The notes below the pieces were generated by a model. The model saw only the letters and a program-made list of their open reading frames with translations, had not been told where the DNA came from and did not search any database. DNA of 64,000 nt, taken from Devosia sp. A16 (GTDB taxonomy: Bacteria; Pseudomonadota; Alphaproteobacteria; Rhizobiales; Devosiaceae). The stretch spans positions 372,001 to 436,000 of the forward strand of contig NZ_CP012945.1 in the NCBI RefSeq assembly GCF_001402915.1, given 5' to 3'. Shown one piece after another: positions 1 to 64,000 of this stretch. Position numbers and translations under genes: made by a program. Numbering within the stretch: position 1 is the stretch's first letter; each line of letters starts with the position of its first letter.

Positions 1-1
1 C

Positions 2-892
2 ACGGCCGGGCGACGCGACCGGAACGAGCTCAGCCGGTGCGCCGATATCGCGCTCTACGAAGCCAAATCGGCCGGCCGCAACCGCGCCGTGTTCTACGAG
101 GAGGCAATGGACGAGCAGGTGCAGGACCGGCACACCATCGAGGCCGAATTGCGTGAAGCGCTGCGCAGCCCCGACCAGCTCTGGGTGGCGTTCCAGCCGC
201 TCTGCGGCAGCGCCGGCGAAATCATCGGCGCCGAGGCCCTGCTGCGCTGGACCCACCCGCAACTGGGCGCCGTGTCCCCGGCGCGGTTCGTCCCTGTCGC
301 CGAAAGCACCGGGCTGATCGAGCAACTGGGCGAGTTCGTGCTGCGCCGCGCCACCGAGTTCGGAGCCCGCTGGCCCGGCCGCAGCATCGCCGTCAACATT
401 TCGCCCGCCCAATTGCGCAACCCGACCTTCGCCGATCGGGTATTCGACCTGCTGGCCGAGACCGGCATGCAGCCGGCCGATCTCGAGATGGAGATCACCG
501 AGGGCATCCTGCTCGACGACGAGTCGACCGTCGCCGACACCATCCGCAGCTTCCGCCGGACCGGCATCCGCATCGCCCTCGACGATTTCGGCACCGGCTA
601 TTCCTCGCTCGGCTACCTGAAGCGCTACCCGGTCGACCGCATCAAGATCGACCGTTCCTTCATCGCCCAGCTCACCACCGCCAACGCCTCCGACGCCATC
701 GTCCAGGCCATGGTGACGCTGGCCCACGCACTCGACATCGACGTCACCGCCGAGGGCGTCGAGACCGAAGAGCAGTTCCGCGCCCTGCTCGGCATGGGCT
801 GCAACACCTTCCAGGGCTACCTGTTCTCGAAACCCCTGACGGTCGACGGCATCGACACCCGCTTCGCCGCCCCGTTGCCGCGGGTGGCGTAG
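2..892 (+). CDS. GGDEF-EAL domain protein, C-terminal part (cut by window start)
   Basis: The reading frame is open from the first bases, so the gene starts upstream. The first ~30 residues end in ADIALYEAKSAGRNR, the typical end of a GGDEF domain. An EAL domain of about 240 residues follows. Its key residues are all visible: EALLRW, the Asn of NISPAQL, EITEG, DDFGTGYSS, KID and AEGVET. A working cyclic-di-GMP phosphodiesterase is therefore expected. The GGDEF catalytic motif lies outside the window, so diguanylate cyclase activity cannot be judged. Sensory domains further upstream are likely but unseen. Confidence 0.93.
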   Translation, partial: TAGRRDRNELSRCADIALYEAKSAGRNRAVFYEEAMDEQVQDRHTIEAELREALRSPDQLWVAFQPLCGSAGEIIGAEALLRWTHPQLGAVSPARFVPVAESTGLIEQLGEFVLRRATEFGARWPGRSIAVNISPAQLRNPTFADRVFDLLAETGMQPADLEMEITEGILLDDESTVADTIRSFRRTGIRIALDDFGTGYSSLGYLKRYPVDRIKIDRSFIAQLTTANASDAIVQAMVTLAHALDIDVTAEGVETEEQFRALLGMGCNTFQGYLFSKPLTVDGIDTRFAAPLPRVA

Positions 893-911
893 CCGATGCC
901 GCAGTCGGGAT

Positions 912-969
912 CCTCTCCCGCTTGCGGGGGAGGGGGACCGCCGTCAGGCGGTGGAGGGGGGAGCCCCAC
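912..969 (+). repeat. Left arm of the inverted repeat with hairpin
   Basis: A G-rich repeat starts CCTCTCCCGCTTGCGGGG and ends GGGGGGAGCCCCAC. The centre is a perfect hairpin, ACCGCC-GTCA-GGCGGT. It matches the right arm at 1309-1367 in inverse orientation except in this hairpin. Confidence 0.8.
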
Positions 970-1294
970 GCGCGATACTGGCCAGAACCGCCGCCGGCCT
1001 CGCTTCGATCTCCTCAGTGGAGAAGCGCATCACTCGGATGCCTTCCTTCTCCAGCCAGGCAGTTCGACGCTGATCCCGGGCGACCTGCTCCTCGTGCACT
1101 GGTCCGTCTATCTCGACGCACAGCCTGGCCGCTGCACAGTAGAAGTCGAGAATGTACGGTCCGATCGGGTGCTGGCGGCGAAAGTGCAGGCCGAGTTCTT
1201 TGCGGCGAAGCAGGTACCATAGTGTCCGCTCAGCTTGCGTCATCGTGCGACGTAAATCCTTCGCCCGCTCGCGAATAAAGTCCGGTGATCGCAA
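944..1294 (-). CDS. DUF559 (Vsr/MTES-like) endonuclease-domain protein
   Basis: This is a small protein of about 116 residues with the DUF559 pattern: an MTQAERTLWYLLR helix, FRRQHPIGPYILDFYC, CVEIDGPVHEEQ, and a final VMRFSTEEI stretch. DUF559 belongs to the PD-(D/E)XK/Vsr-like nuclease fold; the EIDG and the Asp of ILDFYC are the expected metal-binding positions. The biological role of such single-domain proteins is unknown. The frame runs on to a TTG at 1357 inside the right repeat arm, but homology-like sequence begins near the TTG at 1294 (LRSPDFIRERAKDLRR), so that start is proposed. The stop sits in the left repeat arm. Gene and repeats appear to form one unit. Confidence 0.75.
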   Translation of the reverse strand: MRSPDFIRERAKDLRRTMTQAERTLWYLLRRKELGLHFRRQHPIGPYILDFYCAAARLCVEIDGPVHEEQVARDQRRTAWLEKEGIRVMRFSTEEIEARPAAVLASIARGAPPSTA

Positions 1295-1308
1295 CGCCAG
1301 CTCCGTTC

Positions 1309-1367
1309 GTGGGGCTCCCCCCTCCACCACGCTATGCGTGGTCCCCCTCCCCCGCAAGCGGGAGAGG
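1309..1367 (-). repeat. Right arm of the inverted repeat with hairpin
   Basis: Read on the minus strand this is the same sequence as 912-969, apart from the central hairpin, which here is ACCACGC-ATA-GCGTGGT. Both stems are perfect although the bases differ, which suggests that the structure is kept. Confidence 0.8.
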
Positions 1368-1424
1368 TTCGCCGACTACGCCAGCCCGTGGGTGCGGCAC
1401 GGATAGCATCGGGGCCCGACGCCC

Positions 1425-2417
1425 CTACCCCGCCGCGGCCAGGACCGCTGCCAGCCGCACCTCGCGCTGACGAACCCCGTTGGCGCCGTCGCCACCGGCG
1501 GCCCACAGCTCCGCCAGCCGTCCCTTGTCGAACAGGGCATAGAGGCATGGCGCCACGTAGCTCGCCCGGCTGATCGCCGGCGTGTTCTGCAGGAAGGCCG
1601 CGACCTGCCGCGTCACCTCCGCCATCTGCCGCTTGCGCCCGGTCATCGACTCAGCCGGCTCTAGCCTCGCCAGTGCCTCGCCGGCCAGCGCGCTGGCATG
1701 CAGCGTGCGGAAATCCTTGGCCGTCACCGGCGCGCCGGCGATCTCGCGCAGGTAGCGGTTGAGGTCGTCGGTACGCAGCACCCGCATTTCGCCGTTGCGG
1801 TACATCAGCAACCGGCGGCCCGGGATGGTCTTGACCCGTTCGATCGCCCTTGCCAGCCGCGCATCGGTAAAACCATAGCTCGCACGCTTTCCGCTCTTGG
1901 CCGGAAACGCCACGCGGATTTCATCGCCTTTGACGGTGACGTCGCGGCTATAGAGCGTTCCGGCGCCGCGCGTCCCATTGGCATCGAGATAGCGCTCGCG
2001 CCCGACCCGCATGGCGGTACGGTCGATCAGCGCCACCCCGATCGCCAGCGCCAGTTCCTTGCTGCCGGCCTCGGCTTCGAGATTTTCGCGCACCCGGCGG
2101 CGTATGCGCGGCAAGGCGGCGGTCAGCAGGCTCAACTGCTGCTGCTTGCGGCGGAGCCGTCTCGCTTCCCACTCCGGGTGGTAGATGTATTGCAACCGGC
2201 CCGCGGCGTCGGTGCCGCAGGCCTGGATGTGGGCGCGCGGGCTGGCGGCAATCCGCACATCATTCCACGCGGGCGGAATGCCGAGGCTTCGCGCCCGCTC
2301 GCGCGTTTCGGCATCGCGGATCAGTTCGCCGGCTTCATCGATATAGCCGAAGGTGCGACCGTGCCGGCGGCGGCGGATCGTCAGATCGCCACGGCCGACA
2401 CGCTTCAGTCTTGCCAC
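1425..2417 (-). CDS. DNA topoisomerase IB (poxvirus/bacterial type)
   Basis: This 330-residue protein has the size of bacterial type IB topoisomerases, which relax supercoils through a 3'-phosphotyrosine intermediate. Visible marks are the N-terminal GYIDEAGELI and GIPPAWNDVRI region, the ALIDRTAMRVGRERY helix with a catalytic Arg, and KDFRTLHASALAG with the His/Arg pair. The C-terminal NTPAISRASYVAP stretch supplies the nucleophilic Tyr. The start is GTG at 2417, 7 bases after the stop of the small upstream membrane protein, so the two are probably co-transcribed. The last ~25 residues are low-complexity and poorly conserved in appearance. Confidence 0.92.
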   Translation of the reverse strand: MARLKRVGRGDLTIRRRRHGRTFGYIDEAGELIRDAETRERARSLGIPPAWNDVRIAASPRAHIQACGTDAAGRLQYIYHPEWEARRLRRKQQQLSLLTAALPRIRRRVRENLEAEAGSKELALAIGVALIDRTAMRVGRERYLDANGTRGAGTLYSRDVTVKGDEIRVAFPAKSGKRASYGFTDARLARAIERVKTIPGRRLLMYRNGEMRVLRTDDLNRYLREIAGAPVTAKDFRTLHASALAGEALARLEPAESMTGRKRQMAEVTRQVAAFLQNTPAISRASYVAPCLYALFDKGRLAELWAAGGDGANGVRQREVRLAAVLAAAG

Positions 2418-2424
2418 CTTCCGC

Positions 2425-2598
2425 CTACACGCCGGTCGTGGTGTTGGGCGCCGGTGCCATGGCGAAGAAGATCAGGTAGATCAGCCCGAAGGCGAGAACG
2501 ATGCCGAGCACCGACCAGATCAGCACGCGGAAATTCATCAGCCGGCCGCTGCCCTGGCGGACTTCGTTGGTCGACTTGTGTGCATCATAGGTTCGCAT
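2425..2598 (-). CDS. Small single-span membrane protein (57 aa)
   Basis: A 57-residue protein with one clear hydrophobic segment (residues about 22-47, MNFRVLIWSVLGIVLAFG onwards) and a short polar tail APNTTTGV. The N-terminal 20 residues are polar. An alternative ATG at 2538 would give a 37-residue protein that keeps the whole membrane span; neither start has a strong ribosome site. It lies 7 bases before topoisomerase IB. I do not recognise the family, and the function is unknown. Confidence 0.55.
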   Translation of the reverse strand: MRTYDAHKSTNEVRQGSGRLMNFRVLIWSVLGIVLAFGLIYLIFFAMAPAPNTTTGV

Positions 2599-2718
2599 GG
2601 CGCTACTCGCTTGCAGAGGAAGGTGAAAACCAACGCCCGCGGCGCACGCCAGTTCCGTCCCCACTTGACCGTGACGGGCTGAACGAGGACGTTGGCGCAT
2701 GTTGATCACGGCCGCGTC

Positions 2719-4431
2719 ATGACCATTTCCCCCGAACTCCTCACCCGTATGATCAAGGCGGGGGCCGGCGAGGTTCCGGCCGATGTAGTGATCAAGAACG
2801 TCCGCCTTCTGGACGTGATCTCGGGCTCCGTCACCCACACCGACATCGCCATCGTCGCCGACCGCATCGTCGGCACCTACGGCTACTACAACGGCAAGAC
2901 GCTGATCGAAGGCGAGAACCGCTTCGCGGTGCCCGGCTTCATCGACACGCACCTGCATATCGAATCCTCGCTGGTGACGCCGTTCGAGTTCGATCGCTGC
3001 GTCCTGCCGCACGGCGTCACCACGGTGATCTGCGACCCGCACGAGATCGCCAACGTGCTGGGCGCCGACGGCATCCGCTATTTCCTCGAGTGCGCCGAGC
3101 GCACCATCATGGATATCCGGGTCAATCTCAGCTCCTGTGTGCCGGCTACGCCGCACGAAACCTCGGGGGCGCGGCTCGAGATCGCCGACCTCGAAAAATT
3201 CCGCCACCACCGCCAGGTGATCGGCCTTGCCGAGATGATGAACTATCCCGGCGTGCTCGCCGCCGACGCGGGCATCATCGCCAAGCTGGTGGCGTTCCAG
3301 GGCGGCCATATCGATGGCCATGCCCCGCTGGTCACCGACCTCGCGCTCAACGGCTATCTCGCCGCCGGTATCCGCACCGACCACGAGTCGACCACGGCGG
3401 TAGAAGCGCGCGAGAAGCTGGCGAAAGGCATGGCGATCCTGATCCGCGAAGGCTCGGTGTCCAAAGATCTCGAAGCGCTGGCCGAAATCCTCGATGCCAA
3501 CACCTCTGCCTATGTCGCCCTCTGCACCGACGACCGCAATCCGCTCGATACGCTCGAGGAAGGCCACCTCGATTCCTCTATCCGCCGGCTGATCGCACGG
3601 GGCCGGCCCCTGCATCACGTCTACCGCGCCGCCTCGCACTCGGCCGCCCGTATCTTCGGGCTCAAAGATCGCGGTCTCGTCGCCCCCGGCTACCGCGCCG
3701 ATATCGCGCTGCTCGACGATCTCGAGGGCTGCCGCGTCGCCGAGGTGATCACCGCCGGGCGGCTGGTGCGTCCCGAGCTGTTCGAAGCCCGTCAGCCGGT
3801 GCCACCAGTCGGGCTCGCCTCGATGAAGGCAAAGCGGGTCGCGCCCTCGACCTTCATCGTGCCGCCCAACCCCAGGCAGAATGAAACGCCGGTGATCGGG
3901 GTCAGGCCCGGGCTGATCCTCACCTATCGCGAGACCGCGACGCTGGAAGTCTCCGACAAGGGCACCCTGCCCGATATCGAAAACGACGTGATCAAGATCG
4001 CGGTCATCGAGCGGCATGGCATCAACGGCAATGTGGCGCTGAGCTTCACCACGGGCTTCGGGCTGAAGCGCGGCGCCATCGCCTCCTCGGTCGGGCACGA
4101 CAGCCACAACATCACCGTGGTCGGCGTCGATGACGCGGACATGGCCGTGGCGGTCAACCGGCTGATCGAGCTGGGCGGCGGCTTCGCCGTCGCCGATGGC
4201 GGCCGGGTCACCGCCGAGCTGGCGCTACCGATCGCCGGCTTGATGAGTCTCCTCAGCTTCGAGGCCGTTGCCGACAAGCTCCATCACCTGCGCCAGGCCG
4301 CCTACGACCTCGGCTGCACCCTGCCCGAGCCGTTCCTGCAGGTGGCGTTCCTGGCGCTACCGGTGATCCCGCACCTGAAGATGACCGACCGAGGGCTGTT
4401 CGATGTCGACAGGTTCGACTTCGTCAGATGA
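2719..4431 (+). CDS. ade: Adenine deaminase
   Basis: Hydrolytic deamination of adenine to hypoxanthine, which feeds the purine degradation genes to the right. At about 570 residues it has the usual length of the bacterial Ade amidohydrolase family. Metal-site and family motifs are visible: [53 protein letters not shown] and CTDDRNP. The ATG at 2719 is taken as start; a TTG at 2692 with a GAGG upstream would add nine residues. The stop overlaps the next gene (ATGA at 4428-4431), so the two are translationally coupled. The left neighbours run the other way, so the promoter lies in about 2600-2690. Confidence 0.93.
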
Positions 4432-6071
4432 GCTTTGCCAGCCGGTTTCTTGCCGATCTCTATAAGCTCCCCAGGCGCAAATGCGGCATCGTGCGCACCC
4501 GTAACATCCGGGTGCCGATGTATGACGGGGTGACGCTGGCGACCGAGCATTTCGCCCCGAAACTTCCGGGCAAGCACCCTACTATCCTGATGCGCGAGCC
4601 CTATGGGCTGTCGGGTTTCGCCACCATCGGCGAAGTCTATGCCGAACGCGGCTTCCACGTCGTGCTGCAGGCGTGCCGCGGCACCGACAAATCGGAAGGC
4701 GAGTTCGACCCGTTCGGCCACGAGCGCGACGATGGCCTTGCCACCATCGACTGGATCAAGGCGCAGCCCTGGTTCGACGGCCGGCTCGGCACCTCCGGCC
4801 CGAGTTATCTCGGCTACGCGCAGTGGGCGATCTGCGATGCGCTGCCCAAACAAGCCGCCATGGCGATCAAGGTCACCAGCGCCGAGTTCCGCTCCATCGT
4901 CTTCCCCGGCGGCGGGCTGGCGGTCGGGCTATGGCTGAGCTGGATCCAGACCGTCGAAGGGCTGCGCGGCAACCCGATGCGCACCGCCCAGCGCATGTTC
5001 ACCGGCGGCATCGAGCGCGCAACCCTGCGCGCCACCATGAAACTGCCGCTCCGCGATGCCGACAAGCGCGTCACCGGCCGCGAAGTGCCGTTCTGGCGCC
5101 GCTGGATGGACGAGGCTATCGGCAACGACGCCTTCTGGCAGCCACTCGACCACACCCATCGTCTCGGCAGCCGCACCCCGCCGGTGAGCTTCACCTCGGG
5201 CTGGTACGATTTCATGCTCGATCAGCTGCTGCGCGACTACACCACGCTGGTCGATGCCGGCCACACACCGCAACTGACCATCGGACCGTGGTTCCATGTC
5301 AGCTCGGACCTGCAGATGGAAAGCGTCCGGCAGACGCTCGAATGGATGAACGCCAAGCTGCTGGGCGACGCCGGCGCGCTGCGGCCCAAGCCCGTCCGGC
5401 TGCATATCGGCGGGCTCAACGAATGGCGCGAGTTCGACAGCTATCCGCCCTTGCCGGCGGAAAACCAGATCTGGCACCTGCATCCCGACAAGGTGCTGTC
5501 GCAGCGCCCGGTGCGAGCTTCCCCGCCCGACACCTACACTTACGATCCGGCCCATCCGACCCCGGCGGTCGGTGGCGCCATGTTCGCCTTCAACGGCGCC
5601 GGCCCGGTCGATAACGCACCGCTCGAAAAGCGCAGCGATGTGCTGGTCTATACCTCGGAGCCGCTGTTTACGCCCGTAACGATCCTCGGCCAGGTGCGGG
5701 TCGCACTCCATGCCCGCTCGAGCCTGCCCAATACCGATTTCTTCGTCCGGCTCTGCGACGTCGACGAGAAGGGGCTGTCGATCAACATCTGCGACGGCAT
5801 CATCCGCAAGACCTCTGCCGATCCGGCAGTGGCCGACGACATCTGGAAGCTCAACTTCCGCATGCACGCCACCGCGCATCGCTTCAACCGCAACCACCGG
5901 CTGCGCGTCATCGTCGCCAGCGGCGCCCACCCGCGCTACGCGCGCAACACCGGCACCGATGAACCGCTCGGCGAAGCCTCGCACCTGGCGTCCGCAGATA
6001 TCGAGATCTTCCACGACCCGGCGCACCCGAGCGCGATTCATCTGCCGGTGGTGGAGCTGGATCGGGCTTGA
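4428..6071 (+). CDS. CocE/NonD family hydrolase (X-Pro dipeptidyl-peptidase S15 fold)
   Basis: This 547-residue alpha/beta hydrolase is of the CocE/NonD type. The nucleophile motif is [13 protein letters not shown] (Ser of GPSY), the Asp is likely in [11 protein letters not shown], and the His in IGPWFHVSS. The C-terminal half is the jelly-roll galactose-binding-like domain typical of S15/CocE proteins. Family members hydrolyse esters or acyl-amino amides; the substrate here is unknown. It overlaps ade by four bases, which suggests a linked role, but no purine function is known for this family. There is no signal peptide, so it should act in the cytoplasm. Confidence 0.88.
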
Positions 6072-6079
6072 ATTGGAGT

Positions 6080-6270
6080 CGGCGTCCCCTCGCCCCTGAG
6101 GGGAGAGGGTAGTGCAGCTAGGACCGATAGGTCCGTAGCGGAACTGGGGTGAGGGGTTCAGCTTCTCAGCGAGCGCGCACTGCACCGCTTCACCCCTCAA
6201 CCGGCCCACGGCGATGGCTTCGCCATCGTCCGCCGGCCACCTTCTCCCCTGAGGGGAGAAGGGAAATGGG
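6080..6270. repeat. G+C-rich palindromic repeats
   Basis: Two repeat units of the CCCCTCGCCCCTGAGGGGAGAG type. The second holds an internal perfect hairpin, GCGATGGC-TTC-GCCATCG. No gene is visible between 6071 and 6460; this stretch holds only repeats. Confidence 0.7.
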
Positions 6271-6320
6271 TGACCATCAGGGACTGGGCGCGGCCCACCA
6301 ACTCCCACCACGCACCGGCT

Positions 6321-6401
6321 GTCATCCCAGCGGAAGCTGGGACCCAACTCGCCGCAGCTCAAGTGGATGAATGGGTCCCAGCTTTCCCTGGGATGACACC
6401 G
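6321..6401. repeat. Inverted repeat of the TGTCATCCC...GGGATGACA family
   Basis: Two half-units, GTCATCCCAGCGGAAGCTGG and CCAGCTTTCCCTGGGATGAC, face each other with TGGGACCCA/TGGGTCCCA inside. A shorter copy of the same family is found at 30278-30305. It may act as a bidirectional transcript end between the convergent CocE-type hydrolase and glcB. Confidence 0.6.
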
Positions 6402-6459
6402 AGTTTCGATGAAGCGGCGGTGGGCTATGAGCCATTTCCGAACGGGAGAGCGGCCGGTG

Positions 6460-8619
6460 TTACGCCCCCGCCTTCACCCGCTCACGCGCGGCATGGAGGA
6501 TCGGCTCGGTGTACCCCGACGGCTGCACGGCGCCCTCAAGCGCCAGGTCCAGCGCCGCCTGATAGGCGATCGACGTGCCGAAGTTCCCCGCCATCGGCCG
6601 GTACAGCGGATCGCCGGCGTTCTGCCCGTCGACCACTGCCGCCATCTTCTCGAACGAGGCCTTCACCTCGGCCTCGCTCACCAGCCCGTGCTGCAGCCAG
6701 TTGGCCACCGCCTGCGAGGAGATGCGGCAGGTGGCGCGGTCCTCCATCAGCCCGACATTGTTTATGTCAGGCACCTTGGAGCAGCCGACCCCCTGGTCGA
6801 CCCAGCGCACCACGTAGCCCAGGATCCCCTGGGCATTGTTGTCGAGTTCGCGCAGCACCGCCGCCTTGTCGAGCGTCGATGGGTCGAGGACGGGCATGGA
6901 GAACAGTTCGCTTAAGCCCGGCGTCGCCTGGTTGTGCCGGCGCTTCTGTGCCTCGAACACGTCGATCTGGTGATAGTGCAGCGCATGCAGCGTTGCGGCG
7001 GTCGGCGACGGCACCCAGGCGGTGTTGGCCCCGGCATTGGGATGCGCGGCCTTGCTCGCCAGCATCGCCGCCATATCGTCAGGCCGCGCCCACATGCCCT
7101 TGCCGATCTGCGCTTTGCCCGAGAACCCGGCGGCAAGCCCGATCAGCACGTTCCGGTCCTCATAGGACTGGATCCACTTCTCGGCCTTCACATCGTCCTT
7201 GCGCAGTACCGGACCGGCCAGCATCGAGGTGTGGATCTCGTCGCCGGTGCGGTCGAGGAAGCCGGTATTGATGAAGAACACCCGCCTGCGCGCGGCATGG
7301 ATCGCCGCCTTGAGGTTGGCCGAGGTGCGGCGCTCCTCGTCCATGATGCCGATCTTGATGGTCTCGGGCTTCAGCCCCAGCATCTTTTCGACGCCGGCGA
7401 AGATCTCGCAGGCGAAGGCGACTTCGTCCGGCCCGTGCATCTTGGGCTTCACCACATAGATCGCGCCGGTAGTGGAGTTGACCTTGTCGCTGAGCGCACA
7501 GAGCGCTGTGACCGCCGCGTCCATCAGCCCCTCGCCGATCGGGTTGCCCGCCGGGTCGAGCACCGCCTTCGTCGTCATCAGGTGGCCGACATTGCGCACC
7601 AGCAGCAGCGCCCTGCCCTTCAGCGTGAGCGGCTGGCCAGTGACGTCCTTGTACTGCCGGTCGGGGTTGAGCTTGCGGGTCAGAGGCTTGCCGGCCTTCT
7701 CGAAGGTCTCGCTCAGCGTGCCGTTCATCAGCCCGAGCCAGTTGCGGTAGACCCCGACCTTGTCCTCGGCATCCACCGCCGCGACAGAATCTTCGCAGTC
7801 CTGGATGGTGGTCAGCGCCGACTCGACAATCACGTCACTGAGGCCCGCCTTGTGCGTTGCCCCGATGGGGCTCCTGGGGTCGATGACCAGGATGACATGC
7901 AGGCCATTGTGGCGCAGCACCAGCTCGCCGCGCTCCTCGGTCCCGCCATAGCCGACGAACTGCGCGGGGTCCTTGAGCGCGACGCGACCAGCCGCGGTGT
8001 CGGCAACGAACACCCGCCGGTCGCCGTCCTTGATCACATGATAGCCGGTGACATCGGCATGGCTGCCGGACGCCAATGGGAACGAGGCATCGAGGAACTC
8101 CGCCGCTCGCGCCACCACTGCCGCGGCGCGAGCCGGGTTCAGTCCCTTGCCCGGTGCCAGCTCGCCGTCCCGCGAGATCGCATCGGTGCCGTAGAGCGCA
8201 TCATAGAGGCTGCCCCAGCGGGCGTTCGCGGCGTTCAGCGCATAGCGCGCGTTCGACACCGGCACCACCAGTTGCGGGCCGCAGATCGACGAAATCTCGG
8301 GGTCGAGCCCTCTGGTCTCGATAGTGAAGTCGGCCGGCTCGGGAACGAGGTAGCCGATCTGTTTGAGGAAGGCCTGGTACTTCGCCGGATCAGTTGCAAC
8401 CGGCCCGTTGGCCTTGTGCCAGTCGTCAATCTGCGTCTGGATCCGGTCACGGATTCCGAGCAACTCGCGGTTCTTCGGCGCGAAGTCGCGCACCAGCCCG
8501 GCAAGCCCGCTCCAGAACTGCTCGGCAGTTACGGCCGTGCCTGGAATGGCTTCCTGCTCGACAAAATCCACCAGCAGGGAGTCGACCTTGAGGCCGGATT
8601 TCTCGATGTAGTCAGCCAT
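6460..8619 (-). CDS. glcB: Malate synthase G
   Basis: Condenses glyoxylate with acetyl-CoA to malate. The 719-residue length fits the long monomeric G isoform (about 720). Family stretches are visible: [72 protein letters not shown] and [18 protein letters not shown]. The C-terminal catalytic Asp region is [10 protein letters not shown] or nearby. The start is the ATG at 8619, preceded by GGAAG; a longer frame to 8697 lacks support. Its place beside purine genes makes sense, because ureidoglycolate lyase (33.4 kb) releases glyoxylate. A repeat separates it from guaD, so it may be transcribed separately. Confidence 0.95.
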
Positions 8620-8687
8620 TTCACTTCCTTCGTTCATTCCACGTGCCGGCGGGAACCGGTGGGATATACCGCCGTTCCGGCGCGCGT

Positions 8688-8802
8688 CGACCCCCACCCC
8701 TGTCCCCTCCCCCTAAGAATGGGGAGGGAGACCCTGACACCGATATCGAGGTAGTCGTCTCCCTCCCCAGGTTTAGGGAGAGGGGACAGGGGTGGGGGTC
8801 GG
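8688..8802. repeat. Long inverted repeat (GACCCCCACCCC family)
   Basis: Starts CGACCCCCACCCCTGTCCCC and ends in its inverse, GGGGACAGGGGTGGGGGTCG, with nested CTCCCCCTAA/TTAGGGAG parts. Further copies lie at 23316, 44155, 48264 and 57286. The stretch 8620-8881 holds no gene. Confidence 0.85.
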
Positions 8803-8881
8803 CTCGCATCCAGATCACGGTCATGCTCTTGCGCCCTACGCTGCGCAATCCCCCAAAGGCGCAATCGGCGTCACCTTCGGC

Positions 8882-10189
8882 TCACGCCGCCAGCGCCGAC
8901 TTCATCGGCTGGCCCATCACATAGGTCTCGACCACCGCCCGGTCGTCGCCGCAGGTCTGCAGCAGGAACAGTTCCTGCTCGAGCGAGCTGCAGGTTTCCA
9001 TGCGCAACGCCATCTGCGGCGTGGCGCCGGAATCGAGCACCACGATATCGGCTTCCTTGCCCGCTTCGAGCGAGCCGATGCGGCTATCGAGGCTCATCGC
9101 CCGGGCATTGCCCAGCGTCATGTGGAAGAACGAGCGGAACGGCGTCAGGCGCTGGCCGCGCAGCTGCATCACCTTGTAGCCCTCGTCCATGGTGCGGAGC
9201 ATCGAGTAGGAGCTGCCGCCGCCCACATCGGTGGCGGTGGCGATGCGCACGCCGCGCTCGTGCTGGCGCTCATAGTCGAACAGGCCCGAGCCGATGAACA
9301 GGTTCGAGGTCGGGCAGAACACCGCTACCGAGCGGGTCTCGGAGATCACCTCGGTTTCGCGATGGCTGAGGTGGATGCAGTGGCCGAGCAGCGTCTTCGG
9401 GCCGAGCAGATGGAACTTCTCGTAGATCCCGACATAGTCGCCATAGTTGGGGTAGAGCTCGTTGGCATAGGCGATCTCGGCGAGGTTCTCCGAGACGTGG
9501 GTCTGGATGTGGAGGTCCGGGAACTCCCGCGCCAGCGCCTCGGCCATCGCCATCTGCTCGTGCGTCGACGTGATCGCGAAGCGCGGCGTGATGGCGTAAT
9601 GCGCCCTGCCCCGCCCATGCCACCTGGCAATCCCGGCCTTGGTGTCGTCATAGCCCGATTGCGGCGTGTCAAGCAGGCCCGGCGGCGCGTTGCGATCCAT
9701 CATCACCTTGCCGCCCACCATCAGCATGTTGCGCTTTTCGGCCTCGCCGAAAAACGCATCGACCGATTGCGGATGCACCGAGCAATAGGCCGCCGCCGTG
9801 GTGGTGCCGTGCCGGATCAGCTCGTCGAAAAACCGCGAGGCGATGCGGGTGGCATGCACCTCGTCGCCGAAGCGCTGCTCCTCGACGAAGGTGTAGGTGT
9901 TGAGCCACTCGAGCAGCGCCGCCGCATAGGCGCCGATCACCTGCATCTGCGGGAAGTGAATATGCGGATCGATGAACCCCGGCATGATCAGGTGCGGGCG
10001 ATGATCGATGATCTCGGCCGCGTCGTGATGCGAGGCGGCGCGTTCGTTCCACTCCCCGACCATCAGGATCTTGCCGTCGCCGATCACCACCGCGCCGTCT
10101 TCGATATAGCGGTAGGACGCGTGATCTTCGCGACCCTGCGGCTCCTCGAGGAAGCTCAGCACACGCCCGCGGAGAATCGTCACCTTCAC
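8882..10189 (-). CDS. guaD: Guanine deaminase
   Basis: Deaminates guanine to xanthine, the substrate of XdhAB. It is a 435-residue amidohydrolase with the Zn-site and family motifs PGFIDPHIHFPQMQVIG, EEQRF, THVSENLAEI, GHCIHLS and TATDVGGGSSYSML. The likely start is the GTG at 10189, which forms a GTGA overlap with the puuD stop and follows GGGGACGG; a GTG at 10210 would add seven residues. Overlap with puuD means coupled expression: PuuD and GuaD act on the same pathway, after and before xanthine dehydrogenase. Confidence 0.94.
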   Translation of the reverse strand: MKVTILRGRVLSFLEEPQGREDHASYRYIEDGAVVIGDGKILMVGEWNERAASHHDAAEIIDHRPHLIMPGFIDPHIHFPQMQVIGAYAAALLEWLNTYTFVEEQRFGDEVHATRIASRFFDELIRHGTTTAAAYCSVHPQSVDAFFGEAEKRNMLMVGGKVMMDRNAPPGLLDTPQSGYDDTKAGIARWHGRGRAHYAITPRFAITSTHEQMAMAEALAREFPDLHIQTHVSENLAEIAYANELYPNYGDYVGIYEKFHLLGPKTLLGHCIHLSHRETEVISETRSVAVFCPTSNLFIGSGLFDYERQHERGVRIATATDVGGGSSYSMLRTMDEGYKVMQLRGQRLTPFRSFFHMTLGNARAMSLDSRIGSLEAGKEADIVVLDSGATPQMALRMETCSSLEQELFLLQTCGDDRAVVETYVMGQPMKSALAA

Positions 10190-11406
10190 TGCCCGTCCCC
10201 ACGGAACCACGCCACCAGCAGCGCCCGCTCGTCGTCGGTCATGTCGGTGACATTGCCCGGCGGCATGGCGTGCGAGTAGCCGGCCTGGATCGCCACCTGT
10301 TCGGCGTGGTTGGCAATGGCGATGTCATTGTCGAGGATGACGTTCTTGGGCGCTTCGGTGATCCCCTCCCACACCGGCTCGGCGGTGTGGCACATCGTGC
10401 AACGGGTCTGCACCACCTCGGACGCCGCCTTGAAGTGCGGCGACTGCATCAGGAGCGTTGCCTGCGGCGAGGGGGCGGTCTCGGCCCCGGTCGGCAGTTT
10501 CGGCCCGCTCGATAGCCAGGCACAGAGGAGGAAGATCACGATCACCAGCGGCCACACCCAGGTCGGGTTGCCCTTGCGGCCATGCCGGGTGTTGAAGAAA
10601 TGCCTGATCAGCACGCCCTCGAGGAAGATCAGCGACGCGATCAGCCAGTTCCACGGCGTGGCGAAGGCCAGCGGGTAGTGGCTCGACAGCATGAAGAAGA
10701 TCACCGGCAGGGTGAGGTAATTGTTGTGCAGCGAGCGTTGCTTGGCGATCTTGCCGTACTTGGCGTCGGGCACCCGTCCGGCCTTCAGGTCCGCCACCAC
10801 GATCTTCTGGTTGGGGATGATGATCATCGCCACGTTCGCCGCCATGATGGTGGCGGTGAAGGCGCCCATATGCAGCATGGCGGCGCGGCCGGTGAATACC
10901 TGCGTATACGCCCAGCTCATCGCCGTAAGGATGGCGAACAGCACCAGCATCAGCCCGCCGGTCGAGTTGCCGATCGGCGATTTGCACAGCGTGTCGTAGA
11001 GCACCCAGCCCAGAACGATCGAGCCGAGCGAGATCAGGATCGCCTGCCACGCCGCGATATCGAGCACATGCCGGTCGACGAGGAACAGGTCGGCGCCGAA
11101 ATAGTAGACGACCACCAGCAGCATGAACCCAGAAATCCAGGTGAAATAGCTCTCCCACTTGAACCAGGTCAGGTGCTCGGGGAGGAAGTCCGGCGCCACC
11201 AGGTACTTCTGGATGTGGTAGAAACCGCCGCCATGCACCTGCCACTCCTCGCCATGCGCCAGCGGCGGCAGGCTCGGCGTCTTCCGCAACCCCAGGTCCA
11301 GCGCGATGAAATAGAAGCTGGAGCCGATCCAGGCGATGGCGGTGATCACATGCGTCCAGCGCACCGCGAAACTCAGCCATTCCCAGAAGATCGCGTAGTC
11401 GGTCAT
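10186..11406 (-). CDS. puuD: Membrane-bound urate hydroxylase PuuD with cytochrome c domain
   Basis: Converts urate to 5-hydroxyisourate, passing electrons to a c-type haem instead of oxygen (the PuuD family, DUF989 plus cytochrome c). The 406-residue protein has about eight hydrophobic segments in its first 310 residues, with VRWTHVITAIAWIGSSFYFI near the start and several membrane His residues. The C-terminal soluble domain carries the haem motif CTMCH and the Met ligand region AGYSHAMPPGN. It replaces soluble uricase, which is absent here. It is the first gene before guaD; a repeat region separates it from the ABC transporter genes upstream. Confidence 0.94.
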   Translation of the reverse strand: MTDYAIFWEWLSFAVRWTHVITAIAWIGSSFYFIALDLGLRKTPSLPPLAHGEEWQVHGGGFYHIQKYLVAPDFLPEHLTWFKWESYFTWISGFMLLVVVYYFGADLFLVDRHVLDIAAWQAILISLGSIVLGWVLYDTLCKSPIGNSTGGLMLVLFAILTAMSWAYTQVFTGRAAMLHMGAFTATIMAANVAMIIIPNQKIVVADLKAGRVPDAKYGKIAKQRSLHNNYLTLPVIFFMLSSHYPLAFATPWNWLIASLIFLEGVLIRHFFNTRHGRKGNPTWVWPLVIVIFLLCAWLSSGPKLPTGAETAPSPQATLLMQSPHFKAASEVVQTRCTMCHTAEPVWEGITEAPKNVILDNDIAIANHAEQVAIQAGYSHAMPPGNVTDMTDDERALLVAWFRGDGQ

Positions 11407-11433
11407 AGTTGCTATTGCCTCAAGTCAAACTGC

Positions 11434-11577
11434 CCCTCACCCGCCCTTCGGGCACCCTCTCCCTCCTAGGGGCGCAATAGCGCTCCCCGGGGAGAGGGGC
11501 GATGTGGCGCGATCTCGCCCAACCTTCCCTCTCCCCTTGAGGGAGAGGGTGGCGCGCAGCGCCGGGTGAGGGGCGCC
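11434..11577. repeat. G+C-rich palindromic repeats between puuD and the transporter genes
   Basis: Two CCCCTCACCCGGC/AGAGGGAGAG-type units in inverted arrangement. Each has its own small hairpin, GCCC-TTC-GGGC or GCGC-GCA-GCGC. Apart from these, 11407-11637 holds nothing recognisable. Confidence 0.7.
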
Positions 11578-11637
11578 AAGCACACCGGTCGTGAAAAGAG
11601 GCGGACTCGCGCCCGCCTCTCTCAGATCATTACCAGG

Positions 11638-12723
11638 TCAGGCAGCGCTTTCGACGCCCTTGACGAACCAGTCGATGACCGCGAGCTCGGCCATGGTCAT
11701 GACCTTGCCTTCCTCGACCTTGAGGTTGCCATCCTGGTCGTAGATCGGGCCGGTGAAGATGTCGTAGGTGCCGTCCTTGTAGCCGGCCTGCACGCCATCG
11801 GCGAGCGCCACCACGTCGGCGGGTACCGCCTTGTTGTAGGGCGAGATCACCACGGTGCCTTCCTTCATGCCGTCCCAGGTATCGGCCGACGCCCAGGTGC
11901 CGTCGATGATCGCCTGCACGCGCTCGATATAGTACGGCCCCCAGATGTCCTCGATCGCGGTGAGGTGGGCGTTCGGTGCGAACGACGACATGTCGGCCCC
12001 CTGGCCGAAGCCGTAGAGGCCCTTCTGCTCCAGAATCTGCAGCGCCGCCGGGCTGTCGGTATGGGTGGTGACGATGTCGCAGCCCAGGTTGATCAGCGTC
12101 TCGGTGGCCGCGGCCTCCTTCGGGGGGTCGAACCAGCTGTCAATGAACACCAGCTTCAGCTTGGCATCCGGGTTCTGCTTCTGCGCCGCGAGCAGGAAGG
12201 AGTTCACGCCCAGCACCACTTCGGGCACTTTGTACGAACCGAGGTAGCCGAGCGTGCCCGACTTGCTCATCTTGCCCGAGATGGTGCCGAGCACGGCGCG
12301 GCCCTCGTGGAACTTGGAGTTGTAGGTCGCGACGTTGTCGGCGCGCTTGAAGCCGGTGCAGTGCTCGAACTTCACGTCGGGGAACTCGGCCGCGACCGCG
12401 ATGGTCTGGTCCATGTAGCCGTACGAGGTGGTGAAGATCAGCTTGCAGCCCTGCTGGGCGAGGTCGCGGATCAGCGGGATGGCCGAGGCGTCTTCGGCGA
12501 CGTTCTCGACATAGATCGTCTCGACCTTGTCGCCGAGCGCCGCATCGACCGCCTCGCGGCCCTTGTTGTGCGCCCAGGTCCAGCCATAGTCGCCGATCGG
12601 CCCGAGGAAGATGAAGCCGATCTTGATCTTTTCCTGTGCGAAGGCGGCGCCGCCGACCAGCGGCACCGCGGCGGCGGCCGCACCGGCGGCAGCGATGAAG
12701 TTGCGGCGATTGAGATTTGCCAT
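11638..12723 (-). CDS. BMP-family substrate-binding protein of a nucleoside ABC importer
   Basis: The periplasmic receptor of the ABC system encoded just upstream. The 361-residue product begins MANLNRRNFIAAAG with a twin-Arg signal and a likely cleavage after GAAFAQ. The mature part starts KIKIGFIFLGPIGDYGWTWAHNKGREA, the typical opening of the basic membrane protein (BMP/Med) family, which binds nucleosides. The ATG follows AGGAGA. It is the last gene of the xdhC-ATPase-permease-permease-receptor series, so the ligand is most likely a purine nucleoside or base; the exact ligand is inference. Confidence 0.92.
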   Translation of the reverse strand: MANLNRRNFIAAAGAAAAAVPLVGGAAFAQEKIKIGFIFLGPIGDYGWTWAHNKGREAVDAALGDKVETIYVENVAEDASAIPLIRDLAQQGCKLIFTTSYGYMDQTIAVAAEFPDVKFEHCTGFKRADNVATYNSKFHEGRAVLGTISGKMSKSGTLGYLGSYKVPEVVLGVNSFLLAAQKQNPDAKLKLVFIDSWFDPPKEAAATETLINLGCDIVTTHTDSPAALQILEQKGLYGFGQGADMSSFAPNAHLTAIEDIWGPYYIERVQAIIDGTWASADTWDGMKEGTVVISPYNKAVPADVVALADGVQAGYKDGTYDIFTGPIYDQDGNLKVEEGKVMTMAELAVIDWFVKGVESAA

Positions 12724-12752
12724 GGACGTCTCCTGTTACGTTGTTGGCTTTT

Positions 12753-13688
12753 CTACGTTGCGGGCACAAAGGGCTTGCCGAGGCAAGCAGGCGCGTTGAG
12801 GCCGACCCGATCCCGCATGGAGATCAGCGTCAGCACCACAACGGTCATCAGGTAGGGCATGGCCGCCCAGAACTGCGACGGGATGTATTGGGCGAAGGAG
12901 AGGAACGCGAGGCCACCGGCCTTGGCGTTGAGCTCCATCCACATCAGCACCCCGAAAAAGATCGCACCGACAAGCAGCCGGCCGGACCGCCAGCCGGCGA
13001 ACACCACCAGCGCCAGCGCGATCCAGCCGCGCCCGGCGGTCATCCGCTCGGCCCACATCGGGGTGATCACCATGGAGAAATACGCTCCGCCGATCCCCGC
13101 CATGGCGCCGCCGAACGCTACGGCCGCGTAGCGCACGCCAATCACCGAATAGCCGATCGAATGGGCGCTGAGGTCGTTCTCGCCGACGGCTCTGAGGATC
13201 AACCCGGCACGCGTCGACTTGAGGAACCAGCCGACGACGAACACCATGACCAGCGCGAAATACACTACCGGCGAGTAGCCGAAGATCACCTTGAGGATCG
13301 GGTCGCGCGCCAGTTCAGGCGGAAACACCGAACCGAACTGCGGCACGATCCGGCCCACGAAGCTCAGCCCGATCAAGGAACTGAGCCCGGTGCCGAAAAT
13401 GGTGAGCGCCAGACCCGTCGCCACCTGGTTCGAATTGAGCGTCAGGACGAGAAAGCCGAACAGCGAAGCGGCGAGCGCGCCGGCGACCGCTGCGCCGATC
13501 ACGCCCAGCCACGGGTTGCCGGTGAGCACGGTGGCGGCGAAGCCGGCAATGGCGCCGACCAACATCATGCCTTCGACGCCCAGGTTGAGCACGCCGGATT
13601 TCTCGACCACAAGCTCACCAAGTCCGGCGAGGAGGATGGGCGTCGAGATGCCCACGATGGTGATGATGGCCGCGATGAGGAAATCCAT
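12753..13688 (-). CDS. Nucleoside-type ABC transporter permease 2
   Basis: A 311-residue integral membrane protein with about eight to ten hydrophobic segments, of the branched-chain amino acid/ribose/BMP-linked permease family. Recognisable parts are GELVVEKSGVLNLGVEGMMLVGA near the N-terminus and GGAMAGIGGAYFSM in the middle. It begins three bases after the stop of the other permease gene, and the two should form the membrane heterodimer of the importer. Confidence 0.92.
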   Translation of the reverse strand: MDFLIAAIITIVGISTPILLAGLGELVVEKSGVLNLGVEGMMLVGAIAGFAATVLTGNPWLGVIGAAVAGALAASLFGFLVLTLNSNQVATGLALTIFGTGLSSLIGLSFVGRIVPQFGSVFPPELARDPILKVIFGYSPVVYFALVMVFVVGWFLKSTRAGLILRAVGENDLSAHSIGYSVIGVRYAAVAFGGAMAGIGGAYFSMVITPMWAERMTAGRGWIALALVVFAGWRSGRLLVGAIFFGVLMWMELNAKAGGLAFLSFAQYIPSQFWAAMPYLMTVVVLTLISMRDRVGLNAPACLGKPFVPAT

Positions 13689-13691
13689 GGC

Positions 13692-14786
13692 CTATTCCCC
13701 CGCTGCCGGCTGCACGGCGGCCTTGGCCGACGGCATGAAACGCACGCGATAGCGCACGAAGATATCGCTCGCGAGAATGAAGAACAGCATCATCGCCTGG
13801 AAGATGCCGGCAGTGGCGTTGGGGATATGCACCGTAGTCTGCGCCACCTGGCCGCCGACATAGGTGACGGCGAGCACGATGCCGGCGATCAGGCAGCCGA
13901 TGGGATGCAGCCGACCGAGGAACGACACGATGATGGCGGTGAAGCCGTAGCCCGACGGAAAGCCGAGATTGATCGCCTTGAGCGCCCCGGCGAACTCCAG
14001 CGCGCCGGCAAGCCCGGCCATGCCCCCGCCGATCAACATGGCAAGCCAGACCGTCTGGTTGCCGTCGAACCCGCCATGGCGGGCGGCATTGGGCGCCGAG
14101 CCGACGACGCGCACCTGGTAGCCGAACACCGAGCGCGACATCAGCAGCCAGAACAGGAACGGCAGCACGACCGCGATGGCGACCCCCAGATGCACGGTGG
14201 TGCCGGAGAACAGGATCGGCAGCGTCTGGTCCGGCTGCAGCGGCGCCGTCGCCGGGAAATTGCGGCCGTTGGGATCCTTCCAGGGGCCGCCGACCAGGTA
14301 GCTCAGGACCTGCAGCGCCACATAGGTGAGCATCAGGCTCGACAGGATTTCGTTGACCCCGAAGCGTGTCTTGAGCGCCGCCGGCACCGACGCCCAGGCG
14401 CTGCCGCCGACAATGCCGGCGAGGATCATGGTGACGATGATGATCGGCCCGCCGGCCGCTCCCGCCGCGAGGCCGACACCGGCCGCGCAGAGCGCGCCGA
14501 TGATGTACTGCCCCTCGGCGCCGATGTTCCAGACATTAGCGCGATTGCCGATGGACAGGCCGAGCGCGATGATGATCAGCGGCGCGGCTTTGACGGCCAC
14601 GTCCTGCCATTTGTAGGAGGCGATCAGCGGCGTCACGAAAATGTCGATGACGGCCCGCTGCCCGTCGATCCCGAGCAGGTCGAACACCACCACACCGACC
14701 AGCATGGTGAGCAGCACCGAGGCGATCGGTGTCACCACCTGCATCAGTTTGCTCGGTTCCCGGCGCTTCTCGAGCTTAATGCGCAT
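13692..14786 (-). CDS. Nucleoside-type ABC transporter permease 1
   Basis: A 364-residue membrane permease and partner of the 12753-13688 product. Family marks are GNRANVWNIGAEGQYIIGALCAAGV and GGGMAGLAGALEFAGAL. The ATG at 14786 (MRIKLEKRREPSKLM) overlaps the end of the ATPase gene by 11 bases. The frame is open further upstream, but that part is only ATPase sequence in another frame. Confidence 0.92.
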   Translation of the reverse strand: MRIKLEKRREPSKLMQVVTPIASVLLTMLVGVVVFDLLGIDGQRAVIDIFVTPLIASYKWQDVAVKAAPLIIIALGLSIGNRANVWNIGAEGQYIIGALCAAGVGLAAGAAGGPIIIVTMILAGIVGGSAWASVPAALKTRFGVNEILSSLMLTYVALQVLSYLVGGPWKDPNGRNFPATAPLQPDQTLPILFSGTTVHLGVAIAVVLPFLFWLLMSRSVFGYQVRVVGSAPNAARHGGFDGNQTVWLAMLIGGGMAGLAGALEFAGALKAINLGFPSGYGFTAIIVSFLGRLHPIGCLIAGIVLAVTYVGGQVAQTTVHIPNATAGIFQAMMLFFILASDIFVRYRVRFMPSAKAAVQPAAGE

Positions 14787-16341
14787 CGGCGAGCTCCGCC
14801 TGTTGACCAGCGGGCGTATTTGGCGCCTCGCCGTGGATGCCACCCATGAGCAAGCCGATCTCCTCGATATCGGCGCCAGCGACCTCGATCGGTCGCGACA
14901 GCCGTCCCTCATTGATCACTGCCAGCGTGTCGCACAGCGACAGCAGTTCATCGAGATCCTGGCTGATCACCACCACTGCCGAACCGGCAGCCGCGAGATC
15001 GACGATCGCCTGATGGATCGCCGCTGCCGCTCCGGCATCGACGCCCCAGGTCGGCTGGCTGACCACCAGCACGGCGGGCCTCTGCAGGATTTCGCGACCC
15101 ATGATGTATTTCTGCAGGTTCCCGCCCGACAGCGAGCCCGCGGTGGCGCCCGGCCCCAGCGCCTTGACGGCAAAGGCAGTGATCACCTCGCCGGCATAGG
15201 TCTTGGCCGCACCGGCCTTGATCAGCCCGGCGCTGACCATGCCGAGCCGATCACGGGCCGTGAGGATGGTGTTGTCGGCGAGGCTGAATTCGGGCACCGC
15301 CGCATGGCCGTTGCGCTCCTCGGGCACGCTGGCCAGCCCCCTCAGCCGGCGGGATTTTGCCGGCAGCTGGCCGACAGGTGCGCCGTCGATGGTGATGGCC
15401 TCGGGATCGCCCGTCAGCACTTCCCCCGACAGCGCCAGCAGCAGGGCGTTCTGGCCATTCCCCGCGACGCCCGCCACCCCGAAGATTTCACCGCCCCGAA
15501 CGCTGAAGCTGATGTCCTTGAGCGCAATGCCGAACGGTCCGGCGCCGGGGATCGACAGCCGGCTGACCACCAGTTTTTCAGGCCCCATGGCGCGGCCGGC
15601 CGGCTTGCTGATCTCCTTGAGACCGGCGCCGATCATCTTTTCGGCCATCGAGCGAGAGGTCTCGACCTTGGGGTCGCAGGTATCGACAAGCTTGCCGCCG
15701 CGCAGGATCGTCGCCGTGTCGCACAGCGCTTTGATCTCGTGCAGCTTGTGCGAAATATAAAGGATCGAGCACCCCTCCGATGCGAGCTGGCGCAGCACCA
15801 CGAACAGTTGCTCGACCTCCTGCGGGGTGAGCACCGAGGTCGGCTCGTCCATGATCAGCAGTTTCGGGTTGAGCAGCAGCGCCCGCACGATCTCGATACG
15901 CTGGCGCTCACCCACGGACAGCGTGGAGACGGTACGGCGCGGATCGAGCTTCAGCCCATACTGTTCCATCACCGCGCCGATCCGCGCTTCGAGATCGCGG
16001 GTGTGGATCTTGGCATCCATGCCCAGCGCAATGTTCTCGAGCACGGTCATCGCCTCGAACAGCGAGAAATGCTGGAACACCATGCCGATGCCGAGCTTGC
16101 GGGCGGCCTTGGGGTTGCCGACCACGAGGGGTTGGCCGTTCCAGCGGATTTCCCCCGCATCGGGCTGCATGATCCCGTAGATCATCTTGACCAGCGTGGA
16201 TTTGCCGGCGCCGTTTTCGCCGAGCAGCGCGTGGATCTCGCCCGGCAGCACGGAGAACGAAACGTTGTCGTTAGCGAGGACGCCAGGAAAGCGCTTGGTG
16301 ATACCGGTCAGTTGCAGCCGCGGCGCGATACTAGTCTCCAA
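14776..16341 (-). CDS. ABC importer ATPase with two nucleotide-binding domains
   Basis: The 521-residue energy unit of the BMP-type importer, built as a tandem of two ABC domains as in sugar and nucleoside ATPases. Domain 1 has Walker A GENGAGKST, signature LSVGERQR and Walker B LLIMDEPTSVL. Domain 2 is degenerate in Walker A (GVAGNGQNAL) but keeps LSGGNLQKYIMGRE. Such an asymmetry is normal in this family. The start is a TTG at 16341 with GGGAG six bases upstream; it overlaps the xdhC stop by 11 bases, which ties transporter production to xanthine dehydrogenase maturation. Confidence 0.93.
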   Translation of the reverse strand: METSIAPRLQLTGITKRFPGVLANDNVSFSVLPGEIHALLGENGAGKSTLVKMIYGIMQPDAGEIRWNGQPLVVGNPKAARKLGIGMVFQHFSLFEAMTVLENIALGMDAKIHTRDLEARIGAVMEQYGLKLDPRRTVSTLSVGERQRIEIVRALLLNPKLLIMDEPTSVLTPQEVEQLFVVLRQLASEGCSILYISHKLHEIKALCDTATILRGGKLVDTCDPKVETSRSMAEKMIGAGLKEISKPAGRAMGPEKLVVSRLSIPGAGPFGIALKDISFSVRGGEIFGVAGVAGNGQNALLLALSGEVLTGDPEAITIDGAPVGQLPAKSRRLRGLASVPEERNGHAAVPEFSLADNTILTARDRLGMVSAGLIKAGAAKTYAGEVITAFAVKALGPGATAGSLSGGNLQKYIMGREILQRPAVLVVSQPTWGVDAGAAAAIHQAIVDLAAAGSAVVVISQDLDELLSLCDTLAVINEGRLSRPIEVAGADIEEIGLLMGGIHGEAPNTPAGQQAELADAH

Positions 16342-17212
16342 GGACGGCTCCCGACGTCTTCGTGGTGGCCGGCCGCGCCTTCAGATCTTCGACTTCCCGC
16401 CCGACAATGTGGACCAGAATCTCGGCCGCCGCCAGAGCGGCGATGACTTCCGGTCGCTTGTCCCCAATCCCGCCGGGAAAAGCCTTGCCGCCGATCGGCA
16501 GCACCAGGCGGTCGAGGGGGGCCGCCGGATAGCCCTCGCCCAGGTACCAGGAGCGGAACCGCGCCTTTTTCGTCATCGAGCCGACCATGCCGATGTAAGG
16601 CGCATCCGCCCGCTGCAGCGCCTCGGCGGCGATGAGGAAGTCGAGCTCATGGTCATGCGTGAGGATGACGAAGGCGCTGCCCCGCGGCGCCGACCGCGCC
16701 ACCGCCTCGGGCATCGCCACGGCATGGGTTTCAACATTCTCCGGTAGGTCCGCCAGCTCATCCGGCCGCGTATCGACCACATGCACCCTCAGCGGCAGGG
16801 CCGCCAATGCTCGCGCCAGGGCATGTCCGACATGCCCCGAGCCGAACAGGTAGACATGCGGCCGCGCCGCCAGTTCGGCCTCGAGCCTGGCTGCGAGCCG
16901 TTCCGCCTCGACCGCGGTGACCCGCCTGAGCGCCACATCTACCCGCCCACCGCAGCACTGCCCGATTTCCGGCCCGAGCGGGATATCGAGGCTGTCCTCA
17001 TGCAGGCCGTCGCGCAGCACCTGCCGCGCCCGGTCGATCACCATATACTCGAGCGCCCCACCCCCGATGGTGCCGACCTGCGCCTCCGGCGAGATCAGCA
17101 TGAAGGTGCCGGCTTCGCGCGGGGAGGAGCCGCGCACGGCGGTGAGCTCGGCGACCACGGTCGCGGGATTGGCGGTGAGGAAGGACTTCAGGGTCACGAC
17201 GGTGAGAGTCAT
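16331..17212 (-). CDS. xdhC: Xanthine dehydrogenase accessory protein XdhC
   Basis: XdhC binds molybdenum cofactor, supports its sulfuration and inserts it into XdhB. The 293-residue protein shows GSSPREAGTFMLIS, GTIGGGALEYMVI and GPEIGQCCGGRVDVAL in the N-terminal domain. A Rossmann-like C-terminal domain follows (YLFGSGHVGHALARAL ... VILTHDHELDF ... IGMVGSMTKKARF). The ATG at 17212 is chosen because the longer frame only covers a repeat. The gene lies after xdhB with a repeat of about 120 bases between them, and overlaps the ABC ATPase gene. Confidence 0.94.
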   Translation of the reverse strand: MTLTVVTLKSFLTANPATVVAELTAVRGSSPREAGTFMLISPEAQVGTIGGGALEYMVIDRARQVLRDGLHEDSLDIPLGPEIGQCCGGRVDVALRRVTAVEAERLAARLEAELAARPHVYLFGSGHVGHALARALAALPLRVHVVDTRPDELADLPENVETHAVAMPEAVARSAPRGSAFVILTHDHELDFLIAAEALQRADAPYIGMVGSMTKKARFRSWYLGEGYPAAPLDRLVLPIGGKAFPGGIGDKRPEVIAALAAAEILVHIVGREVEDLKARPATTKTSGAVLGD

Positions 17213-17217
17213 CGTGT

Positions 17218-17340
17218 GGCTCCCCCCTCCCCAACCCTCCCCGCAAGGGGGAGGGTGCCGGGCGGTGAATGGGGTGAGATCTGGCCGCAAACTCGATGCG
17301 GCACCTCCCCCTCGACGGGGGAGGTTGGGAGGGGGTGCGT
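17218..17340. repeat. G+C-rich inverted repeat between xdhB and xdhC
   Basis: Units CCCCTCCCCAACCCTCCCC and its inverse GGGGGAGGTTGGGAGGGGG flank a middle part with GATGCGGCACCTCC, which is shared with the repeats at 19699 and 38919. It lies inside the presumed xdh transcript and could stabilise the upstream mRNA. Confidence 0.75.
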
Positions 17341-17354
17341 GGCGAGCACCCGGC

Positions 17355-19685
17355 TCACGTGGTGCCCCTCGCCCGCCGCATCCGCTCGACGCCCATCAGC
17401 ACCCGCTCGGGCGTCGCCGGCATATCGAGCTGTGGGGCGACCTTGTAGTCGGCCACCGACGCCACAGCCATCGACAGCGCCTCGACCACCGAATAGCCCA
17501 GCACCAACGGCGGTTCGCCCACGGCCTTGCTGCGGCCGATCGCCGGCTCCTTGTTGATGCTCCATTCGGCCAGCCGCACATTGAAGATGCGCGGCACGTC
17601 GGAGGCGAGCGGGATCTTGTAGGTCGAGGGCGCATGGGTGCGCAGTTGCCCCTTGCTGTCCCACCACAATTCCTCGGTGGTGAGCCAGCCCATCCCCTGG
17701 ATGAAGCCGCCCTCCACCTGGCCGATATCGATCGCCGGGTTGAGCGAGCGGCCGACATCCTCGAGCACGTCGGAACGGTCGACCTGGTACTCGCCGGTCA
17801 GCGTGTCGATGGTCACCTCCGACGCCGCCGCGCCATAGGCGAAATAATAGAACGGATGCCCGCGCCCGGTGGTCCGGTCCCAGTGGATCTTGGGCGTCTT
17901 GTAGAACCCGGCGGCCGAGAGCTGCACCCGGTTCATCCAGCACGAGGTGGCGAGCTCGTCGAACGGCACGAACTGCTGCCCGGCCCGGATGCCGCCGAAC
18001 TCCCACTGCACCTCCCTGGGTTCGACCTCGTAGATGAAGGCGGCATGCGCCGCCATCCGCGCCTTGATCTGGTTGGCCGCGTCGAGCGCCGCCATGCCGT
18101 TGAGATCGGTGCCGGAGGAGGCCGCCGTCGCCGAGGTGTTGGGCACCTTGCCGGTATTGCTGGCGGTGATCTGCACCCGCTCGACCGGCACGCCGAAGGC
18201 GTCGGCCACCACCTGCATCACCTTGATATGGAGCCCCTGCCCCATCTCGGTGCCGCCATGGCTCAGATGGATCGAACCGTCGCGATAGACATGCACCAGC
18301 GCGCCCGCCTGATTGTGCCAGGTGGCGGTGAACGAGATGCCGAATTTCACCGGCACCATGGCGATGCCCTTCTTCAACACCTTGCTGGTCTTGTTGAACT
18401 CGAGGATGGCGGCGCGGCGCGCCTGATAATCCGAGCTCTGCTCGAGATCCTCGATCACCCGGTGGATGACATTGTCCTCCACCACCTGGTGATACGGCGT
18501 CACGTTGTTGCTGTCGGTGCCGTAGAAATTGGCCTTGCGGATCTCCAGCGGATCCTTGCCCAGCGCGTAGGCGATGTCCTCGATCCAGCGCTCGGCCGCG
18601 ATGATCCCCTGCGGGCCGCCGAACCCCCGGAAAGCGGTGTTCGACACCGTGTTGGTGAACAGCGGCAGCGAGTTCACCCTGACGCTCGGGTACCAGTAGG
18701 CGTTGTCGCAGTGGAACAGCGCCCGGTCGGTCACCGGGCCGGAGAGGTCGGCCGAATAGCCCGAGCGCGCCGCATAGGTGGCGGTCACCGCCTGGATCTT
18801 GCCGTCGGCATTGTAGCCGACATCGTAATCGACCACGAAATCGTGGCGCTTGCCGGTGATCTGGAAATCGTCGTCGCGATCGGGGCGAATCTTCACCGCC
18901 TTGTTGAACGTCTTGGCCGCCACCGCGGCCACCACGGCGAAGAGGTTGCCCTGGGTTTCCTTGCCGCCGAAACCGCCGCCCATGCGGCGCATGTTCACCG
19001 TCACCGCGGCATGCGGAATCCCCAGTACCTGCGCCACCATCACCTGGATTTCGGTCGGGTGCTGGCTCGAGACCTGCAGCGTGATCTCGTCGTCCTCGCC
19101 CGGAATGGCAAGCGCCGCCTGGCTTTCGAGATAGAAATGCTCCTGCCCGCCGATCCGCACCCGGCCCTTGACCCGGTGCTGCGACACGGCAAAGCCGGCT
19201 TCGACATCGCCTCGTTCGAGCTTCAGGGGCTCGGTCACCAGCTTGCCGCCCGCCGCCATCGCCGCATCGACGTCGGTGACATGCGGCAGATCGCGATATT
19301 CGATCCTCGCGAGCTTTGCCGCCCGCCGCGCCGCCTCGCGCGTCTCGCCGATCACCGCGAACAGCGGCTGGCCCCAGGTGACCACCCGGGTAGTGGCGAA
19401 CACCGGCTCGTCATGCTTATGCACCGAGCTCACGTCGTTCTCGGCCGGAATGTCCTCGGCCGTCAGCACGCCGACGACGCCAGGCGCCGCCCGCACCGCA
19501 TCGAGGTTCATCGATGCGATATCGGCATGCGCCTTGGTGGAGAGGCCGAGATAGGCGTGCAGCGTGCCCTCGGGCTCGACCAGATCGTCGATATAGTCGG
19601 CGCGCCCGGCCACCTGCTTGATGGCGGAGTCGTGCTTGACCGAAACGTGCAGCGGCGAGGCGGTGATTGGGGATTGCTTGTTCAT
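17355..19685 (-). CDS. xdhB: Xanthine dehydrogenase molybdopterin-binding subunit XdhB
   Basis: The catalytic large subunit, oxidising hypoxanthine to xanthine and xanthine to urate. The 776-residue length is typical. Visible marks are VKHDSAIKQVAGRADYIDD at the N-terminus, the glycine-rich molybdopterin loop RMGGGFGGKETQGNL, TAFRGFGGPQG with the substrate-binding Arg, and GGTEMGQGLHIK. The final EGGFIQGMGWLTTEEL and VGEPPLV region supplies the catalytic Glu. It sits between xdhA and xdhC on the same strand, in the usual order hiuH-xdhA-xdhB-xdhC. Confidence 0.96.
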   Translation of the reverse strand: MNKQSPITASPLHVSVKHDSAIKQVAGRADYIDDLVEPEGTLHAYLGLSTKAHADIASMNLDAVRAAPGVVGVLTAEDIPAENDVSSVHKHDEPVFATTRVVTWGQPLFAVIGETREAARRAAKLARIEYRDLPHVTDVDAAMAAGGKLVTEPLKLERGDVEAGFAVSQHRVKGRVRIGGQEHFYLESQAALAIPGEDDEITLQVSSQHPTEIQVMVAQVLGIPHAAVTVNMRRMGGGFGGKETQGNLFAVVAAVAAKTFNKAVKIRPDRDDDFQITGKRHDFVVDYDVGYNADGKIQAVTATYAARSGYSADLSGPVTDRALFHCDNAYWYPSVRVNSLPLFTNTVSNTAFRGFGGPQGIIAAERWIEDIAYALGKDPLEIRKANFYGTDSNNVTPYHQVVEDNVIHRVIEDLEQSSDYQARRAAILEFNKTSKVLKKGIAMVPVKFGISFTATWHNQAGALVHVYRDGSIHLSHGGTEMGQGLHIKVMQVVADAFGVPVERVQITASNTGKVPNTSATAASSGTDLNGMAALDAANQIKARMAAHAAFIYEVEPREVQWEFGGIRAGQQFVPFDELATSCWMNRVQLSAAGFYKTPKIHWDRTTGRGHPFYYFAYGAAASEVTIDTLTGEYQVDRSDVLEDVGRSLNPAIDIGQVEGGFIQGMGWLTTEELWWDSKGQLRTHAPSTYKIPLASDVPRIFNVRLAEWSINKEPAIGRSKAVGEPPLVLGYSVVEALSMAVASVADYKVAPQLDMPATPERVLMGVERMRRARGTT

Positions 19686-19698
19686 GGGTGCTCACCAT

Positions 19699-19830
19699 CA
19701 GCAGACGGCCCCCTCCCGGCCTCCCCCATGAAGGGGGAGGTGAAGAGTCGAGCTTGTGGCGCGATCGTGCCAAACACTGGATGCGGCACCTCCCCCCTTG
19801 TGGGGGAGGATGGGAGGGGGCCGTCTGCCG
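19699..19830. repeat. Inverted repeat between xdhA and xdhB
   Basis: Bounded by GCAGACGGCC and GGCCGTCTGC with nested CTCCCCCATGAAGGGGGAG and CTCCCCCCTTGTGGGGGAG hairpins. Its sister copy at 38919-39045 shares the same ends. Confidence 0.8.
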
Positions 19831-19845
19831 GCAATAGCGCACGCA

Positions 19846-21309
19846 TCACGCCACCTCCCTCGTCAGCCGTTCGCCCTCGCCCGTCGTCTCGAGGAAGAAC
19901 CGCCGCAACAGGTTCTGCGCCGCCAGCAGCCGATATTCGGCCGAGGCGCGCATATCGGTCAGCGGCTGGTAGTCCTCGGCAAAGGCCGGGATCGCCGCTT
20001 CTACGGTCGCCACGGTCCACGGCTTGCCCACGAGCGCCGCTTCCACCGCCCGGGCCCGCTTCGGCGTCGCCGCCATGCCGCCATAGGCAATGGTGATCGC
20101 GGCCACCTGGCCCGCATTTAGCCGCAGCCGGAAGGCGCCGCAGAGCGCCGAGATATCCTCGTCCTTGCGCTTGGTGATCTTGTAGCAGGCGAACGCTTCG
20201 CCCGCCGGCAGCGACGGGATGGTGACGCTCTCGACGAACTCGCCGGGCTGCCGGTCCTGCTTGCCATACGCGATGAAGAAATCCTCGAGCTTCACCTCAC
20301 GACGGGCCTCGCCCCTCCTGAGCGTGATCGAGGCGCCGAGCGCCATCAGCGGCGGCGGCGTGTCGCCGATCGGCGAGCCATTGGCGATATTGGCGCCGAT
20401 GGTGCCCATGTTGCGCACCTGCTGACCGCCGATGCGCATCCAGAGTTCGGTCAACTGCGGAAAGCGTCCCGTCACCGCCGCGGTGGCGTCGGAATAGGTC
20501 ACTCCGGCCCCGAGCTTCAGCGCACCTTCGGTCGCTTCGATCGACTGCAGCCCGGCAACGTCGCCGATGAAGATCATCGGCCCGATATCGCGCATGAACT
20601 TGGTGATCCACAGGCCGACATCGGTGGCGCCCGAGACCAACGTCCCCCCGGGGTTGGCGGGATAGACTTCGGCGAGATCGTCGGCCGAGGCCGGCACGAT
20701 GATCCGGTCCTTGCCCTCGCCGATCTCCACCCGGCGGCCATCGCGCAGCTTCTCGAGCCGCGCCCTGATCGTCTGCCGTTCGACCACCAGCGGATCGGCC
20801 ACCACCTTGCCATAGGCCGAAATCGACCGGCCGGCCTTGATGATCGGCGAGTAACCGGTGCAGCGGCAGAGGTTGCCCTGCAGCGCCACCTCGATATCGT
20901 TCACCGACGGATCGGCGTTCTGCATCCACATGCCGTAGAGCGACATCACGATGCCCGGCGTGCAGAAGCCGCACTGGCTGCCATGATGCTCGACCATCGC
21001 CTGCTGCACCGGGTGCAGCGGGCCGTTGGCCGCCGACAGGTGCTCGACCGTCACCACATGCGTTGCATCGAGGGAACCGACGAAGCAGATGCAGGCATTG
21101 ACCGATTCATAGACCAACTCGCCCGACGTCACCCGCCCCACCAGCACCGTGCAGGCGCCGCAATCGCCCTCGGCGCAGCCTTCCTTCGAGCCGGTCATGC
21201 GCTTGTCGAGGCGGAGAAAATCGAGCAGCGTACGGGTTGCCGAAATCTCGTCCAGCACGACGTCCTGGTCGTTGAGGATGAAGCGCAGCTCCTTCCGGAT
21301 CTCGGTCAT
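19846..21309 (-). CDS. xdhA: Xanthine dehydrogenase iron-sulfur/FAD subunit XdhA
   Basis: The small subunit carries two [2Fe-2S] clusters and FAD and passes electrons from the molybdenum site to NAD+. Residues 1-165 hold the plant-type cluster (CAEGDCGACTV) and the alpha-helical cluster domain (CGFCTPGIVM ... CRCTGYSPI). The FAD domain follows (GATDVGLWITK, TIGANIANGSPIGD). Length is 487 residues. The ATG at 21309 overlaps the hiuH stop by one base (TGATG); the longer frame to 21552 only shadows hiuH. Confidence 0.95.
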   Translation of the reverse strand: MTEIRKELRFILNDQDVVLDEISATRTLLDFLRLDKRMTGSKEGCAEGDCGACTVLVGRVTSGELVYESVNACICFVGSLDATHVVTVEHLSAANGPLHPVQQAMVEHHGSQCGFCTPGIVMSLYGMWMQNADPSVNDIEVALQGNLCRCTGYSPIIKAGRSISAYGKVVADPLVVERQTIRARLEKLRDGRRVEIGEGKDRIIVPASADDLAEVYPANPGGTLVSGATDVGLWITKFMRDIGPMIFIGDVAGLQSIEATEGALKLGAGVTYSDATAAVTGRFPQLTELWMRIGGQQVRNMGTIGANIANGSPIGDTPPPLMALGASITLRRGEARREVKLEDFFIAYGKQDRQPGEFVESVTIPSLPAGEAFACYKITKRKDEDISALCGAFRLRLNAGQVAAITIAYGGMAATPKRARAVEAALVGKPWTVATVEAAIPAFAEDYQPLTDMRASAEYRLLAAQNLLRRFFLETTGEGERLTREVA

Positions 21310-21665
21310 CAGCTTCCCCGGTAGGTCGAATATCCATACGGCGAGACGAGCAGCGGCACGTGGTAATGCGCCGCCTCGCTCATCGTGAACCGCACCGGCA
21401 CCGTGTCGAGGAATGGGTTCTCGAGTTCCACCCCGATCCGCTCGAAATACTGCCCCACATGGAAGATCAGCTCGTAGCTGCCCAGATGGAAGCGGTCGCC
21501 TTCCAGCAGCGGTTGGTCCACCCGCCCGTCGGCATTGGTGTGTCCGGACCATATATGGTGCGTATGGTCGCCATGTACCATCAGCAAATCGAGCCGCATG
21601 CCCGCGGCCGGCTTGCCATGCGTCGTATCGAGTACGTGCGTCGTCAGGCGTGCTGAACCCGCCAT
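21309..21665 (-). CDS. hiuH: 5-hydroxyisourate hydrolase
   Basis: Transthyretin-related enzyme that opens 5-hydroxyisourate to OHCU, directly after PuuD in the pathway. The 118-residue protein has the N-terminal signature LTTHVLDTTHGKPA and the hallmark C-terminal tetrapeptide YRGS. The His, Arg and Ser positions expected for catalysis are present. It is the first gene of the long minus-strand purine operon and diverges from puuE across a 209-base promoter region. Confidence 0.95.
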   Translation of the reverse strand: MAGSARLTTHVLDTTHGKPAAGMRLDLLMVHGDHTHHIWSGHTNADGRVDQPLLEGDRFHLGSYELIFHVGQYFERIGVELENPFLDTVPVRFTMSEAAHYHVPLLVSPYGYSTYRGS

Positions 21666-21719
21666 CGTCTAGTCCCTTCGCCCTGCCCGCCGGATCGCCC
21701 CCACGGCTCCCGCTTGCCG

Positions 21720-21736
21720 TTGAGGCATTACCTCAA
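21720..21736. promoter_or_regulatory. Palindrome in the hiuH-puuE divergent promoter
   Basis: TTGAGGcattaCCTCAA is a perfect 6-5-6 inverted repeat, placed 55 bases before hiuH. It is a good candidate operator for a purine-responsive regulator, but no regulator gene for the pathway lies in the window. Confidence 0.5.
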
Positions 21737-21789
21737 GTTGCCTGACTATTGAGCATATTCGACTCCGTTCCAAGGGGTGCTGGGTAGAT

Positions 21790-21814
21790 TTTTACCAACT
21801 GGTCCACTTTTACC
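21790..21814. promoter_or_regulatory. Direct repeats TTTTACC in the hiuH-puuE promoter
   Basis: Two TTTTACC units start exactly 18 bases apart, about 60 bases before puuE. The spacing would put both on nearly the same face of the helix, as for an activator or repressor dimer. Function is inference. Confidence 0.35.
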
Positions 21815-21874
21815 GCCCTTGCGTCGCGCGAGCCCGCTCGCGATAAATCGGCGACCAACCTGAAGGAGCAAGCG

Positions 21875-23293
21875 ATGCGTTATCCCCGGAACATGCAGGG
21901 TTACGGCCCGAATCCGCCGGATGCGCAATGGCCCGGCGGCGCGCGTGTCGCAGTGCAGTTCGTGCTCAACTACGAGGAAGGCGGCGAGAACAACATCCTG
22001 CATGGCGACGCGGCGTCCGAGGCCTTCCTCGTCGACGTGATCGGCGCCGTGCCTTGGCCGGGCAAGCGGCACTGGAACGTCGAGTCGATGTACGAATACG
22101 GCGCCCGCGCCGGTTTCTGGCGGCTGCACCGGCTGTTCGCTGGCCTGAACCTGCCGGTCACCGTCTATGGCGTCGCCACGGCGCTGCAGCGCTCGCCCGA
22201 GCAGGTCAAGGCCATGCTCGACGCCGACTGGGAGATCGCCAGCCACGGGCTGAAGTGGATCGACTACAAGGATTACGACATCGAGCACGAGCGCGAGGAC
22301 CTGCACGCCGCGATCAAGCTCCATACCGAGGTGATCGGCAGCCGCCCGACCGGCTGGTATTGCGGCCGCACGTCGGTGAACACCGTCGACCTCGCCAGCG
22401 AGGAAGGCGGCTTCACCTATGTCTCCGATACCTATGACGACGACCTGCCCTATTACCGCGAGCATTTCGGCAGCCCGCAGCTGATCATCCCCTATTCGCT
22501 CGCCACCAACGACATGCGCTTCACCACCGCGTCGGGCTTCGCCAATGGCGAGGAATATTTCCAGCTGCTCAAGGACACCTTCGACGTGCTCTATGCCGAG
22601 GGTGAGGCCGGCTCGCCCAAGATGATGTCGCTGGGGCTGCACTGCCGGCTGGTCGGCATGCCTGGCCGCTTCGCAGGGCTCAAGCGCTTCGTCGACTACA
22701 TCCTCCAAAAGGACAAGGTCTGGATCGCCAAGCGCATCGACATCGCCGAGCACTGGCTGAAGACCCACCCCTATGTGAAGCAGGAGATCGTCCCGTCAGA
22801 GCTGGCGCTCGACGATTTCACCCAGCTGTTCGGCAACGTGTTCGAACACTCCGAATGGGTGGCCGAACGGGCCCACAAGCGCGAGATGGGCCCGGCGCAC
22901 GATACCGCGACGGGCCTGCATGCACTGATGAGCCAGGTGTTCCGCGCCGCCGCACCGGCCGAACGGCTCGCCGTGCTCAACGCCCACCCCGATCTCGCCG
23001 GCAAGCTCGCGGCGGCCAGGCGCCTGACTTCGGAATCCGAGTCCGAACAGGCCTCGGCCGGGCTCGACGCGCTGACCGATGCCGAGCGGAGAAAGTTCGG
23101 CGAGATGAATGCGGCTTATGTGGAGAAGTTCGGCTTCCCCTTCATCATTGCCGTACGCGACAACACCAAGGCGCAGATCATGGCGGCGTTCGAAAAGCGC
23201 CTCGCCAATGATCGCGAGGCCGAGTTCGCCACCGCCTGCCGGCAGGTCGAGCGGATCGCGGAACTGCGGATCAGGCAGATTCTGGGCGGCTGA
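21875..23293 (+). CDS. puuE: Fused allantoinase (PuuE) and OHCU decarboxylase (UraD)
   Basis: Residues 1 to about 305 are a PuuE-type allantoinase, of the polysaccharide-deacetylase fold: RYPRNMQGYGPNPPDAQWPGGARVAVQFVLNYEEG, HGLKWIDY, GWYCGRTS and LHCRLVGMPGR. Residues from about 310 to 472 form an OHCU decarboxylase with the catalytic HPDLAG, the EQASAGL stretch and YVEKFGFPFIIAV. One polypeptide would thus carry out OHCU to (S)-allantoin and allantoin to allantoate, in reverse domain order to the reactions. AAGGAGCAAGCG precedes the ATG. The gene is divergent from hiuH and not followed by other pathway genes. Confidence 0.94.
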   Translation: MRYPRNMQGYGPNPPDAQWPGGARVAVQFVLNYEEGGENNILHGDAASEAFLVDVIGAVPWPGKRHWNVESMYEYGARAGFWRLHRLFAGLNLPVTVYGVATALQRSPEQVKAMLDADWEIASHGLKWIDYKDYDIEHEREDLHAAIKLHTEVIGSRPTGWYCGRTSVNTVDLASEEGGFTYVSDTYDDDLPYYREHFGSPQLIIPYSLATNDMRFTTASGFANGEEYFQLLKDTFDVLYAEGEAGSPKMMSLGLHCRLVGMPGRFAGLKRFVDYILQKDKVWIAKRIDIAEHWLKTHPYVKQEIVPSELALDDFTQLFGNVFEHSEWVAERAHKREMGPAHDTATGLHALMSQVFRAAAPAERLAVLNAHPDLAGKLAAARRLTSESESEQASAGLDALTDAERRKFGEMNAAYVEKFGFPFIIAVRDNTKAQIMAAFEKRLANDREAEFATACRQVERIAELRIRQILGG

Positions 23294-23315
23294 GCCAGAC
23301 GCTCCTCCGGCGCCA

Positions 23316-23432
23316 GCCGACCCCCACCCCTGTCCCCTCCCCCTAAACATGGGGAGGGAGACCAAAACACCGGCATCAGTGAGAGCGTCTCCCCCCCTTC
23401 TTAGGGGGAGGGATCAAGGGTGGGGTCAGCCC
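23316..23432. repeat. Long inverted repeat (GACCCCCACCCC family)
   Basis: Same family as 8688-8802, here with CCTAAACATGGGGAGG in the left half and TTAGGGGGAGGGATCA in the right half. It separates puuE from the ArsR module. Confidence 0.8.
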
Positions 23433-23486
23433 GCGCCGGCGCTTCGGTGTGCACACACCCTGCTTGACATCCCCCACAACATCAAT

Positions 23487-23520
23487 CATAACCATATCGT
23501 TATATAGCGAACAGGTTATG
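23487..23520. promoter_or_regulatory. Candidate ArsR operator before the first ArsR gene
   Basis: CATAACC (23487-23493) and GGTTATG (23514-23520) are perfect inverted arms around TCGTTATATAGCGA (23497-23510), itself a near-perfect palindrome. It ends just before the start codon at 23523, as expected for autorepression. The core GTTATA also occurs in the operator at 28604. Confidence 0.55.
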
Positions 23521-23522
23521 AA

Positions 23523-23879
23523 ATGCAGCCGAATCCGAACCAGCTCGATCTTACCTTCGCCGCCCTTGCCGATCCGACCCGGCGGGCGATCCTCGCGCGC
23601 TTGGCCGAGGGCGAGGCGTCGGTCAATGAGCTGGCGGCGCCGTTCGAGATGAGCCAGCCGGCCATCTCCAAGCACATCAAGGTACTGGAGAATGCCGGGC
23701 TGGTGTCACGCGGCAAGGATGCGCAGCGCCGTCCGGTGAAGATCGAGGCGCTGCCGCTGGCCGACGCCGTGGGCTGGCTCGAGAACTATCGCAAGTTCTG
23801 GGAACAGAGCTACCAGCGCCTCGATACCCTGCTCGACGAGCTGCAGCGTTTCGCCCCCAAGGGCGACAAGAAGAACTGA
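23523..23879 (+). CDS. ArsR-family winged-helix regulator
   Basis: A 118-residue regulator with the ArsR pattern LDLTFAALADPTRRAILARLAEGEASVNELA and the recognition helix MSQPAISKHIKVLENAGLVSR. It lacks the metal-binding CxC of classical ArsR. It belongs to the subgroup usually encoded next to AHSA1/SRPBCC proteins, which follow here 27 bases downstream. It probably represses its own operon (23523-24951 and perhaps further) through the adjacent palindromes. The inducing ligand is unknown. Confidence 0.93.
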   Translation: MQPNPNQLDLTFAALADPTRRAILARLAEGEASVNELAAPFEMSQPAISKHIKVLENAGLVSRGKDAQRRPVKIEALPLADAVGWLENYRKFWEQSYQRLDTLLDELQRFAPKGDKKN

Positions 23880-23906
23880 GCCACAAGAAGACCGGAGGAG
23901 ACGCCC

Positions 23907-24389
23907 ATGCAGCCGCCTTTGACAATCACCCTGCCGTCGGACCGCGAGATTGCCGTCACTCGCACCTTCAAGGCGCCGGCCGACCTGGTGTTCGACTGCT
24001 GGACCATCCCGGCGCTGATCCGCCGCTGGCTCGGGCCGGCCGACTGGGTGTTCGTCACCTGCGAGTTCGATGCCCGCGTCGGCGGCAAGTGGCGCTTCGT
24101 CACCAGGGGGCCGAGCGGTTTCGAGATGGGCTCGTCCGGCGAGGTGCTGGAGATCAACCGGCCCGACTGGATCAAGACCAACGAAATCTACGACATGGAC
24201 TGGACCGGCGGGCAGACCATCGTCACCAACCGCATCACCGAGGCCGATGGCATCACCACCTCGGTGGTGAACATTCTCTACGCCAATAAGGAAGCACGCG
24301 ACGGTGCCAGGGCCACCCCGATGGCCGAGGGCATGGAGATGGGCTTCAAGCGGCTCGATGAACTGCTGGCCGATATGCCGGCCTACTGA
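23907..24389 (+). CDS. SRPBCC (AHSA1-type) domain protein
   Basis: A 160-residue START-like protein: REIAVTRTFKAPADLVFDCWTIPALIRRWLGPADW is the typical opening of AHSA1-like SRPBCC proteins, and the C-terminal helix EGMEMGFKRLDELLAD closes the lipid or ligand cavity. No enzymatic residues are recognisable. It is preceded by a good AGGAGA site and sits directly behind the ArsR regulator, with which such proteins are commonly paired. Ligand unknown. Confidence 0.9.
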   Translation: MQPPLTITLPSDREIAVTRTFKAPADLVFDCWTIPALIRRWLGPADWVFVTCEFDARVGGKWRFVTRGPSGFEMGSSGEVLEINRPDWIKTNEIYDMDWTGGQTIVTNRITEADGITTSVVNILYANKEARDGARATPMAEGMEMGFKRLDELLADMPAY

Positions 24390-24440
24390 CGCCCCGGGCA
24401 CGCCCGGACACACTGACTTTCAACAGCGACTACCCCACCG

Positions 24441-24459
24441 CTGAAGCGTTCCGCTTCAG
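24441..24459. other. Perfect hairpin between the SRPBCC and VOC genes
   Basis: CTGAAGCG-TTC-CGCTTCAG forms an 8-base stem without a T run. It may be an mRNA processing or stabilising hairpin rather than a terminator. Confidence 0.4.
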
Positions 24460-24492
24460 GGACCAGGACAACTCACCCCAAGGAGACTTCAA

Positions 24493-24951
24493 ATGCCCAA
24501 GATCATGCCCTGCCTGTGGATCGACGACCGCATCGAAGAGATGGTGGATTTCTACGTCAAGACCTTCAAGGACGCCGAAATCCACAAGGTCGACCGCTAT
24601 CCGGATGGCCGCGTGCTCACCATCACCTTCCGCCTGCGCGACCAGGAGTTCATGGCGCTGAATGGCGGCCCGCAGTTCAAGTTCACCGAAGCGGTCTCCT
24701 TCACTGTCGATTGCGATGGCCAGGAGGAGGTCGACTACCTGTGGGATACCTTGGTCGCCGACGGCGGCGAGGAGAGCCAGTGTGCCTGGCTGAAGGACAA
24801 ATACGGCCTCAGCTGGCAGATCGTCCCGCGCCAGCTGACCGAAGCGCTCGCCGGCAGCGATCGCGCCGGAGCCGGCCGCGCCATGCAGGCCATGTTCCAG
24901 ATGAAGAAGATCATCGTGGCCGACATCGAAAAGGCCTACGCCGGCAACTAG
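24493..24951 (+). CDS. VOC superfamily protein (PhnB / 3-demethylubiquinone methyltransferase-like)
   Basis: A 152-residue VOC-fold protein of the PhnB-like group: MPKIMPCLWIDDRIEEMVDFYVKTF at the N-terminus, then FRLRDQEFMALNGGPQFKF and the C-terminal GLSWQIVPRQLTEAL. Proteins of this group often stand in ArsR/AHSA1 operons; despite the database name, methyltransferase activity is not shown for most. An AAGGAG site precedes the ATG. Probably the third gene of the ArsR operon. Confidence 0.9.
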   Translation: MPKIMPCLWIDDRIEEMVDFYVKTFKDAEIHKVDRYPDGRVLTITFRLRDQEFMALNGGPQFKFTEAVSFTVDCDGQEEVDYLWDTLVADGGEESQCAWLKDKYGLSWQIVPRQLTEALAGSDRAGAGRAMQAMFQMKKIIVADIEKAYAGN

Positions 24952-25045
24952 CCGGAAGCTTCCCCCAACCCATCGCCGGGCCTTCCCCCGCGTGCTGCCC
25001 AGCGCGCGGCCGGGAGCGGCTTGCCGCAAAAATCCGGAGTTCCCT

Positions 25046-26806
25046 ATGCGCCGCCGAACCTTCCTCCTCACCGTCAGCTCGCTGGTGCTGGCCTCGAGTC
25101 TTCCCACCCTCGCCCGGCAGCCGACTTTCGAGCCTGCCGCCCTCGCCGCGCTCAAGGGCAAGATCGAAGCCTCGATCGCCAAAGGCGACATGCCCGGCGC
25201 CGTCTGGCTGCTCGCCAAGGGCGACGAGGTCGTCGTCGATACCGCCGGCAGCACCGCCTATGAGGGCGGCGTGCCGATGCGGCGCGACACGATCTTCCGC
25301 ATCGCTTCGGTCGGCAAGGCCGTCGGCACGGCGGCAGTGATGATGCTGGTCGAAGACGGCAAACTCCGCCTCGACGAACCGGTCGATCGGCTGCTGCCCG
25401 AACTCGCCAACCGCCAGGTGCTGAAGGATCTCAAGGGCCCGATCACCGACACCGTGCCGGCAACCCGCCCGATCCTGGTGCGCGACCTGATGAATTTCAC
25501 GCTCGGTTTCGGCGTGCTGTTCGACCCGACCCTGCCGATCCAGCAGGCGATCGACGCGCGCCAGCTGGTCAACGGCCAGCCGGTGCCGCCGACGCCGTGG
25601 ACGCCGGACGAATGGCTGGCGAAGTTCGCCGAGCTGCCGCTGATGCATCAGCCGGGCGAGACCTGGATGTACAATACCGGCTCGCTCCTGCTCGGCGTAC
25701 TGATCGCCCGCGCCTCCGGCATGCCGCTCGAGGATTTCCTCGAGGCCCGCATCTTTGCCCCGCTCGGCATGGCCGATACCGGCTTCTTCGTGCCGCCGGA
25801 AAAGCTCGATCGTTTCCAGCCGGCCTATGCCGTGAATTTCGCCACCAACGAGCAGTTCCTCGAGGATCCGGTCGACGACGTCTGGAGCAGGCCGCCGAGC
25901 TTCCCCTCAGCCGCCGGCGGGCTCGTCTCGACGCTCGACGACTATCTCGCCTTCGCCCGCATGTTGCTCAACCGGGGCCAGTACAAGGGGACACGCCTCC
26001 TAAGCGAGGCCTCGGTGGCCGAGATGACCCGCAACCAGCTGACGCCGGAGCAGAAGAAGGATGCCGGATTCGTCCCGGGCTTCTTCGACAAGCTCGGCTG
26101 GGGCTATGGCGTGCTGACCCACGACACGCCCGACGACATCACCCCCACGCCCGGCCGCTACGGCTGGGATGGCGGTTACGGCACCAGTTGGGCCAACGAC
26201 CCGGTGAGCGGGCTGATCGGCCTGATGTTCACCCAGTCGGTGCAATATTACATCACCTCCAACCAGTTCCACGATTTCTGGCGCGGCGCATTCACCGCCA
26301 TCGGCGCCGAAACCAAGGGAGTGTCCGACCTGCCCGAGCTCATCACCGACGACGTCGCCGTCACCCGCAGCTTCAACGCCTCACCCGAACGCGCCTGGCG
26401 CGCTTGGACCGAGGATACCGAAGTGATCAAGTGGTGGGGCCCACGCCCCTGGACCAGCCCGGAAGCCCGCATGGATGTGCGCGAGGGCGGCTATTCGGTG
26501 GTACTGATGCGCTCGCCCGAGGGCCACGACCTGTGGATGCGCTGGGAATATACCAAGGTGATCCCCAACCAGCGGCTCGAATACGTGCAAAACCTCTCCG
26601 ACAAGCACGGCAACCCGATCGATCCAACCAGTGTCGGCATGCCGGCCGAGTTCCCGCGCGATGTCGCGACCGTGGTGACGCTGACGCCCAAGGGCGACGT
26701 CACCGAGGTCACCATCACCGAGCACACCACCACCACCAGGCAGATGATGGATTACTCGCAGCTCGGCCTCGAGCAGGTTATGGATCAGCTGGGCCAGACC
26801 TTCTGA
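25046..26806 (+). CDS. Secreted serine hydrolase (beta-lactamase family) fused to an SRPBCC domain
   Basis: The 586-residue product starts MRRRTFLLTVSSLVLASS, an export signal. Residues ~30-420 are a class C beta-lactamase/esterase (S12) domain with the SxxK motif SVGK, WMYNTGSLLLGVLI at the second catalytic Tyr, and EDFLEARIFAPLGM. Residues ~425-586 are a separate AHSA1-type SRPBCC domain (TRSFNASPERAWRAWTEDTEVIKWWGPRPW). This two-domain join is unusual and resembles the neighbouring single-domain SRPBCC gene. If the signal works, the SRPBCC domain would be outside the cytoplasm, where it is not usually found. GGAG precedes the ATG. Confidence 0.85.
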   Translation: MRRRTFLLTVSSLVLASSLPTLARQPTFEPAALAALKGKIEASIAKGDMPGAVWLLAKGDEVVVDTAGSTAYEGGVPMRRDTIFRIASVGKAVGTAAVMMLVEDGKLRLDEPVDRLLPELANRQVLKDLKGPITDTVPATRPILVRDLMNFTLGFGVLFDPTLPIQQAIDARQLVNGQPVPPTPWTPDEWLAKFAELPLMHQPGETWMYNTGSLLLGVLIARASGMPLEDFLEARIFAPLGMADTGFFVPPEKLDRFQPAYAVNFATNEQFLEDPVDDVWSRPPSFPSAAGGLVSTLDDYLAFARMLLNRGQYKGTRLLSEASVAEMTRNQLTPEQKKDAGFVPGFFDKLGWGYGVLTHDTPDDITPTPGRYGWDGGYGTSWANDPVSGLIGLMFTQSVQYYITSNQFHDFWRGAFTAIGAETKGVSDLPELITDDVAVTRSFNASPERAWRAWTEDTEVIKWWGPRPWTSPEARMDVREGGYSVVLMRSPEGHDLWMRWEYTKVIPNQRLEYVQNLSDKHGNPIDPTSVGMPAEFPRDVATVVTLTPKGDVTEVTITEHTTTTRQMMDYSQLGLEQVMDQLGQTF

Positions 26807-26815
26807 GGCGCAGGA

Positions 26816-27526
26816 ATGGAACTCACCGCTGAAGCGATCCTCGCCCGGCTGCAGGACATGCGATCGGACGAGGAGCGGCAGAAATATCACCGCTACTTCA
26901 GCTTCGAGGACGATGCGGCCGACACTTTCATCGGTGTGCGCATGGGCGAGGTCTTCGCGCTGGCCAAACAATGCCTCGCGACGCCGCCCTCCGAGATCGA
27001 AAAGCTGATGGAGTCCGGCATCCACGAGGCGCGCGCCGCCGCTATGAGCATCATGGCCAAGCAGTACCAGGCGAGGCACACCACTCTGGAGCGCAAGCAG
27101 GAACTGTTCGAGCTCTACCTGCGCCGGCACGACCGCATCAACGACTGGGACCTGGTCGATCTCGCCGCCTATCACGTGGTCGGCCCGCATTTGGTCGACC
27201 GCCGGCGGGACGTGCTCTACCGGCTGGCGAAATCGACGAACCCGTGGGAGCGGCGCACCGCCATTCTCGCTACCTTCTCGTTCATCCGCCGCGGGCAGCT
27301 CGACGACGCCTTCGCCATCGCCGAACTGCTGCTCGATGACCCGCAGGAACTGGTGCAGAAGGCAGTCGGCTGGATGTTGCGCACCACCGACGGCAACCGG
27401 CCGGCGCTCGATGCCTTCCTCGACCAGCACGCCGCAAACATGCCGCGCATCATGCTGCGCAACGCCCTCGAGCATTATGCGCCGGACGATCGGGCGCGAT
27501 ATCTGGCGATGGGCAAGGGGAAGTAG
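26816..27526 (+). CDS. AlkD-like DNA alkylation repair protein
   Basis: A 236-residue all-helical HEAT-like repeat protein of the AlkD/DNA alkylation repair family, which excises bulky or N-alkylated bases. Typical parts are RMGEVFALAKQC, SGIHEARAAAMSIMAKQ, NDWDLVDLAAYHVVG, STNPWERRTAILATFSFIRRG and a C-terminal KAVGWMLR. It begins 10 bases after the hydrolase fusion, so it is likely co-transcribed with it. Confidence 0.9.
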   Translation: MELTAEAILARLQDMRSDEERQKYHRYFSFEDDAADTFIGVRMGEVFALAKQCLATPPSEIEKLMESGIHEARAAAMSIMAKQYQARHTTLERKQELFELYLRRHDRINDWDLVDLAAYHVVGPHLVDRRRDVLYRLAKSTNPWERRTAILATFSFIRRGQLDDAFAIAELLLDDPQELVQKAVGWMLRTTDGNRPALDAFLDQHAANMPRIMLRNALEHYAPDDRARYLAMGKGK

Positions 27527-27629
27527 AGCGCTCCCGTTGAGCCGTTCGGGAGGATTTCACGATGTGCTCACCCCACGCACCGGCCGTCATCGAGTTTGGG
27601 GTGGCTTCGGTGGTCGTGTAGCGCGGCCC

Positions 27630-27839
27630 TCAGTCGCCGCCTTCCCCGTCGGACTCGGCGATCGAGAAATCGTCACCACCGCCATCGCCGCTGCCCCGCC
27701 CTGCCCGTTGCCAGAAGCTTCCAGCCAGCCAGCCGAGGCCGATCAGCACAGCGACGGTCAGGACCGGCCAGAACATGGTGAGAAATCCGTAGACCGGCTC
27801 GCGGAACGACTGTTGCAGGTCGTGCAGCCAATCCAGCAT
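27630..27839 (-). CDS. Small membrane protein (69 aa)
   Basis: One hydrophobic segment (about residues 17-40, VYGFLTMFWPVLTVAVLIGLGWLAG region) is followed by a Gly/Asp-rich acidic tail. Its ATG directly follows the stop of the upstream 66-residue gene (TGAATG), which supports translation of both. Family not recognised. Confidence 0.5.
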   Translation of the reverse strand: MLDWLHDLQQSFREPVYGFLTMFWPVLTVAVLIGLGWLAGSFWQRAGRGSGDGGGDDFSIAESDGEGGD

Positions 27840-28040
27840 TCACTGCCCCGGATGGATCCCGTCGCGCTCGTCATGCGGCTCGCCGTCTTCCCAGTCGATC
27901 TCGGTATCGAGCGGGGGCTCAGCGTGGCCAAGCAGGCGATCGATCCACTGGCGCAGGGCGCGCCCAGCCTGTTCCAGTTGGATCGGATCGATCAACGGGC
28001 GCGGGTCCAGGGGGTGCGGATGGTCGGGTTGCGATGCCAT
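27840..28040 (-). CDS. Small acidic soluble protein (66 aa)
   Basis: Proline- and Asp/Glu-rich, with one amphipathic helix (EQAGRALRQWIDRLLGHAEP). The ATG at 28040 is proposed; the frame extends further without support. It abuts the 27630-27839 gene. Function unknown. Confidence 0.45.
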   Translation of the reverse strand: MASQPDHPHPLDPRPLIDPIQLEQAGRALRQWIDRLLGHAEPPLDTEIDWEDGEPHDERDGIHPGQ

Positions 28041-28101
28041 GCGGCAGAATCTGCGCCTGATTTCTAAACTTTTCCTGACACTCCGTGCCAGCCGCCCCTG
28101 G

Positions 28102-28560
28102 CTACTTGTAAAAGCCCTCGCGCAGGTTGAGGCCATGCTCAAGATAGACCTTCATCGCGCACAGCATGCCGGTCCACCCCTCGGTATTGCCGATACAGGC
28201 GTCGAGCGCCTGCTGCGTTTCCGTCCACCCGGTTTCGCTGATGGTCACCAGGGTGCGTCCGTCCTCGAGCGGCTCGAAGCTCATGGTGACGGTCGTGTCG
28301 CCGCTCGGATCGGCGCCCGTGCCTTCGGCGGCGCCCCAGCGCAGCACGATCCGCTTGTCGTCGACCACCTCGACGACGTGCACGGGAAACGCCCCCGGGA
28401 AATCGGCGAAATCCCAGGTCACGGTTGCACCGGTCCGCAGTCGCCCCTGCGCGCCGCCGGTGGTGAAATAGCCCGAGAGCTTGGCGGGGTCGGCCACCGC
28501 CTCGAATACCTCATGCACCGGCTTGGCGATGCGGCCCGACACTTTCAGCTTCACATCCAT
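28102..28560 (-). CDS. SRPBCC domain protein, divergent from ArsR
   Basis: A 152-residue SRPBCC protein starting MDVKLKVSGRIAKPVHEVFEAVADPAKLSGYF, with the typical WDFADFPGAFPVHVVEV strand pair and a C-terminal helix. The start at 28560 is fixed by homology-like sequence and the short gap to the divergent ArsR gene; the long upstream frame is a shadow. The regulator gene starts only 61 bases away, with an operator in between that could repress both. Confidence 0.9.
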   Translation of the reverse strand: MDVKLKVSGRIAKPVHEVFEAVADPAKLSGYFTTGGAQGRLRTGATVTWDFADFPGAFPVHVVEVVDDKRIVLRWGAAEGTGADPSGDTTVTMSFEPLEDGRTLVTISETGWTETQQALDACIGNTEGWTGMLCAMKVYLEHGLNLREGFYK

Positions 28561-28603
28561 GACGTCTCTCCTTGCTGGGTTTCCCCTTGTCTTTCCGGCA
28601 ATT

Positions 28604-28623
28604 ATGTTATAAAAATATAACAT
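28604..28623. promoter_or_regulatory. ArsR operator overlapping the regulator start codon
   Basis: ATGTTATA-AAAA-TATAACAT is a perfect 8-4-8 palindrome in an otherwise G+C-rich context. Its right end covers the first two bases of the start codon at 28622, so bound regulator would block its own expression and probably that of the divergent SRPBCC gene. Confidence 0.7.
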
Positions 28624-28945
28624 GTCAAGCGACGACGAAAACGACAGGATTTTCAAGGCCCTGGGTAACCGGGTACGGCGCAGCATGCTGGACCGGCTGA
28701 AGGACAACCCGCAGACTACCGGAGCCCTGTGCGACGCCTTCTCCGAACTCGACCGCTGCACGGTGATGCAGCATCTGAAAGTGCTGGAAGAGGCAGAGCT
28801 GGTGGTTGCCCGCCGCGTGGGGCGCGAGCGCTGGAACCACCTCAACGCCATTCCTATCCAGCAACTGCACGAGCGCTGGATCGGCAGCTACGCCGCCTAT
28901 GCCGCGCAGGGCCTGCTCAAACTCAAGCAGGGTTTGGAGGGGTAA
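28622..28945 (+). CDS. ArsR-family regulator
   Basis: A 107-residue winged-helix regulator: DRIFKALGNRVRRSMLDRLKDNPQTTGALCDAF, then the recognition helix LDRCTVMQHLKVLEEAELVVARRVGRERWNHLN. It has no classical metal-binding Cys pair. The start codon lies within the AT-rich palindrome, leaving almost no room for a ribosome site, so the mRNA may be leaderless or nearly so. It is paired with the divergent SRPBCC gene. Confidence 0.92.
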   Translation: MSSDDENDRIFKALGNRVRRSMLDRLKDNPQTTGALCDAFSELDRCTVMQHLKVLEEAELVVARRVGRERWNHLNAIPIQQLHERWIGSYAAYAAQGLLKLKQGLEG

Positions 28946-29090
28946 GCCTGCGGCCTCTCAGTGATCCTCCCCCCGCGTGGCGGTGGAGGGCGGCAGCGCA
29001 CGCTTTGCCCTTGGCAGAAACTGCACGTCATTTGGCAACCGCTGTCCTTCGACTGCCACTAGCCTCCTCTCATTCAAGAGGAGAACGGAC

Positions 29091-30245
29091 ATGCGCAAGC
29101 GGATCATCTTCGCAGCAATCGGCGCCATCGTGCTCGCGGCATTGATCGCCACCCCGCTCCTGCTCGTCCCCGGTACGCCCGCCGCCGCCCCACCGCCGGC
29201 TGAACCGATCGCTACCGACGAGCAGGCCGCCACCATCGCGGCGATGCGCCCGACCCGCGCGACCGCCCGGCCGGTGATCGCCATCGTCACCTGGAACCAG
29301 GCGACCGAGCTCTCCGACTTCTTCTCCGCCTACGGCGTGCTGAAGCGGGCGGACGTCGCCGAGGTCACTGTGGTGGCCGAAAAGCCCGAACCGGTGCAGC
29401 TCTACCCCGGCCCGAAAATCACTCCGGAAACCACCATCGCCGACTTCGATGCCGCGCATCCCGATGGCGCCGATTACGTCGTCGTCCCCGCCATGGATCC
29501 GGGCACCGACCAGGTGATCGCCGACTGGCTGGTCGCCCAGCATGCCAAGGGCGCCAGGATCATCTCGATCTGCAACGGCTCGCGCATGCTCGGCTTTGCC
29601 GGCCTGCTCGACGGCCGCCGCGCCACCGGCCACTGGAGTGCCGTGGCCGAGCTGCGTGCCAGGCACCCGACCATGACCTTCGTCCCCGACCGCCGCTATG
29701 TCGTCGACGACGGCGTCGCCACCTCCACCGGCATCACCGCCAATATCCCGATCATGCTGGCGCTGGTCGAAGCCATCGGCGGCCGCGCCGTTGCCGAGCG
29801 CACCGCGGCGGAATTGGGCGTTGCCAGTTGGGATGCGCGGCACCGCTCGTCCGGTTTCGAGCTGACGCTCGAGCACAAGAAGACCTTTATCCGCAATGCC
29901 CTCACCTTCTGGCGGCGCGAGACCGTCGGCATCCCGCTCGAAGCCGGCGTTGACGAGGTGGCGCTGGGCCTGCTGGTCGATGCCTATGCCCGCACCAATC
30001 TCGCCAGCGTCGTAACGGTCAATCCCGGCGGCCTCCCCGTACGCAGCCGTTACGGCCTGCTCATCACCCCCGACCGATCGAGCCAGACGGCGCTGCTCGA
30101 TCAGCTCTTGCCGCCGCCGCAGGCAGAAGCCCCCGCCCAGACGCTGGAGCGTGCCTTGCCGGTGTTGGCGCAACGCTACGACCTGCCGACCGCCAGGATC
30201 GTGGCATTGGTGATGGAATATCCGTGGGCGGGTGGGGCGCAGTAG
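29091..30245 (+). CDS. Membrane-anchored DJ-1/PfpI-family protein
   Basis: The 384-residue product starts with a strong N-terminal hydrophobic segment (RKRIIFAAIGAIVLAALIATPLLLV), then a Pro/Ala linker, then a DJ-1/PfpI domain. The nucleophile elbow is IISICNGSRMLGFAGLLDG, followed by RRATGHW. The C-terminal ~150 residues are not recognised. AGGAGA stands before the ATG. The domain resembles the ligand-binding half of GlxA regulators but has no HTH; it is encoded just before such a regulator, so the two may sense related signals. The topology suggests an extracytoplasmic domain. Confidence 0.8.
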   Translation: MRKRIIFAAIGAIVLAALIATPLLLVPGTPAAAPPPAEPIATDEQAATIAAMRPTRATARPVIAIVTWNQATELSDFFSAYGVLKRADVAEVTVVAEKPEPVQLYPGPKITPETTIADFDAAHPDGADYVVVPAMDPGTDQVIADWLVAQHAKGARIISICNGSRMLGFAGLLDGRRATGHWSAVAELRARHPTMTFVPDRRYVVDDGVATSTGITANIPIMLALVEAIGGRAVAERTAAELGVASWDARHRSSGFELTLEHKKTFIRNALTFWRRETVGIPLEAGVDEVALGLLVDAYARTNLASVVTVNPGGLPVRSRYGLLITPDRSSQTALLDQLLPPPQAEAPAQTLERALPVLAQRYDLPTARIVALVMEYPWAGGAQ

Positions 30246-30277
30246 GGGAGCCTCCGCGACTCTCCCCACCCACTGCA

Positions 30278-30305
30278 TGTCATCCCGGCGAAAGCTGGGA
30301 TGACA
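30278..30305. repeat. Short TGTCATCCC...GGGATGACA repeat
   Basis: TGTCATCCCgGCgaaaGCTGGGATGACA is a small palindromic unit of the same family as 6321-6401, in the gap between the DJ-1 protein and the GlxA-type gene. Confidence 0.6.
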
Positions 30306-30395
30306 CCGGTTGGGAGGTGAGGCCTGTGGTCGGAAGCGGCTGGCTGCCTCTCCCCCAAGGTTTCAACCATCTCCGATGCGCATTAGGATGAACTC

Positions 30396-31406
30396 ATGTC
30401 GCAGCCGCTGCCCCCAACCCGCCGCATCGCCATCGTGGCTTATGACGGCTTCCAGTTGCTCGACGTCACGGGCCCTGCCGAAGTCTTTGCCAAGGCCAAC
30501 GAGTTCATCCCCGAACTTGCCGCCCGCCCGCTGCTTTACGAGATCGTGGTGGCCAGCCCGACCGGGGGCACCATCGCTTCGTCCTCTGGCCTCGCGCTCG
30601 CCGGCACCGTGCCGCTCGAGACGCTCGGGTCCGACATCGACACCCTGCTCATCTCGGGCGGACCGGAAGGTCCGGTGCGCCGCGCCGCCGAGGAGACCAC
30701 GCTGCTCCCCTGGTTGACCGAGCGCGCACCAGGCATCCGGCGCATCGCCAGCATCTGCACCGGCGCCTTCCTGCTCGGCGCGGCCGGCCTGCTCGACGGC
30801 CGGCGCGCCACCACCCACTGGTCCTCGACCCGGCTCCTCGAGCGCCTGTTGCCGCGCACCGAGGTGGTGCCCGACGCGATCTTCGTCGGCGACGGGCATG
30901 TCTTCACCTCGGCCGGCGTCACCGCCGGCATCGATCTGGCGCTGGCTCTGGTCGAATACGATTGCGGCCCACCGGTGGCGCTACGTACGGCCCGTGAGCT
31001 GGTGCTCTATCTGCGCCGGGTGGGCGGCCAATCGCAGTTCTCCAGCAGCCTTGCGGCGCAGGCCGGCGCCGGCGACGCGCTGCAATCGCTCCTCACCTGG
31101 ATCGCCGGCAATCCCGAGGCCGACCTCAGCGTCGCCGCACTTGCGGATCGCGCCATGATGAGCGAGCGCACCTTTGCCCGCAGCTTCCGGGCTGAAACCG
31201 GCGTGACCCCGGCCCGCTATGTCGAGCTCGTGCGTCTCGATCGCGCCAAGCAACTGCTGGAATCGACCCGCTTTCCGCTCGCCCGCATCGCCGAGCGGTC
31301 CGGCTTGGGCAGCGCCTCCACCCTGACCCGCAGCTTTCGCAAGCACCTGGGCACCACGCCCGAAGGCTATCGCGAACGCTTCCGCATCGAGGGTACGCGG
31401 GGCTGA
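30396..31406 (+). CDS. GlxA-family transcriptional regulator (DJ-1/PfpI plus AraC HTH)
   Basis: Residues 1 to about 190 are a DJ-1/PfpI domain (RIAIVAYDGFQLLDVTGPAEVF, SICTGAFLLGAAGLLDGRRATTHW). The C-terminal ~100 residues are an AraC-type DNA-binding domain with two HTH units (LADRAMMSERTFARSFRAETG, IAERSGLGSASTLTRSFRKHLG). GlxA-type regulators often control nitrogen or amine catabolism. It lies just before ureidoglycine aminohydrolase, so a link to late purine catabolism is possible but unproven. Confidence 0.92.
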   Translation: MSQPLPPTRRIAIVAYDGFQLLDVTGPAEVFAKANEFIPELAARPLLYEIVVASPTGGTIASSSGLALAGTVPLETLGSDIDTLLISGGPEGPVRRAAEETTLLPWLTERAPGIRRIASICTGAFLLGAAGLLDGRRATTHWSSTRLLERLLPRTEVVPDAIFVGDGHVFTSAGVTAGIDLALALVEYDCGPPVALRTARELVLYLRRVGGQSQFSSSLAAQAGAGDALQSLLTWIAGNPEADLSVAALADRAMMSERTFARSFRAETGVTPARYVELVRLDRAKQLLESTRFPLARIAERSGLGSASTLTRSFRKHLGTTPEGYRERFRIEGTRG

Positions 31407-31546
31407 ACTCGTGGCCGGCAGAATGTCTCAGTCGGCGCTTCCCTCCCCCCGACCTGCCGCGTCCGCCAGGAGGGGCGCAACGGCCCCCTGTCCGCTTGTG
31501 GCCTTTCGCGCTAAGAGGGCTGACCACTCACCAACGCTGAATTCCG

Positions 31547-32368
31547 ATGGCCCCCACCACCTATGCCGGCCCGATCGCCGGCCTGCCTGACCAGACCGCC
31601 CTCCACACCGGCCGCGCCGTGTTCACCGAAGCCTATGCCGTGATCCCGCGCGGGGTGATGAGGGACATCGTTACGAGCTATCTGCCGCACTGGAAGGACA
31701 CCCGGGCCTGGGTGATCGCCCGTCCGATGACCGGTTTTTCCGAGACCTTCTCGCAGTACATCGTCGAGGTGTTTGCCGGCGGGGGTAGCGACAAGCCGGA
31801 ACCCGATGCCGGTGCCGAAGGGGTGCTGTTTGTCGTCGAGGGCCAGGCGGCGCTCACGGTCGACGGCAAGTCTCACCTGCTGAAGGCCGGCGGCTATGCC
31901 TTTCTGCCGCCTGGCACGCGCTGGGCACTGCACAACAAATCCAGCGCACCCTTGCGCTTTCACTGGATACGCAAACGCTACGAGGCTGTCGAAGGTATCG
32001 ACGCTCCGGCGGCGTTCGTTGCCAACGAGCAAGACGAACCGATCATCTGGATGCCGGGCACCGACAGCCGCTGGGGCACCACCCGTTTCGTCGACCCCAC
32101 CGATGTCCGCCACGACATGCACGTCAACATCGTGACGCTCGAGCCCGGCGCGGTGATCCCGTTCGAGGAGACGCACGTCATGGAGCACGGCCTCTACGTG
32201 TTAGAGGGCAAGGCCGTGTACCGGCTCAACCGCGACTGGGTCGAAGTGGAAGCCGGCGATTTCATGTGGCTCAGGGCGTTCTGCCCGCAATCCTGCTATG
32301 CCGGCCCGAACCGCTTCCGCTACCTGCTCTACAAGGATGTCAACCGGCACGCCAAGCTCGGGCTATGA
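31547..32368 (+). CDS. allE: (S)-ureidoglycine aminohydrolase (bicupin)
   Basis: Hydrolyses (S)-ureidoglycine to (S)-ureidoglycolate and ammonia, after allantoate amidohydrolase. The 273-residue bicupin fits the family in length. Cupin 1 has the FVVEGQAALTVDGKSHLLKAGGYAFLPPG core. Cupin 2 holds the metal-site stretch IPFEETHVMEHGLYVLEGKAVYRL and WVEVEAGDFMWLRAFCPQSCYAG. The opening TYAGPIAGLPDQTALHTGRAVFTEAYAVIP is typical. It overlaps the convergent gene 32363-32692 by six bases. Confidence 0.92.
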   Translation: MAPTTYAGPIAGLPDQTALHTGRAVFTEAYAVIPRGVMRDIVTSYLPHWKDTRAWVIARPMTGFSETFSQYIVEVFAGGGSDKPEPDAGAEGVLFVVEGQAALTVDGKSHLLKAGGYAFLPPGTRWALHNKSSAPLRFHWIRKRYEAVEGIDAPAAFVANEQDEPIIWMPGTDSRWGTTRFVDPTDVRHDMHVNIVTLEPGAVIPFEETHVMEHGLYVLEGKAVYRLNRDWVEVEAGDFMWLRAFCPQSCYAGPNRFRYLLYKDVNRHAKLGL

Positions 32369-32692
32369 CCCAAGCCGGCTGACCGCCGCGAGAAGCTCAT
32401 CGAGGCTGTCGACGGTGGCATCGACCAGATCGTCCGGCGGCAGCCTGCTCGTCTCGGCGATCAGGTAGTCCCGGTTCACCGCAATCTCCTCGCGCAGCTC
32501 GGCTAGCCGCCGGAGCGCCAGGTCGTGCTCGTCGGAGTTAACGGGATGATCGGCAAGCTGCGTTCCGAGATAGGTGGCGCGCAGCTGCCACCCTTCGAGG
32601 TAGCGTTGGTATGGCTGCGTGATGGTGGAGATTTCGCTGCGCACCAACGCTTGGATGGGGCCGGCGGAGGTAAGTTGAATCTGATTGTGCAT
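32363..32692 (-). CDS. Hypothetical helical protein (109 aa)
   Basis: Predominantly helical and charged, with a central heptad-like stretch (LALRRLAELREEIAVNRDYLIAETSRL) that could be a short coiled coil. No signal or membrane segment. The start lies in an AT-rich patch. Convergent with the ureidoglycine aminohydrolase gene. Family not recognised. Confidence 0.55.
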   Translation of the reverse strand: MHNQIQLTSAGPIQALVRSEISTITQPYQRYLEGWQLRATYLGTQLADHPVNSDEHDLALRRLAELREEIAVNRDYLIAETSRLPPDDLVDATVDSLDELLAAVSRLGS

Positions 32693-32829
32693 CTTTTAAC
32701 CTAAGTCACGAGGCCCACAACGTTTTCCTCCCCGCTTGGTTCAGTGCGGCACCAGAGAAAATTGCTTGCGGCTGGCCGGGCCGACGGCCATCGTCGCCTC
32801 GCATGCGCGATAGGGAGAACGCGATTCAG

Positions 32830-33270
32830 ATGACACGATTGAGAATGCTGGCCGTATTGGCCCTCTTGGCGTCGCCGGCGATCGCCGAAGACCTGACGCC
32901 GCCGAGCTACCAGAACCTGCTCACCCCGCTGCTGCAGGGCGGCAGCGACGTTTTGGGCAGCCCCCTCGCCTACCCCGCGGGCACGCCCAATGTGACTTCG
33001 GCCATCGTCACCATTCCGCCCGGCGGCGAGACCGGCTGGCACGAACACGAGGTGCCGCTGTTCGCCTATGTGCTCGAGGGGGAACTGACCGTCGATTACG
33101 GCAGCAAGGGCACAAAGACCTATCGGGCAGGCGAGGCGGTGCTGGAAGCGGTGGGCTGGCCGCATAACGGCACCAATACCGGCAGCGTGCCGATGCGGTT
33201 GGTGGCCGTCTACATGGGCGGCGGCAGCGCCCCGAATACCGTCAAGGTCGACCCATCGGCGCGCAGATGA
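32830..33270 (+). CDS. Periplasmic cupin-domain protein
   Basis: A 146-residue protein with a signal peptide (MTRLRMLAVLALLASPAIAED) and a single cupin: IVTIPPGGETGWHEHEVPLFAYVLEGELTVDYG, with His residues in the metal-binding positions, and a second motif GEAVLEAVGWPHNGTNTG. The ATG at 32830 is favoured because GGGAG lies before it and the signal peptide starts there. It stands between two ureide enzymes, but the signal peptide argues against a pathway role. Ligand unknown. Confidence 0.85.
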   Translation: MTRLRMLAVLALLASPAIAEDLTPPSYQNLLTPLLQGGSDVLGSPLAYPAGTPNVTSAIVTIPPGGETGWHEHEVPLFAYVLEGELTVDYGSKGTKTYRAGEAVLEAVGWPHNGTNTGSVPMRLVAVYMGGGSAPNTVKVDPSARR

Positions 33271-33406
33271 TCCGGCAGCGGGCTCCGCGGGCCCACCGCC
33301 TCCGCGTCGCTTCGAAAGGTCGGCAGAACCGGCGCCCCGGTGCTTCGGCATTTCGTTACCGTGAGGAAACGCACTAGGGTCGCCGCCCAGCAACCGGGGA
33401 ATCGCC

Positions 33407-33910
33407 ATGACAGCCAGCCGCACCCTCTTCATCGAGCCGCTCACCCGCGAGGCCTATGCTCCGTTCGGACAGGTGATCGAGACCGAGGGCGCTCATCACT
33501 ATCCGATCAATGGCGGCATGACCGAGCGCTACCATGACCTCGCAAAGGTCGAACTGGGCGGCGTGCATCCCCGCCCGCTGGTGTCGATCGCGCGGGGCCA
33601 GCCCTACGCCTTGCCGTTGACGCTGAAGATGGTGGAGCGCCACCCGCTCGGCAGCCAGGCCTTCTATCCGCTGTCGCAGCGCCCCTTCCTGTCGATCGTC
33701 GCGCCGGATGAAGGCGGCATCCCCGGTCGCCCGCGAGCATTCCTCGCCGGGCCGGGCCAGGGCATCAATATGGCGATGAACACCTGGCACGCCGTGCTGA
33801 CGCCGCTCGGCGAGACCTCGGACTTTCTGATCATCGATCGTGGCGGCGAGGGCAACAATCTCGAGGAATACTTCTTCGATGAGCCCTACCTCGTCGTCGA
33901 GCCCGACTGA
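33407..33910 (+). CDS. allA: Ureidoglycolate lyase
   Basis: Splits (S)-ureidoglycolate into glyoxylate and urea, the last ureide step. The 167-residue protein matches the AllA family: IEPLTREAYAPFGQVIETEG, TERYHDLAKVELG, LTLKMVERHPLGSQAFYPL, NMAMNTWHAVLTPLG and FLIIDRGGEGNNLEEYF. Glyoxylate would go to malate synthase G at 6.5-8.6 kb. The gene appears to have its own promoter in 33271-33406. Confidence 0.94.
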   Translation: MTASRTLFIEPLTREAYAPFGQVIETEGAHHYPINGGMTERYHDLAKVELGGVHPRPLVSIARGQPYALPLTLKMVERHPLGSQAFYPLSQRPFLSIVAPDEGGIPGRPRAFLAGPGQGINMAMNTWHAVLTPLGETSDFLIIDRGGEGNNLEEYFFDEPYLVVEPD

Positions 33911-33999
33911 TTTCTTTTACCCATCCGCCGCTTCGGCGTCGCAACTGCGTTGCAATTGCTCCATAATCTGCCGCAACGCGGATCGGGTGGAGGCAAATC

Positions 34000-34770
34000 A
34001 TGCGTATGGTTGTGGCAATGGTGGCGCTGTTGCTGGCGCTTGCGAGCCCGGCGCTGGCCGCCAAGGTGACCCTCACGGGCGAAGTGACCTATCGCGAGCG
34101 CATCGCGCTGCCCCCGGGCGGCACGCTCTCCGTGTCGCTGATCGACCTGGCGTCGCCCGACAAACCGCGTGTTTCGGCCAAGGCACCGATCGCCGGCCCC
34201 GGCCAGGTGCCGCTGACCTTCACCCTCAATTTCGACGACACCGTTATCGTCGCCGGCCACAGCTATGCGCTGATCGCCGAGATCGCCGGGTCCGATGCGG
34301 TGTGGTTCCGCAATGTCGAGCCCTATCCGCTGGATCCGCTGGCCCCGGCCGCACCCATCGTGATCGTCGTCAACATCGTGCCCAGGGACACCCCGGTGGT
34401 GACGCCCGAACCCGCCGTGGCAGCGCCGCCGCCGATCCTCGACGTCACCTGGCAGGCCGAAGCCATCGGCGGCGTGCCGGTGGCCCGCGGCATCGTCTCT
34501 TCGCTCTCGATCGCTTCCGACATGCGCGCCGGCGGCCGCGGCGGCTGCAATTCGTGGTTCGCCCAGGCCGAGATCAATGCCGAGCGCCTGATCTTCAGCG
34601 CCGTCGCCGCCACGCGTATGGCCTGCGTCTCTGATGAGGCCACCAAGCAGGAAGACAACTTCTTCGCCGCTTTGGCCGCCACCCGCTTCTGGCGGCTCGA
34701 CAAGGATCACCTGATCCTGCTCGACGCGGGCGGGGTGGAACTGGCAACCCTCGGGAAATCGCGGTTCTGA
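34000..34770 (+). CDS. YbaY/META-domain envelope protein
   Basis: This 256-residue protein has a signal peptide (MRMVVAMVALLLALASPALAA), then a YbaY-type beta domain (KVTLTGEVTYRERIALPPGGTLSVSLIDLA) to about residue 130. A short Pro linker follows, then a META/HslJ-like domain (LDVTWQAEAIGGVPVARG ... GGCNSWFAQAEIN ... RMACVSDEATKQEDNFFAAL). META/HslJ proteins are tied to envelope stress. No lipobox Cys is seen, so a soluble periplasmic protein is expected. Confidence 0.87.
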   Translation: MRMVVAMVALLLALASPALAAKVTLTGEVTYRERIALPPGGTLSVSLIDLASPDKPRVSAKAPIAGPGQVPLTFTLNFDDTVIVAGHSYALIAEIAGSDAVWFRNVEPYPLDPLAPAAPIVIVVNIVPRDTPVVTPEPAVAAPPPILDVTWQAEAIGGVPVARGIVSSLSIASDMRAGGRGGCNSWFAQAEINAERLIFSAVAATRMACVSDEATKQEDNFFAALAATRFWRLDKDHLILLDAGGVELATLGKSRF

Positions 34771-34924
34771 TCGTTCTTGCACGGGCGGCGCCCCCATCGT
34801 CCCCTCGCCCTCTGGGGAGAGGGGGCGCTAGAGGCACCGCCCGCGTTCTCCGCCCCAGCCTGCAAACCCCGTTGACGTTCCTCCCGCCTCCCCTCAGGCT
34901 CATGGCACCCAACCGGAGCCCCCG

Positions 34925-35548
34925 ATGCATACGCCCGACCTGATTTCCCGCCTGCTCGATGTCATCGAACTCGACCTCCTGCCCCTGACCAAGCGCGGCG
35001 TCGGCGGCGGCAACAAGCTGTTCGGCGCGGCGATCCTGAGGAAATCCGACCTGTCGCTGGTCGTGGGGGAAACTAACAACGAAACCGAGAACCCGCTCTG
35101 GCATGGTGAAATGCACGCCATCAAGCGCTTCTACGAACTGCCCGCCGCCGAGCGCCCGGCGCCGCAGGACTGCCTGTTCCTCGCCACGCACGAGCCCTGC
35201 TCGCTCTGCCTCTCCGGCATCACCTGGTCGGGCTTCGACAATTTCTATTATCTGTTCAGCTACGAGGACACGCGCGACAGCTTCGGCATTCCGCATGACA
35301 TCCGCATCCTCAGGGAAGTCTACGCCGTGCCGGACCCCGACCGCGACAGCGTCCCCGAGGACCGGCCGCTCTACAATCGGAAGAACGCCTTCTTCGAAAG
35401 CCACGCCATCCAGCAGATGATCGCCGGGCTCGACCGCTCCTCCAAGGAGCTGCTGGTCGGCCGCGTCGACGATCTCAACGCCGCCTATAACGACCTGTCG
35501 GCCGCCTACCAGAAAGACAAGGGCAAGAAGGGCATCCCGCTGAGCTGA
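34925..35548 (+). CDS. Nucleoside/base deaminase of the cytidine deaminase-like fold
   Basis: A 207-residue zinc deaminase with the metal and catalytic motifs HGEMHAI (HxE) and EPCSLCLSG (PCxxC). The GGNKLFGAAILRKSDLSLVVGETNNE opening fits nucleoside deaminases, but the C-terminal part (KNAFFESHAIQQMIAGL) is distinct from TadA and from CDA-type guanine deaminase. Substrate unknown; the surrounding purine genes make a purine-related substrate plausible. GGAG precedes the ATG. Confidence 0.85.
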   Translation: MHTPDLISRLLDVIELDLLPLTKRGVGGGNKLFGAAILRKSDLSLVVGETNNETENPLWHGEMHAIKRFYELPAAERPAPQDCLFLATHEPCSLCLSGITWSGFDNFYYLFSYEDTRDSFGIPHDIRILREVYAVPDPDRDSVPEDRPLYNRKNAFFESHAIQQMIAGLDRSSKELLVGRVDDLNAAYNDLSAAYQKDKGKKGIPLS

Positions 35549-35561
35549 GGCTAGAGACGGG

Positions 35562-35696
35562 CTAGACCAGCACCACGCTCGCCGCGGCAAACGCCAGTAC
35601 CGCAAGGGCAGTGGCGAACAGCACGAGCAGCAGGATCTGGGTTCCGATGCTGAACGCGCCCGGCCGGTCGGGCCCGTGCTCCCGATCGGGGTTCAC
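35562..35696 (-). CDS. Very small membrane protein (44 aa, GTG start)
   Basis: The product starts MNPDREHGPDRPGAFSIG (GTG read as Met) and continues as one long hydrophobic helix to its end. It begins five bases after the stop of the 38-residue gene upstream. This pairing and the clean single span make it credible, although no family is recognised. Confidence 0.5.
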   Translation of the reverse strand: MNPDREHGPDRPGAFSIGTQILLLVLFATALAVLAFAAASVVLV

Positions 35697-35701
35697 GGAA
35701 C

Positions 35702-35818
35702 TCAGCCGAGGTCGGCGCGCTGCGCGAGCGGCGCGGTTTCAACCGGCAGGACCGAGGCGGCGATGGTGAGCGTCGCCATCGACATCACGAACAGGGCAAC
35801 CAGAGTGAGCTTCAGCAT
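35702..35818 (-). CDS. Very small exported or membrane peptide (38 aa)
   Basis: MLKLTLVALFVMSMATLTIAA is a signal-like or membrane segment, followed by a 17-residue polar tail. A G-rich stretch precedes the ATG. It forms a two-gene unit with 35562-35696. Function unknown. Confidence 0.5.
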   Translation of the reverse strand: MLKLTLVALFVMSMATLTIAASVLPVETAPLAQRADLG

Positions 35819-36037
35819 TTTTGCCCCCCAACGGGCGAGGCCGGTGCGGCCTGGCGGTTCATCTTGAGGGCGACAATGCGGCGCGGTGGTTGAACGTTCC
35901 CGGAATCCTGCGTTTAGCTGGCGTTCAGGAACGCCACTTTCGCCACATTTCACCAGATTGTTTCGAAGACCTCATGCACCTCTCCAACTTGTAACTGAGG
36001 GTTTGCCCGTTCGTGCCCTACATCGGGCAGGTACCGA

Positions 36038-36778
36038 ATGGAGACCGCCCCCGTGCCCAGTTCACTCAATCGCCGCGATGCCCTGCGTCTTGTCGCCGTC
36101 ACCGCCGCCGGTGGCGCGCTGATGAGCCAGGAGGCCTTCGCGCAGGAAGCAGGCGCCGCGACGAGCGCAAAGAGCACCTCGGGCCTGATGCCCGACGCCG
36201 ATGTCTGCGTCATCACCCCGGAAGTCACTGAAGGGCCCTATTACTTCGATCCCAAGCTGGAGCGGGCCGACATCACCGAGGGCACCCAGCAGGGCGTCGC
36301 CACCACGGTGCGGCTGCAGATCGTCGATGGCAGCTGCCGGCCGCTCGAGGGGGCGCGTGTCGATATCTGGCACTGCAATGCCGAGGGCCTCTACTCGGGC
36401 TATGCCAACCAGACCGGCGGCCTCGACACGACCGGCCAGACCTTCCTGCGCGGCACCCAGTTTGCCGGCGCCAACGGCATCGTCGCGTTCGAGACGATCT
36501 ATCCCGGCTGGTATGCCGGCCGCACCACCCACATCCACTTCAAGGTGTTCCTCGACGAGCGGACCGTGCTCACCGGCCAGCTGTTCTTCCCCGATGCGCT
36601 GAGCCAGTTCATCTACCAGAACATCGAACCCTATTCCGCCCGGGCCGCGGCCCGCGACGTGCTCAACGGCAACGACAACATCGCCAGCCGGGCCACCCGT
36701 GCCTCCTTCGCCTATGTGAAGGAGCTCGACCAGCGCTATCTCGTCGCCATGATCATCGGCGTCGATCCCAACGCGTAG
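36038..36778 (+). CDS. Tat-exported intradiol ring-cleavage dioxygenase
   Basis: A 246-residue protein with a twin-Arg signal (SSLNRRDALRLVAVTAAGGA). The intradiol dioxygenase domain follows, with the non-haem Fe(III) ligands of this family visible: Tyr in EGPYYFDP, Tyr in the GLYSGYANQ/YPGWYAGR region, and the two His of TTHIHFKVF. WHCNAEGLYSGY is the usual domain core. Exported members of this family are less studied than protocatechuate and catechol dioxygenases, and the substrate is unknown. No other aromatic degradation gene is nearby. Confidence 0.88.
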   Translation: METAPVPSSLNRRDALRLVAVTAAGGALMSQEAFAQEAGAATSAKSTSGLMPDADVCVITPEVTEGPYYFDPKLERADITEGTQQGVATTVRLQIVDGSCRPLEGARVDIWHCNAEGLYSGYANQTGGLDTTGQTFLRGTQFAGANGIVAFETIYPGWYAGRTTHIHFKVFLDERTVLTGQLFFPDALSQFIYQNIEPYSARAAARDVLNGNDNIASRATRASFAYVKELDQRYLVAMIIGVDPNA

Positions 36779-36904
36779 TCGTCGACCGGCTTCGGCGGCG
36801 CCCCCGCCGGCGCTGGCCGCCCGCCGCCGAATGGCGCGATGAGCGCACCATCGACGGAGACGAGCGTCAGCCTGATGCTGGGGATCAAGGGCATCCGATA
36901 AGGC

Positions 36905-36933
36905 AAAAGGGCGGCCCGATGGACCGCCCTTTT
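36905..36933. terminator. Bidirectional rho-independent terminator
   Basis: AAAAGGGCGG-cccgatgga-CCGCCCTTTT is a GC stem with A and T tails on either side. It serves the dioxygenase gene on the plus strand and rhlE on the minus strand. Confidence 0.8.
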
Positions 36934-36957
36934 CATTTGCGAGTTCTCTCAGTCGTC

Positions 36958-37054
36958 GATTCCCTCCCCCTTGAGGGGAGGGATTGAGGGAGGGGGTGGT
37001 GCGGTGATCACAGATTGATCCCCCCACCCCTCCCCTCTAGAGGACGGGGAGCAG
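36958..37054. repeat. G+C-rich inverted repeat after rhlE
   Basis: CTCCCCCTTGAGGGGAGG and CCCCTCCCCTCTAGAGG units face each other around GGTGATCACAGATTGATC. No gene is visible in 36779-37057 apart from the terminator and this repeat. Confidence 0.6.
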
Positions 37055-37057
37055 AAG

Positions 37058-38584
37058 TCACCCCGCCGCGCGTTCGCCTTCGCGGCGCTGCCGGCCGGCG
37101 TCCTTCTGCTTCTTGTTCCAGCGCTGCTTGGGTGCCGGGGTGCCCTGCCCGGTGGGCTTTTCCCACCAGGCTGGCGCGGTCGCCGGCGCGCCGCCATTGT
37201 GCGAGACGTTGCTGCCCTTGCCGGCGCCGCCACGCACCTGCTGCGCGTTGCCGCGCTGCTGCTGCTGGTTGCCACCGGGAGCCGCATGGCCCTCCCCGCC
37301 GCGCTTGCGGCCGTCGACGATCGCCGCCTTCTTGGCGCCGGAGAAGTGCCGGCCGGCATTGGCGTGCTTGCGCTGCCCATCGGGACGCGGGGCCTGCGGG
37401 CGCGGCGGCTGGCGCTGGGCACGCACCTGGGCGGCGTCGATCACTTCGCCGCCATTGCCCTTGAGCTCGCCACTGACCGGCAGGGTCTTGCGGATCAGCC
37501 GCTCGACGTCGCGCAGCTTGCCGCGCTCGGTGCCGTCACAGAGCGTGATCGCAAAGCCCGAGGCGCCGTTGCGCGCCGTGCGGCCGATGCGGTGCACGTA
37601 GTTCTCAGGATCGTCCGGCAGCTCGTAGTTGATCACGTGGGTGATGTTCTGCACGTCGATGCCGCGCGCCGCGATATCGGTGGCGACGAGGATGCGCACC
37701 GAACCGTTGGCAAAGCCTTTGAGCGCAGCCTGGCGGGCGTTGTTGGATTTGTTGCCGTGGATCGCCGCGGCCTCGTGCCCGTCGATCGCGAGGTTCTTTG
37801 CCACCCGATCGGCACCGTGCTTGGTGCGCGAGAAGATGATGACGCGGCTGAGGCTTTCGTCCTCGAGCAGCTTGTTGAGCACGCCACGCTTCTCCTTCGA
37901 ACCGGCGAGGATCACCCGCTGATCGATGGTGCCGGCGGTCTGCGCCGGCGGGTTGGCTTCGACCCGCACCGGATCGTTCAACAGCCCCTTGGCGAGCTCG
38001 GCGATTTCAGGCGCCATGGTGGCCGAGAACATCGCGGTCTGCCGGCGCGGGCCGATGGCGGCGGCGATCTGCTTGACGGCGTTGATGAAGCCCATGTCGA
38101 GCATGCGGTCGGCTTCATCGAGCACCAGCCAGCGCGTCTCGGTGAGGCGCAGCTTCCTGTCGTCGATCAGGTCCTTGAGGCGGCCGGGGGTGGCGATCAC
38201 CACGTCGACGCCGCGCGCGATCTTCTGGATCTGCCCGCCGCGCGAGGCGCCGCCGAGCACCAGCACGGTCGAGAGCTTGGCGCCCGCCAGCTTGTGCAGC
38301 ACTTCGTCGATCTGCACCGCCAGTTCGCGGGTCGGCGCGAGGATCAGCGCCCTGGTTGTCATCGGGTTCGGACGGCCGCTCAACGCCGCGATCCCGGCAA
38401 GGATCGGCAGGCCGAACGCAGCGGTCTTGCCCGAGCCGGTCTGGGCGATACCCATGATGTCACGACGCTCGAGCTGCGGCGGAATGGCTTTCGCCTGGAT
38501 CGGCGTGGGAGTGTCGAAACCGGCAGCGGTCAGCGCGCTCAACAGCTGCGCCGGCAGGCCGAGTTCGGAAAAGGAAGTGGTCAA
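37058..38584 (-). CDS. rhlE: DEAD-box RNA helicase (RhlE-type)
   Basis: An ATP-dependent RNA helicase of 508 residues. Motifs in order: FSELGLPAQLLSAL and TPIQAKAIP (Q motif), AQTGSGKT (I), APTRELAVQ (Ia), TPGRL (Ib), VLDEADRM (II), SAT (III), IIFSRTKHGAD, ATDIAARGIDV (V) and HRIGRTARNG (VI). The C-terminal ~130 residues are basic, Gln/Gly-rich and disordered, suited to RNA binding. The start codon appears to be TTG at 38584, with no ATG in a better place. A small frame ends 11 bases upstream. Confidence 0.94.
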   Translation of the reverse strand: MTTSFSELGLPAQLLSALTAAGFDTPTPIQAKAIPPQLERRDIMGIAQTGSGKTAAFGLPILAGIAALSGRPNPMTTRALILAPTRELAVQIDEVLHKLAGAKLSTVLVLGGASRGGQIQKIARGVDVVIATPGRLKDLIDDRKLRLTETRWLVLDEADRMLDMGFINAVKQIAAAIGPRRQTAMFSATMAPEIAELAKGLLNDPVRVEANPPAQTAGTIDQRVILAGSKEKRGVLNKLLEDESLSRVIIFSRTKHGADRVAKNLAIDGHEAAAIHGNKSNNARQAALKGFANGSVRILVATDIAARGIDVQNITHVINYELPDDPENYVHRIGRTARNGASGFAITLCDGTERGKLRDVERLIRKTLPVSGELKGNGGEVIDAAQVRAQRQPPRPQAPRPDGQRKHANAGRHFSGAKKAAIVDGRKRGGEGHAAPGGNQQQQRGNAQQVRGGAGKGSNVSHNGGAPATAPAWWEKPTGQGTPAPKQRWNKKQKDAGRQRREGERAAG

Positions 38585-38595
38585 TGGTCAAACTT

Positions 38596-38799
38596 TCATT
38601 GGCGCGCTCCGGGCCAATCGGTGCGCTTGGGTCGCCAAACCCATTTGGGCTCAGCGTGATCAATCGATGCAATGGCGACGGGATTGCCGCACGGTTGCGC
38701 TGTCTCCCGGTGTTCCCGCGACTCTGGCGGGGGACATTTCCGGGGCACTTCGCCGCTCACCGTTTTTGGCCAGTAAGAAGAGAAGTCCATCGCCGTCAT
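38596..38799 (-). CDS. Possible small protein upstream of rhlE (67 aa)
   Basis: The frame begins MTAMDFSSYWPKTVSGEV and ends PKWVWRPKRTDWPGARQ, with an unusual Trp-rich basic end. Its stop lies 11 bases before the TTG start of rhlE, so translation could be coupled. There is no clear ribosome site, and the family is not recognised. It could instead be part of a long rhlE leader. Confidence 0.3.
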   Translation of the reverse strand: MTAMDFSSYWPKTVSGEVPRKCPPPESREHRETAQPCGNPVAIASIDHAEPKWVWRPKRTDWPGARQ

Positions 38800-38918
38800 C
38801 GCGCGTGTTTCCCGATGGAACGGGACGAGTGCGCGGGGCGAATGATCCGCATATGGGCGATATGTGCCGGATTGGCAAGGGATTTCGCGCAGGGAGCTAT
38901 GCGGGGGTGCTGACTGAA

Positions 38919-39045
38919 GCAGACGGCCTCCTTCCCGGCCTCCCCCATGAAGGGGGAGGTGAAGAGGAGAGTTCGCGGCTCGATGGTGCCCGATACTCAA
39001 TGCGGCACCTCCCCCCTTGTGGGGGAGGATGGGAGGGGGCCGTCT
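38919..39045. repeat. Inverted repeat (GCAGACGGCC family)
   Basis: Sister copy of 19699-19830, with CTCCCCCATGAAGGGGGAG and CTCCCCCCTTGTGGGGGAG hairpins. It fills much of the gap between rhlE and the RHH gene. Confidence 0.8.
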
Positions 39046-39081
39046 CTATCAGTCGGCGCGCAAAACCCCACCTGGGCAGAA

Positions 39082-39130
39082 ATGACGCCATCACTACACA
39101 TGATGACGTCATATTGACATTGACATGACG
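39082..39130. promoter_or_regulatory. Cluster of TGACGTCA-like sites before the RHH gene
   Basis: ATGACGCCAT, the perfect palindrome ATGACGTCAT (39103-39112), two TTGACAT units (39114 and 39120) and CATGACG follow one another within 50 bases. RHH proteins bind such short palindromic arrays, so autoregulation by the next gene is plausible. The TTGACA units could also serve as a -35 box. Confidence 0.5.
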
Positions 39131-39155
39131 CCGCTCCGATGTCATTCGTTGCGCC

Positions 39156-39683
39156 ATGGACCTGACCCCACACATCGACAGCCTGCGGCGTGACTTGATT
39201 GCTGCAGCAGAAGTTGCAGCTCCCGAAACCCGTGCCGCCACTGAGCGCCTGCTGTTCGCCCTGAGCCCGGCTGTGCGGCTGGCGCTGATGGATGCGATCA
39301 GCCAAGCCGCCGCCGAGATCACTTCGAGGATGCCCAGTGGTGGCGTCGAGGTGCGACTCAACGGCCGCGAGCTGGATTTCGTGCTGCAACTGCCGCCCGC
39401 AGAGACCGCCAGCCCCGCTCCATCGCTCGAGGAGGCCGATGATGACGGCAGCCTGGCTCGCATTTCGCTGCGCATGCCGGAGACGATGAAGGCGAAAGCC
39501 GAGGAACTGGCGGCGCGTTCCGGCCAATCGCTCAACAACTGGCTGGTCACGGTCGTTCGGTCAGCCACCCGGGGCGATCTCCCGCCGGTCGGCCCGGCCG
39601 GTGCTTTTCCGGCCACTGACCCGTTCGGCGGTAAGCGGGGCAACCGCCGCATGACTGGCTGGATCAAGCCGACCGAACCCTGA
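39156..39683 (+). CDS. Ribbon-helix-helix domain protein
   Basis: A 175-residue protein with a mostly helical N-terminal half. A C-terminal RHH motif of the Arc/HicB kind covers about residues 100-140 (LARISLRMPETMKAKAEELAARSGQSLNNWLVTVV). A Gly/Pro/Arg-rich tail follows. The RHH part suggests DNA binding as a dimer. It lies 29 bases before a DUF4097 gene. It may be the regulator of the pair; it is not a toxin-antitoxin system by sequence, as no toxin is adjacent. Confidence 0.8.
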   Translation: MDLTPHIDSLRRDLIAAAEVAAPETRAATERLLFALSPAVRLALMDAISQAAAEITSRMPSGGVEVRLNGRELDFVLQLPPAETASPAPSLEEADDDGSLARISLRMPETMKAKAEELAARSGQSLNNWLVTVVRSATRGDLPPVGPAGAFPATDPFGGKRGNRRMTGWIKPTEP

Positions 39684-39712
39684 ACCGCAGCTTCCGCAAC
39701 AGGAGAGACGAG

Positions 39713-40546
39713 ATGACCATGCATCGCTTCGAGACGCGCCAGCCAGTCCGGCTGCTTACCGAGATCGGCAAGGGTTCGGTGAAGGTCGTTGCCGCTGAAA
39801 GCACCGAGACCATTGTCGAACTGACCGGCCGAGACGCCGATCAGGTCCGCGTCAGCCAGGACGGCGACCAGATATTGGTGATCGGCCCGAAGCAGCATGA
39901 CGGGTTCTTCGGCGGCGACACGCGGCTCGATGCCGTCATCACCGTGCCAAGCGCCAGCGATGTCGCCGTGCGGACCGGCAGCGGCGACATCAGCGTCGTC
40001 GGCAGCGTCGGAATAACCCATCTGAAGAGCGGCTCGGGCGACCTGGTCGTGGATACGGCGACCGGCGCGATGGTGCTGGATACCGGCTCGGGCGACATTC
40101 GCGTCGAGCGCGCCGGCGATGAGGTCAAGGCACGAAGCGGTTCGGGTGACGTGCTCGTCGCGGAAGCGGCTGCACTGGTCGAAGTTTCGACCGGCTCCGG
40201 TGACGTGCAACTGGGCACAACGCGCGGCTCCGCCTCGGTGAAGACCGGGTCGGGCGACATCAAGGTCGGGGATGCCGGGACTGACGTGACGCTCAAGACC
40301 GGGTCGGGCGATCTGACGATCGGTACGGCACGTCGTGGCCGGGTCACCGTCGAGGGCGCCACCGGCGATGCGCATGTTGGCGTCCCCTCGGGCATCGCCG
40401 TATGGACCGATATTTCGACCGTCACGGGCCGCATTCACTCGACCCTGCGGGGCGCCGGCCAGCCGGCAGACGGCGCCGATCACCTCGAGATTCGCGCCAG
40501 GATGGTCACTGGCGATGTCATCCTGACCGAAATCCAGGGGGCGTGA
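39713..40546 (+). CDS. DUF4097 beta-repeat protein
   Basis: A 277-residue protein with about seven repeats containing the tetrapeptide GSGD at 16-20 residue spacing (RTGSGDISVV, KSGSGDLVVD, DTGSGDIRVE, RSGSGDVLVA, STGSGDVQLG, KTGSGDIKVG, KTGSGDLTIG). This pattern is typical of a right-handed beta solenoid of the DUF4097 family. There is no signal peptide or membrane segment, so the protein appears cytoplasmic. CAGGAGAGACGAG stands before the ATG. Probably an operon with the RHH gene. Function unknown; a structural or scaffold role is possible. Confidence 0.85.
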   Translation: MTMHRFETRQPVRLLTEIGKGSVKVVAAESTETIVELTGRDADQVRVSQDGDQILVIGPKQHDGFFGGDTRLDAVITVPSASDVAVRTGSGDISVVGSVGITHLKSGSGDLVVDTATGAMVLDTGSGDIRVERAGDEVKARSGSGDVLVAEAAALVEVSTGSGDVQLGTTRGSASVKTGSGDIKVGDAGTDVTLKTGSGDLTIGTARRGRVTVEGATGDAHVGVPSGIAVWTDISTVTGRIHSTLRGAGQPADGADHLEIRARMVTGDVILTEIQGA

Positions 40547-40554
40547 ACCGCCCC

Positions 40555-41349
40555 TCAGATTCCCCCATACCAATCATAGCCGTGATCTTCCCAGTAGCCT
40601 CCCTGCCCCAGGCCGAACCGGGCGAAACTGTCGACCAGCTCGATGGTATGGACATATTTGGGCTGCTTGTAGCCCAGTGCCCGTTCGATGCGGATGCGGA
40701 CCGGAGCGCCGTTGGCGACCGGTAGTGCCGCATCGTTGAGGCCGAACGCCGCGATGGTCTGCGGGTGGAAGGCGTCGATCAGGTCGGAGCTGGTGTAATA
40801 GGCCTCCGGCGCCGAGAGTCCGCCGCCCATCTGGTCGTAACAGTGATAGACCGCGAACTTCGCCTCAGGCTTCACCCTGGCCTCGTCGAGCAGCCGGCTC
40901 AGCGGCACGCCCGTCCACTTGGCGATGCAGCTCCAGCCCTCGACGCAGTCATGCCGGGTGATCTGGGTGCGCGCCGGCATGTTCTGGAGCTCGGCGAGCG
41001 AATACTCCTTCGGCGTCTCCACCAGCCCGGTGATCCTGAGCTTGTAGGCCGCAAAGCCGCTCGCCTCGAGATCGCGGTAGAGCTCGATGTTGCGCGGGTC
41101 GGTTGAGCCGTTCGGCCGCTGCCCCTGGCGGATCTCGCTCGGGGAGAACTCCTTGGCCAGAGCCTGCTCGCCGACCAGCGCCCGTTGCGCGGTATAGGTC
41201 AGCTGGTTGGCCCGCTCGAGAAAGTTACGCACCGGATGGTCGCGCTGGCCGAGGAAATCGAACTGGTCGCAGCCGGCCAGCACCAGCGAGCCGGCCGACG
41301 CTGCACCGAGCCCGAGCAGCCGGCGGCGGTTCAGGATCAACCGGCTCAT
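40555..41349 (-). CDS. Molybdopterin-dependent oxidoreductase, YedY/MsrP-like
   Basis: A 264-residue protein of the sulfite oxidase/YedY fold. The N-terminus combines a twin-Arg motif (LNRRRLLGLGAASAG) with a lipobox ending at Cys27 (LVLAGC), so a Tat-exported lipoprotein is likely. The molybdenum ligand is Cys135 in TRHDCVEGWSCIAKWTGVPL. Other family parts are TGLVETPKEYSL and GYKQPKYVHTIEL. MsrP-type enzymes reduce methionine sulfoxide in periplasmic proteins. Its ATG overlaps the stop of the cytochrome b gene (ATGA). The Met-rich peptide and SigF/NrsF upstream favour a methionine-repair role. Confidence 0.9.
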   Translation of the reverse strand: MSRLILNRRRLLGLGAASAGSLVLAGCDQFDFLGQRDHPVRNFLERANQLTYTAQRALVGEQALAKEFSPSEIRQGQRPNGSTDPRNIELYRDLEASGFAAYKLRITGLVETPKEYSLAELQNMPARTQITRHDCVEGWSCIAKWTGVPLSRLLDEARVKPEAKFAVYHCYDQMGGGLSAPEAYYTSSDLIDAFHPQTIAAFGLNDAALPVANGAPVRIRIERALGYKQPKYVHTIELVDSFARFGLGQGGYWEDHGYDWYGGI

Positions 41350-42341
41350 TTCGACTTCTCCTTACCCGGCGCACCGGCTGCCTGCTCCCCTGAGGGGATG
41401 GGGGTGGGGGTCCATCGGTGATCACCGGACCACCCCCTCCATCGTTCCCTCCCCTCAAGGGGGAGGGAGGCGCTGCGGCGAGACCCAGAGTCCGGCTCGG
41501 TGCCCGGGCTGGTGCGATAGTTGCCCGTGATCATCGAGCGCAGTTCGTTGATCGGCCCCGCCAGCACCACCATGGCGATATGCACCACGAAGAACAGCAC
41601 CAGCAGCAGCATCACGATGAAGTGGATGGTGCGCGCCGTCTGCCGGCCGCCGAACAGTTCGACCAGCCACGGCCAGCCGGCATTCATCGTCGGCGACATC
41701 GAGAGCCCGGTGAGGATGATCAGCGGGAACAAGATGAAGAACACCCCGAAATAGGCGAATTTCTGCAGCGGCGTATAGCTGCGGCCGTGATGGAATTTGA
41801 AGCGCAGATGCGCCCAGATATCGCCGGGGAGCTCCCTGAGGTCGCGCGGCTTGAGGATCACGTCGCGCCACAGGTGGCCGTTGGCGAGGCTCGACAGCAG
41901 CCAGATGGCGAGTGCGCCCGAGAGTACCCAGGCAAAAAAGAAATGCACCACCCGACCGGTGGCAAGGTCGCGGAACGACGGGATGGTGGCCCAGCCGGGG
42001 AAGCCGACGAAGTTGGGGTTCCCCCTAAGGTCGCTCATCCCGAGCACCCCGGTGGTGTCGAACTTCTGGCCGAACACCGTGGTGAAGCCGCGCGGCCCCG
42101 CGTCGGTGTTCTCCGCCCCGATCCTCAGGATCGCATTGTCGAACGCGAAGCCCGACTGCTGCCCGACATAGAGCGCCGGATGGGCGTTCCAGATCTGCAG
42201 GCCACTCAGCAGCAGGAAGAACATGGCGATCGCCCACACCCAGTGGGTGATGCGGGTCAGGACCGCCTGCCGATAGATCAGCGGACCTTTCGCCTTCACA
42301 GGTTTGCCAACCTCGACTCTGTCGATTGCCTGATCGGTCAT
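41346..42341 (-). CDS. Cytochrome b subunit for the YedY-like oxidoreductase
   Basis: A 331-residue membrane protein of the cytochrome b561/formate dehydrogenase-gamma type, with about four or five membrane spans. Haem-ligand His candidates are in RITHWVWAIAMFF, GRVVHFFFAWVLSG and ARTIHFIVMLLLVLFFVVHIAM. It would pass quinol electrons to the oxidoreductase encoded next. It is larger than MsrQ and of another subfamily. The last ~45 residues (from about SGSRRSAS) are encoded by a palindromic repeat and are unlikely to be original family sequence. Confidence 0.88.
   Translation of the reverse strand: MTDQAIDRVEVGKPVKAKGPLIYRQAVLTRITHWVWAIAMFFLLLSGLQIWNAHPALYVGQQSGFAFDNAILRIGAENTDAGPRGFTTVFGQKFDTTGVLGMSDLRGNPNFVGFPGWATIPSFRDLATGRVVHFFFAWVLSGALAIWLLSSLANGHLWRDVILKPRDLRELPGDIWAHLRFKFHHGRSYTPLQKFAYFGVFFILFPLIILTGLSMSPTMNAGWPWLVELFGGRQTARTIHFIVMLLLVLFFVVHIAMVVLAGPINELRSMITGNYRTSPGTEPDSGSRRSASLPLEGRERWRGWSGDHRWTPTPIPSGEQAAGAPGKEKSK
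41383..41472. repeat. Palindromic repeat inside the 3' end of the cytochrome b gene
   Basis: CTGCTCCCCTGAGGGGATGG and CCCTCCCCTCAAGGGGGAGG units flank GGTGATCACC. The repeat is read through in frame, which lengthens the cytochrome b by a Pro/Arg/Gly-rich tail. Confidence 0.75.
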
Positions 42342-42365
42342 CGTGTCCCCGATGGTTTCCGGCGT

Positions 42366-42407
42366 CGCTCCCCGCCTGCCCTTCTAGGAACGGCAGTTCG
42401 GGGAGCG
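42366..42407. other. Strong hairpin between the Met-rich peptide gene and cytochrome b
   Basis: CGCTCCCCG and CGGGGAGCG, each joined to CTGCC/GGCAG, form a long stem. There is no T run, so it may slow rather than stop transcription and would give more Met-rich peptide mRNA than oxidoreductase mRNA. Confidence 0.5.
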
Positions 42408-42429
42408 ATTGCAGCCTATCACGGATAGT

Positions 42430-42771
42430 TTATTGCGCCGGCGCCATGGCGCCCTCGGCCATGGGCGTCGCGGACATGGCGTCGCCCTGCATGGCGTCAC
42501 CCTGCATCGCGCCGCCGCTCATCGCCATGTTGTGCTGGTCGTGGCAGAGCTTGGTGGCGTCGTCCTTCTTCATCGCATCGGCCTCCATGCCGGCCTTCTC
42601 GAGGCAGGCCTTCAACATCTCGTCCGGCGTCATCGCCATGGGATCGGCGGCCATGGCGTCGCCGGCCATCGGCTCGGCCGCCATCGGCGTCGCCATGGCG
42701 TCCTCGGCAGCGACGTTGCCCGCAAAGCCCAGAGCGGCCGCAAGGGCGAGGGCGGAAAGAATGGTCTTCAT
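42430..42771 (-). CDS. Periplasmic methionine-rich peptide (MrpX-like)
   Basis: This 113-residue protein has a signal peptide (1-22, ending GNVAA). The mature 91 residues hold 16 Met (26, 30, 35, 40, 45, 47, 52, 62, 67, 82, 84, 89, 94, 99, 104, 109), many at five-residue spacing in units such as GDAM and ATPM, plus two Cys (56, 76). The composition (Met, Ala, Asp/Glu) fits a sacrificial oxidant sink as described for MrpX of Azospira suillum. It is preceded by GGGAGA and a GTAACC-N16-CGAA promoter. A metal-binding role for the Met clusters is the alternative. Confidence 0.8.
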   Translation of the reverse strand: MKTILSALALAAALGFAGNVAAEDAMATPMAAEPMAGDAMAADPMAMTPDEMLKACLEKAGMEADAMKKDDATKLCHDQHNMAMSGGAMQGDAMQGDAMSATPMAEGAMAPAQ

Positions 42772-42817
42772 CGGAAATCTCCCGTTGGCCGCTCGTCGCG
42801 GCGGTTACGTGGAGAAG

Positions 42818-42843
42818 TTCGCGGTCGGGGCCCCGGCGGTTAC
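42818..42843 (-). promoter_or_regulatory. SigF-type promoter of the Met-rich peptide gene
   Basis: On the minus strand GTAACC (42843-42838), 16 bases, then CGAA (42821-42818). This is exactly the consensus I recall for Caulobacter SigF promoters. Transcription would begin near 42810, leaving a leader of about 40 bases. Confidence 0.8.
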
Positions 42844-42888
42844 CGTCGTCACGCGTTCGTGACAACGCGACAGATCTCGCCGCGCGGT

Positions 42889-42914
42889 GTAACCTTTCGG
42901 GCCTGGCGAACGAA
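42889..42914 (+). promoter_or_regulatory. SigF-type promoter of the sigF-nrsF operon
   Basis: GTAACC (42889-42894), 16 bases, then CGAA (42911-42914), a second exact copy of the same promoter on the other strand. It implies autoregulation. The expected transcript start (about 42920-42923) is only a few bases before the ATG at 42926. Confidence 0.8.
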
Positions 42915-42925
42915 TTCAGGATTCA

Positions 42926-43483
42926 ATGAGCGTCACCTCGGACATGGAAGCGCGGCTTCGCGCGCTGATGCTGAAGGCGCTCGAGGGCGACGCAGGCGCC
43001 TATCGCACGCTGCTCGAAGAGTTGCGCCGCTATCTGCGGCCATATTTCCTGCGCCGCCTCACCCCCGGTCTCGCCGCCAACAGCGACGATCTCGTGCAGG
43101 ACACCCTGATGGCCATCCATACACGACGGCTGACCTATGACCGCGCCCAGCCGCTCACCGCCTGGGTGCATGCCATCGCCCGCTACAAGCTGATCGACCA
43201 TTTCCGCCGCAGCAGGGTGCGCGCCACCGTGCCGCTGGAAGACGATGCCGCCTTGTTCGCCCGCGACGAGGCCGGCGACGCCAGTGCCAGGATGGACGTC
43301 GATGCGGTATTGGCCACCCTGCCCTCCCGCCCGGCCGAGCTGATCCGTCAGACCCGGCTGGAGGGCGCCTCGATCGCCGAGGCCGCGGCCCGCACCGGCA
43401 TGTCGGAATCGGCAGTGAAAGTCTCGATCCATCGCGGGCTCAGGTCGCTCGCCGACCGTTTCGGAGGACGCTCCGATGAGTGA
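42926..43483 (+). CDS. sigF: ECF sigma factor, SigF type
   Basis: A 185-residue ECF sigma factor. Region 2 is seen in LRRYLRPYFLRRL ... NSDDLVQDTLMAIHTRRLTYDRAQPLTAWVHAIARYKLIDHFRR. Region 4 is in LPSRPAELIRQTRLEGASIAEAAARTGMSESAVKVSIHRGLRSL. The adjoining DUF1109/NrsF gene and the GTAACC-N16-CGAA promoter place it in the SigF/NrsF group. It overlaps nrsF by eight bases. A second possible start, ATG at 42944, would give a more normal leader. Its targets here are likely itself and the Met-rich peptide gene, perhaps with the oxidoreductase genes behind it. Confidence 0.9.
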   Translation: MSVTSDMEARLRALMLKALEGDAGAYRTLLEELRRYLRPYFLRRLTPGLAANSDDLVQDTLMAIHTRRLTYDRAQPLTAWVHAIARYKLIDHFRRSRVRATVPLEDDAALFARDEAGDASARMDVDAVLATLPSRPAELIRQTRLEGASIAEAAARTGMSESAVKVSIHRGLRSLADRFGGRSDE

Positions 43484-44114
43484 CGACCTGCTCGACCGGC
43501 TGGTTGCCGACCTCAAGCCGACACCACCCGCCGCGCTGCCGGCCCGACTGTTCGGCTGGGCCGGCCTCGGCGTGGTGCTCTCGGCGCTGCTGATGCTGGC
43601 CTGGCTCGGTCCCCGGCCGGACATGATGGAAGCCCCCGGCACCATGATGTTCTGGACCAAGTTCGCCTATACCGCGATCTTCGCCGTGGTCGGCGGCGTC
43701 GCGGCGCTCAACCTGGCGCGTCCGGGCGGCAGCTTGCGCCGGCAGGTGATCGGACTTGCCATCCTGGTGCTGCTGGTCGGCGCCGGCGGCCTCGTCCAGC
43801 TCGTGCTGATGGGCCCCGACCAGATGAGCCGGCTGGTGATGGGCAGCACCGCCTTGCGCTGCCCGTTCTACATCGTCGCGCTCTCGGTCCCGATCTACGC
43901 CGGCATCGTCTTCGCCATGCGCCGCGCCGCCCCGACCAACCCGACCCTCGCCGGCTTTGCCGCCGGATTGTTCGCCGGCGGCGCCGGCGTCTGGGTCTAC
44001 GCCTTTCACTGCACCGAAAGCGGCATGCCGTTCATTGCCATCTGGTACACGGCGGGCGTGCTGGCAACGGCGCTGCTCGGGGCGGTGATCGGGCGGTTTG
44101 TGTTGCGGTGGTAG
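43476..44114 (+). CDS. nrsF: NrsF-family (DUF1109) membrane anti-sigma factor
   Basis: A 212-residue protein with a short cytoplasmic N-terminus (MSDDLLDRLVADLKPTPP) and six hydrophobic segments, as in DUF1109 anti-sigma factors. Two Cys lie in conserved-looking places near membrane segments (ALRCPFYIVALS and AFHCTESGMPF); in NrsF of Caulobacter such Cys are needed for sensing metal or oxidant. It should hold SigF until oxidative or heavy-metal stress. The start ATG lies within the end of sigF. Confidence 0.9.
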   Translation: MSDDLLDRLVADLKPTPPAALPARLFGWAGLGVVLSALLMLAWLGPRPDMMEAPGTMMFWTKFAYTAIFAVVGGVAALNLARPGGSLRRQVIGLAILVLLVGAGGLVQLVLMGPDQMSRLVMGSTALRCPFYIVALSVPIYAGIVFAMRRAAPTNPTLAGFAAGLFAGGAGVWVYAFHCTESGMPFIAIWYTAGVLATALLGAVIGRFVLRW

Positions 44115-44154
44115 GGGCCGGAGATCCCCGAAGCACACCAACGCCCGGCGCTGG

Positions 44155-44272
44155 CCGACCCCCACCCCTGATCCCTCCCCCTAAACATGGGGAGGGAGAC
44201 CAAAACACGGGCGTCGAGGTTAAGCGTCTCCCTCCCCATGTTTAGGGGGAGGGATCAGGGGTGGGGGTCGGC
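44155..44272. repeat. Long inverted repeat (GACCCCCACCCC family)
   Basis: Nearly perfect arms CCGACCCCCACCCCTGATCC and GGATCAGGGGTGGGGGTCGG with inner CCCCCTAAACATGGGGAG and CTCCCCATGTTTAGGGGG. It lies between convergent nrsF and the ThuA-like gene. Confidence 0.85.
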
Positions 44273-44298
44273 GAGCACCGTGGCTCGGGGTGAAATGC

Positions 44299-44952
44299 CT
44301 AACCCTCGTCCCGAGCCGCCCAGTTGATCCCGCGGCGCAGGATCGTCGCCATGTGCGGGTTCTCGAACTCGGTGGCGCGATGCCCCAGGGTCGAGTGGAA
44401 CACCTTGCCCGCCCCATATTGCCGTTTCCACACCACCGGCATCACCACGCCCTTGGTCCACGGCGCGTGCTGGCCGGAAAAGGTGGTGGTCGCCAGTACC
44501 TCGACCGAGGGGTCCATGTGCATGTAGTACTGCTCGGACGTGTAGGGGAACGAGGCCGGGATGCCCTGCATGATCGGATCCTCGGGCCTCGTCACCTCGA
44601 CCGTATAGTCGATGATGTTGCCCGGGTGCGCCACCCATTGGCCGCCGACCACGAACTGATAGTCGACCGCGTCGCGGAACGCGTCGCTCATCCCGCCATG
44701 GTGCCCGGCGAGGCCGACGCCGCCTTCGATGGCTTTCACCAGGTTCGCCAGCGGCTCCTTCTCGATCTTGCTCATGGTGTAGATCGGGATGATCAGGCTG
44801 AGCTCGTGGATCGCCGGATCGGCGAACACCTGGAGATCGGTTTCCACCCGCACCGAATAGCCGTCCTCGTGCAGCCAGCGCCGGTAGAGGGCCGCGCATT
44901 CCTCGGGATCGTGCCCGTTCCACCCGCCCCAGACGATCAAGGCACTCCGCAT
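44299..44952 (-). CDS. ThuA-like domain protein
   Basis: A 217-residue glutamine-amidotransferase-like (ThuA/trehalose utilisation) protein: SALIVWGGWNGHDPEECAALYRRWL, VGLAGHHGGMSDAF, QWVAHPGNIIDYTVEV and GKVFHSTLGHRATEFENPHMATILRRGINWA. It lacks the classical Cys nucleophile. The ATG at 44952 is chosen because the frame upstream is non-homologous. It stands alone and is distinct from the ThuA at 50655-51425. Substrate unknown. Confidence 0.88.
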   Translation of the reverse strand: MRSALIVWGGWNGHDPEECAALYRRWLHEDGYSVRVETDLQVFADPAIHELSLIIPIYTMSKIEKEPLANLVKAIEGGVGLAGHHGGMSDAFRDAVDYQFVVGGQWVAHPGNIIDYTVEVTRPEDPIMQGIPASFPYTSEQYYMHMDPSVEVLATTTFSGQHAPWTKGVVMPVVWKRQYGAGKVFHSTLGHRATEFENPHMATILRRGINWAARDEG

Positions 44953-45237
44953 AGTCGACTCCCGTAAGCTATGATCGGAAAGCTGCTGGCTTTCCCCCTT
45001 CCCATCGCCCGAACCGGCAATCGAAAGCGGCCGGAGAGTAACCGAACCGGCCGGGCATGGAAGCCCAAAAGCGTCACCCCACGGCCTTCCGCTCAGGGGC
45101 TTTCTATAGTTAACTCGTCGTTCCACTGGAGTTGCGGATGACGGCCAGCGGCATGCCTGATGCTTGTTACACCGGCGTTGCAATGCAGTGCGAGAAGGGT
45201 CCGGACCAACCGGAATCCACGATAAAGGGACAGAGAT

Positions 45238-47094
45238 ATGAAGAAGCTGTTGTTCGGCGCCGCGGCGCTGGCGCTGTCAGCCGGATTGACCGGCGCGGCG
45301 CAGGCCGAGTTCTCGCTCAAAATCCTCCACATCAATGATTTCCACTCGCGCTTCGAATCCATTACCGGCACTGACTCGACCTGCAACGCCGAAGGCGAGC
45401 AGAAGGGCGAGTGCTTCGGCGGCATCGCGCGCCTGAAGACCGCCATCGACGCCGAACGCGCCAAGGCCACGGCAGCGGGCGAGAACGTCGTGCTGTTCTC
45501 GGCGGGCGACGAATTCCAGGGGTCGCTGTTCTACACCCAGTACAAGTCCGAGATCGTCGCCGACTTCATGAACGACATGGGCTTCGACGTGGTCGCCACC
45601 GGCAACCACGAGTTCGACGACGGCCCGGCCGAGTTCGCCAAGTTCATCGCCTCGGCCAAGTTCCCGATCATCGGCGGCAATTTCGATACCACCAAGGACG
45701 CTGACCTCAAGGGTCTGCCCAAGGGCGTGATCGTCCTCAACATCGCCGGCGAGAAAGTCGGCGTCGTCGGCGCCACCACCGAGGATACCCCGGACATCGC
45801 CTCGCCCGGCCCGAACGTGGCGTTCGAGAGCGTCACCGAATACGTGAAGGGCGCCGTCGACGCGCTCGAGGGCGCGGGGATCAACAAGATCATCGTGGTC
45901 AGCCATATCGGCTACAACGTCGATCAGGACCTCGCCAAGGCCGTCTCCGGCATCGACGTGATCGTTGGCGGCCACACCCATACCTTCCTCGGCACCGGCA
46001 AGGGCGAGGCCGGCCCCTATCCCACGCTGATCAAGAACCCCGACGGCGTCGACGTGCCGATCGTCCAGGCCGGGCAATACGGCAAGGTGCTGGGCGACCT
46101 CACCGTCACCTGGGACGATGCCGGCAAGGTGGTTTCCGCCACCGGAGCGCCGATCCTGCTCGATGCCTCGGTGACGCCCGACCAGGGCTTCCTCGACCGC
46201 GTCGCCGAACTGGGCAAGCCGCTCGAGGCACTGAAGGCCGAAGTGATCGGCAACGCCACCGACGTCATCCAGGGCGACCGCAATGTCTGCCGTGTCGAGG
46301 AATGCTCGATGGGTAACCTCGTGGCCGACGCCCAGCTCGATCGTGTCGCCGACCAGGGCGTCACCATCTCGATCGCCAACTCGGGCGGACTGCGCGCCTC
46401 GATCGATGCGGGCGAGATCACCATGGGTGAAGTGCTGACGGTGCTGCCCTTCTCCAACACTCTCGCCACCTTCCAGCTCACCGGCGCCGACCTCGTCGCC
46501 TCGCTGGAAAACGGCGTCAGCCAGATCGAGGAAATCGCCGGCCGCTTCCCGCAGGTCGCGGGGCTGAAATACACCTTCGACAAGTCCAAGCCGGTCGGCT
46601 CGCGCATCTCCGACGTACTGGTCAAGGATGGCGACAACTGGGTGCCGATCGACCCCGCCAAGACCTACGGCATCGTCACCAACAACTATGTGCGCGGCGG
46701 CGGCGACGGCTACGAACTGTTCGGCACCAAGGCGGTAAATGCCTACGACTTCGGCCCACCGCTGGAAAAGGTGGTCGCCGACTACATCGCCAAACTCGGC
46801 GGCGACTACACGCCCTACACCGACGGCCGCATCACCGATGCCTCTCCGGCGGCGGCACCCGCACCGGCAGCTGAACCCGCGGCTCCGGCTGAAGCACCGG
46901 CGGCTCCGGCTGAAGCACCGGCGGCTCCTGCGACTACCGAGGCTCCGGTCACACCCGCCGTCCCGGCTCCGGCCGAGGCCCCCGCACCGGCGCCTGCCGA
47001 AGCCCCGGCTGCGCCGGCCGGGACACCGGCCATGGAAGCTCCGGCGATGGAGGCTCCCGCCATGGCCCCTGCCCCGGAGGCCCCGAAGCAGTAA
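45238..47094 (+). CDS. Secreted 5'-nucleotidase / UDP-sugar hydrolase family protein
   Basis: A 618-residue periplasmic enzyme with a signal peptide (MKKLLFGAAALALSAGLTGAAQA). The metallophosphatase domain shows LKILHINDFHSRFE, FSAGDEFQGS, ATGNHEFDDG, VVSHIGYN and IVGGHTHTF. The C-terminal 5'-nucleotidase domain shows NSGGLRASIDAGEITMGEVLTVLPFSNTL. From about residue 540 an Ala/Pro/Glu-rich tail follows, ending in Met-Glu-Ala-Pro units. It would release nucleosides from nucleotides, which suits the nucleoside importer and purine catabolism genes. A terminator follows. Confidence 0.92.
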   Translation: MKKLLFGAAALALSAGLTGAAQAEFSLKILHINDFHSRFESITGTDSTCNAEGEQKGECFGGIARLKTAIDAERAKATAAGENVVLFSAGDEFQGSLFYTQYKSEIVADFMNDMGFDVVATGNHEFDDGPAEFAKFIASAKFPIIGGNFDTTKDADLKGLPKGVIVLNIAGEKVGVVGATTEDTPDIASPGPNVAFESVTEYVKGAVDALEGAGINKIIVVSHIGYNVDQDLAKAVSGIDVIVGGHTHTFLGTGKGEAGPYPTLIKNPDGVDVPIVQAGQYGKVLGDLTVTWDDAGKVVSATGAPILLDASVTPDQGFLDRVAELGKPLEALKAEVIGNATDVIQGDRNVCRVEECSMGNLVADAQLDRVADQGVTISIANSGGLRASIDAGEITMGEVLTVLPFSNTLATFQLTGADLVASLENGVSQIEEIAGRFPQVAGLKYTFDKSKPVGSRISDVLVKDGDNWVPIDPAKTYGIVTNNYVRGGGDGYELFGTKAVNAYDFGPPLEKVVADYIAKLGGDYTPYTDGRITDASPAAAPAPAAEPAAPAEAPAAPAEAPAAPATTEAPVTPAVPAPAEAPAPAPAEAPAAPAGTPAMEAPAMEAPAMAPAPEAPKQ

Positions 47095-47119
47095 GGCACA
47101 TTGGGCGGCTAAAATATGC

Positions 47120-47147
47120 GAAGGGCGCCTCCGGCGCCCTTTGTTTT
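47120..47147 (+). terminator. Rho-independent terminator after the 5'-nucleotidase gene
   Basis: AAGGGCGCC-tcc-GGCGCCCTT followed by TGTTTTT: a strong stem and a T-rich tail 25 bases after the stop. Confidence 0.85.
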
Positions 47148-47198
47148 TGCGGACAAATCCACCGAAGAAGTCCCTGCAGGGCAGCCCCACGCACCGGC

Positions 47199-47370
47199 AG
47201 ACACCCTCCCCTTGACGGGGAGGGATGGGTGGGGCGTGTCACGCGCTGGATGACGGCTGGAGGCGCGCGAAGCCGCACGCCCAATACCCTCCGCCCCCTA
47301 CGAGCTCTGCCAGGTCGCTTGCGCTCCCAAGCTTCGCTCGACTCCCCCGTCAAGGGGGAGGTGGGCATCG
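47199..47370. repeat. Inverted repeat region between the nucleotidase and GNAT genes
   Basis: CACCCTCCCCTTGACGGGGAGG and CCCCCGTCAAGGGGGAGGTG face each other across about 110 bases. The interior has scattered repeat remnants and no credible gene. Confidence 0.6.
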
Positions 47371-47389
47371 AGTTTGGGGCTGCTCGCGC

Positions 47390-47905
47390 TCAGCGCTGAA
47401 ACAGTACCACCTTGTCGTCGCCATAGATCGTGCGGGCGAACTCCTTGAAGCCGAGCCGGCCCGCGACCCGCATCGATGCGAGGTTGTCGACATTGATCAG
47501 GCAGGTCATCCGGCGGCCCGGGAACTGCGTCTCGGCCCAGCCGATCGCGGCCTGCATCGCTTCGGTGGCATAGCCCCAGCCCTGCGCCGACGGCATCAGC
47601 GCCCAGCCCGCTTCGAGCGTCCCCTCGAGCGACGGCTCGATGATGCGCCGGGCCTCGTGGAAACCGGCCTCGCCGACCAGTTGCCCGGACTCCTTCTCGA
47701 AGGTCGCGAAAAAGCCGAAGCCGAGATGCTGCCAGCCTCCTGCCCGGGTCAGGAAGCGCTGCCAGCTCTGCTCGCGGGTGAACACCCGGCCACCGATGAA
47801 ATGCACCACGTCCGGATCCGCCCACATGGCGGCGAAAGCGTCGAAATCCTCAGGCGTATAGGCGCGGAGGATCAGCCGCTCGGTTTCGATCACTGGAATG
47901 TCCAT
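47390..47905 (-). CDS. GNAT N-acetyltransferase (RimJ/RimL-like)
   Basis: A 171-residue acetyltransferase: IETERLILRAYTPEDFDAFAAMWADPDVVHFIGG at the N-terminus, EAGWALMPSAQGWGYATEAMQAAIGWA as the acetyl-CoA loop (Q/RxxGxG/A variant QGWGYA), and NLASMRVAGRLGFKEFAR near the end. RimJ/RimL-like members acetylate protein or small-molecule amines; substrate unknown. Its ATG follows the GlsB-like gene stop by four bases. Confidence 0.9.
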   Translation of the reverse strand: MDIPVIETERLILRAYTPEDFDAFAAMWADPDVVHFIGGRVFTREQSWQRFLTRAGGWQHLGFGFFATFEKESGQLVGEAGFHEARRIIEPSLEGTLEAGWALMPSAQGWGYATEAMQAAIGWAETQFPGRRMTCLINVDNLASMRVAGRLGFKEFARTIYGDDKVVLFQR

Positions 47906-47909
47906 GGCG

Positions 47910-48161
47910 TCAGCGCGGCCTCGCCAGCTGGCGCCAGATCAGCAGCACGATCACCGAGCCGACTATGGCGCCGAGGAAGTTGGCCGGCTCGCCCTGGTGC
48001 AGCCAACCGATCTGCTGGCCCAGCCAGGTCGCGACAAACGCCCCGACGATGCCGAGCACCGCGGTAAGGATGAAGCCGCGCGGCTTGGGATCGCCCGGCG
48101 TGATCAGTTTGGCGATGAACCCGACGATCAGACCGATCAGGATGACGCCGATGACTTCCAT
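47910..48161 (-). CDS. GlsB/YeaQ/YmgE-family small membrane protein
   Basis: An 83-residue protein of three hydrophobic segments with the family pattern IGVILIGLIVGFIAKLITPGDPKPRGFILTAVLGIVGAFVATWLGQ. Such transglycosylase-associated proteins are often general-stress induced. GGAGGG precedes the ATG at 48161. It forms a two-gene unit with the acetyltransferase. Confidence 0.9.
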   Translation of the reverse strand: MEVIGVILIGLIVGFIAKLITPGDPKPRGFILTAVLGIVGAFVATWLGQQIGWLHQGEPANFLGAIVGSVIVLLIWRQLARPR

Positions 48162-48263
48162 GTAACCCTCCCTGCCCGCCGCATAAATGGACCTGTGGTC
48201 GACGGGTTGCAATGGGGGCACCGCAGCAAACCGGATGCGAGCAGAACGACGGCAGGTGGCTGT

Positions 48264-48373
48264 GGACCCCCACCCCTGTCCCCTCCCCGCAAGGGGGAGG
48301 GAGACCCTCCCACTGACGTCTCGGCCCTATCGTCTCCCTCCCCCTTGCGGGGAGGGATCAAGGGTGGGGGTCA
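48264..48373. repeat. Long inverted repeat (GACCCCCACCCC family)
   Basis: GGACCCCCACCCCTGTCCCC and GGGATCAAGGGTGGGGGTC arms with inner CCCCGCAAGGGGGAGGG and CTCCCCCTTGCGGGGAG. It shares the GGTGGCTGTGGACCCCCAC outer part with 57286-57420. Confidence 0.85.
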
Positions 48374-48405
48374 GCGCGCGCCGGCGCTTCGTCGCCCCCG
48401 CCCCC

Positions 48406-49452
48406 TCAATGCGTCGGCAGTTCCTTGCGCTGCTGCTCCGACACCGTCGCGAGGTCCAGCACCTTCTGCAGTTCCGCGGCATGGCGGAAGCTTGGCTCCT
48501 GCATCGTGCCGGTCTTCACCGCCTCGGCGAAGCGCTGGTAGTTGGTCGGCACCGGCGGGACCTCCATCTCTTCCCAGGTGCCGCTCTCGACGTTCTCCCC
48601 GAGGCAGACGCGCAGGCGCGAGCCGTCGTGGCGGTGCTGCACCTCGACGCCGCCCTTCTCTCCATAGACCCGCAGCCGCAGCTCGTTCATGTGGCCGGTG
48701 GCCCAGCGGCTGGCGTGGATCACGCCCAGGGCGCCATTGTCGAAATCCACCGCCATGGTGAAGCTGTCATTGGCGTCGAGTTCGTACTCGCCGATCTTGT
48801 TGCCGTCCGCCTTGTCGAAGGTCTTCAAACGCGCGAACACGTGCTCGATCTCGAGACCCGAGCCATAGGAGGCGAAATCGAGGATGTGCACGCCGATATC
48901 GCCGAGCACGCCGTTCGAGCCGTGCTTCTTCGACAGCCGCCATAGCCACTGCGATTCCGTGCGCCAATCGCCCCAGGCCTTGGACACCAGCCAGCTCTGC
49001 AGGTAGCTCGATTCCACGTGCTTGACCGCGCCGATGGCGCCCGAGAGCACGATCTCGCGCGCCTTCTGCAACTGTGCCACGTTCCGGTAGGTGAGGTTCA
49101 CCATGTTGATCAGGCCCGATGCCTCGGCCACCTCGACCATCTCGAACGCCTTGGTGGCGTCGGTCGCCAGCGGTTTCTCGCAGAACACGTGCTTGCCGGC
49201 CTTGAGCGCTGCGATCGAGGTGGCGTGGTGGATCGAATCCGGCGTCACGTTGGCCACGGCGTCGAACTCGCCCCAGGCGATCGCCGCGTCGAGCGAAGCG
49301 AAGCCGTTCGGGATGTTGTGGGTGGTGTTGAACTTCTCGAGCCGGTTCGGATCGACGTCGACGCCGGCAACGACGCTGACCCCGTCGATGGCGGCAAAGT
49401 GCTTGGCGTGCTGGGCGGCCATGCCGCCTGTGCCGAGGATGAGCATGCGCAT
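48406..49452 (-). CDS. Gfo/Idh/MocA oxidoreductase, ThuB-like paralogue
   Basis: A 348-residue NAD(P)-dependent oxidoreductase: MRMLILGTGGMAAQHAKHF (Rossmann), GKHVFCEKPLA with the catalytic Lys, NMVNLTYRNVAQL, and the GDIGVHILDFASYGSG site with Asp and His. It has exactly the same length as the next gene and long shared stretches (HVFCEKPLA, LINMVNLTYRNVA, WLWRLSK, YELDANDSF against YVLDANDSF), so the two are tandem duplicates. It is the last gene of the thu-type operon. ThuB-like enzymes oxidise the 3-position of disaccharides; the division of labour between the two is unknown. Confidence 0.9.
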   Translation of the reverse strand: MRMLILGTGGMAAQHAKHFAAIDGVSVVAGVDVDPNRLEKFNTTHNIPNGFASLDAAIAWGEFDAVANVTPDSIHHATSIAALKAGKHVFCEKPLATDATKAFEMVEVAEASGLINMVNLTYRNVAQLQKAREIVLSGAIGAVKHVESSYLQSWLVSKAWGDWRTESQWLWRLSKKHGSNGVLGDIGVHILDFASYGSGLEIEHVFARLKTFDKADGNKIGEYELDANDSFTMAVDFDNGALGVIHASRWATGHMNELRLRVYGEKGGVEVQHRHDGSRLRVCLGENVESGTWEEMEVPPVPTNYQRFAEAVKTGTMQEPSFRHAAELQKVLDLATVSEQQRKELPTH

Positions 49453-49533
49453 AGGTGTATTCCTTCGAGCTGGGGCGCCTGGATCGCCCGTGTACGTTGT
49501 TCTGTCGTTCGGGTCGGGCGCGGCGTCCGCGCG

Positions 49534-50580
49534 TCAGACCCGATGTTCCTTGCGGTCGAGATCGGCAATGAGCGCCAGGTCGAGGATTTTCTGCAGCCCC
49601 GCGGCATGGCGGAAGTCCGGGTCGTCCTGCACACCCGTCCGCACCGCTTCGACGAAGCGCTGGTAGTTGGTCTTGACCGGTTCGGCCTTCACTTCGCGCC
49701 ACGTCGAGGTCGCGACATCCTCGCCGGCGCAGACCCTCAGCAGCGAGCCCCAGTGGCCGTGGCTCAGTTCCAGCCCGCCCTTGTTGCCGTAGACGCGCAG
49801 CCGCTGGTCGTTGGAATGGCCCGAGGCCCAGCGCGACGAGTGAATGGTGCCGATGGCGCCATTGGCGAATTCGGCCGAAATGATGAAGCTGTCATTGGCA
49901 TCGAGCACATATTCGCCGATGCGGTCCCCCGGCACCTTCTGGAAGGTCTGCAGGCGCGAGTTCATGGCGACGATCGGCTGGCCGATGGCGAAGGTGGTGA
50001 AATCGAGAATATGGATGCCGATATCGCCGACCGTGCCGTTCGAGCCGTGGCCCTTGCTGAGCCGCCACAGCCAGGTGCCGGCGAGGTTGGCCGCATCGTT
50101 GAAATCACGCAGCGCCAGCCAGTGCTGCAGGTAGCTCGCCTCGATATGCTTGACCTCGCCGATCGCGCCCGAGGCAATGATCTCGCGCGCCTTGTGCAGC
50201 TCGGCGACGTTCCGGTAGGTGAGGTTGACCATGTTGATCAGCCCGGCCTGCTCGGCGGCCTCGACCATTTCCATCGCCAGCCCATAGTTCGGCGCCAGCG
50301 GCTTTTCGCAGAACACGTGCTTGCCGGCAGCAAGCACTTTCAGCGTCGTCGGGTGGTGGATCGAATCCGGCGTGATGTTGTCGACGGCATCGAAATCGCC
50401 CCAGGCGAGAGCGTCATCCAGCGACGAGAACCGGTTGGCGATGCCGTAAGTATCGCAGAACGTAGCGAGGTTCTCGGGGATGGTGTCGACGGCGCCCACC
50501 ATCTGAACGCCTTCGATGGTCTGGAAGGCCTTGGCGTGGCTGTTGGCCATGCGGCCGGTACCGAGAATGAGGAGTCGCAT
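49534..50580 (-). CDS. thuB: Gfo/Idh/MocA oxidoreductase ThuB
   Basis: A 348-residue oxidoreductase with GTGRMANSHAKAF, GKHVFCEKPLAPNY, NMVNLTYRNVAELH and GDIGIHILDFTTF. It follows thuA directly, the place of thuB in Sinorhizobium meliloti, where ThuA and ThuB act on imported trehalose and related disaccharides through 3-keto intermediates. A hairpin lies between it and thuA. The paralogue at 48406 follows after 81 bases. Confidence 0.82.
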   Translation of the reverse strand: MRLLILGTGRMANSHAKAFQTIEGVQMVGAVDTIPENLATFCDTYGIANRFSSLDDALAWGDFDAVDNITPDSIHHPTTLKVLAAGKHVFCEKPLAPNYGLAMEMVEAAEQAGLINMVNLTYRNVAELHKAREIIASGAIGEVKHIEASYLQHWLALRDFNDAANLAGTWLWRLSKGHGSNGTVGDIGIHILDFTTFAIGQPIVAMNSRLQTFQKVPGDRIGEYVLDANDSFIISAEFANGAIGTIHSSRWASGHSNDQRLRVYGNKGGLELSHGHWGSLLRVCAGEDVATSTWREVKAEPVKTNYQRFVEAVRTGVQDDPDFRHAAGLQKILDLALIADLDRKEHRV

Positions 50581-50613
50581 CGCTTTGTCGGGGTTCGTGG
50601 TCGAGACGGGATA

Positions 50614-50635
50614 AGGGCCGCCCGGAGGCGGCCCT
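50614..50635 (-). other. Intercistronic hairpin between thuA and thuB
   Basis: AGGGCCGCC-tccg-GGCGGCCCT on the minus strand, followed by TAT. It may attenuate or stabilise; a full stop is unlikely because thuB needs to be read. Confidence 0.55.
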
Positions 50636-50654
50636 GAATCAGATCAGCGTAGCG

Positions 50655-51425
50655 TCACTTGGGGTGATGCGTCAGCTTGGCGCCGCGCTCGACGATGTGC
50701 TCGATCGCCTTGTCCACCGGAGTGTTCGGCGCCTTCAGCAGATGTGCGTGATTGTCCGGGTTGTAGGCCCAGTTCACCGCATTGCGCAGCACCTTGCCGA
50801 CATTGGCGTCGTGATAGGTCGGATAGGTTTCGTGACCCGGGCGGAAGTAGAAGATGTTGCCGGCGCCGCGGCGATAGGTGAGTCCCGAGCGGAACACTTC
50901 GCCGCCCTGGAACCACGAGACAAACACCGTCTCGAGCGGCTCGGGTACCGAGAAGGGCTCGCCGTACATCTCTTCGTTCTCGAGTTCGAAATAGGGGCCG
51001 AGTCCCTTGGCGATCGGATGGCCCGGGTTCACCACCCAGATGCGCTCGCGCTCGCCGGCCTCGCGCCAGTGCAGGTTGGCCGGCGTGCCCATCAGGCGCT
51101 TGAACACCTTGGAGTGATGGCCGGAATGGAGCACGATCAACCCCATGCCTTCCCACACGCGCTGCACCACGCGCTCGACGATCTCGTCCTTCACTTCGCC
51201 ATGTGCCGCGTGTCCCCACCACACCAGCACATCGGTGTTGGCGAGCTTTTCCACCGTCATGCCGTGCTCGGGATCCTGCAGGGTCACCGTGGTGGGGACG
51301 AGGTTCTTGTCCTCGCCGATCAGCGCGGCGATCTGGCCGTGCATTCCCTTGGGGTAGTTCTCGGCCACCGCCTTGTTCTTCTGCTCGTGGACATTCTCAC
51401 CCCAGACGGTGACGCGGATCGGCAT
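50655..51425 (-). CDS. thuA: ThuA, trehalose utilisation protein
   Basis: A 256-residue ThuA protein: [87 protein letters not shown] and [29 protein letters not shown]. It acts with ThuB in disaccharide catabolism. The 164-base gap to thuK holds a hairpin and a possible LacI operator, so thuA and thuB may be under a second control. AAGGAGAC stands before the ATG. Confidence 0.9.
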
Positions 51426-51451
51426 GGCGGGTCTCCTTGGTAATCGTGGAA

Positions 51452-51476
51452 AGGGCCGGACGATGGCTCCGGCCCC
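51452..51476 (-). other. Hairpin in the thuK-thuA gap
   Basis: On the minus strand GGGCCGGA-gccatcg-TCCGGCCC is followed by TTTCC, about 30 bases before thuA. It resembles a weak terminator or attenuator. Confidence 0.5.
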
Positions 51477-51495
51477 AGAATCTGAAATGATCGCT

Positions 51496-51507
51496 CAAAG
51501 CGGTTTG
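51496..51507. promoter_or_regulatory. Possible internal LacI operator
   Basis: CAAAGCGGTTTG differs by one base from CAAAGCGCTTTG, the palindrome before thuE. It lies in the gap between thuK and thuA. Confidence 0.4.
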
Positions 51508-51589
51508 GTCGTCGGCGGGATTCACTGCATCCGCCGCTCGCAATTGACAAGCAAGTGCGGCGAAAATCAGTGATCCCCAGGCAATTTTG

Positions 51590-52600
51590 TCAGTTCCTGA
51601 CCGGCTTGCCCGCCTTGTCGAAACGGTAGATCTTGCCGGGGATCGGGGCGATCGAGATGTCGGAGTCGGGCTGGTGGAGGTGGGTGCCTTCCTGGCGCAC
51701 GATGATGGGGTCACCACCGGCGCCGATATCGACATAGACATAGCTGTCCGAGCCGAGGCTTTCGGAGTGCACCACCTTGCCCTTCCAGGCACCGTCGCGG
51801 TCGGCGATCTCGATATGCTCGGAGCGCACGCCGATGGTGTTGGCGCCGAACTTCGAAGCGATCTCGCCATTGAGGAAGTTCATCTTGGGCGAGCCGATGA
51901 AGCCGGCGACGAACAGAGATTGCGGGTTCTCATAGAGCTCGAGGGGCGTGCCCACCTGCTCGACCAGGCCGTCGCGCAACACGCAGATGCGGTCGGCAAG
52001 CGTCATCGCTTCGACCTGGTCGTGCGTCACGTAGACCATCGTCGAGCTGTTCATCTGGTGATGGAGCTTGGCGATCTCGAGCCGGGTCGCGACGCGCAGC
52101 GCCGCATCGAGGTTGCTGAGCGGCTCGTCGAACAGGAACACTTTCGGGTCGCGCACGATAGCGCGGCCGATGGCGACGCGCTGGCGCTGCCCGCCCGAGA
52201 GCTGCTTGGGCAACCGGGCCAGATACGGGGTGATCTGCAGCAGCTCGGCCGCCTTTTCCACCCGCTGCTTGATCGCTTCCTTGCTCGACTTGGCCAGCTC
52301 CATGCCGAACGCCATGTTCTCGTACACCGTCATGTGCGGGTAGAGCGCGTAGGACTGGAACACCATGGCAATGCCGCGCTTCGACGGTGCCAGCGCGTTG
52401 ACCAGCGTGCCGTCGAAGGTCATCTCGCCCGAGGTGATGTCCTCGAGTCCGGCCATCAGGCGGAGCAGCGTGGACTTGCCGCAGCCGGAGGGGCCGACGA
52501 AGACCATGAACTCGCCCGAGAAGATTTCGAGATCGACGCCCTTGATTACATCGACGAGGCCGAAGGACTTCTTGATGTTCTTGAGTTCGATATGCGCCAT
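51590..52600 (-). CDS. thuK: ABC transporter ATPase ThuK (MalK/UgpC type)
   Basis: A 336-residue sugar importer ATPase. Walker A GPSGCGKST, signature LSGGQRQRVAIGRAI, Walker B VFLFDEPLSNLD and switch His in VTHDQ are present. The C-terminal TOBE/regulatory domain (ANTIGVRSEHIEIADRDGAWKGKV) is typical of the CUT1 class. It begins four bases after thuG and energises ThuF/ThuG. Confidence 0.93.
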   Translation of the reverse strand: MAHIELKNIKKSFGLVDVIKGVDLEIFSGEFMVFVGPSGCGKSTLLRLMAGLEDITSGEMTFDGTLVNALAPSKRGIAMVFQSYALYPHMTVYENMAFGMELAKSSKEAIKQRVEKAAELLQITPYLARLPKQLSGGQRQRVAIGRAIVRDPKVFLFDEPLSNLDAALRVATRLEIAKLHHQMNSSTMVYVTHDQVEAMTLADRICVLRDGLVEQVGTPLELYENPQSLFVAGFIGSPKMNFLNGEIASKFGANTIGVRSEHIEIADRDGAWKGKVVHSESLGSDSYVYVDIGAGGDPIIVRQEGTHLHQPDSDISIAPIPGKIYRFDKAGKPVRN

Positions 52601-52604
52601 GGAT

Positions 52605-53444
52605 TTAGCCCTTTACGCCGCCGGCGGTCAGGCCGGAAATGATCTTGCGCTGGAAGACGAGGACGAGGATCACCAGCGGTACGGTGACGATCACCGATGC
52701 CGCCATGATCGCGCCCCACGGGATTTCGTGCTGCGTGCCGCCCGACAGCAGCGCAATGGCCACCGGCACGGTGCGGGTCGCATTGGACGAGGTGAAGGTC
52801 AGGGCGAACAGGAACTCGTTCCACGCTCCAATGAAGGCGAGCAGCCCCGTCGTCACCAGGGCCGGCCACATCAGCGGCATGAACACCCGGGTGATGATCA
52901 CCCACGGCGTCGCGCCATCGACGATGGCCGCCTCTTCGATCTCGATCGGCAGATCGCGCATGAAGGTGGTGAGCACCCACACGGTGAACGGCAGCGTGAA
53001 GATGGTGTAGGAAAAGATCAGCGCCCAGGGCGTGTTGTAGATGCCGAGGAAGCGGATCACCTCGAACAGGCCGGCCAGCACCGCGATCTGCGGGAACATC
53101 GAGACCGCGAGGATGGTCATCAGGATCAGCCCCCTGCCCCGGAACCGCACCCGGCTCAGCGCAAACGAGGCGGTCACCGCCAGGAACAGCGCCAGCAGCA
53201 CCGTGACCGAGGCGACGAAGATCGAGTTCAGCACGTTGCGCGGGAAATCGCCGACGTTCAGCACGGCCGCGTAATTGTCGAGCGAGAACGAGGTCGGCCA
53301 GTACGATACCCGGAACAGGTCGGTGCCTGATTTGAAGCTGGTCAGGATCGCGTAGTAGAACGGGAACACCGCCACCACCACGATGAACAGCACCAGCGCA
53401 TAGAAGGCGACGCGCTTGGTGATCGCCCACAGGTCCATCGTCAT
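52605..53444 (-). CDS. thuG: Sugar ABC transporter permease ThuG
   Basis: A 279-residue CUT1 permease of the MalG class with six membrane spans. The EAA-like loop EEAAIVDGATPWVIITRVFMPLMWPAL contacts ThuK. It overlaps thuF by one base (TGATG). The MalG-type N-terminus (VAFYALVLFIVVVAVFPFYYAILTSFK) is clear. Confidence 0.92.
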   Translation of the reverse strand: MTMDLWAITKRVAFYALVLFIVVVAVFPFYYAILTSFKSGTDLFRVSYWPTSFSLDNYAAVLNVGDFPRNVLNSIFVASVTVLLALFLAVTASFALSRVRFRGRGLILMTILAVSMFPQIAVLAGLFEVIRFLGIYNTPWALIFSYTIFTLPFTVWVLTTFMRDLPIEIEEAAIVDGATPWVIITRVFMPLMWPALVTTGLLAFIGAWNEFLFALTFTSSNATRTVPVAIALLSGGTQHEIPWGAIMAASVIVTVPLVILVLVFQRKIISGLTAGGVKG

Positions 53445-54424
53445 CAGCGGTCTCCCCCGTCGAACCGGACCTTGCCCAGCCAGATATAGAGCCCGGTCAT
53501 CACCGCGATCATCAGGAACAGCAGCGTCGACTGCGCCGAGCCGTAGGCGAACTTGTCGAAATCGAACAGGTTCTCGCGCGAAATCACCGACATGGTCTTG
53601 GTGGCCTTGCTGTTGGGCGTCAGCACGTAGATCAGGTCGAAGATGCGCATGGCGTCGAGCAGGCGGAAGATCACCGCCACCATCACCGCCGGCCGCACCA
53701 GCGGCAGGGTCACCTTGAAGAACACCTTGACCGGGTGGACGCCGTCGATCTTGGCCGCCTCATACACATCCTTGGGCACCATCTGCAGCCCAGCGAGGAT
53801 GAGCAGCGCCATGAACGGCGTGGTCTTCCAGATATCGACGATCAGCACCGCGGTCATCGCGGTATCGGCCGTGGCCGTCCAGGCGACTTTCTGGCTGATG
53901 ATGCCGAGGCTCAGGAACAGGTCGTTGATGATGCCGAACTGGTCGTTCAGCATCCAGCTCCACATCTTGGCCGAGACGATTGTCGGGATGGCCCACGGGA
54001 TCAGGATGGCGGCGCGCACGATGCCGCGCCCCTTGAATTCGGCGTTGAGCACCAGCGCCACGATCATGCCGATGACGGTTTCGAGCGTCACCGAAATCAC
54101 CGCGAAGCGCAGCGTATTGCCCACTGCGTTCCACCAGGCCGGATCGACCAGGAGGCCGGAAAATACCGTGCGGCCGCTCTTCAGCGTGGTCCAGCTCAGG
54201 TAATTCTTGAAGCCGACGAAATCGCCGCCATAGAGGTTGTTCAGCGAGGTGTTGGTCAGCGAAAAGTAGATCGTCCTGAGCAGCGGCCACCCCGCGACGA
54301 TGGCCAGCGCCACCAGCATCGGCACCAGGAACCACATGGCCGCGGCAACGCGCGACTTCATCAGCTCGGACTGGATCTTGGGCTGCGTGCGAACGACGGT
54401 ACCGGCTGTGGCTTCAGCGGTCAT
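53444..54424 (-). CDS. thuF: Sugar ABC transporter permease ThuF
   Basis: A 326-residue CUT1 permease of the MalF class: MWFLVPMLVALAIVAGWPLLRTIYFSLTNTSL at the N-terminus, and the EAA loop YEAAKIDGVHPVKVFFKVTLPLVRPA. The ATG at 54424 is preferred; the frame runs slightly further to 54454 into the intercistronic hairpin. Confidence 0.92.
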   Translation of the reverse strand: MTAEATAGTVVRTQPKIQSELMKSRVAAAMWFLVPMLVALAIVAGWPLLRTIYFSLTNTSLNNLYGGDFVGFKNYLSWTTLKSGRTVFSGLLVDPAWWNAVGNTLRFAVISVTLETVIGMIVALVLNAEFKGRGIVRAAILIPWAIPTIVSAKMWSWMLNDQFGIINDLFLSLGIISQKVAWTATADTAMTAVLIVDIWKTTPFMALLILAGLQMVPKDVYEAAKIDGVHPVKVFFKVTLPLVRPAVMVAVIFRLLDAMRIFDLIYVLTPNSKATKTMSVISRENLFDFDKFAYGSAQSTLLFLMIAVMTGLYIWLGKVRFDGGDR

Positions 54425-54448
54425 TGGCTCCCCCTGCTGCAGAGACAA

Positions 54449-54478
54449 CGGCACGGGCAGCTGGCGCCGCCCGTGCCG
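54449..54478 (-). other. Hairpin between thuE and thuF
   Basis: CGGCACGGGC and GCCCGTGCCG form a 10-base stem just after thuE. Such hairpins often protect binding-protein mRNA so that more receptor than permease is made. Confidence 0.6.
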
Positions 54479-54494
54479 GATCGTCAGGCGCGCC

Positions 54495-55760
<1,266 letters not shown>

Positions 55761-55893
55761 TATTCTTCCTCCCAAAGGACAGACATGACCGGGAGGCAGC
55801 CAAACGCGATCGACGCCTTGCGGCGCAGATCGGCAGTCAGTTCCTCCCACCAAAACGCCGCGATCGAGGGCTGATCTTACAGCCGAACTCTTC

Positions 55894-55905
55894 CAAAGCG
55901 CTTTG
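55894..55905. promoter_or_regulatory. LacI-type operator before thuE
   Basis: CAAAGCGCTTTG, a perfect 12-base palindrome with the central CG of LacI-family operators, 134 bases before thuE. Likely bound by the divergent regulator. The rest of 55761-56250 is AT-richer than its surroundings and holds promoters but no gene. Confidence 0.7.
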
Positions 55906-56130
55906 AGTGGAAACCTATCCAGAGGGGTCAAATGCTGTCAAGCAGGATTCGCCCGCCAATCGTTAACGTCACAATTGACGATAGAAATACGCACGATATT
56001 TCAATATGTTGCACGGACCGCCGAGTTAACGCCGCCAAACCACCGCAATCTGCGTGAGGTACGAACATCAGAAATGATGGGGCCGTTACGACCTGACGAT
56101 CGTGTTTTCAAACTGCCTTGCGTTTGCTTT

Positions 56131-56144
56131 TCAAATCGCTTTGA
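56131..56144. promoter_or_regulatory. LacI-type operator before the regulator gene
   Basis: TCAAATCGCTTTGA, a near-perfect palindrome matching the core of the thuE operator, 107 bases before the regulator start. It suggests autoregulation or looping between both sites. Confidence 0.65.
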
Positions 56145-56250
56145 ATGCGGCCCTTGGTGAGGAGGGCGTCTGGCTGTAGGCTCCGCTTGGGGCTTGGTTC
56201 GCGAGTGGAACACCACCGCGCGCCGCAGTAGGCGCGAAACGCATTTGGTG

Positions 56251-57273
56251 ATGAAACTCAAAGACTTGGCCGCGGAGCTGGGGCTGTCGCAGACGACGGT
56301 CAGTCGTGCCCTGAACGGCTTTCCGGAGGTCAACGAGGCGACCCGCCAGCGCGTCAGCGAGGCGGCCCGCCGGCACGGCTATCGGGCCAATGTCAGTGCC
56401 CGCCGCCTCGCCACCGGCCGCTCCGGGGCCATCGGCGTCACCCTGCCCCTGCAGCGCTCGCTGCATTTCGGGCCGCACACCTCGGAGTTCCTCTCCGGCA
56501 TTTCCGAGCGCATGGCGCAGCACGATATCGACATCGTGGTCACCCCGATCGATGCCGATGACGAAGTGCCGGTGTTCCGCCGCCTCGTCGCCAGCAAGCG
56601 CGTCGACGCCCTGGTGCTGTCGGCCCCGACGCCCGATGACGAGCGCATCGCGGCGCTCACCGAACTCGGCATGCCGTTCCTGATGCATGGGCGCGCCGAC
56701 AAGGTCAAAATCCCGCACGCCTGGCTCGATATCGACAACGAGGGTGCCTTTCGCCGCGCCACCAGCCACCTGCTCGATCTCGGCCATACGCGCATCGCCA
56801 TGATCAACGGGCCGGAAGACCAGACCTTCGCCATTCACCGCCTGCGCGGCTTCCGCAGCGCCATCGAGGCCCGCGGGCTCACGCCCGATCCGCAACTGAT
56901 CGGCGGCGGCCGCTTCACCGACGAGAACGGCTTCCGCCTGGCGCAGGCATTTCTCGAGCGTCGCCCCCGCCCCACCGCCTTTCTCGCCGGCTCGATGATG
57001 ACGGCGCTCGGCGTCTTCCGCGCCATCCGGCTCGCCGGGCTGGAACTGGGCAGGGACGTGTCGATGATCGCCCACGACGACGTCTTCCCCTATCTCAACG
57101 CCGACAACATGGTCCCCTCGATGTCGACCACCCGCTCCTCGATCCGCGCCGCCGGCGCCCGCATCGCCGAGCTGCTGCTGCAGATGCAGGACGGCAAGCC
57201 ACCGGAATCGATCCACGAACTCTGGCCGGTGGAACTGGTGCTGCGCGAGTCGACGGGGCCGGCGCCGAAGTAG
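56251..57273 (+). CDS. thuR: LacI-family repressor (ThuR-like)
   Basis: A 340-residue regulator: MKLKDLAAELGLSQTTVSRALNGFPEVNEATRQRVSEAARRHGYRAN is the LacI HTH and hinge. The ligand domain follows (GAIGVTLPLQRSLHFGPHTSEFLSGISERM ... WLDIDNEGAFRRATSHLLDLGHTRIAMINGP). The ATG at 56251 begins exactly at the HTH; the frame extends 19 residues upstream without similarity. It is divergent from thuE and most likely represses the operon. Confidence 0.9.
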   Translation: MKLKDLAAELGLSQTTVSRALNGFPEVNEATRQRVSEAARRHGYRANVSARRLATGRSGAIGVTLPLQRSLHFGPHTSEFLSGISERMAQHDIDIVVTPIDADDEVPVFRRLVASKRVDALVLSAPTPDDERIAALTELGMPFLMHGRADKVKIPHAWLDIDNEGAFRRATSHLLDLGHTRIAMINGPEDQTFAIHRLRGFRSAIEARGLTPDPQLIGGGRFTDENGFRLAQAFLERRPRPTAFLAGSMMTALGVFRAIRLAGLELGRDVSMIAHDDVFPYLNADNMVPSMSTTRSSIRAAGARIAELLLQMQDGKPPESIHELWPVELVLRESTGPAPK

Positions 57274-57285
57274 GCTAGCTTCACA

Positions 57286-57420
57286 GAGCCGGTGGCTGTG
57301 GACCCCCACCCCTGTCCCCTCCCCGCAAGGGGGAGGAGACCCTCACACTGATATCGCAGTCCGCGTCTCCCTCCCCCTTGCGGGGAGGGATTAAGGGTGG
57401 GGGTCCACAGCCACCGGCTC
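57286..57420. repeat. Long inverted repeat with perfect ends (GACCCCCACCCC family)
   Basis: Perfect outer arms GAGCCGGTGGCTGTGGACCC and GGGTCCACAGCCACCGGCTC enclose the CCCACCCC unit pair. It is the copy with the longest intact ends and separates the regulator from the convergent PP2C gene. Confidence 0.9.
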
Positions 57421-57435
57421 ATCCCACTAGCCCCC

Positions 57436-58218
57436 TCACCCCGACGGCATTAGCCCCGGCACCGGATTGTCCACCTGCCAGGCGATCACCGTGGAGCTGT
57501 CGGCGCCGCCCAGCCGATGCACCTCCGCAAGCATGGCGGCAATCGACCCAGACAAGCCAACCGGCGACAGCAGCTCGCGGCTGAGCCGTGCCGGATCCTC
57601 GAACGGCCGGTCGCCGACCTCCAGCAGCCCGTCGGTCACCATGGCGATTGTGTTGATCCCCTGCCGCAGTTGCCGGATGCCGGTGGAAAAGCACGGCACC
57701 TCGAGCGCGAGGCTGCTCCGCTCCCCGACCCACTCGAAATAGTTGCGCACCGTGAGGGTGAACTGCCCCAGCCGCCGGAGTTCGGGATGCAGCAGATAGA
57801 GCTGGTTGTCGCCGATCGACAGCCACATCAGGTAACCGCCACGCTGGAAGCAGACGAGGCACGCCGTCTCGCCACGAACCCGCGCCAGGCGGTCGACACC
57901 GCCGAGCAGCAGTCGCGTCACCGCCCCCTGCACGTCCAGCAGCGATGGTTCGGGCCGCTCGATCAGCGCCAGCAATTCCGCCTTCCCAGTTTCGAACAGC
58001 TCGAGCACTGCATCGGCGCTCTCCGAACTGGCGTGCGCGTCGAGGATGACAGCGAAGACCCAGTCCTTGCCGGCCCACACCAAGGCCGCATCCTCGTTCT
58101 TGCTAGCGCCCATCCTGGCATTGCCACCACAAAGGCCGATGGCGACCTGTCCGGCTGCGTGAATGCGTGGCCCGGCAAGGCACGGATCGGCTCTGCCGCT
58201 CCAGACGAAATCCTGCAT
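57436..58218 (-). CDS. PP2C-like serine/threonine phosphatase domain protein
   Basis: A 260-residue protein with a PP2C-type layout: ARMGASKNEDAALVWAGKDWVFAVILDAHAS holds the first acidic metal-site residues (ED and the Asp of LDAH, a variant of DGxG). MWLSIGDNQLYLL corresponds to the GDSR motif, AMVTDGLLE to the SDG motif, and GGADSSTVIAW to the terminal DN(A/S)T motif. The variants differ from strict PP2C consensus, so activity is not certain. The ATG at 58218 is used; a longer frame covers a repeat. Confidence 0.8.
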   Translation of the reverse strand: MQDFVWSGRADPCLAGPRIHAAGQVAIGLCGGNARMGASKNEDAALVWAGKDWVFAVILDAHASSESADAVLELFETGKAELLALIERPEPSLLDVQGAVTRLLLGGVDRLARVRGETACLVCFQRGGYLMWLSIGDNQLYLLHPELRRLGQFTLTVRNYFEWVGERSSLALEVPCFSTGIRQLRQGINTIAMVTDGLLEVGDRPFEDPARLSRELLSPVGLSGSIAAMLAEVHRLGGADSSTVIAWQVDNPVPGLMPSG

Positions 58219-58299
58219 GATATGCCCCCTGCGGTTCGTTACGATAGCATCACAAGTGCCCAAGGCGCTCCCTTTGCCCTGTCCGTGCAAAGTGCGTCC

Positions 58300-58348
58300 C
58301 CTCGCCCCTCTGGGGAGAGGGCCAGGGTGAGGGGCAGCCAAGCACGCG
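58300..58348. repeat. Short G+C-rich repeat before the PP2C gene
   Basis: CCCCTCGCCCCTCTGGGGAGAG followed by GGGTGAGGGG, of the same type as 6080-6270. The rest of 58219-58424 is unremarkable. Confidence 0.55.
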
Positions 58349-58424
58349 GGGCGTGCCTCGATCATGGAATATCTGGGCCACGCCGGACGCGCTTGTCGTG
58401 CCCTCCAGCGCCGACCCTCCCCGC

Positions 58425-59522
58425 CTAAACCGCTCTCAACAGCCGCAGATGATTGTCGAAATTCAGCTCGAATGTCGTCAGCGGCGCCGGCGAGCCGGCG
58501 AGGCCGTCCAGCGCCCCGGTGCCGCTCGAGGCCAGCAGCCCAACGCTGTCGGGCGCAATGCCGCAGCCGCTCTCGAGCCCCAAGCTGGCGACGACCGTCG
58601 CCGTATCGGGGTCGATGGCGAGAATGGTGCTGCCCTCCGGCGAGGAGACGCCGATCAGCCCGCCATCGGCCGAGGCGGCGACCGAGCCGATATAGTTGCG
58701 CAGTTCGGCAAGCGTCGTGCGGGGCAGCTCGATCAGCTGGATCTTGCCGTCACGCGTGGCGTAGCCGACCAGTTGCGGACGATCGACCGCCGGTCCGCGG
58801 AACTGACAGCCGAACCACACGCGGCCTTTATGGTCGAATGCCATATGGCGGATCGACAGCTGATGCAGCCCGCCATCGAGCCGCAATTGCCCGATCAGGT
58901 CGCCCGAGCGCCGGTCGACGAAAACGATCGAGGGGTCCATGGTCTCGAGGTTGAGCTCGGCTCGGCCATAGTCGGGGTGCGTCTCGATCCCGCCATTGGC
59001 GACGACGAAGGTCTCGCCGTCGGGCATCAGCAGCATCTCGTGCGGGCCGGTGCCGAAAGTGTTGAATTCGCCGATCCGCCTGTAGCCGCCGGCGACGTCG
59101 TAGACGCCGATCACCCCGCGCGCGTTGTGGAAATCGTTCTCGGTCGCATAGAGCAGCTTGCCGTCGGGCGAGAAGGCGCCGTGGCCGAAGAAGTGCCGAC
59201 CCTCGACGCTCGTCAGCGTCTTCGGCTTCACCGCGCCACGGGGATCGAAGATCACCGCGAAAGTGCCGGGCTGGCGGGCGAACACCACCCCCTGCCCCGT
59301 GGCCGGCGAGAAGGTGATGTCGTGCCCGCGGTCGGGCAGGTCGACGGTCGAGATCACTGCCCCCGCCTCGTTCACCAGCACGGCGCCGAACCCGCCCTCG
59401 CGCTTCTGGATCGAGGAGGCAAAGACCAGTTCGGCCCGCTCCAGCGCCTCGGCGCGGCGCGGCAGCAGCGCCGCGGCGAACCCGGCTCCGGCAGCTTTGA
59501 GAAAGGCCCGGCGCTGCCACAT
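58425..59522 (-). CDS. DUF1513 Tat-exported beta-propeller protein
   Basis: A 365-residue protein with a twin-Arg signal (MWQRRAFLKAAGAGFAAALLP). A DUF1513 domain with propeller-like repeats follows (GHDITFSPATGQGVVFARQPGTFAVIFD, GHGAFSPDGKLLYATENDF, GTGPHEMLLMPDGETFVVANGGIETHPDYGR, LHQLSIRHMAFD). It begins two bases after the imelysin gene and ends the four-gene imelysin operon. DUF1513 proteins are constant companions of bacterial imelysins; function unknown, likely iron-related. Confidence 0.9.
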   Translation of the reverse strand: MWQRRAFLKAAGAGFAAALLPRRAEALERAELVFASSIQKREGGFGAVLVNEAGAVISTVDLPDRGHDITFSPATGQGVVFARQPGTFAVIFDPRGAVKPKTLTSVEGRHFFGHGAFSPDGKLLYATENDFHNARGVIGVYDVAGGYRRIGEFNTFGTGPHEMLLMPDGETFVVANGGIETHPDYGRAELNLETMDPSIVFVDRRSGDLIGQLRLDGGLHQLSIRHMAFDHKGRVWFGCQFRGPAVDRPQLVGYATRDGKIQLIELPRTTLAELRNYIGSVAASADGGLIGVSSPEGSTILAIDPDTATVVASLGLESGCGIAPDSVGLLASSGTGALDGLAGSPAPLTTFELNFDNHLRLLRAV

Positions 59523-59524
59523 GG

Positions 59525-60598
59525 TCAATCTCCGTCGAGCGACGAGAACCCGACCGACAGACCCAGCGCCGCCGCGAGGTTCTCGCCCAGAATGGTATCG
59601 AGCGACTGGGTCACGATCACCAGGTAGTCTAGCGCCTTTTTCTGCTTGGGGTCCGTCAGCGCCTGCTCCAGCGGCGCCGTCACCGCCTTGCCGGCCCGTT
59701 CGGCATTGCCGAACTCGAAGCTGGCGCTGTTGGCAACCCAGAGCTGGTCCGCCGGCACCGCCTCGGCGATGCGGGATTTCTCCAGCAGCGCCTGCAGCCC
59801 TTCGAAATTGGCGACGATCGAGGGCACGGTCATATCCGAGCGCCAGAACAGTGCCGATTTCGGCTTCGCCGCCGCGCCGTCGCGACCGAGGAATGGCAGC
59901 AGCCGCTGGTCGCGGACCGTCTCGGTGCCGTGCGCGAGCAGCCCGGTCAGCGCCTCGGCGACCTCGCGAAAGCTGCGATAGTCCGGATCGCTCTCCGACG
60001 GCGCGAGCAGGCGCTTGGAAATCCCCTCGGGGTCGTTCCACTCCGACGACAGCGTCGCCGCGGTTGCCGCCTGCAGCGTCGTGATGGCCCGCGCATAGCG
60101 ACAACGGAAATCGCCGTCGGCGCTCGTCAGCTGCTCGGCGCCGGTGCCGAACAGCAGGAACTCGAGCGCTCCCAGCCCCTGCATGGCGACGCTCTTGTTG
60201 CCGAGCTTGCCGGGGTCGGTGGCATCGGGCTCGGCATTGGCGAGCACGCCCTGCACCTGCTTCAGCGCAATGCCCTTCCGGTCGGGCCAGAACAACACCT
60301 TGTCGTAGCGGTTTTCCACCATCAACGGTCCGAGCCGATAGAGCTCGACCCGCGACCAAGCGGTGACCGCAGCCTTGAACTGCGTGCGGGCCGCCGCCAG
60401 CGTTGCCTCGGACGGCGTGCCGCAGAGCGCGGCGACATCGCGCTCCAGCCCCGTCGTCTCCACCGCGTATTGCGCGAACCCGGGCCGGATCGCCTCGGTG
60501 ATCGCCAGCGACACCACCTGCTCGGCGGTGAGCTTCGGTTCCTCGGCCGCAACCGGAACGGCCGCCAGTGCGAGGAGAAAGACAAACAACAGGCGCAT
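59525..60598 (-). CDS. Imelysin-like periplasmic protein lacking the GxHxxE motif
   Basis: A 357-residue M75 (imelysin/EfeO-like) protein with a signal peptide (MRLLFVFLLALAAVPVAAEEP). At the position of the family GxHxxE motif it reads GLGALEFLLFG, so the His is missing. The ATG at 60598 overlaps the stop of the di-haem gene (TGATG); a GTG one codon upstream is also possible. It pairs with the intact imelysin at 62209-63459, as in many iron-regulated clusters. Confidence 0.9.
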   Translation of the reverse strand: MRLLFVFLLALAAVPVAAEEPKLTAEQVVSLAITEAIRPGFAQYAVETTGLERDVAALCGTPSEATLAAARTQFKAAVTAWSRVELYRLGPLMVENRYDKVLFWPDRKGIALKQVQGVLANAEPDATDPGKLGNKSVAMQGLGALEFLLFGTGAEQLTSADGDFRCRYARAITTLQAATAATLSSEWNDPEGISKRLLAPSESDPDYRSFREVAEALTGLLAHGTETVRDQRLLPFLGRDGAAAKPKSALFWRSDMTVPSIVANFEGLQALLEKSRIAEAVPADQLWVANSASFEFGNAERAGKAVTAPLEQALTDPKQKKALDYLVIVTQSLDTILGENLAAALGLSVGFSSLDGD

Positions 60599-62109
60599 CA
60601 CAGCGACTCCAGGAAAGCGATTAGATCATCGCGCTGGGATTTCGGCATGTTTGCGAACGCATCGCGCGATTTCTGCGCCTCGCCGCCATGCCAGAGAATG
60701 GCCTCGGTAAGGTTGCGCGCCCGCCCGTCATGCAGGAACTCGGTATGGCCGGAGACCGCCTCGGTGAGCCCGATCCCCCAGAGCGGCGGGGTCTTCCACT
60801 CATATCCGTCGGCATCGCCCTCGGGGCGGTTGTCGGCCAGCCCCTCGCCCATGTCGTGCAGCAGCAGGTCGGTATAGGGCCAGATCAGCTGGAACTTGTG
60901 CGCCTCGGTCGGCGCTTGGCGCGAGGTCACGTATTTCGGCGTGTGGCAGGCCGTGCAGTTGGCGCTGTAGAACGCCTGCTTGCCGCGCAGCACCTGCGGG
61001 TCGCCGACCTTTCGGCGTTGCGGCACGCCCAGGTTCTGCGAATAGAAGGTCACGAGGTCGAGCACCGGATCGGGCGCCTCGGATACGCCCAGTCGCGCCT
61101 GCTCGCCGGTCGGCGCGGCGAGGCACTCGGCTTCAGCCGCGGTGCAATCGCCATGAGGCTTCATCACCAGCGGCGTCGAAATCCCGATATCGCCGGCAAA
61201 CGCATCGGCCGACTGCGCCCGGATGCTGGCAGCGCCCGCCTTCCAGCCGAAGCGGCCCACTTCGCGCTGCCCGCTCAGCGGGTCGAGCACCATGTTGGGG
61301 CGACCGGAAATGCCATCGCCGTCGCGATCGTCCGCGTCGGCTCTGGCGAGAAGGTCTTCGGCCGGGATCTGCTCCAGCAGCCCGAGCCCGATCATCTGCG
61401 GCGCCACGCGCGGGCTCAGCATCACATCCTCGGCCATCGGGCCATAGGCGAGGTCGGCAACCGAATAGCTCGGCCGGCGCAGCGTAACCACCGTGCCATC
61501 GCCCAGCGTCACCGGCTCGTCGGCATAGCTGATCACCATCCGGCCCTCGGGCTTGATCCCCTGGATGGCGAAATTCTGCAGCTGGCCGCCATAGGTCGGC
61601 TCGGCAATCACCTTGGCGCCACCATCAGCCAGGGTCGTGCGGTCGGCCTCGTCCCGCGGCGGAATCGACAGCCTGAGGAACATCGACGCCGCATCGTCGT
61701 CCGGCCCGGCCGGGGTGTGCCCCCGCCCGTCCTTGAGGTGGCAGTTCTGGCAACCCCGCGCGTTGAACAGTGGGCCCAGCCCGTCCGAAGCCTCGGTGGA
61801 CGCCGGCGCCGACACCCAGAGCTTGGTGAACAGCCCATTGCCCAGCTTGAACGTCTCTTCCTCGGCAAAGCTCAGATTTGCCGACGAGAACGAAAAGATG
61901 TCGCGATTGACCCGCTTCTTCACGGTCGCGGCGCCGGCCGGCAACTGCTCGAAATTCTCCGGCTTGGAGAAATCGGTGGTCGGCGCGGTGACGCTGCGGA
62001 CCCGCTGGAGGTCCTTGGGCGTCAAATCGGAACGGGTCCCGCCGTCGCTGGCGACGGCGAGACCCGCAATAAGGGTTATGACCAGGAAAACGGTCAAGCG
62101 CTTGTGCAT
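60598..62109 (-). CDS. Di-haem thiol oxidoreductase-like protein (DUF1111)
   Basis: A 503-residue secreted protein (MHKRLTVFLVITLIAGLAVAS signal) with two c-type haem motifs, CQNCH (about residues 120-124) and CTACH (about residue 370). Family parts are GLGPLFNARGCQNCHLKDGRG, GRFGWKAGAASIRAQ and LWGIGLTEAVSGHTEFLHDGRA. It is related to MauG-like di-haem peroxidases. It stands between the two imelysin genes, and this gene order recurs in alphaproteobacteria. The exact reaction is unknown. Confidence 0.92.
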   Translation of the reverse strand: MHKRLTVFLVITLIAGLAVASDGGTRSDLTPKDLQRVRSVTAPTTDFSKPENFEQLPAGAATVKKRVNRDIFSFSSANLSFAEEETFKLGNGLFTKLWVSAPASTEASDGLGPLFNARGCQNCHLKDGRGHTPAGPDDDAASMFLRLSIPPRDEADRTTLADGGAKVIAEPTYGGQLQNFAIQGIKPEGRMVISYADEPVTLGDGTVVTLRRPSYSVADLAYGPMAEDVMLSPRVAPQMIGLGLLEQIPAEDLLARADADDRDGDGISGRPNMVLDPLSGQREVGRFGWKAGAASIRAQSADAFAGDIGISTPLVMKPHGDCTAAEAECLAAPTGEQARLGVSEAPDPVLDLVTFYSQNLGVPQRRKVGDPQVLRGKQAFYSANCTACHTPKYVTSRQAPTEAHKFQLIWPYTDLLLHDMGEGLADNRPEGDADGYEWKTPPLWGIGLTEAVSGHTEFLHDGRARNLTEAILWHGGEAQKSRDAFANMPKSQRDDLIAFLESL

Positions 62110-62208
62110 GTCTCGCACTCTAGGCTTCCCGGCCATGGGTCGGGATGAAACGCAGCAGCGCGGATTCTGGCAACCCGCGATGCTGATAAAGCTCTGGAAA
62201 ACGTGCCC

Positions 62209-63459
62209 TTACTGGAACACGGCATCCGGGTTGGTCAGGCTGTCCGACTGCTCGATGGTCACCGTGTCGCCCAGGTTGAGCAGCGCCACGGCGCGCTCGA
62301 TACCACGGGTCTGGGCGATCAGGCCATCGATCGCCGCCTGCACGACGGCGTTCCCTTCGGTGTTCCCCTCGCCGATCATCTGGTCGTATTTCTCGACCGT
62401 ATCGCCCCGGGTCTTCATGATTTCCATCTTGGCGACGGTGTCCGCCAGGAGTCCCTTGATCTCGGTGTCGAGCGCGGCGTCCTTGGCGGCGATCAGTTCG
62501 GAAATCGAGGCGCCGGACACGACACTGCCGTCGATCCGGGTATACTTGCCCAGATAGACGTTCTGCACGCCGATCGCGTCATAAAGGTGCGAGATGTAGG
62601 TGTTGTCGGAAAAGCAGTCATGCTCCTCTTCCGGATCGTGCAGCAGCAGCCCCAGCTTCATGCGCTGGCCGGCCACTTCGCCGAACGACAGCGACCCCAT
62701 GCCGGTAAGAATGGTGCCGAGCCCGCTATCGGCCAGGGCGAGGCGTGCCGCACCGCCCTCCTGCCAATTGCCCACCATCTCCTCAAGGTCGGTGACCAAG
62801 AGGTCCGTCGCCGCGTCCAGATACTGGGCGCGCCGCTTGGCGTTGGCCTCGGTCGAGTAATCGGTGAACGGCCGCTCGCCGGCGCCGGGTCCGGTGCCGT
62901 GCAGGTCCTGCCCCCAGAGCAGGAACTCGATGGCGTGATAGCCGGTCGCGACATTGGCTTCGATCCCACCGGCTTCCTGCAACGTATCCTGTAGAAAGGC
63001 CGGCGTGATCTCCGACGCGTCGACGTCCTTGCCGGCGATATTCAGCCTGGTGTTGGCGATCACATTGGCGGTGTAGAGCCCGTTCTCGTCGCTCTCGGTG
63101 CCGTAGGAGGCATCGACATAGTCGATCAGGCCCTCGTCCAGCGGCCAGGCATTCACCCTGCCCTCCCACTCGTCGACGATGGCATTGCCGAAGCGGTAGG
63201 CCTCGGTCTGTTGATACGACGGACGCGAAGCCCGCCAGGCGTCGCGCGCCGCGTTCAGCGTTGCCTCGCTCGGGTTGGCGATCAGCGCGTCGGTAGCGGC
63301 GTCGAGCGCCTTGGCGGTGGTGAGCGCATCCTCGTAGCCGGCAAGCGCAATATCGGCATAGGTCTTGAGGATGGCGTCGGCCGTGGGTTCGGCGGCATTG
63401 GCAAGGCCGGCGCTCATCGCCGCCATGCCGATCGAGAGGGCCAGCGTGCTGATCTTCAT
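62209..63459 (-). CDS. Imelysin family protein (iron-regulated, IrpA-like)
   Basis: A 416-residue periplasmic M75 protein with a signal peptide (MKISTLALSIGMAAMSAGLANA). It keeps the GxHxxE motif at residues 173-178 (GYHAIEFLLWGQDLHG). SRPSYQQTEAYRFGNAIVDEWEGRVNAWPLDEGLIDYVD and EEHDCFSDNTYISHLYDAIGVQNVYLG are typical of IrpA-like members. Such proteins are thought to take part in iron uptake. It is the first gene of the four-gene operon and follows a possible Irr box. Confidence 0.93.
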   Translation of the reverse strand: MKISTLALSIGMAAMSAGLANAAEPTADAILKTYADIALAGYEDALTTAKALDAATDALIANPSEATLNAARDAWRASRPSYQQTEAYRFGNAIVDEWEGRVNAWPLDEGLIDYVDASYGTESDENGLYTANVIANTRLNIAGKDVDASEITPAFLQDTLQEAGGIEANVATGYHAIEFLLWGQDLHGTGPGAGERPFTDYSTEANAKRRAQYLDAATDLLVTDLEEMVGNWQEGGAARLALADSGLGTILTGMGSLSFGEVAGQRMKLGLLLHDPEEEHDCFSDNTYISHLYDAIGVQNVYLGKYTRIDGSVVSGASISELIAAKDAALDTEIKGLLADTVAKMEIMKTRGDTVEKYDQMIGEGNTEGNAVVQAAIDGLIAQTRGIERAVALLNLGDTVTIEQSDSLTNPDAVFQ

Positions 63460-63824
63460 TGCGGGAAATCTCCTGGGGGCGGGCCCCTCAGGCCCGTTGC
63501 TGCGCGCGGCCTATCAAAGTGGATACTCAGGTTCAAGAAATATCGACCCAGCTTGGAACGGCTCTAAACTGCCGCTGCTGCCGCCCATCTCGACTCGTCC
63601 AAGCAAAACGGGCACTGTCACAATTGTCACAATTGGCTTCGGAGGGGGTCCGAACGCTGTATCGCCTGCGCCGCCTGACTTTGCCGGGGCCATGGAGCGT
63701 CCCGCATTCCACTGGTCGCCTCGCGGTGTCACGTGGCTGTCATACGGCCAAAATAGGTGAAGCGCGGCTTTAGGGGCTCCTCCCGAGTCAGGACAAGAAG
63801 CCAAAATTCCAGGGAGACTTGAGA
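63460..63824. other. Divergent intergenic region, imelysin operon and solute-binding protein
   Basis: This stretch holds the possible Irr box (63552-63568) and the double unit TGTCACAATTGTCACAATTG (63616-63635), which can be read as two direct repeats or as overlapping palindromes. No gene is credible here. Confidence 0.6.
63552..63568 (-). promoter_or_regulatory. Possible Irr (iron control element) box before the imelysin operon
   Basis: On the minus strand TTTAGAGCCGTTCCAAG matches 11 of 14 fixed positions of the ICE consensus TTTAGAANNNTTCTAAA known from rhizobia. It lies 93 bases before the imelysin start codon. Confidence 0.4.
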
Positions 63825-64000
63825 ATGATCTTCAAGAATGCGCTCGTCGCTTCGGTTTCGGTCGCGGCCCTCGCCGCTTCGACCTTCACCGTCTCGGCGC
63901 AGACCGACCTCGCCGCGCTCTACGAAGCCGCCAAGGCCGAGGGCCAGCTCACCACCATCGCCCTGCCGCACGACTGGTGCGGCTATGGCGCCGTGATCGA
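63825..64000 (+). CDS. Periplasmic solute-binding protein, N-terminal part (cut by window end)
   Basis: The first 58 residues include a signal peptide (MIFKNALVASVSVAALAASTFTVSA) and the start of an extracellular solute-binding protein (TDLAALYEAAKAEGQLTTIALPHDWCGYGAVI). AGGGAG lies before the ATG. The opening is like spermidine/putrescine- or Fe(III)-type binding proteins; the ligand cannot be told from this piece. Confidence 0.8.
   Translation, partial: MIFKNALVASVSVAALAASTFTVSAQTDLAALYEAAKAEGQLTTIALPHDWCGYGAVI

Follow-up and report, generated by a model that had tools for sequence, protein, structure and literature searches.

The locus raises the question whether a molybdoenzyme, a cytochrome b, a Met-rich peptide and a sigma/anti-sigma factor pair form one defence against methionine oxidation, as an earlier note had proposed. 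In the window, by which we mean the whole 64-kb stretch of DNA that was analysed, the five reading frames named in that note were open at the positions it had given. They are listed here with the promoter motifs and the core of the peptide.

40555..41349, minus strand: P, exported MsrP-like molybdoenzyme (PF00174, 105.3 bits)
41346..42341, minus strand: Q, cytochrome b561-type membrane protein (PF01292, 73.5 bits)
42430..42771, minus strand: X, secreted Met-rich MxKDx-type peptide of 113 amino acids (TIGR02953, penta_MxKDx)
42517..42627, minus strand: core of X (residues 49-85), modelled by AlphaFold2 as two helices that bear Cys56 and Cys76 (C-x19-C)
42818..42843, minus strand: SigF-type promoter motif of the XQP operon, exact GTAACC-N16-CGAA, 46 bases upstream of the X start codon
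42889..42914, plus strand: SigF-type promoter motif of sigF-nrsF, exact GTAACC-N16-CGAA
42926..43483, plus strand: sigF, ECF sigma factor of 185 amino acids (Sigma70_r2 and Sigma70_r4_2)
43476..44114, plus strand: nrsF, membrane anti-sigma factor (PF06532, 226.6 bits)

The genes for X, Q and P, in this operon order, are divergent from sigF-nrsF, and SigF also matched the NCBIfam model NF009191 with 201.7 bits. Reading frames, Pfam and NCBIfam families and gene order agree, which confirmed that P, Q, the Met-rich X and sigF/nrsF are contiguous.

The SigF/NrsF pair of Azospira suillum, with mrpX and yedY1, was reportedly described by Melnyk in 2015. According to a later source, sigF/nrsF of Azospira suillum likewise controls the Met-rich MrpX and the YedY-type YedY1 (PMC5748585), a likeness drawn from the published description. 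In B. melitensis, the bcrXQP/bcrS-abcS locus resembles the window in that an MXKDX Met-rich peptide, Q and P are encoded in one operon, which is divergent from the genes of an ECF16 sigma factor and an NrsF-type anti-sigma factor, with motifs of the same consensus on both sides (PMC8315932). There, bcrXQP is induced by HOCl, activated by BcrS and adds to HOCl resistance, and the mapped start sites of the bcr genes have a -35 element TGTAAC and a -10 element GCGAAA (PMC8315932). The locus of Brucella tritici (L122) has the same layout as the window, with a b561-type Q and a P that is 58% identical to that of the window, whereas its X has no Cys in the mature part and the X of the window has the C-x19-C pair. 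The window fits this type by its ECF sigma-NrsF pair, the divergent XQP operon and the motif before both units, and the kind of system is already known from the layout of bcrXQP/bcrS-abcS and mrpX/yedY1. The families, the gene order, the motifs, the Brucella work (PMC8315932) and a motif before Msr genes all speak for the proposed SigF/NrsF-controlled methionine-oxidation defence. Taken together, the locus is probably induced by an oxidant and protects the methionines of the envelope, in the manner of mrpX/yedY1 and bcrXQP.

The promoter motifs were then compared with their chance level. Both GTAACC-N16-CGAA motifs were found exact, at 42818-42843 on the minus strand and 42889-42914 on the plus strand, and the promoter had been likened to that of Caulobacter SigF. 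The SigF/NrsF system of Caulobacter has the same GTAACC-N16-CGAA (PMC3511200). Exact N16 motifs number 11 in the whole genome of 5.03 Mb, or about 0.14 per 64 kb. When one mismatch was allowed, the window had 3 matches, compared to 1.37 expected. Across the 5.03 Mb the motif was not enriched over a reversed-motif control: with spacers of 15-17, 19 motifs were counted genome-wide versus 26 for the control. The genome-wide search that had been suggested for defining the regulon is therefore of little yield alone, and we rejected it as a definition of the regulon by itself. The pair in the window stands above chance because of its position, both exact sites lying between divergent genes in a span of 97 bp, and because the pair is kept in 27 of the 28 related PQ-sigF-nrsF loci when variation in base 6 and in the spacer is accepted (GTAAC-N-CGAA). 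At least one motif is exact in 26 of these 28; the XQP side has a motif in all 28 (exact in 15) and the sigF-nrsF side in 27 (exact in 21). The distances between the two motifs cluster near 52-54, 62, 70-73 and 79-81 bases in the related loci. A helical-phase reading of these distances was rejected, as the steps come closer to 9 than to 10.5 and track clades. Both motifs are present in L060.

The prediction of the regulon was restricted to motif sites that are conserved in relatives. For msrB, 30 loci were scanned, with G013, G015, G020 and G031 left out and G014 having no msrB match. Of 20 genomes that have the locus, 13, including that of the window, carry an exact motif before the exported msrB, versus 1 of 19 readable genomes without the locus; in G000 this msrB motif lies at C1:3049425-3049450. 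The other 7 of the 20 have no exact motif there, and G003 carries one though it has no XQP-sigF locus. As related genomes are not independent, the Fisher value of this comparison overstates the difference. The cytoplasmic msrB is preceded by the motif in 7 of 10 loci scanned and msrA in 9 of 30, all of genus g15. In the genus of the window, no motif was found before the scanned msrA genes or before the cytoplasmic msrB of G000 and G011. The extra motif-bearing genes that could be recognised are mostly Msr genes, and the motif before them predicts a methionine-sulfoxide-repair regulon.

P and Q resemble E. coli MsrPQ (YedYZ) in that a periplasmic PF00174 molybdoenzyme is encoded beside a b-haem membrane partner. 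In contrast to the E. coli pair, P scores below the MsrP cut-off (83 bits with NF003767, cut-off 207) and is a predicted lipoprotein, and Q belongs to PF01292 and not to PF01794. The signal sequence of P has a twin-arginine signal followed by the lipobox LAGC with Cys27, as judged by pattern, so P is predicted to be a Tat lipoprotein; G26 and C27 are invariant in 12 aligned P proteins and the pattern is present in 21 of 21 relatives. The Cys in RHDCVEGW of P we take to be the Mo ligand. The genome encodes a single other PF00174 protein, without an evident signal peptide. Among the named P loci, which are the best 80 of the 593 candidates listed (at least 593 in the pattern scan), the Tat and lipobox pattern was found at 79 and a Q match at 78, and NrsF was not seen in the examined DNA at 70, from which it follows that PQ has wider uses.

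PQ is retained at loci without X and, among the named loci (again the best 80 of 593), mostly without SigF, and the P of the window also matches the SorA (51.2 bits) and SoxC (43.7 bits) models while staying below the MsrP cut-off. This would suit a quinone-linked enzyme for sulfite or another S-oxide instead of a protein methionine-sulfoxide reductase, with X sharing the stress and not the substrate. Such a function is unlikely, since the nearest NCBIfam model to P is MsrP, its nearest solved chain is E. coli YedY (72.8 bits), and the motif that MsrB and MsrA genes share in relatives suggests methionine sulfoxide as the target.

We prefer repair of methionine sulfoxide as the role of P and Q, in which Q is likely the carrier of electrons from quinol to P. 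Six His residues are invariant in 14 aligned Q proteins, and about 40 C-terminal residues of Q are encoded by an in-frame palindromic stretch. No solved relative of Q was found by sequence at E <= 0.001. Using a modest model of Q, Foldseek also gave none at this threshold; the nearest folds were the hydrogenase-1 cytochrome b and the formate dehydrogenase gamma subunit, the top two having E values of 0.03 and 0.09 with a probability of 1.00. A gene with the MsrQ fold (PF01794) was not found in the genome at E <= 0.001. The earlier note had stated that the cytochrome b differs from MsrQ and that the electron route may be new. The first part holds for the b561-type Q of PF01292 but is not new: the same type occurs in B. 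tritici and family-wide and is thus not peculiar to the locus of the window.

X exceeds the curated threshold of TIGR02953 (45.3 bits, cut-off 41). Assuming cleavage of the signal peptide between A22 and E23, as suggested by pattern, the mature X of about 91 residues has 16 Met and 2 Cys, exactly the Met count given before. TIGR02953 matched 14 of 17 aligned X peptides (E <= 0.01) and, in a search of the whole class, 9 of 289 genomes including that of the window, with 2 exceeding the cut-off. A Pfam identity for X was rejected, because eight families were each hit by 1 of the 17 members (best E 0.011), and so was cytochrome c7, with an E value of 0.23 at the level of noise. In the AlphaFold2 model, residues 49-61 and 66-85 are helices with a pLDDT of about 90, and the C-x19-C core is modelled as a helical hairpin.

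The Cys are spaced by 19 residues in 17 of 17 aligned X, and C56, A60 and C76 are the strictly invariant residues of the core, whereas Met varies from 9 to 19 per mature X. The hairpin core also recurs in two other families. Such conservation could mean that X serves chiefly in redox signalling or as a folding module, in which the Cys pair, and not Met, is the working part. This is very unlikely, as every mature X is 13-19% Met, the mature X of Brucella tritici has no Cys, SigF-NrsF is retained at loci without X, and MrpX and BcrX have been described as scavengers (PMC8315932, PMC5748585). The Met-rich reading frames of L177, L178 and L180 also have no Cys. A Cys pair in MrpX/BcrX-type peptides was not mentioned in the literature that was searched, a set that excludes the original Azospira study.

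Of 29 SigF-linked loci, 7 have no X and still keep PQ, sigF-nrsF and the motifs (L107, a duplicate of L062, was not counted and the degenerate, NrsF-bearing copy L175 was excluded; in the tree, L110, a duplicate of L059, was left out and L107 was kept at zero distance). A hairpin search for a second X gave no match in the X-less genomes G032, G048, G057, G060 and G066, and no short Met-rich reading frame was found behind the 32 exact motif sites read, of 36, in the X-less genomes. The system does not need X, which is therefore dispensable to SigF-linked loci. PQ is the conserved core of the output, to which X, missing from several lineages, adds an accessory sink.

NrsF scores above the gathering score of PF06532 (226.6 bits, gathering score 26.8) and below the cut-off of the NCBIfam NrsF equivalog NF042994 (168.5 bits, cut-off 300). 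In the aligned columns Cys129 and Cys179 are conserved and the periplasmic side is Met-rich, although the Mann-Whitney value of the Met contrast overstates the difference, as related genomes are not independent. EcfF/OsrA of Bradyrhizobium japonicum likewise has an NrsF-family anti-sigma factor with Cys129/Cys179 and a Met-rich periplasmic side. EcfF/OsrA controls three methionine sulfoxide reductase genes, the OsrA methionines were suggested in 2012 as an oxidant sensor, the EcfF motif reads GTAAC(g,a)-N14-15-(c,t)CG(t,a) compared to GTAACC-N16-CGAA in the window, and Table 3 of the regulon, as available, lists no XQP operon, unlike the window (PMC3420878). EcfF responds to H2O2 (PMC3420878), and Caulobacter SigF is induced by metals (chromate, cadmium) and not by peroxide (PMC3511200), so that the signal is not readable from the family.

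Caulobacter SigF, with the same motif, also controls the YedY gene CC2748 (PMC3511200), and a His often follows the second Cys in X of the Devosiaceae type, as C-H-x2-H in several. Both would be expected of a metal response, with a Met/Cys/His-bearing X binding periplasmic copper or another metal and NrsF sensing metal as in Caulobacter. X of the two other families lacks this His, as does X of L052, L059 and L064, and the additional motif-bearing genes that were recognised are mostly Msr genes. The Caulobacter and bufferin (Buf1) clusters mainly have DUF2282/DUF692/DUF2063/DoxX operons where the window has XQP (PMC3511200, PMC12452194). Bufferin genes, a metal-type output, were found with phmmer queries at 17 of 22 NrsF loci without PQ versus 0 of 28 with PQ (with Pfam applied to just six proteins, from L067 and L076), and XQP and bufferin outputs never stand together at one of the related loci compared. 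Among eight window proteins scanned there was no DUF2282, DUF692 (MNIO) or DUF2063. The metal response is thus quite unlikely. Of the reactive-chlorine or metal/oxidant response that had been envisaged, metal is the weaker part, and reactive chlorine is our best guess for the signal.

For the methionine-oxidation defence, we propose that an oxidant, most likely a reactive chlorine species, changes NrsF on its periplasmic side, possibly at Cys179 and the adjacent class-specific Met. SigF would be released and would transcribe from GTAACC-N16-CGAA before XQP and sigF-nrsF and, judged by the kept motif, exported MsrB in the genome of the window. In the secreted X, Met would be oxidised and other proteins thereby spared, and a disulfide between the two Cys of X most likely staples the helical hairpin. 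P, by virtue of its family and tethered as a predicted Tat lipoprotein, would reduce methionine sulfoxide in X and in other envelope proteins, and Q, also by its family, would bring electrons to P from the quinol pool. More tentatively, the Cys-stapled hairpin with disordered flanking Met repeats may be a distinct class of methionine sink, in which the Cys pair would act as a two-stage thiol/Met oxidant trap or as a handle for recognition by the lipoprotein P. The Met beside Cys179 of NrsF may then read methionine oxidation directly.

If this is true, one chemistry would be sensed, buffered and repaired by one regulon. Relatives of the Devosiaceae type retain the C-x19-C hairpin of X, as do two more families of the order. 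The locus, which is close to the Brucella system but outside a pathogen, lends itself to three testable questions. The first is what X does besides carrying Met, given that the repair pair and the switch are the same in lineages with and without X. The second is how electrons pass from a cytochrome of b561 type to an MsrP-like enzyme with a lipid anchor, and the third is whether the anti-sigma factor senses oxidants through its methionines, as suggested for OsrA. The Msr genes downstream of the shared motif are a short and checkable prediction of the regulon.

The conserved gene order of the locus was examined in bases 372001-436000 of the single-contig 5.03 Mb genome of Devosia sp. A16, where it consists of two divergent groups of genes:

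minus strand: P, an exported MsrP-like molybdoenzyme (PF00174)
minus strand: Q, a membrane cytochrome b (PF01292)
minus strand: X, a secreted Met-rich peptide (TIGR02953)
plus strand: SigF, an ECF sigma factor (Sigma70_r2/r4_2)
plus strand: NrsF, its membrane anti-sigma factor (PF06532)

Both exact copies of GTAACC-N16-CGAA that the earlier note had placed between X and sigF were present in the intergenic stretch. Downstream of nrsF lies an inverted repeat (window 44134-44292) with 67-base arms that are 90% complementary.

NrsF was present in 42 of 121 related genomes, and all 43 further matches above the cut-off were taken with their flanking DNA. P and Q adjoined SigF/NrsF in 21 of these 43 loci. 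Together with 7 more distinct named loci, the 21 relatives gave 28 related PQ loci. The motif was found on the XQP side in all 28 and on both sides in 27, with at least one exact copy in 26, so the motif pair at the divergent XQP/sigF position does recur among relatives. The start-to-start spacing of the divergent motifs clusters near 52-54, 62, 70-73 and 79-81 bases and is 71 in the window. The genome-wide search that had been proposed to define the regulon did not do so: the exact motif with the 16-base spacer occurs 11 times in the genome, with no excess over the reversed control, and a lone exact motif therefore means little.

No PQ pair was found at the remaining 22 of the 43 NrsF loci. 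Of these, 17 carry DUF692-like (MNIO) and DUF2282-like genes, the metal-type bufferin output, versus none of the 28 PQ loci; the two outputs therefore never shared one locus in these genomes. In two of the NrsF loci, L067 and L076, Pfam confirmed PF05114 and PF10048, and in L076 additionally PF09836 and PF07681. This separation weighs against a mainly metal signal at this locus, one of the two signals considered earlier, although the metal-induced SigF of Caulobacter controls a YedY gene too (PMC3511200). Downstream of another divergent NrsF locus with GTAACC-N16-CGAA (L094, genome G009), a Met-rich secreted open reading frame of 297 residues was observed.

By pattern matching, P carries both a twin-arginine signal and a lipobox in 21/21 relatives and in 79/80 named loci (the best 80 of 593 candidates, overlapping with the 21 and including many Devosia among the closest); the sole miss, L175, is a degenerate copy. 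P is nearest to the MsrP model, yet scored 83 bits against a cut-off of 207. Q is of the cytochrome b561 type. Its structure model was modest (mean pLDDT 60.5), and the best solved folds were hydrogenase-1 cytochrome b (4gd3, E 0.03) and formate dehydrogenase gamma (1kqf, E 0.09). A gene for the MsrQ fold (PF01794) was not found in the genome. As to the suggested new electron route, PQ is by membership not MsrPQ, but such a pair is the rule family-wide, Brucella tritici included, and PMC8315932 calls the Brucella pair homologous to MsrQP. The 3' end of Q contains a palindromic stretch (window 41392-41451), which is read in frame and gives a longer Q; this tail has a different sequence in the related locus L060 and is absent in L057.

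Among the best 80 of 593 candidates, a Q match stood beside P in 78, the misses being L172, which begins at a contig end, and L102, and no NrsF was found in the DNA read around 70. PQ is thus an old pair, to which some lineages have added SigF-NrsF together with X. P relatives were also seen on plasmids, in 249 records that include 58 from Escherichia and 13 from Klebsiella.

Alignment of 17 X peptides showed C56, A60 and C76 to be the invariant residues of the core, with an identical C-x19-C spacing throughout; L052 contains the unit twice. AlphaFold predicted helices at 49-61 and 66-85 with a pLDDT of about 90 and disordered flanks (mean 59.9; 17 rows). In our reading X is a hairpin bearing Met repeats, stapled by a presumed disulphide. 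The His following the second Cys is not kept, which is evidence against a conserved Cys/His metal site. The mature X of Brucella tritici has no Cys, unlike that of the window. Within the order, the core had matches in 13 of 397 genomes, the window's own genome among them. Six new X-core loci were read in two other families, with P and Q in 4/6 and SigF in 2/6 within the DNA examined. In Rhizobium sp. BK251 (L150:3684-4085), a Met-rich secreted peptide with C-x7-C in place of C-x19-C precedes Q and P at a locus that lacks both SigF and NrsF.

X is dispensable. The window's locus, 21 relatives and 7 named loci make 29 distinct SigF-linked loci; X was absent in 7 of them, where the Q frame opens 13-73 bases from the motif and so leaves no space for it. 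In a tree built on Q, P, SigF and NrsF the X-less loci fell in four places, with support of at least 0.99 for L109, L071 and the group L077, L078, L083 and L085, and a weak placement of L100. The simplest reading is that X was lost in these lineages. In two X-less genomes, the exact motif directly precedes a secreted protein of about 490 residues with the look of an ABC peptide-binding protein (L250:1540-3027, G057; L263:1553-3028, G048).

In the window's genome, another exact motif lies 131 bases upstream of a Tat-exported MsrB (PF01641, 157 bits). It precedes exported msrB in 13 of 20 locus-bearing genomes versus 1 of 19 readable genomes without the locus (G003; Fisher 1.4e-4, relatedness ignored). 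In genus g15 the motif, with any base allowed at position 6, also stands before a cytoplasmic msrB (7 of the 10 loci scanned, all genera counted) and before msrA (exact in 9 of 30, with one mismatch in 7 more). In the window's genus it was found neither before the msrA loci scanned nor before cytoplasmic msrB of genomes G000 and G011. Msr genes are already known in other ECF16 regulons (PMC8315932, PMC3420878). In G003, a genome that gave no P and no NrsF match, a secreted 261-residue protein with a Met-rich N-terminal part starts 64 bases past an exact motif (L259:1590-2375); by eye, we take it to be spondin-like.

Cys179 was present in 22/22 PQ-linked and 18/19 other NrsF proteins, and Cys129 in 21/22 and 19/19; Cys129 is also missing in L107 and L109. 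Met residues had been suggested as oxidation sensors in OsrA, a Bradyrhizobium anti-sigma factor of this family (Masloboeva et al., PMC3420878). What is added here is a Met contrast between the two classes, confounded by clade: across 212 aligned positions PQ-linked NrsF averages 11.5 Met (n=22) and the others 5.3 (n=19), with Met184, five residues past Cys179, in 86% versus none. NrsF of Brucella tritici shares this Met, yet has only 8 Met in total. The proposed mechanism is deduced from homology. Taken together, the locus is real, conserved and of a known kind; its X is a variant, and its regulon is modestly extended.
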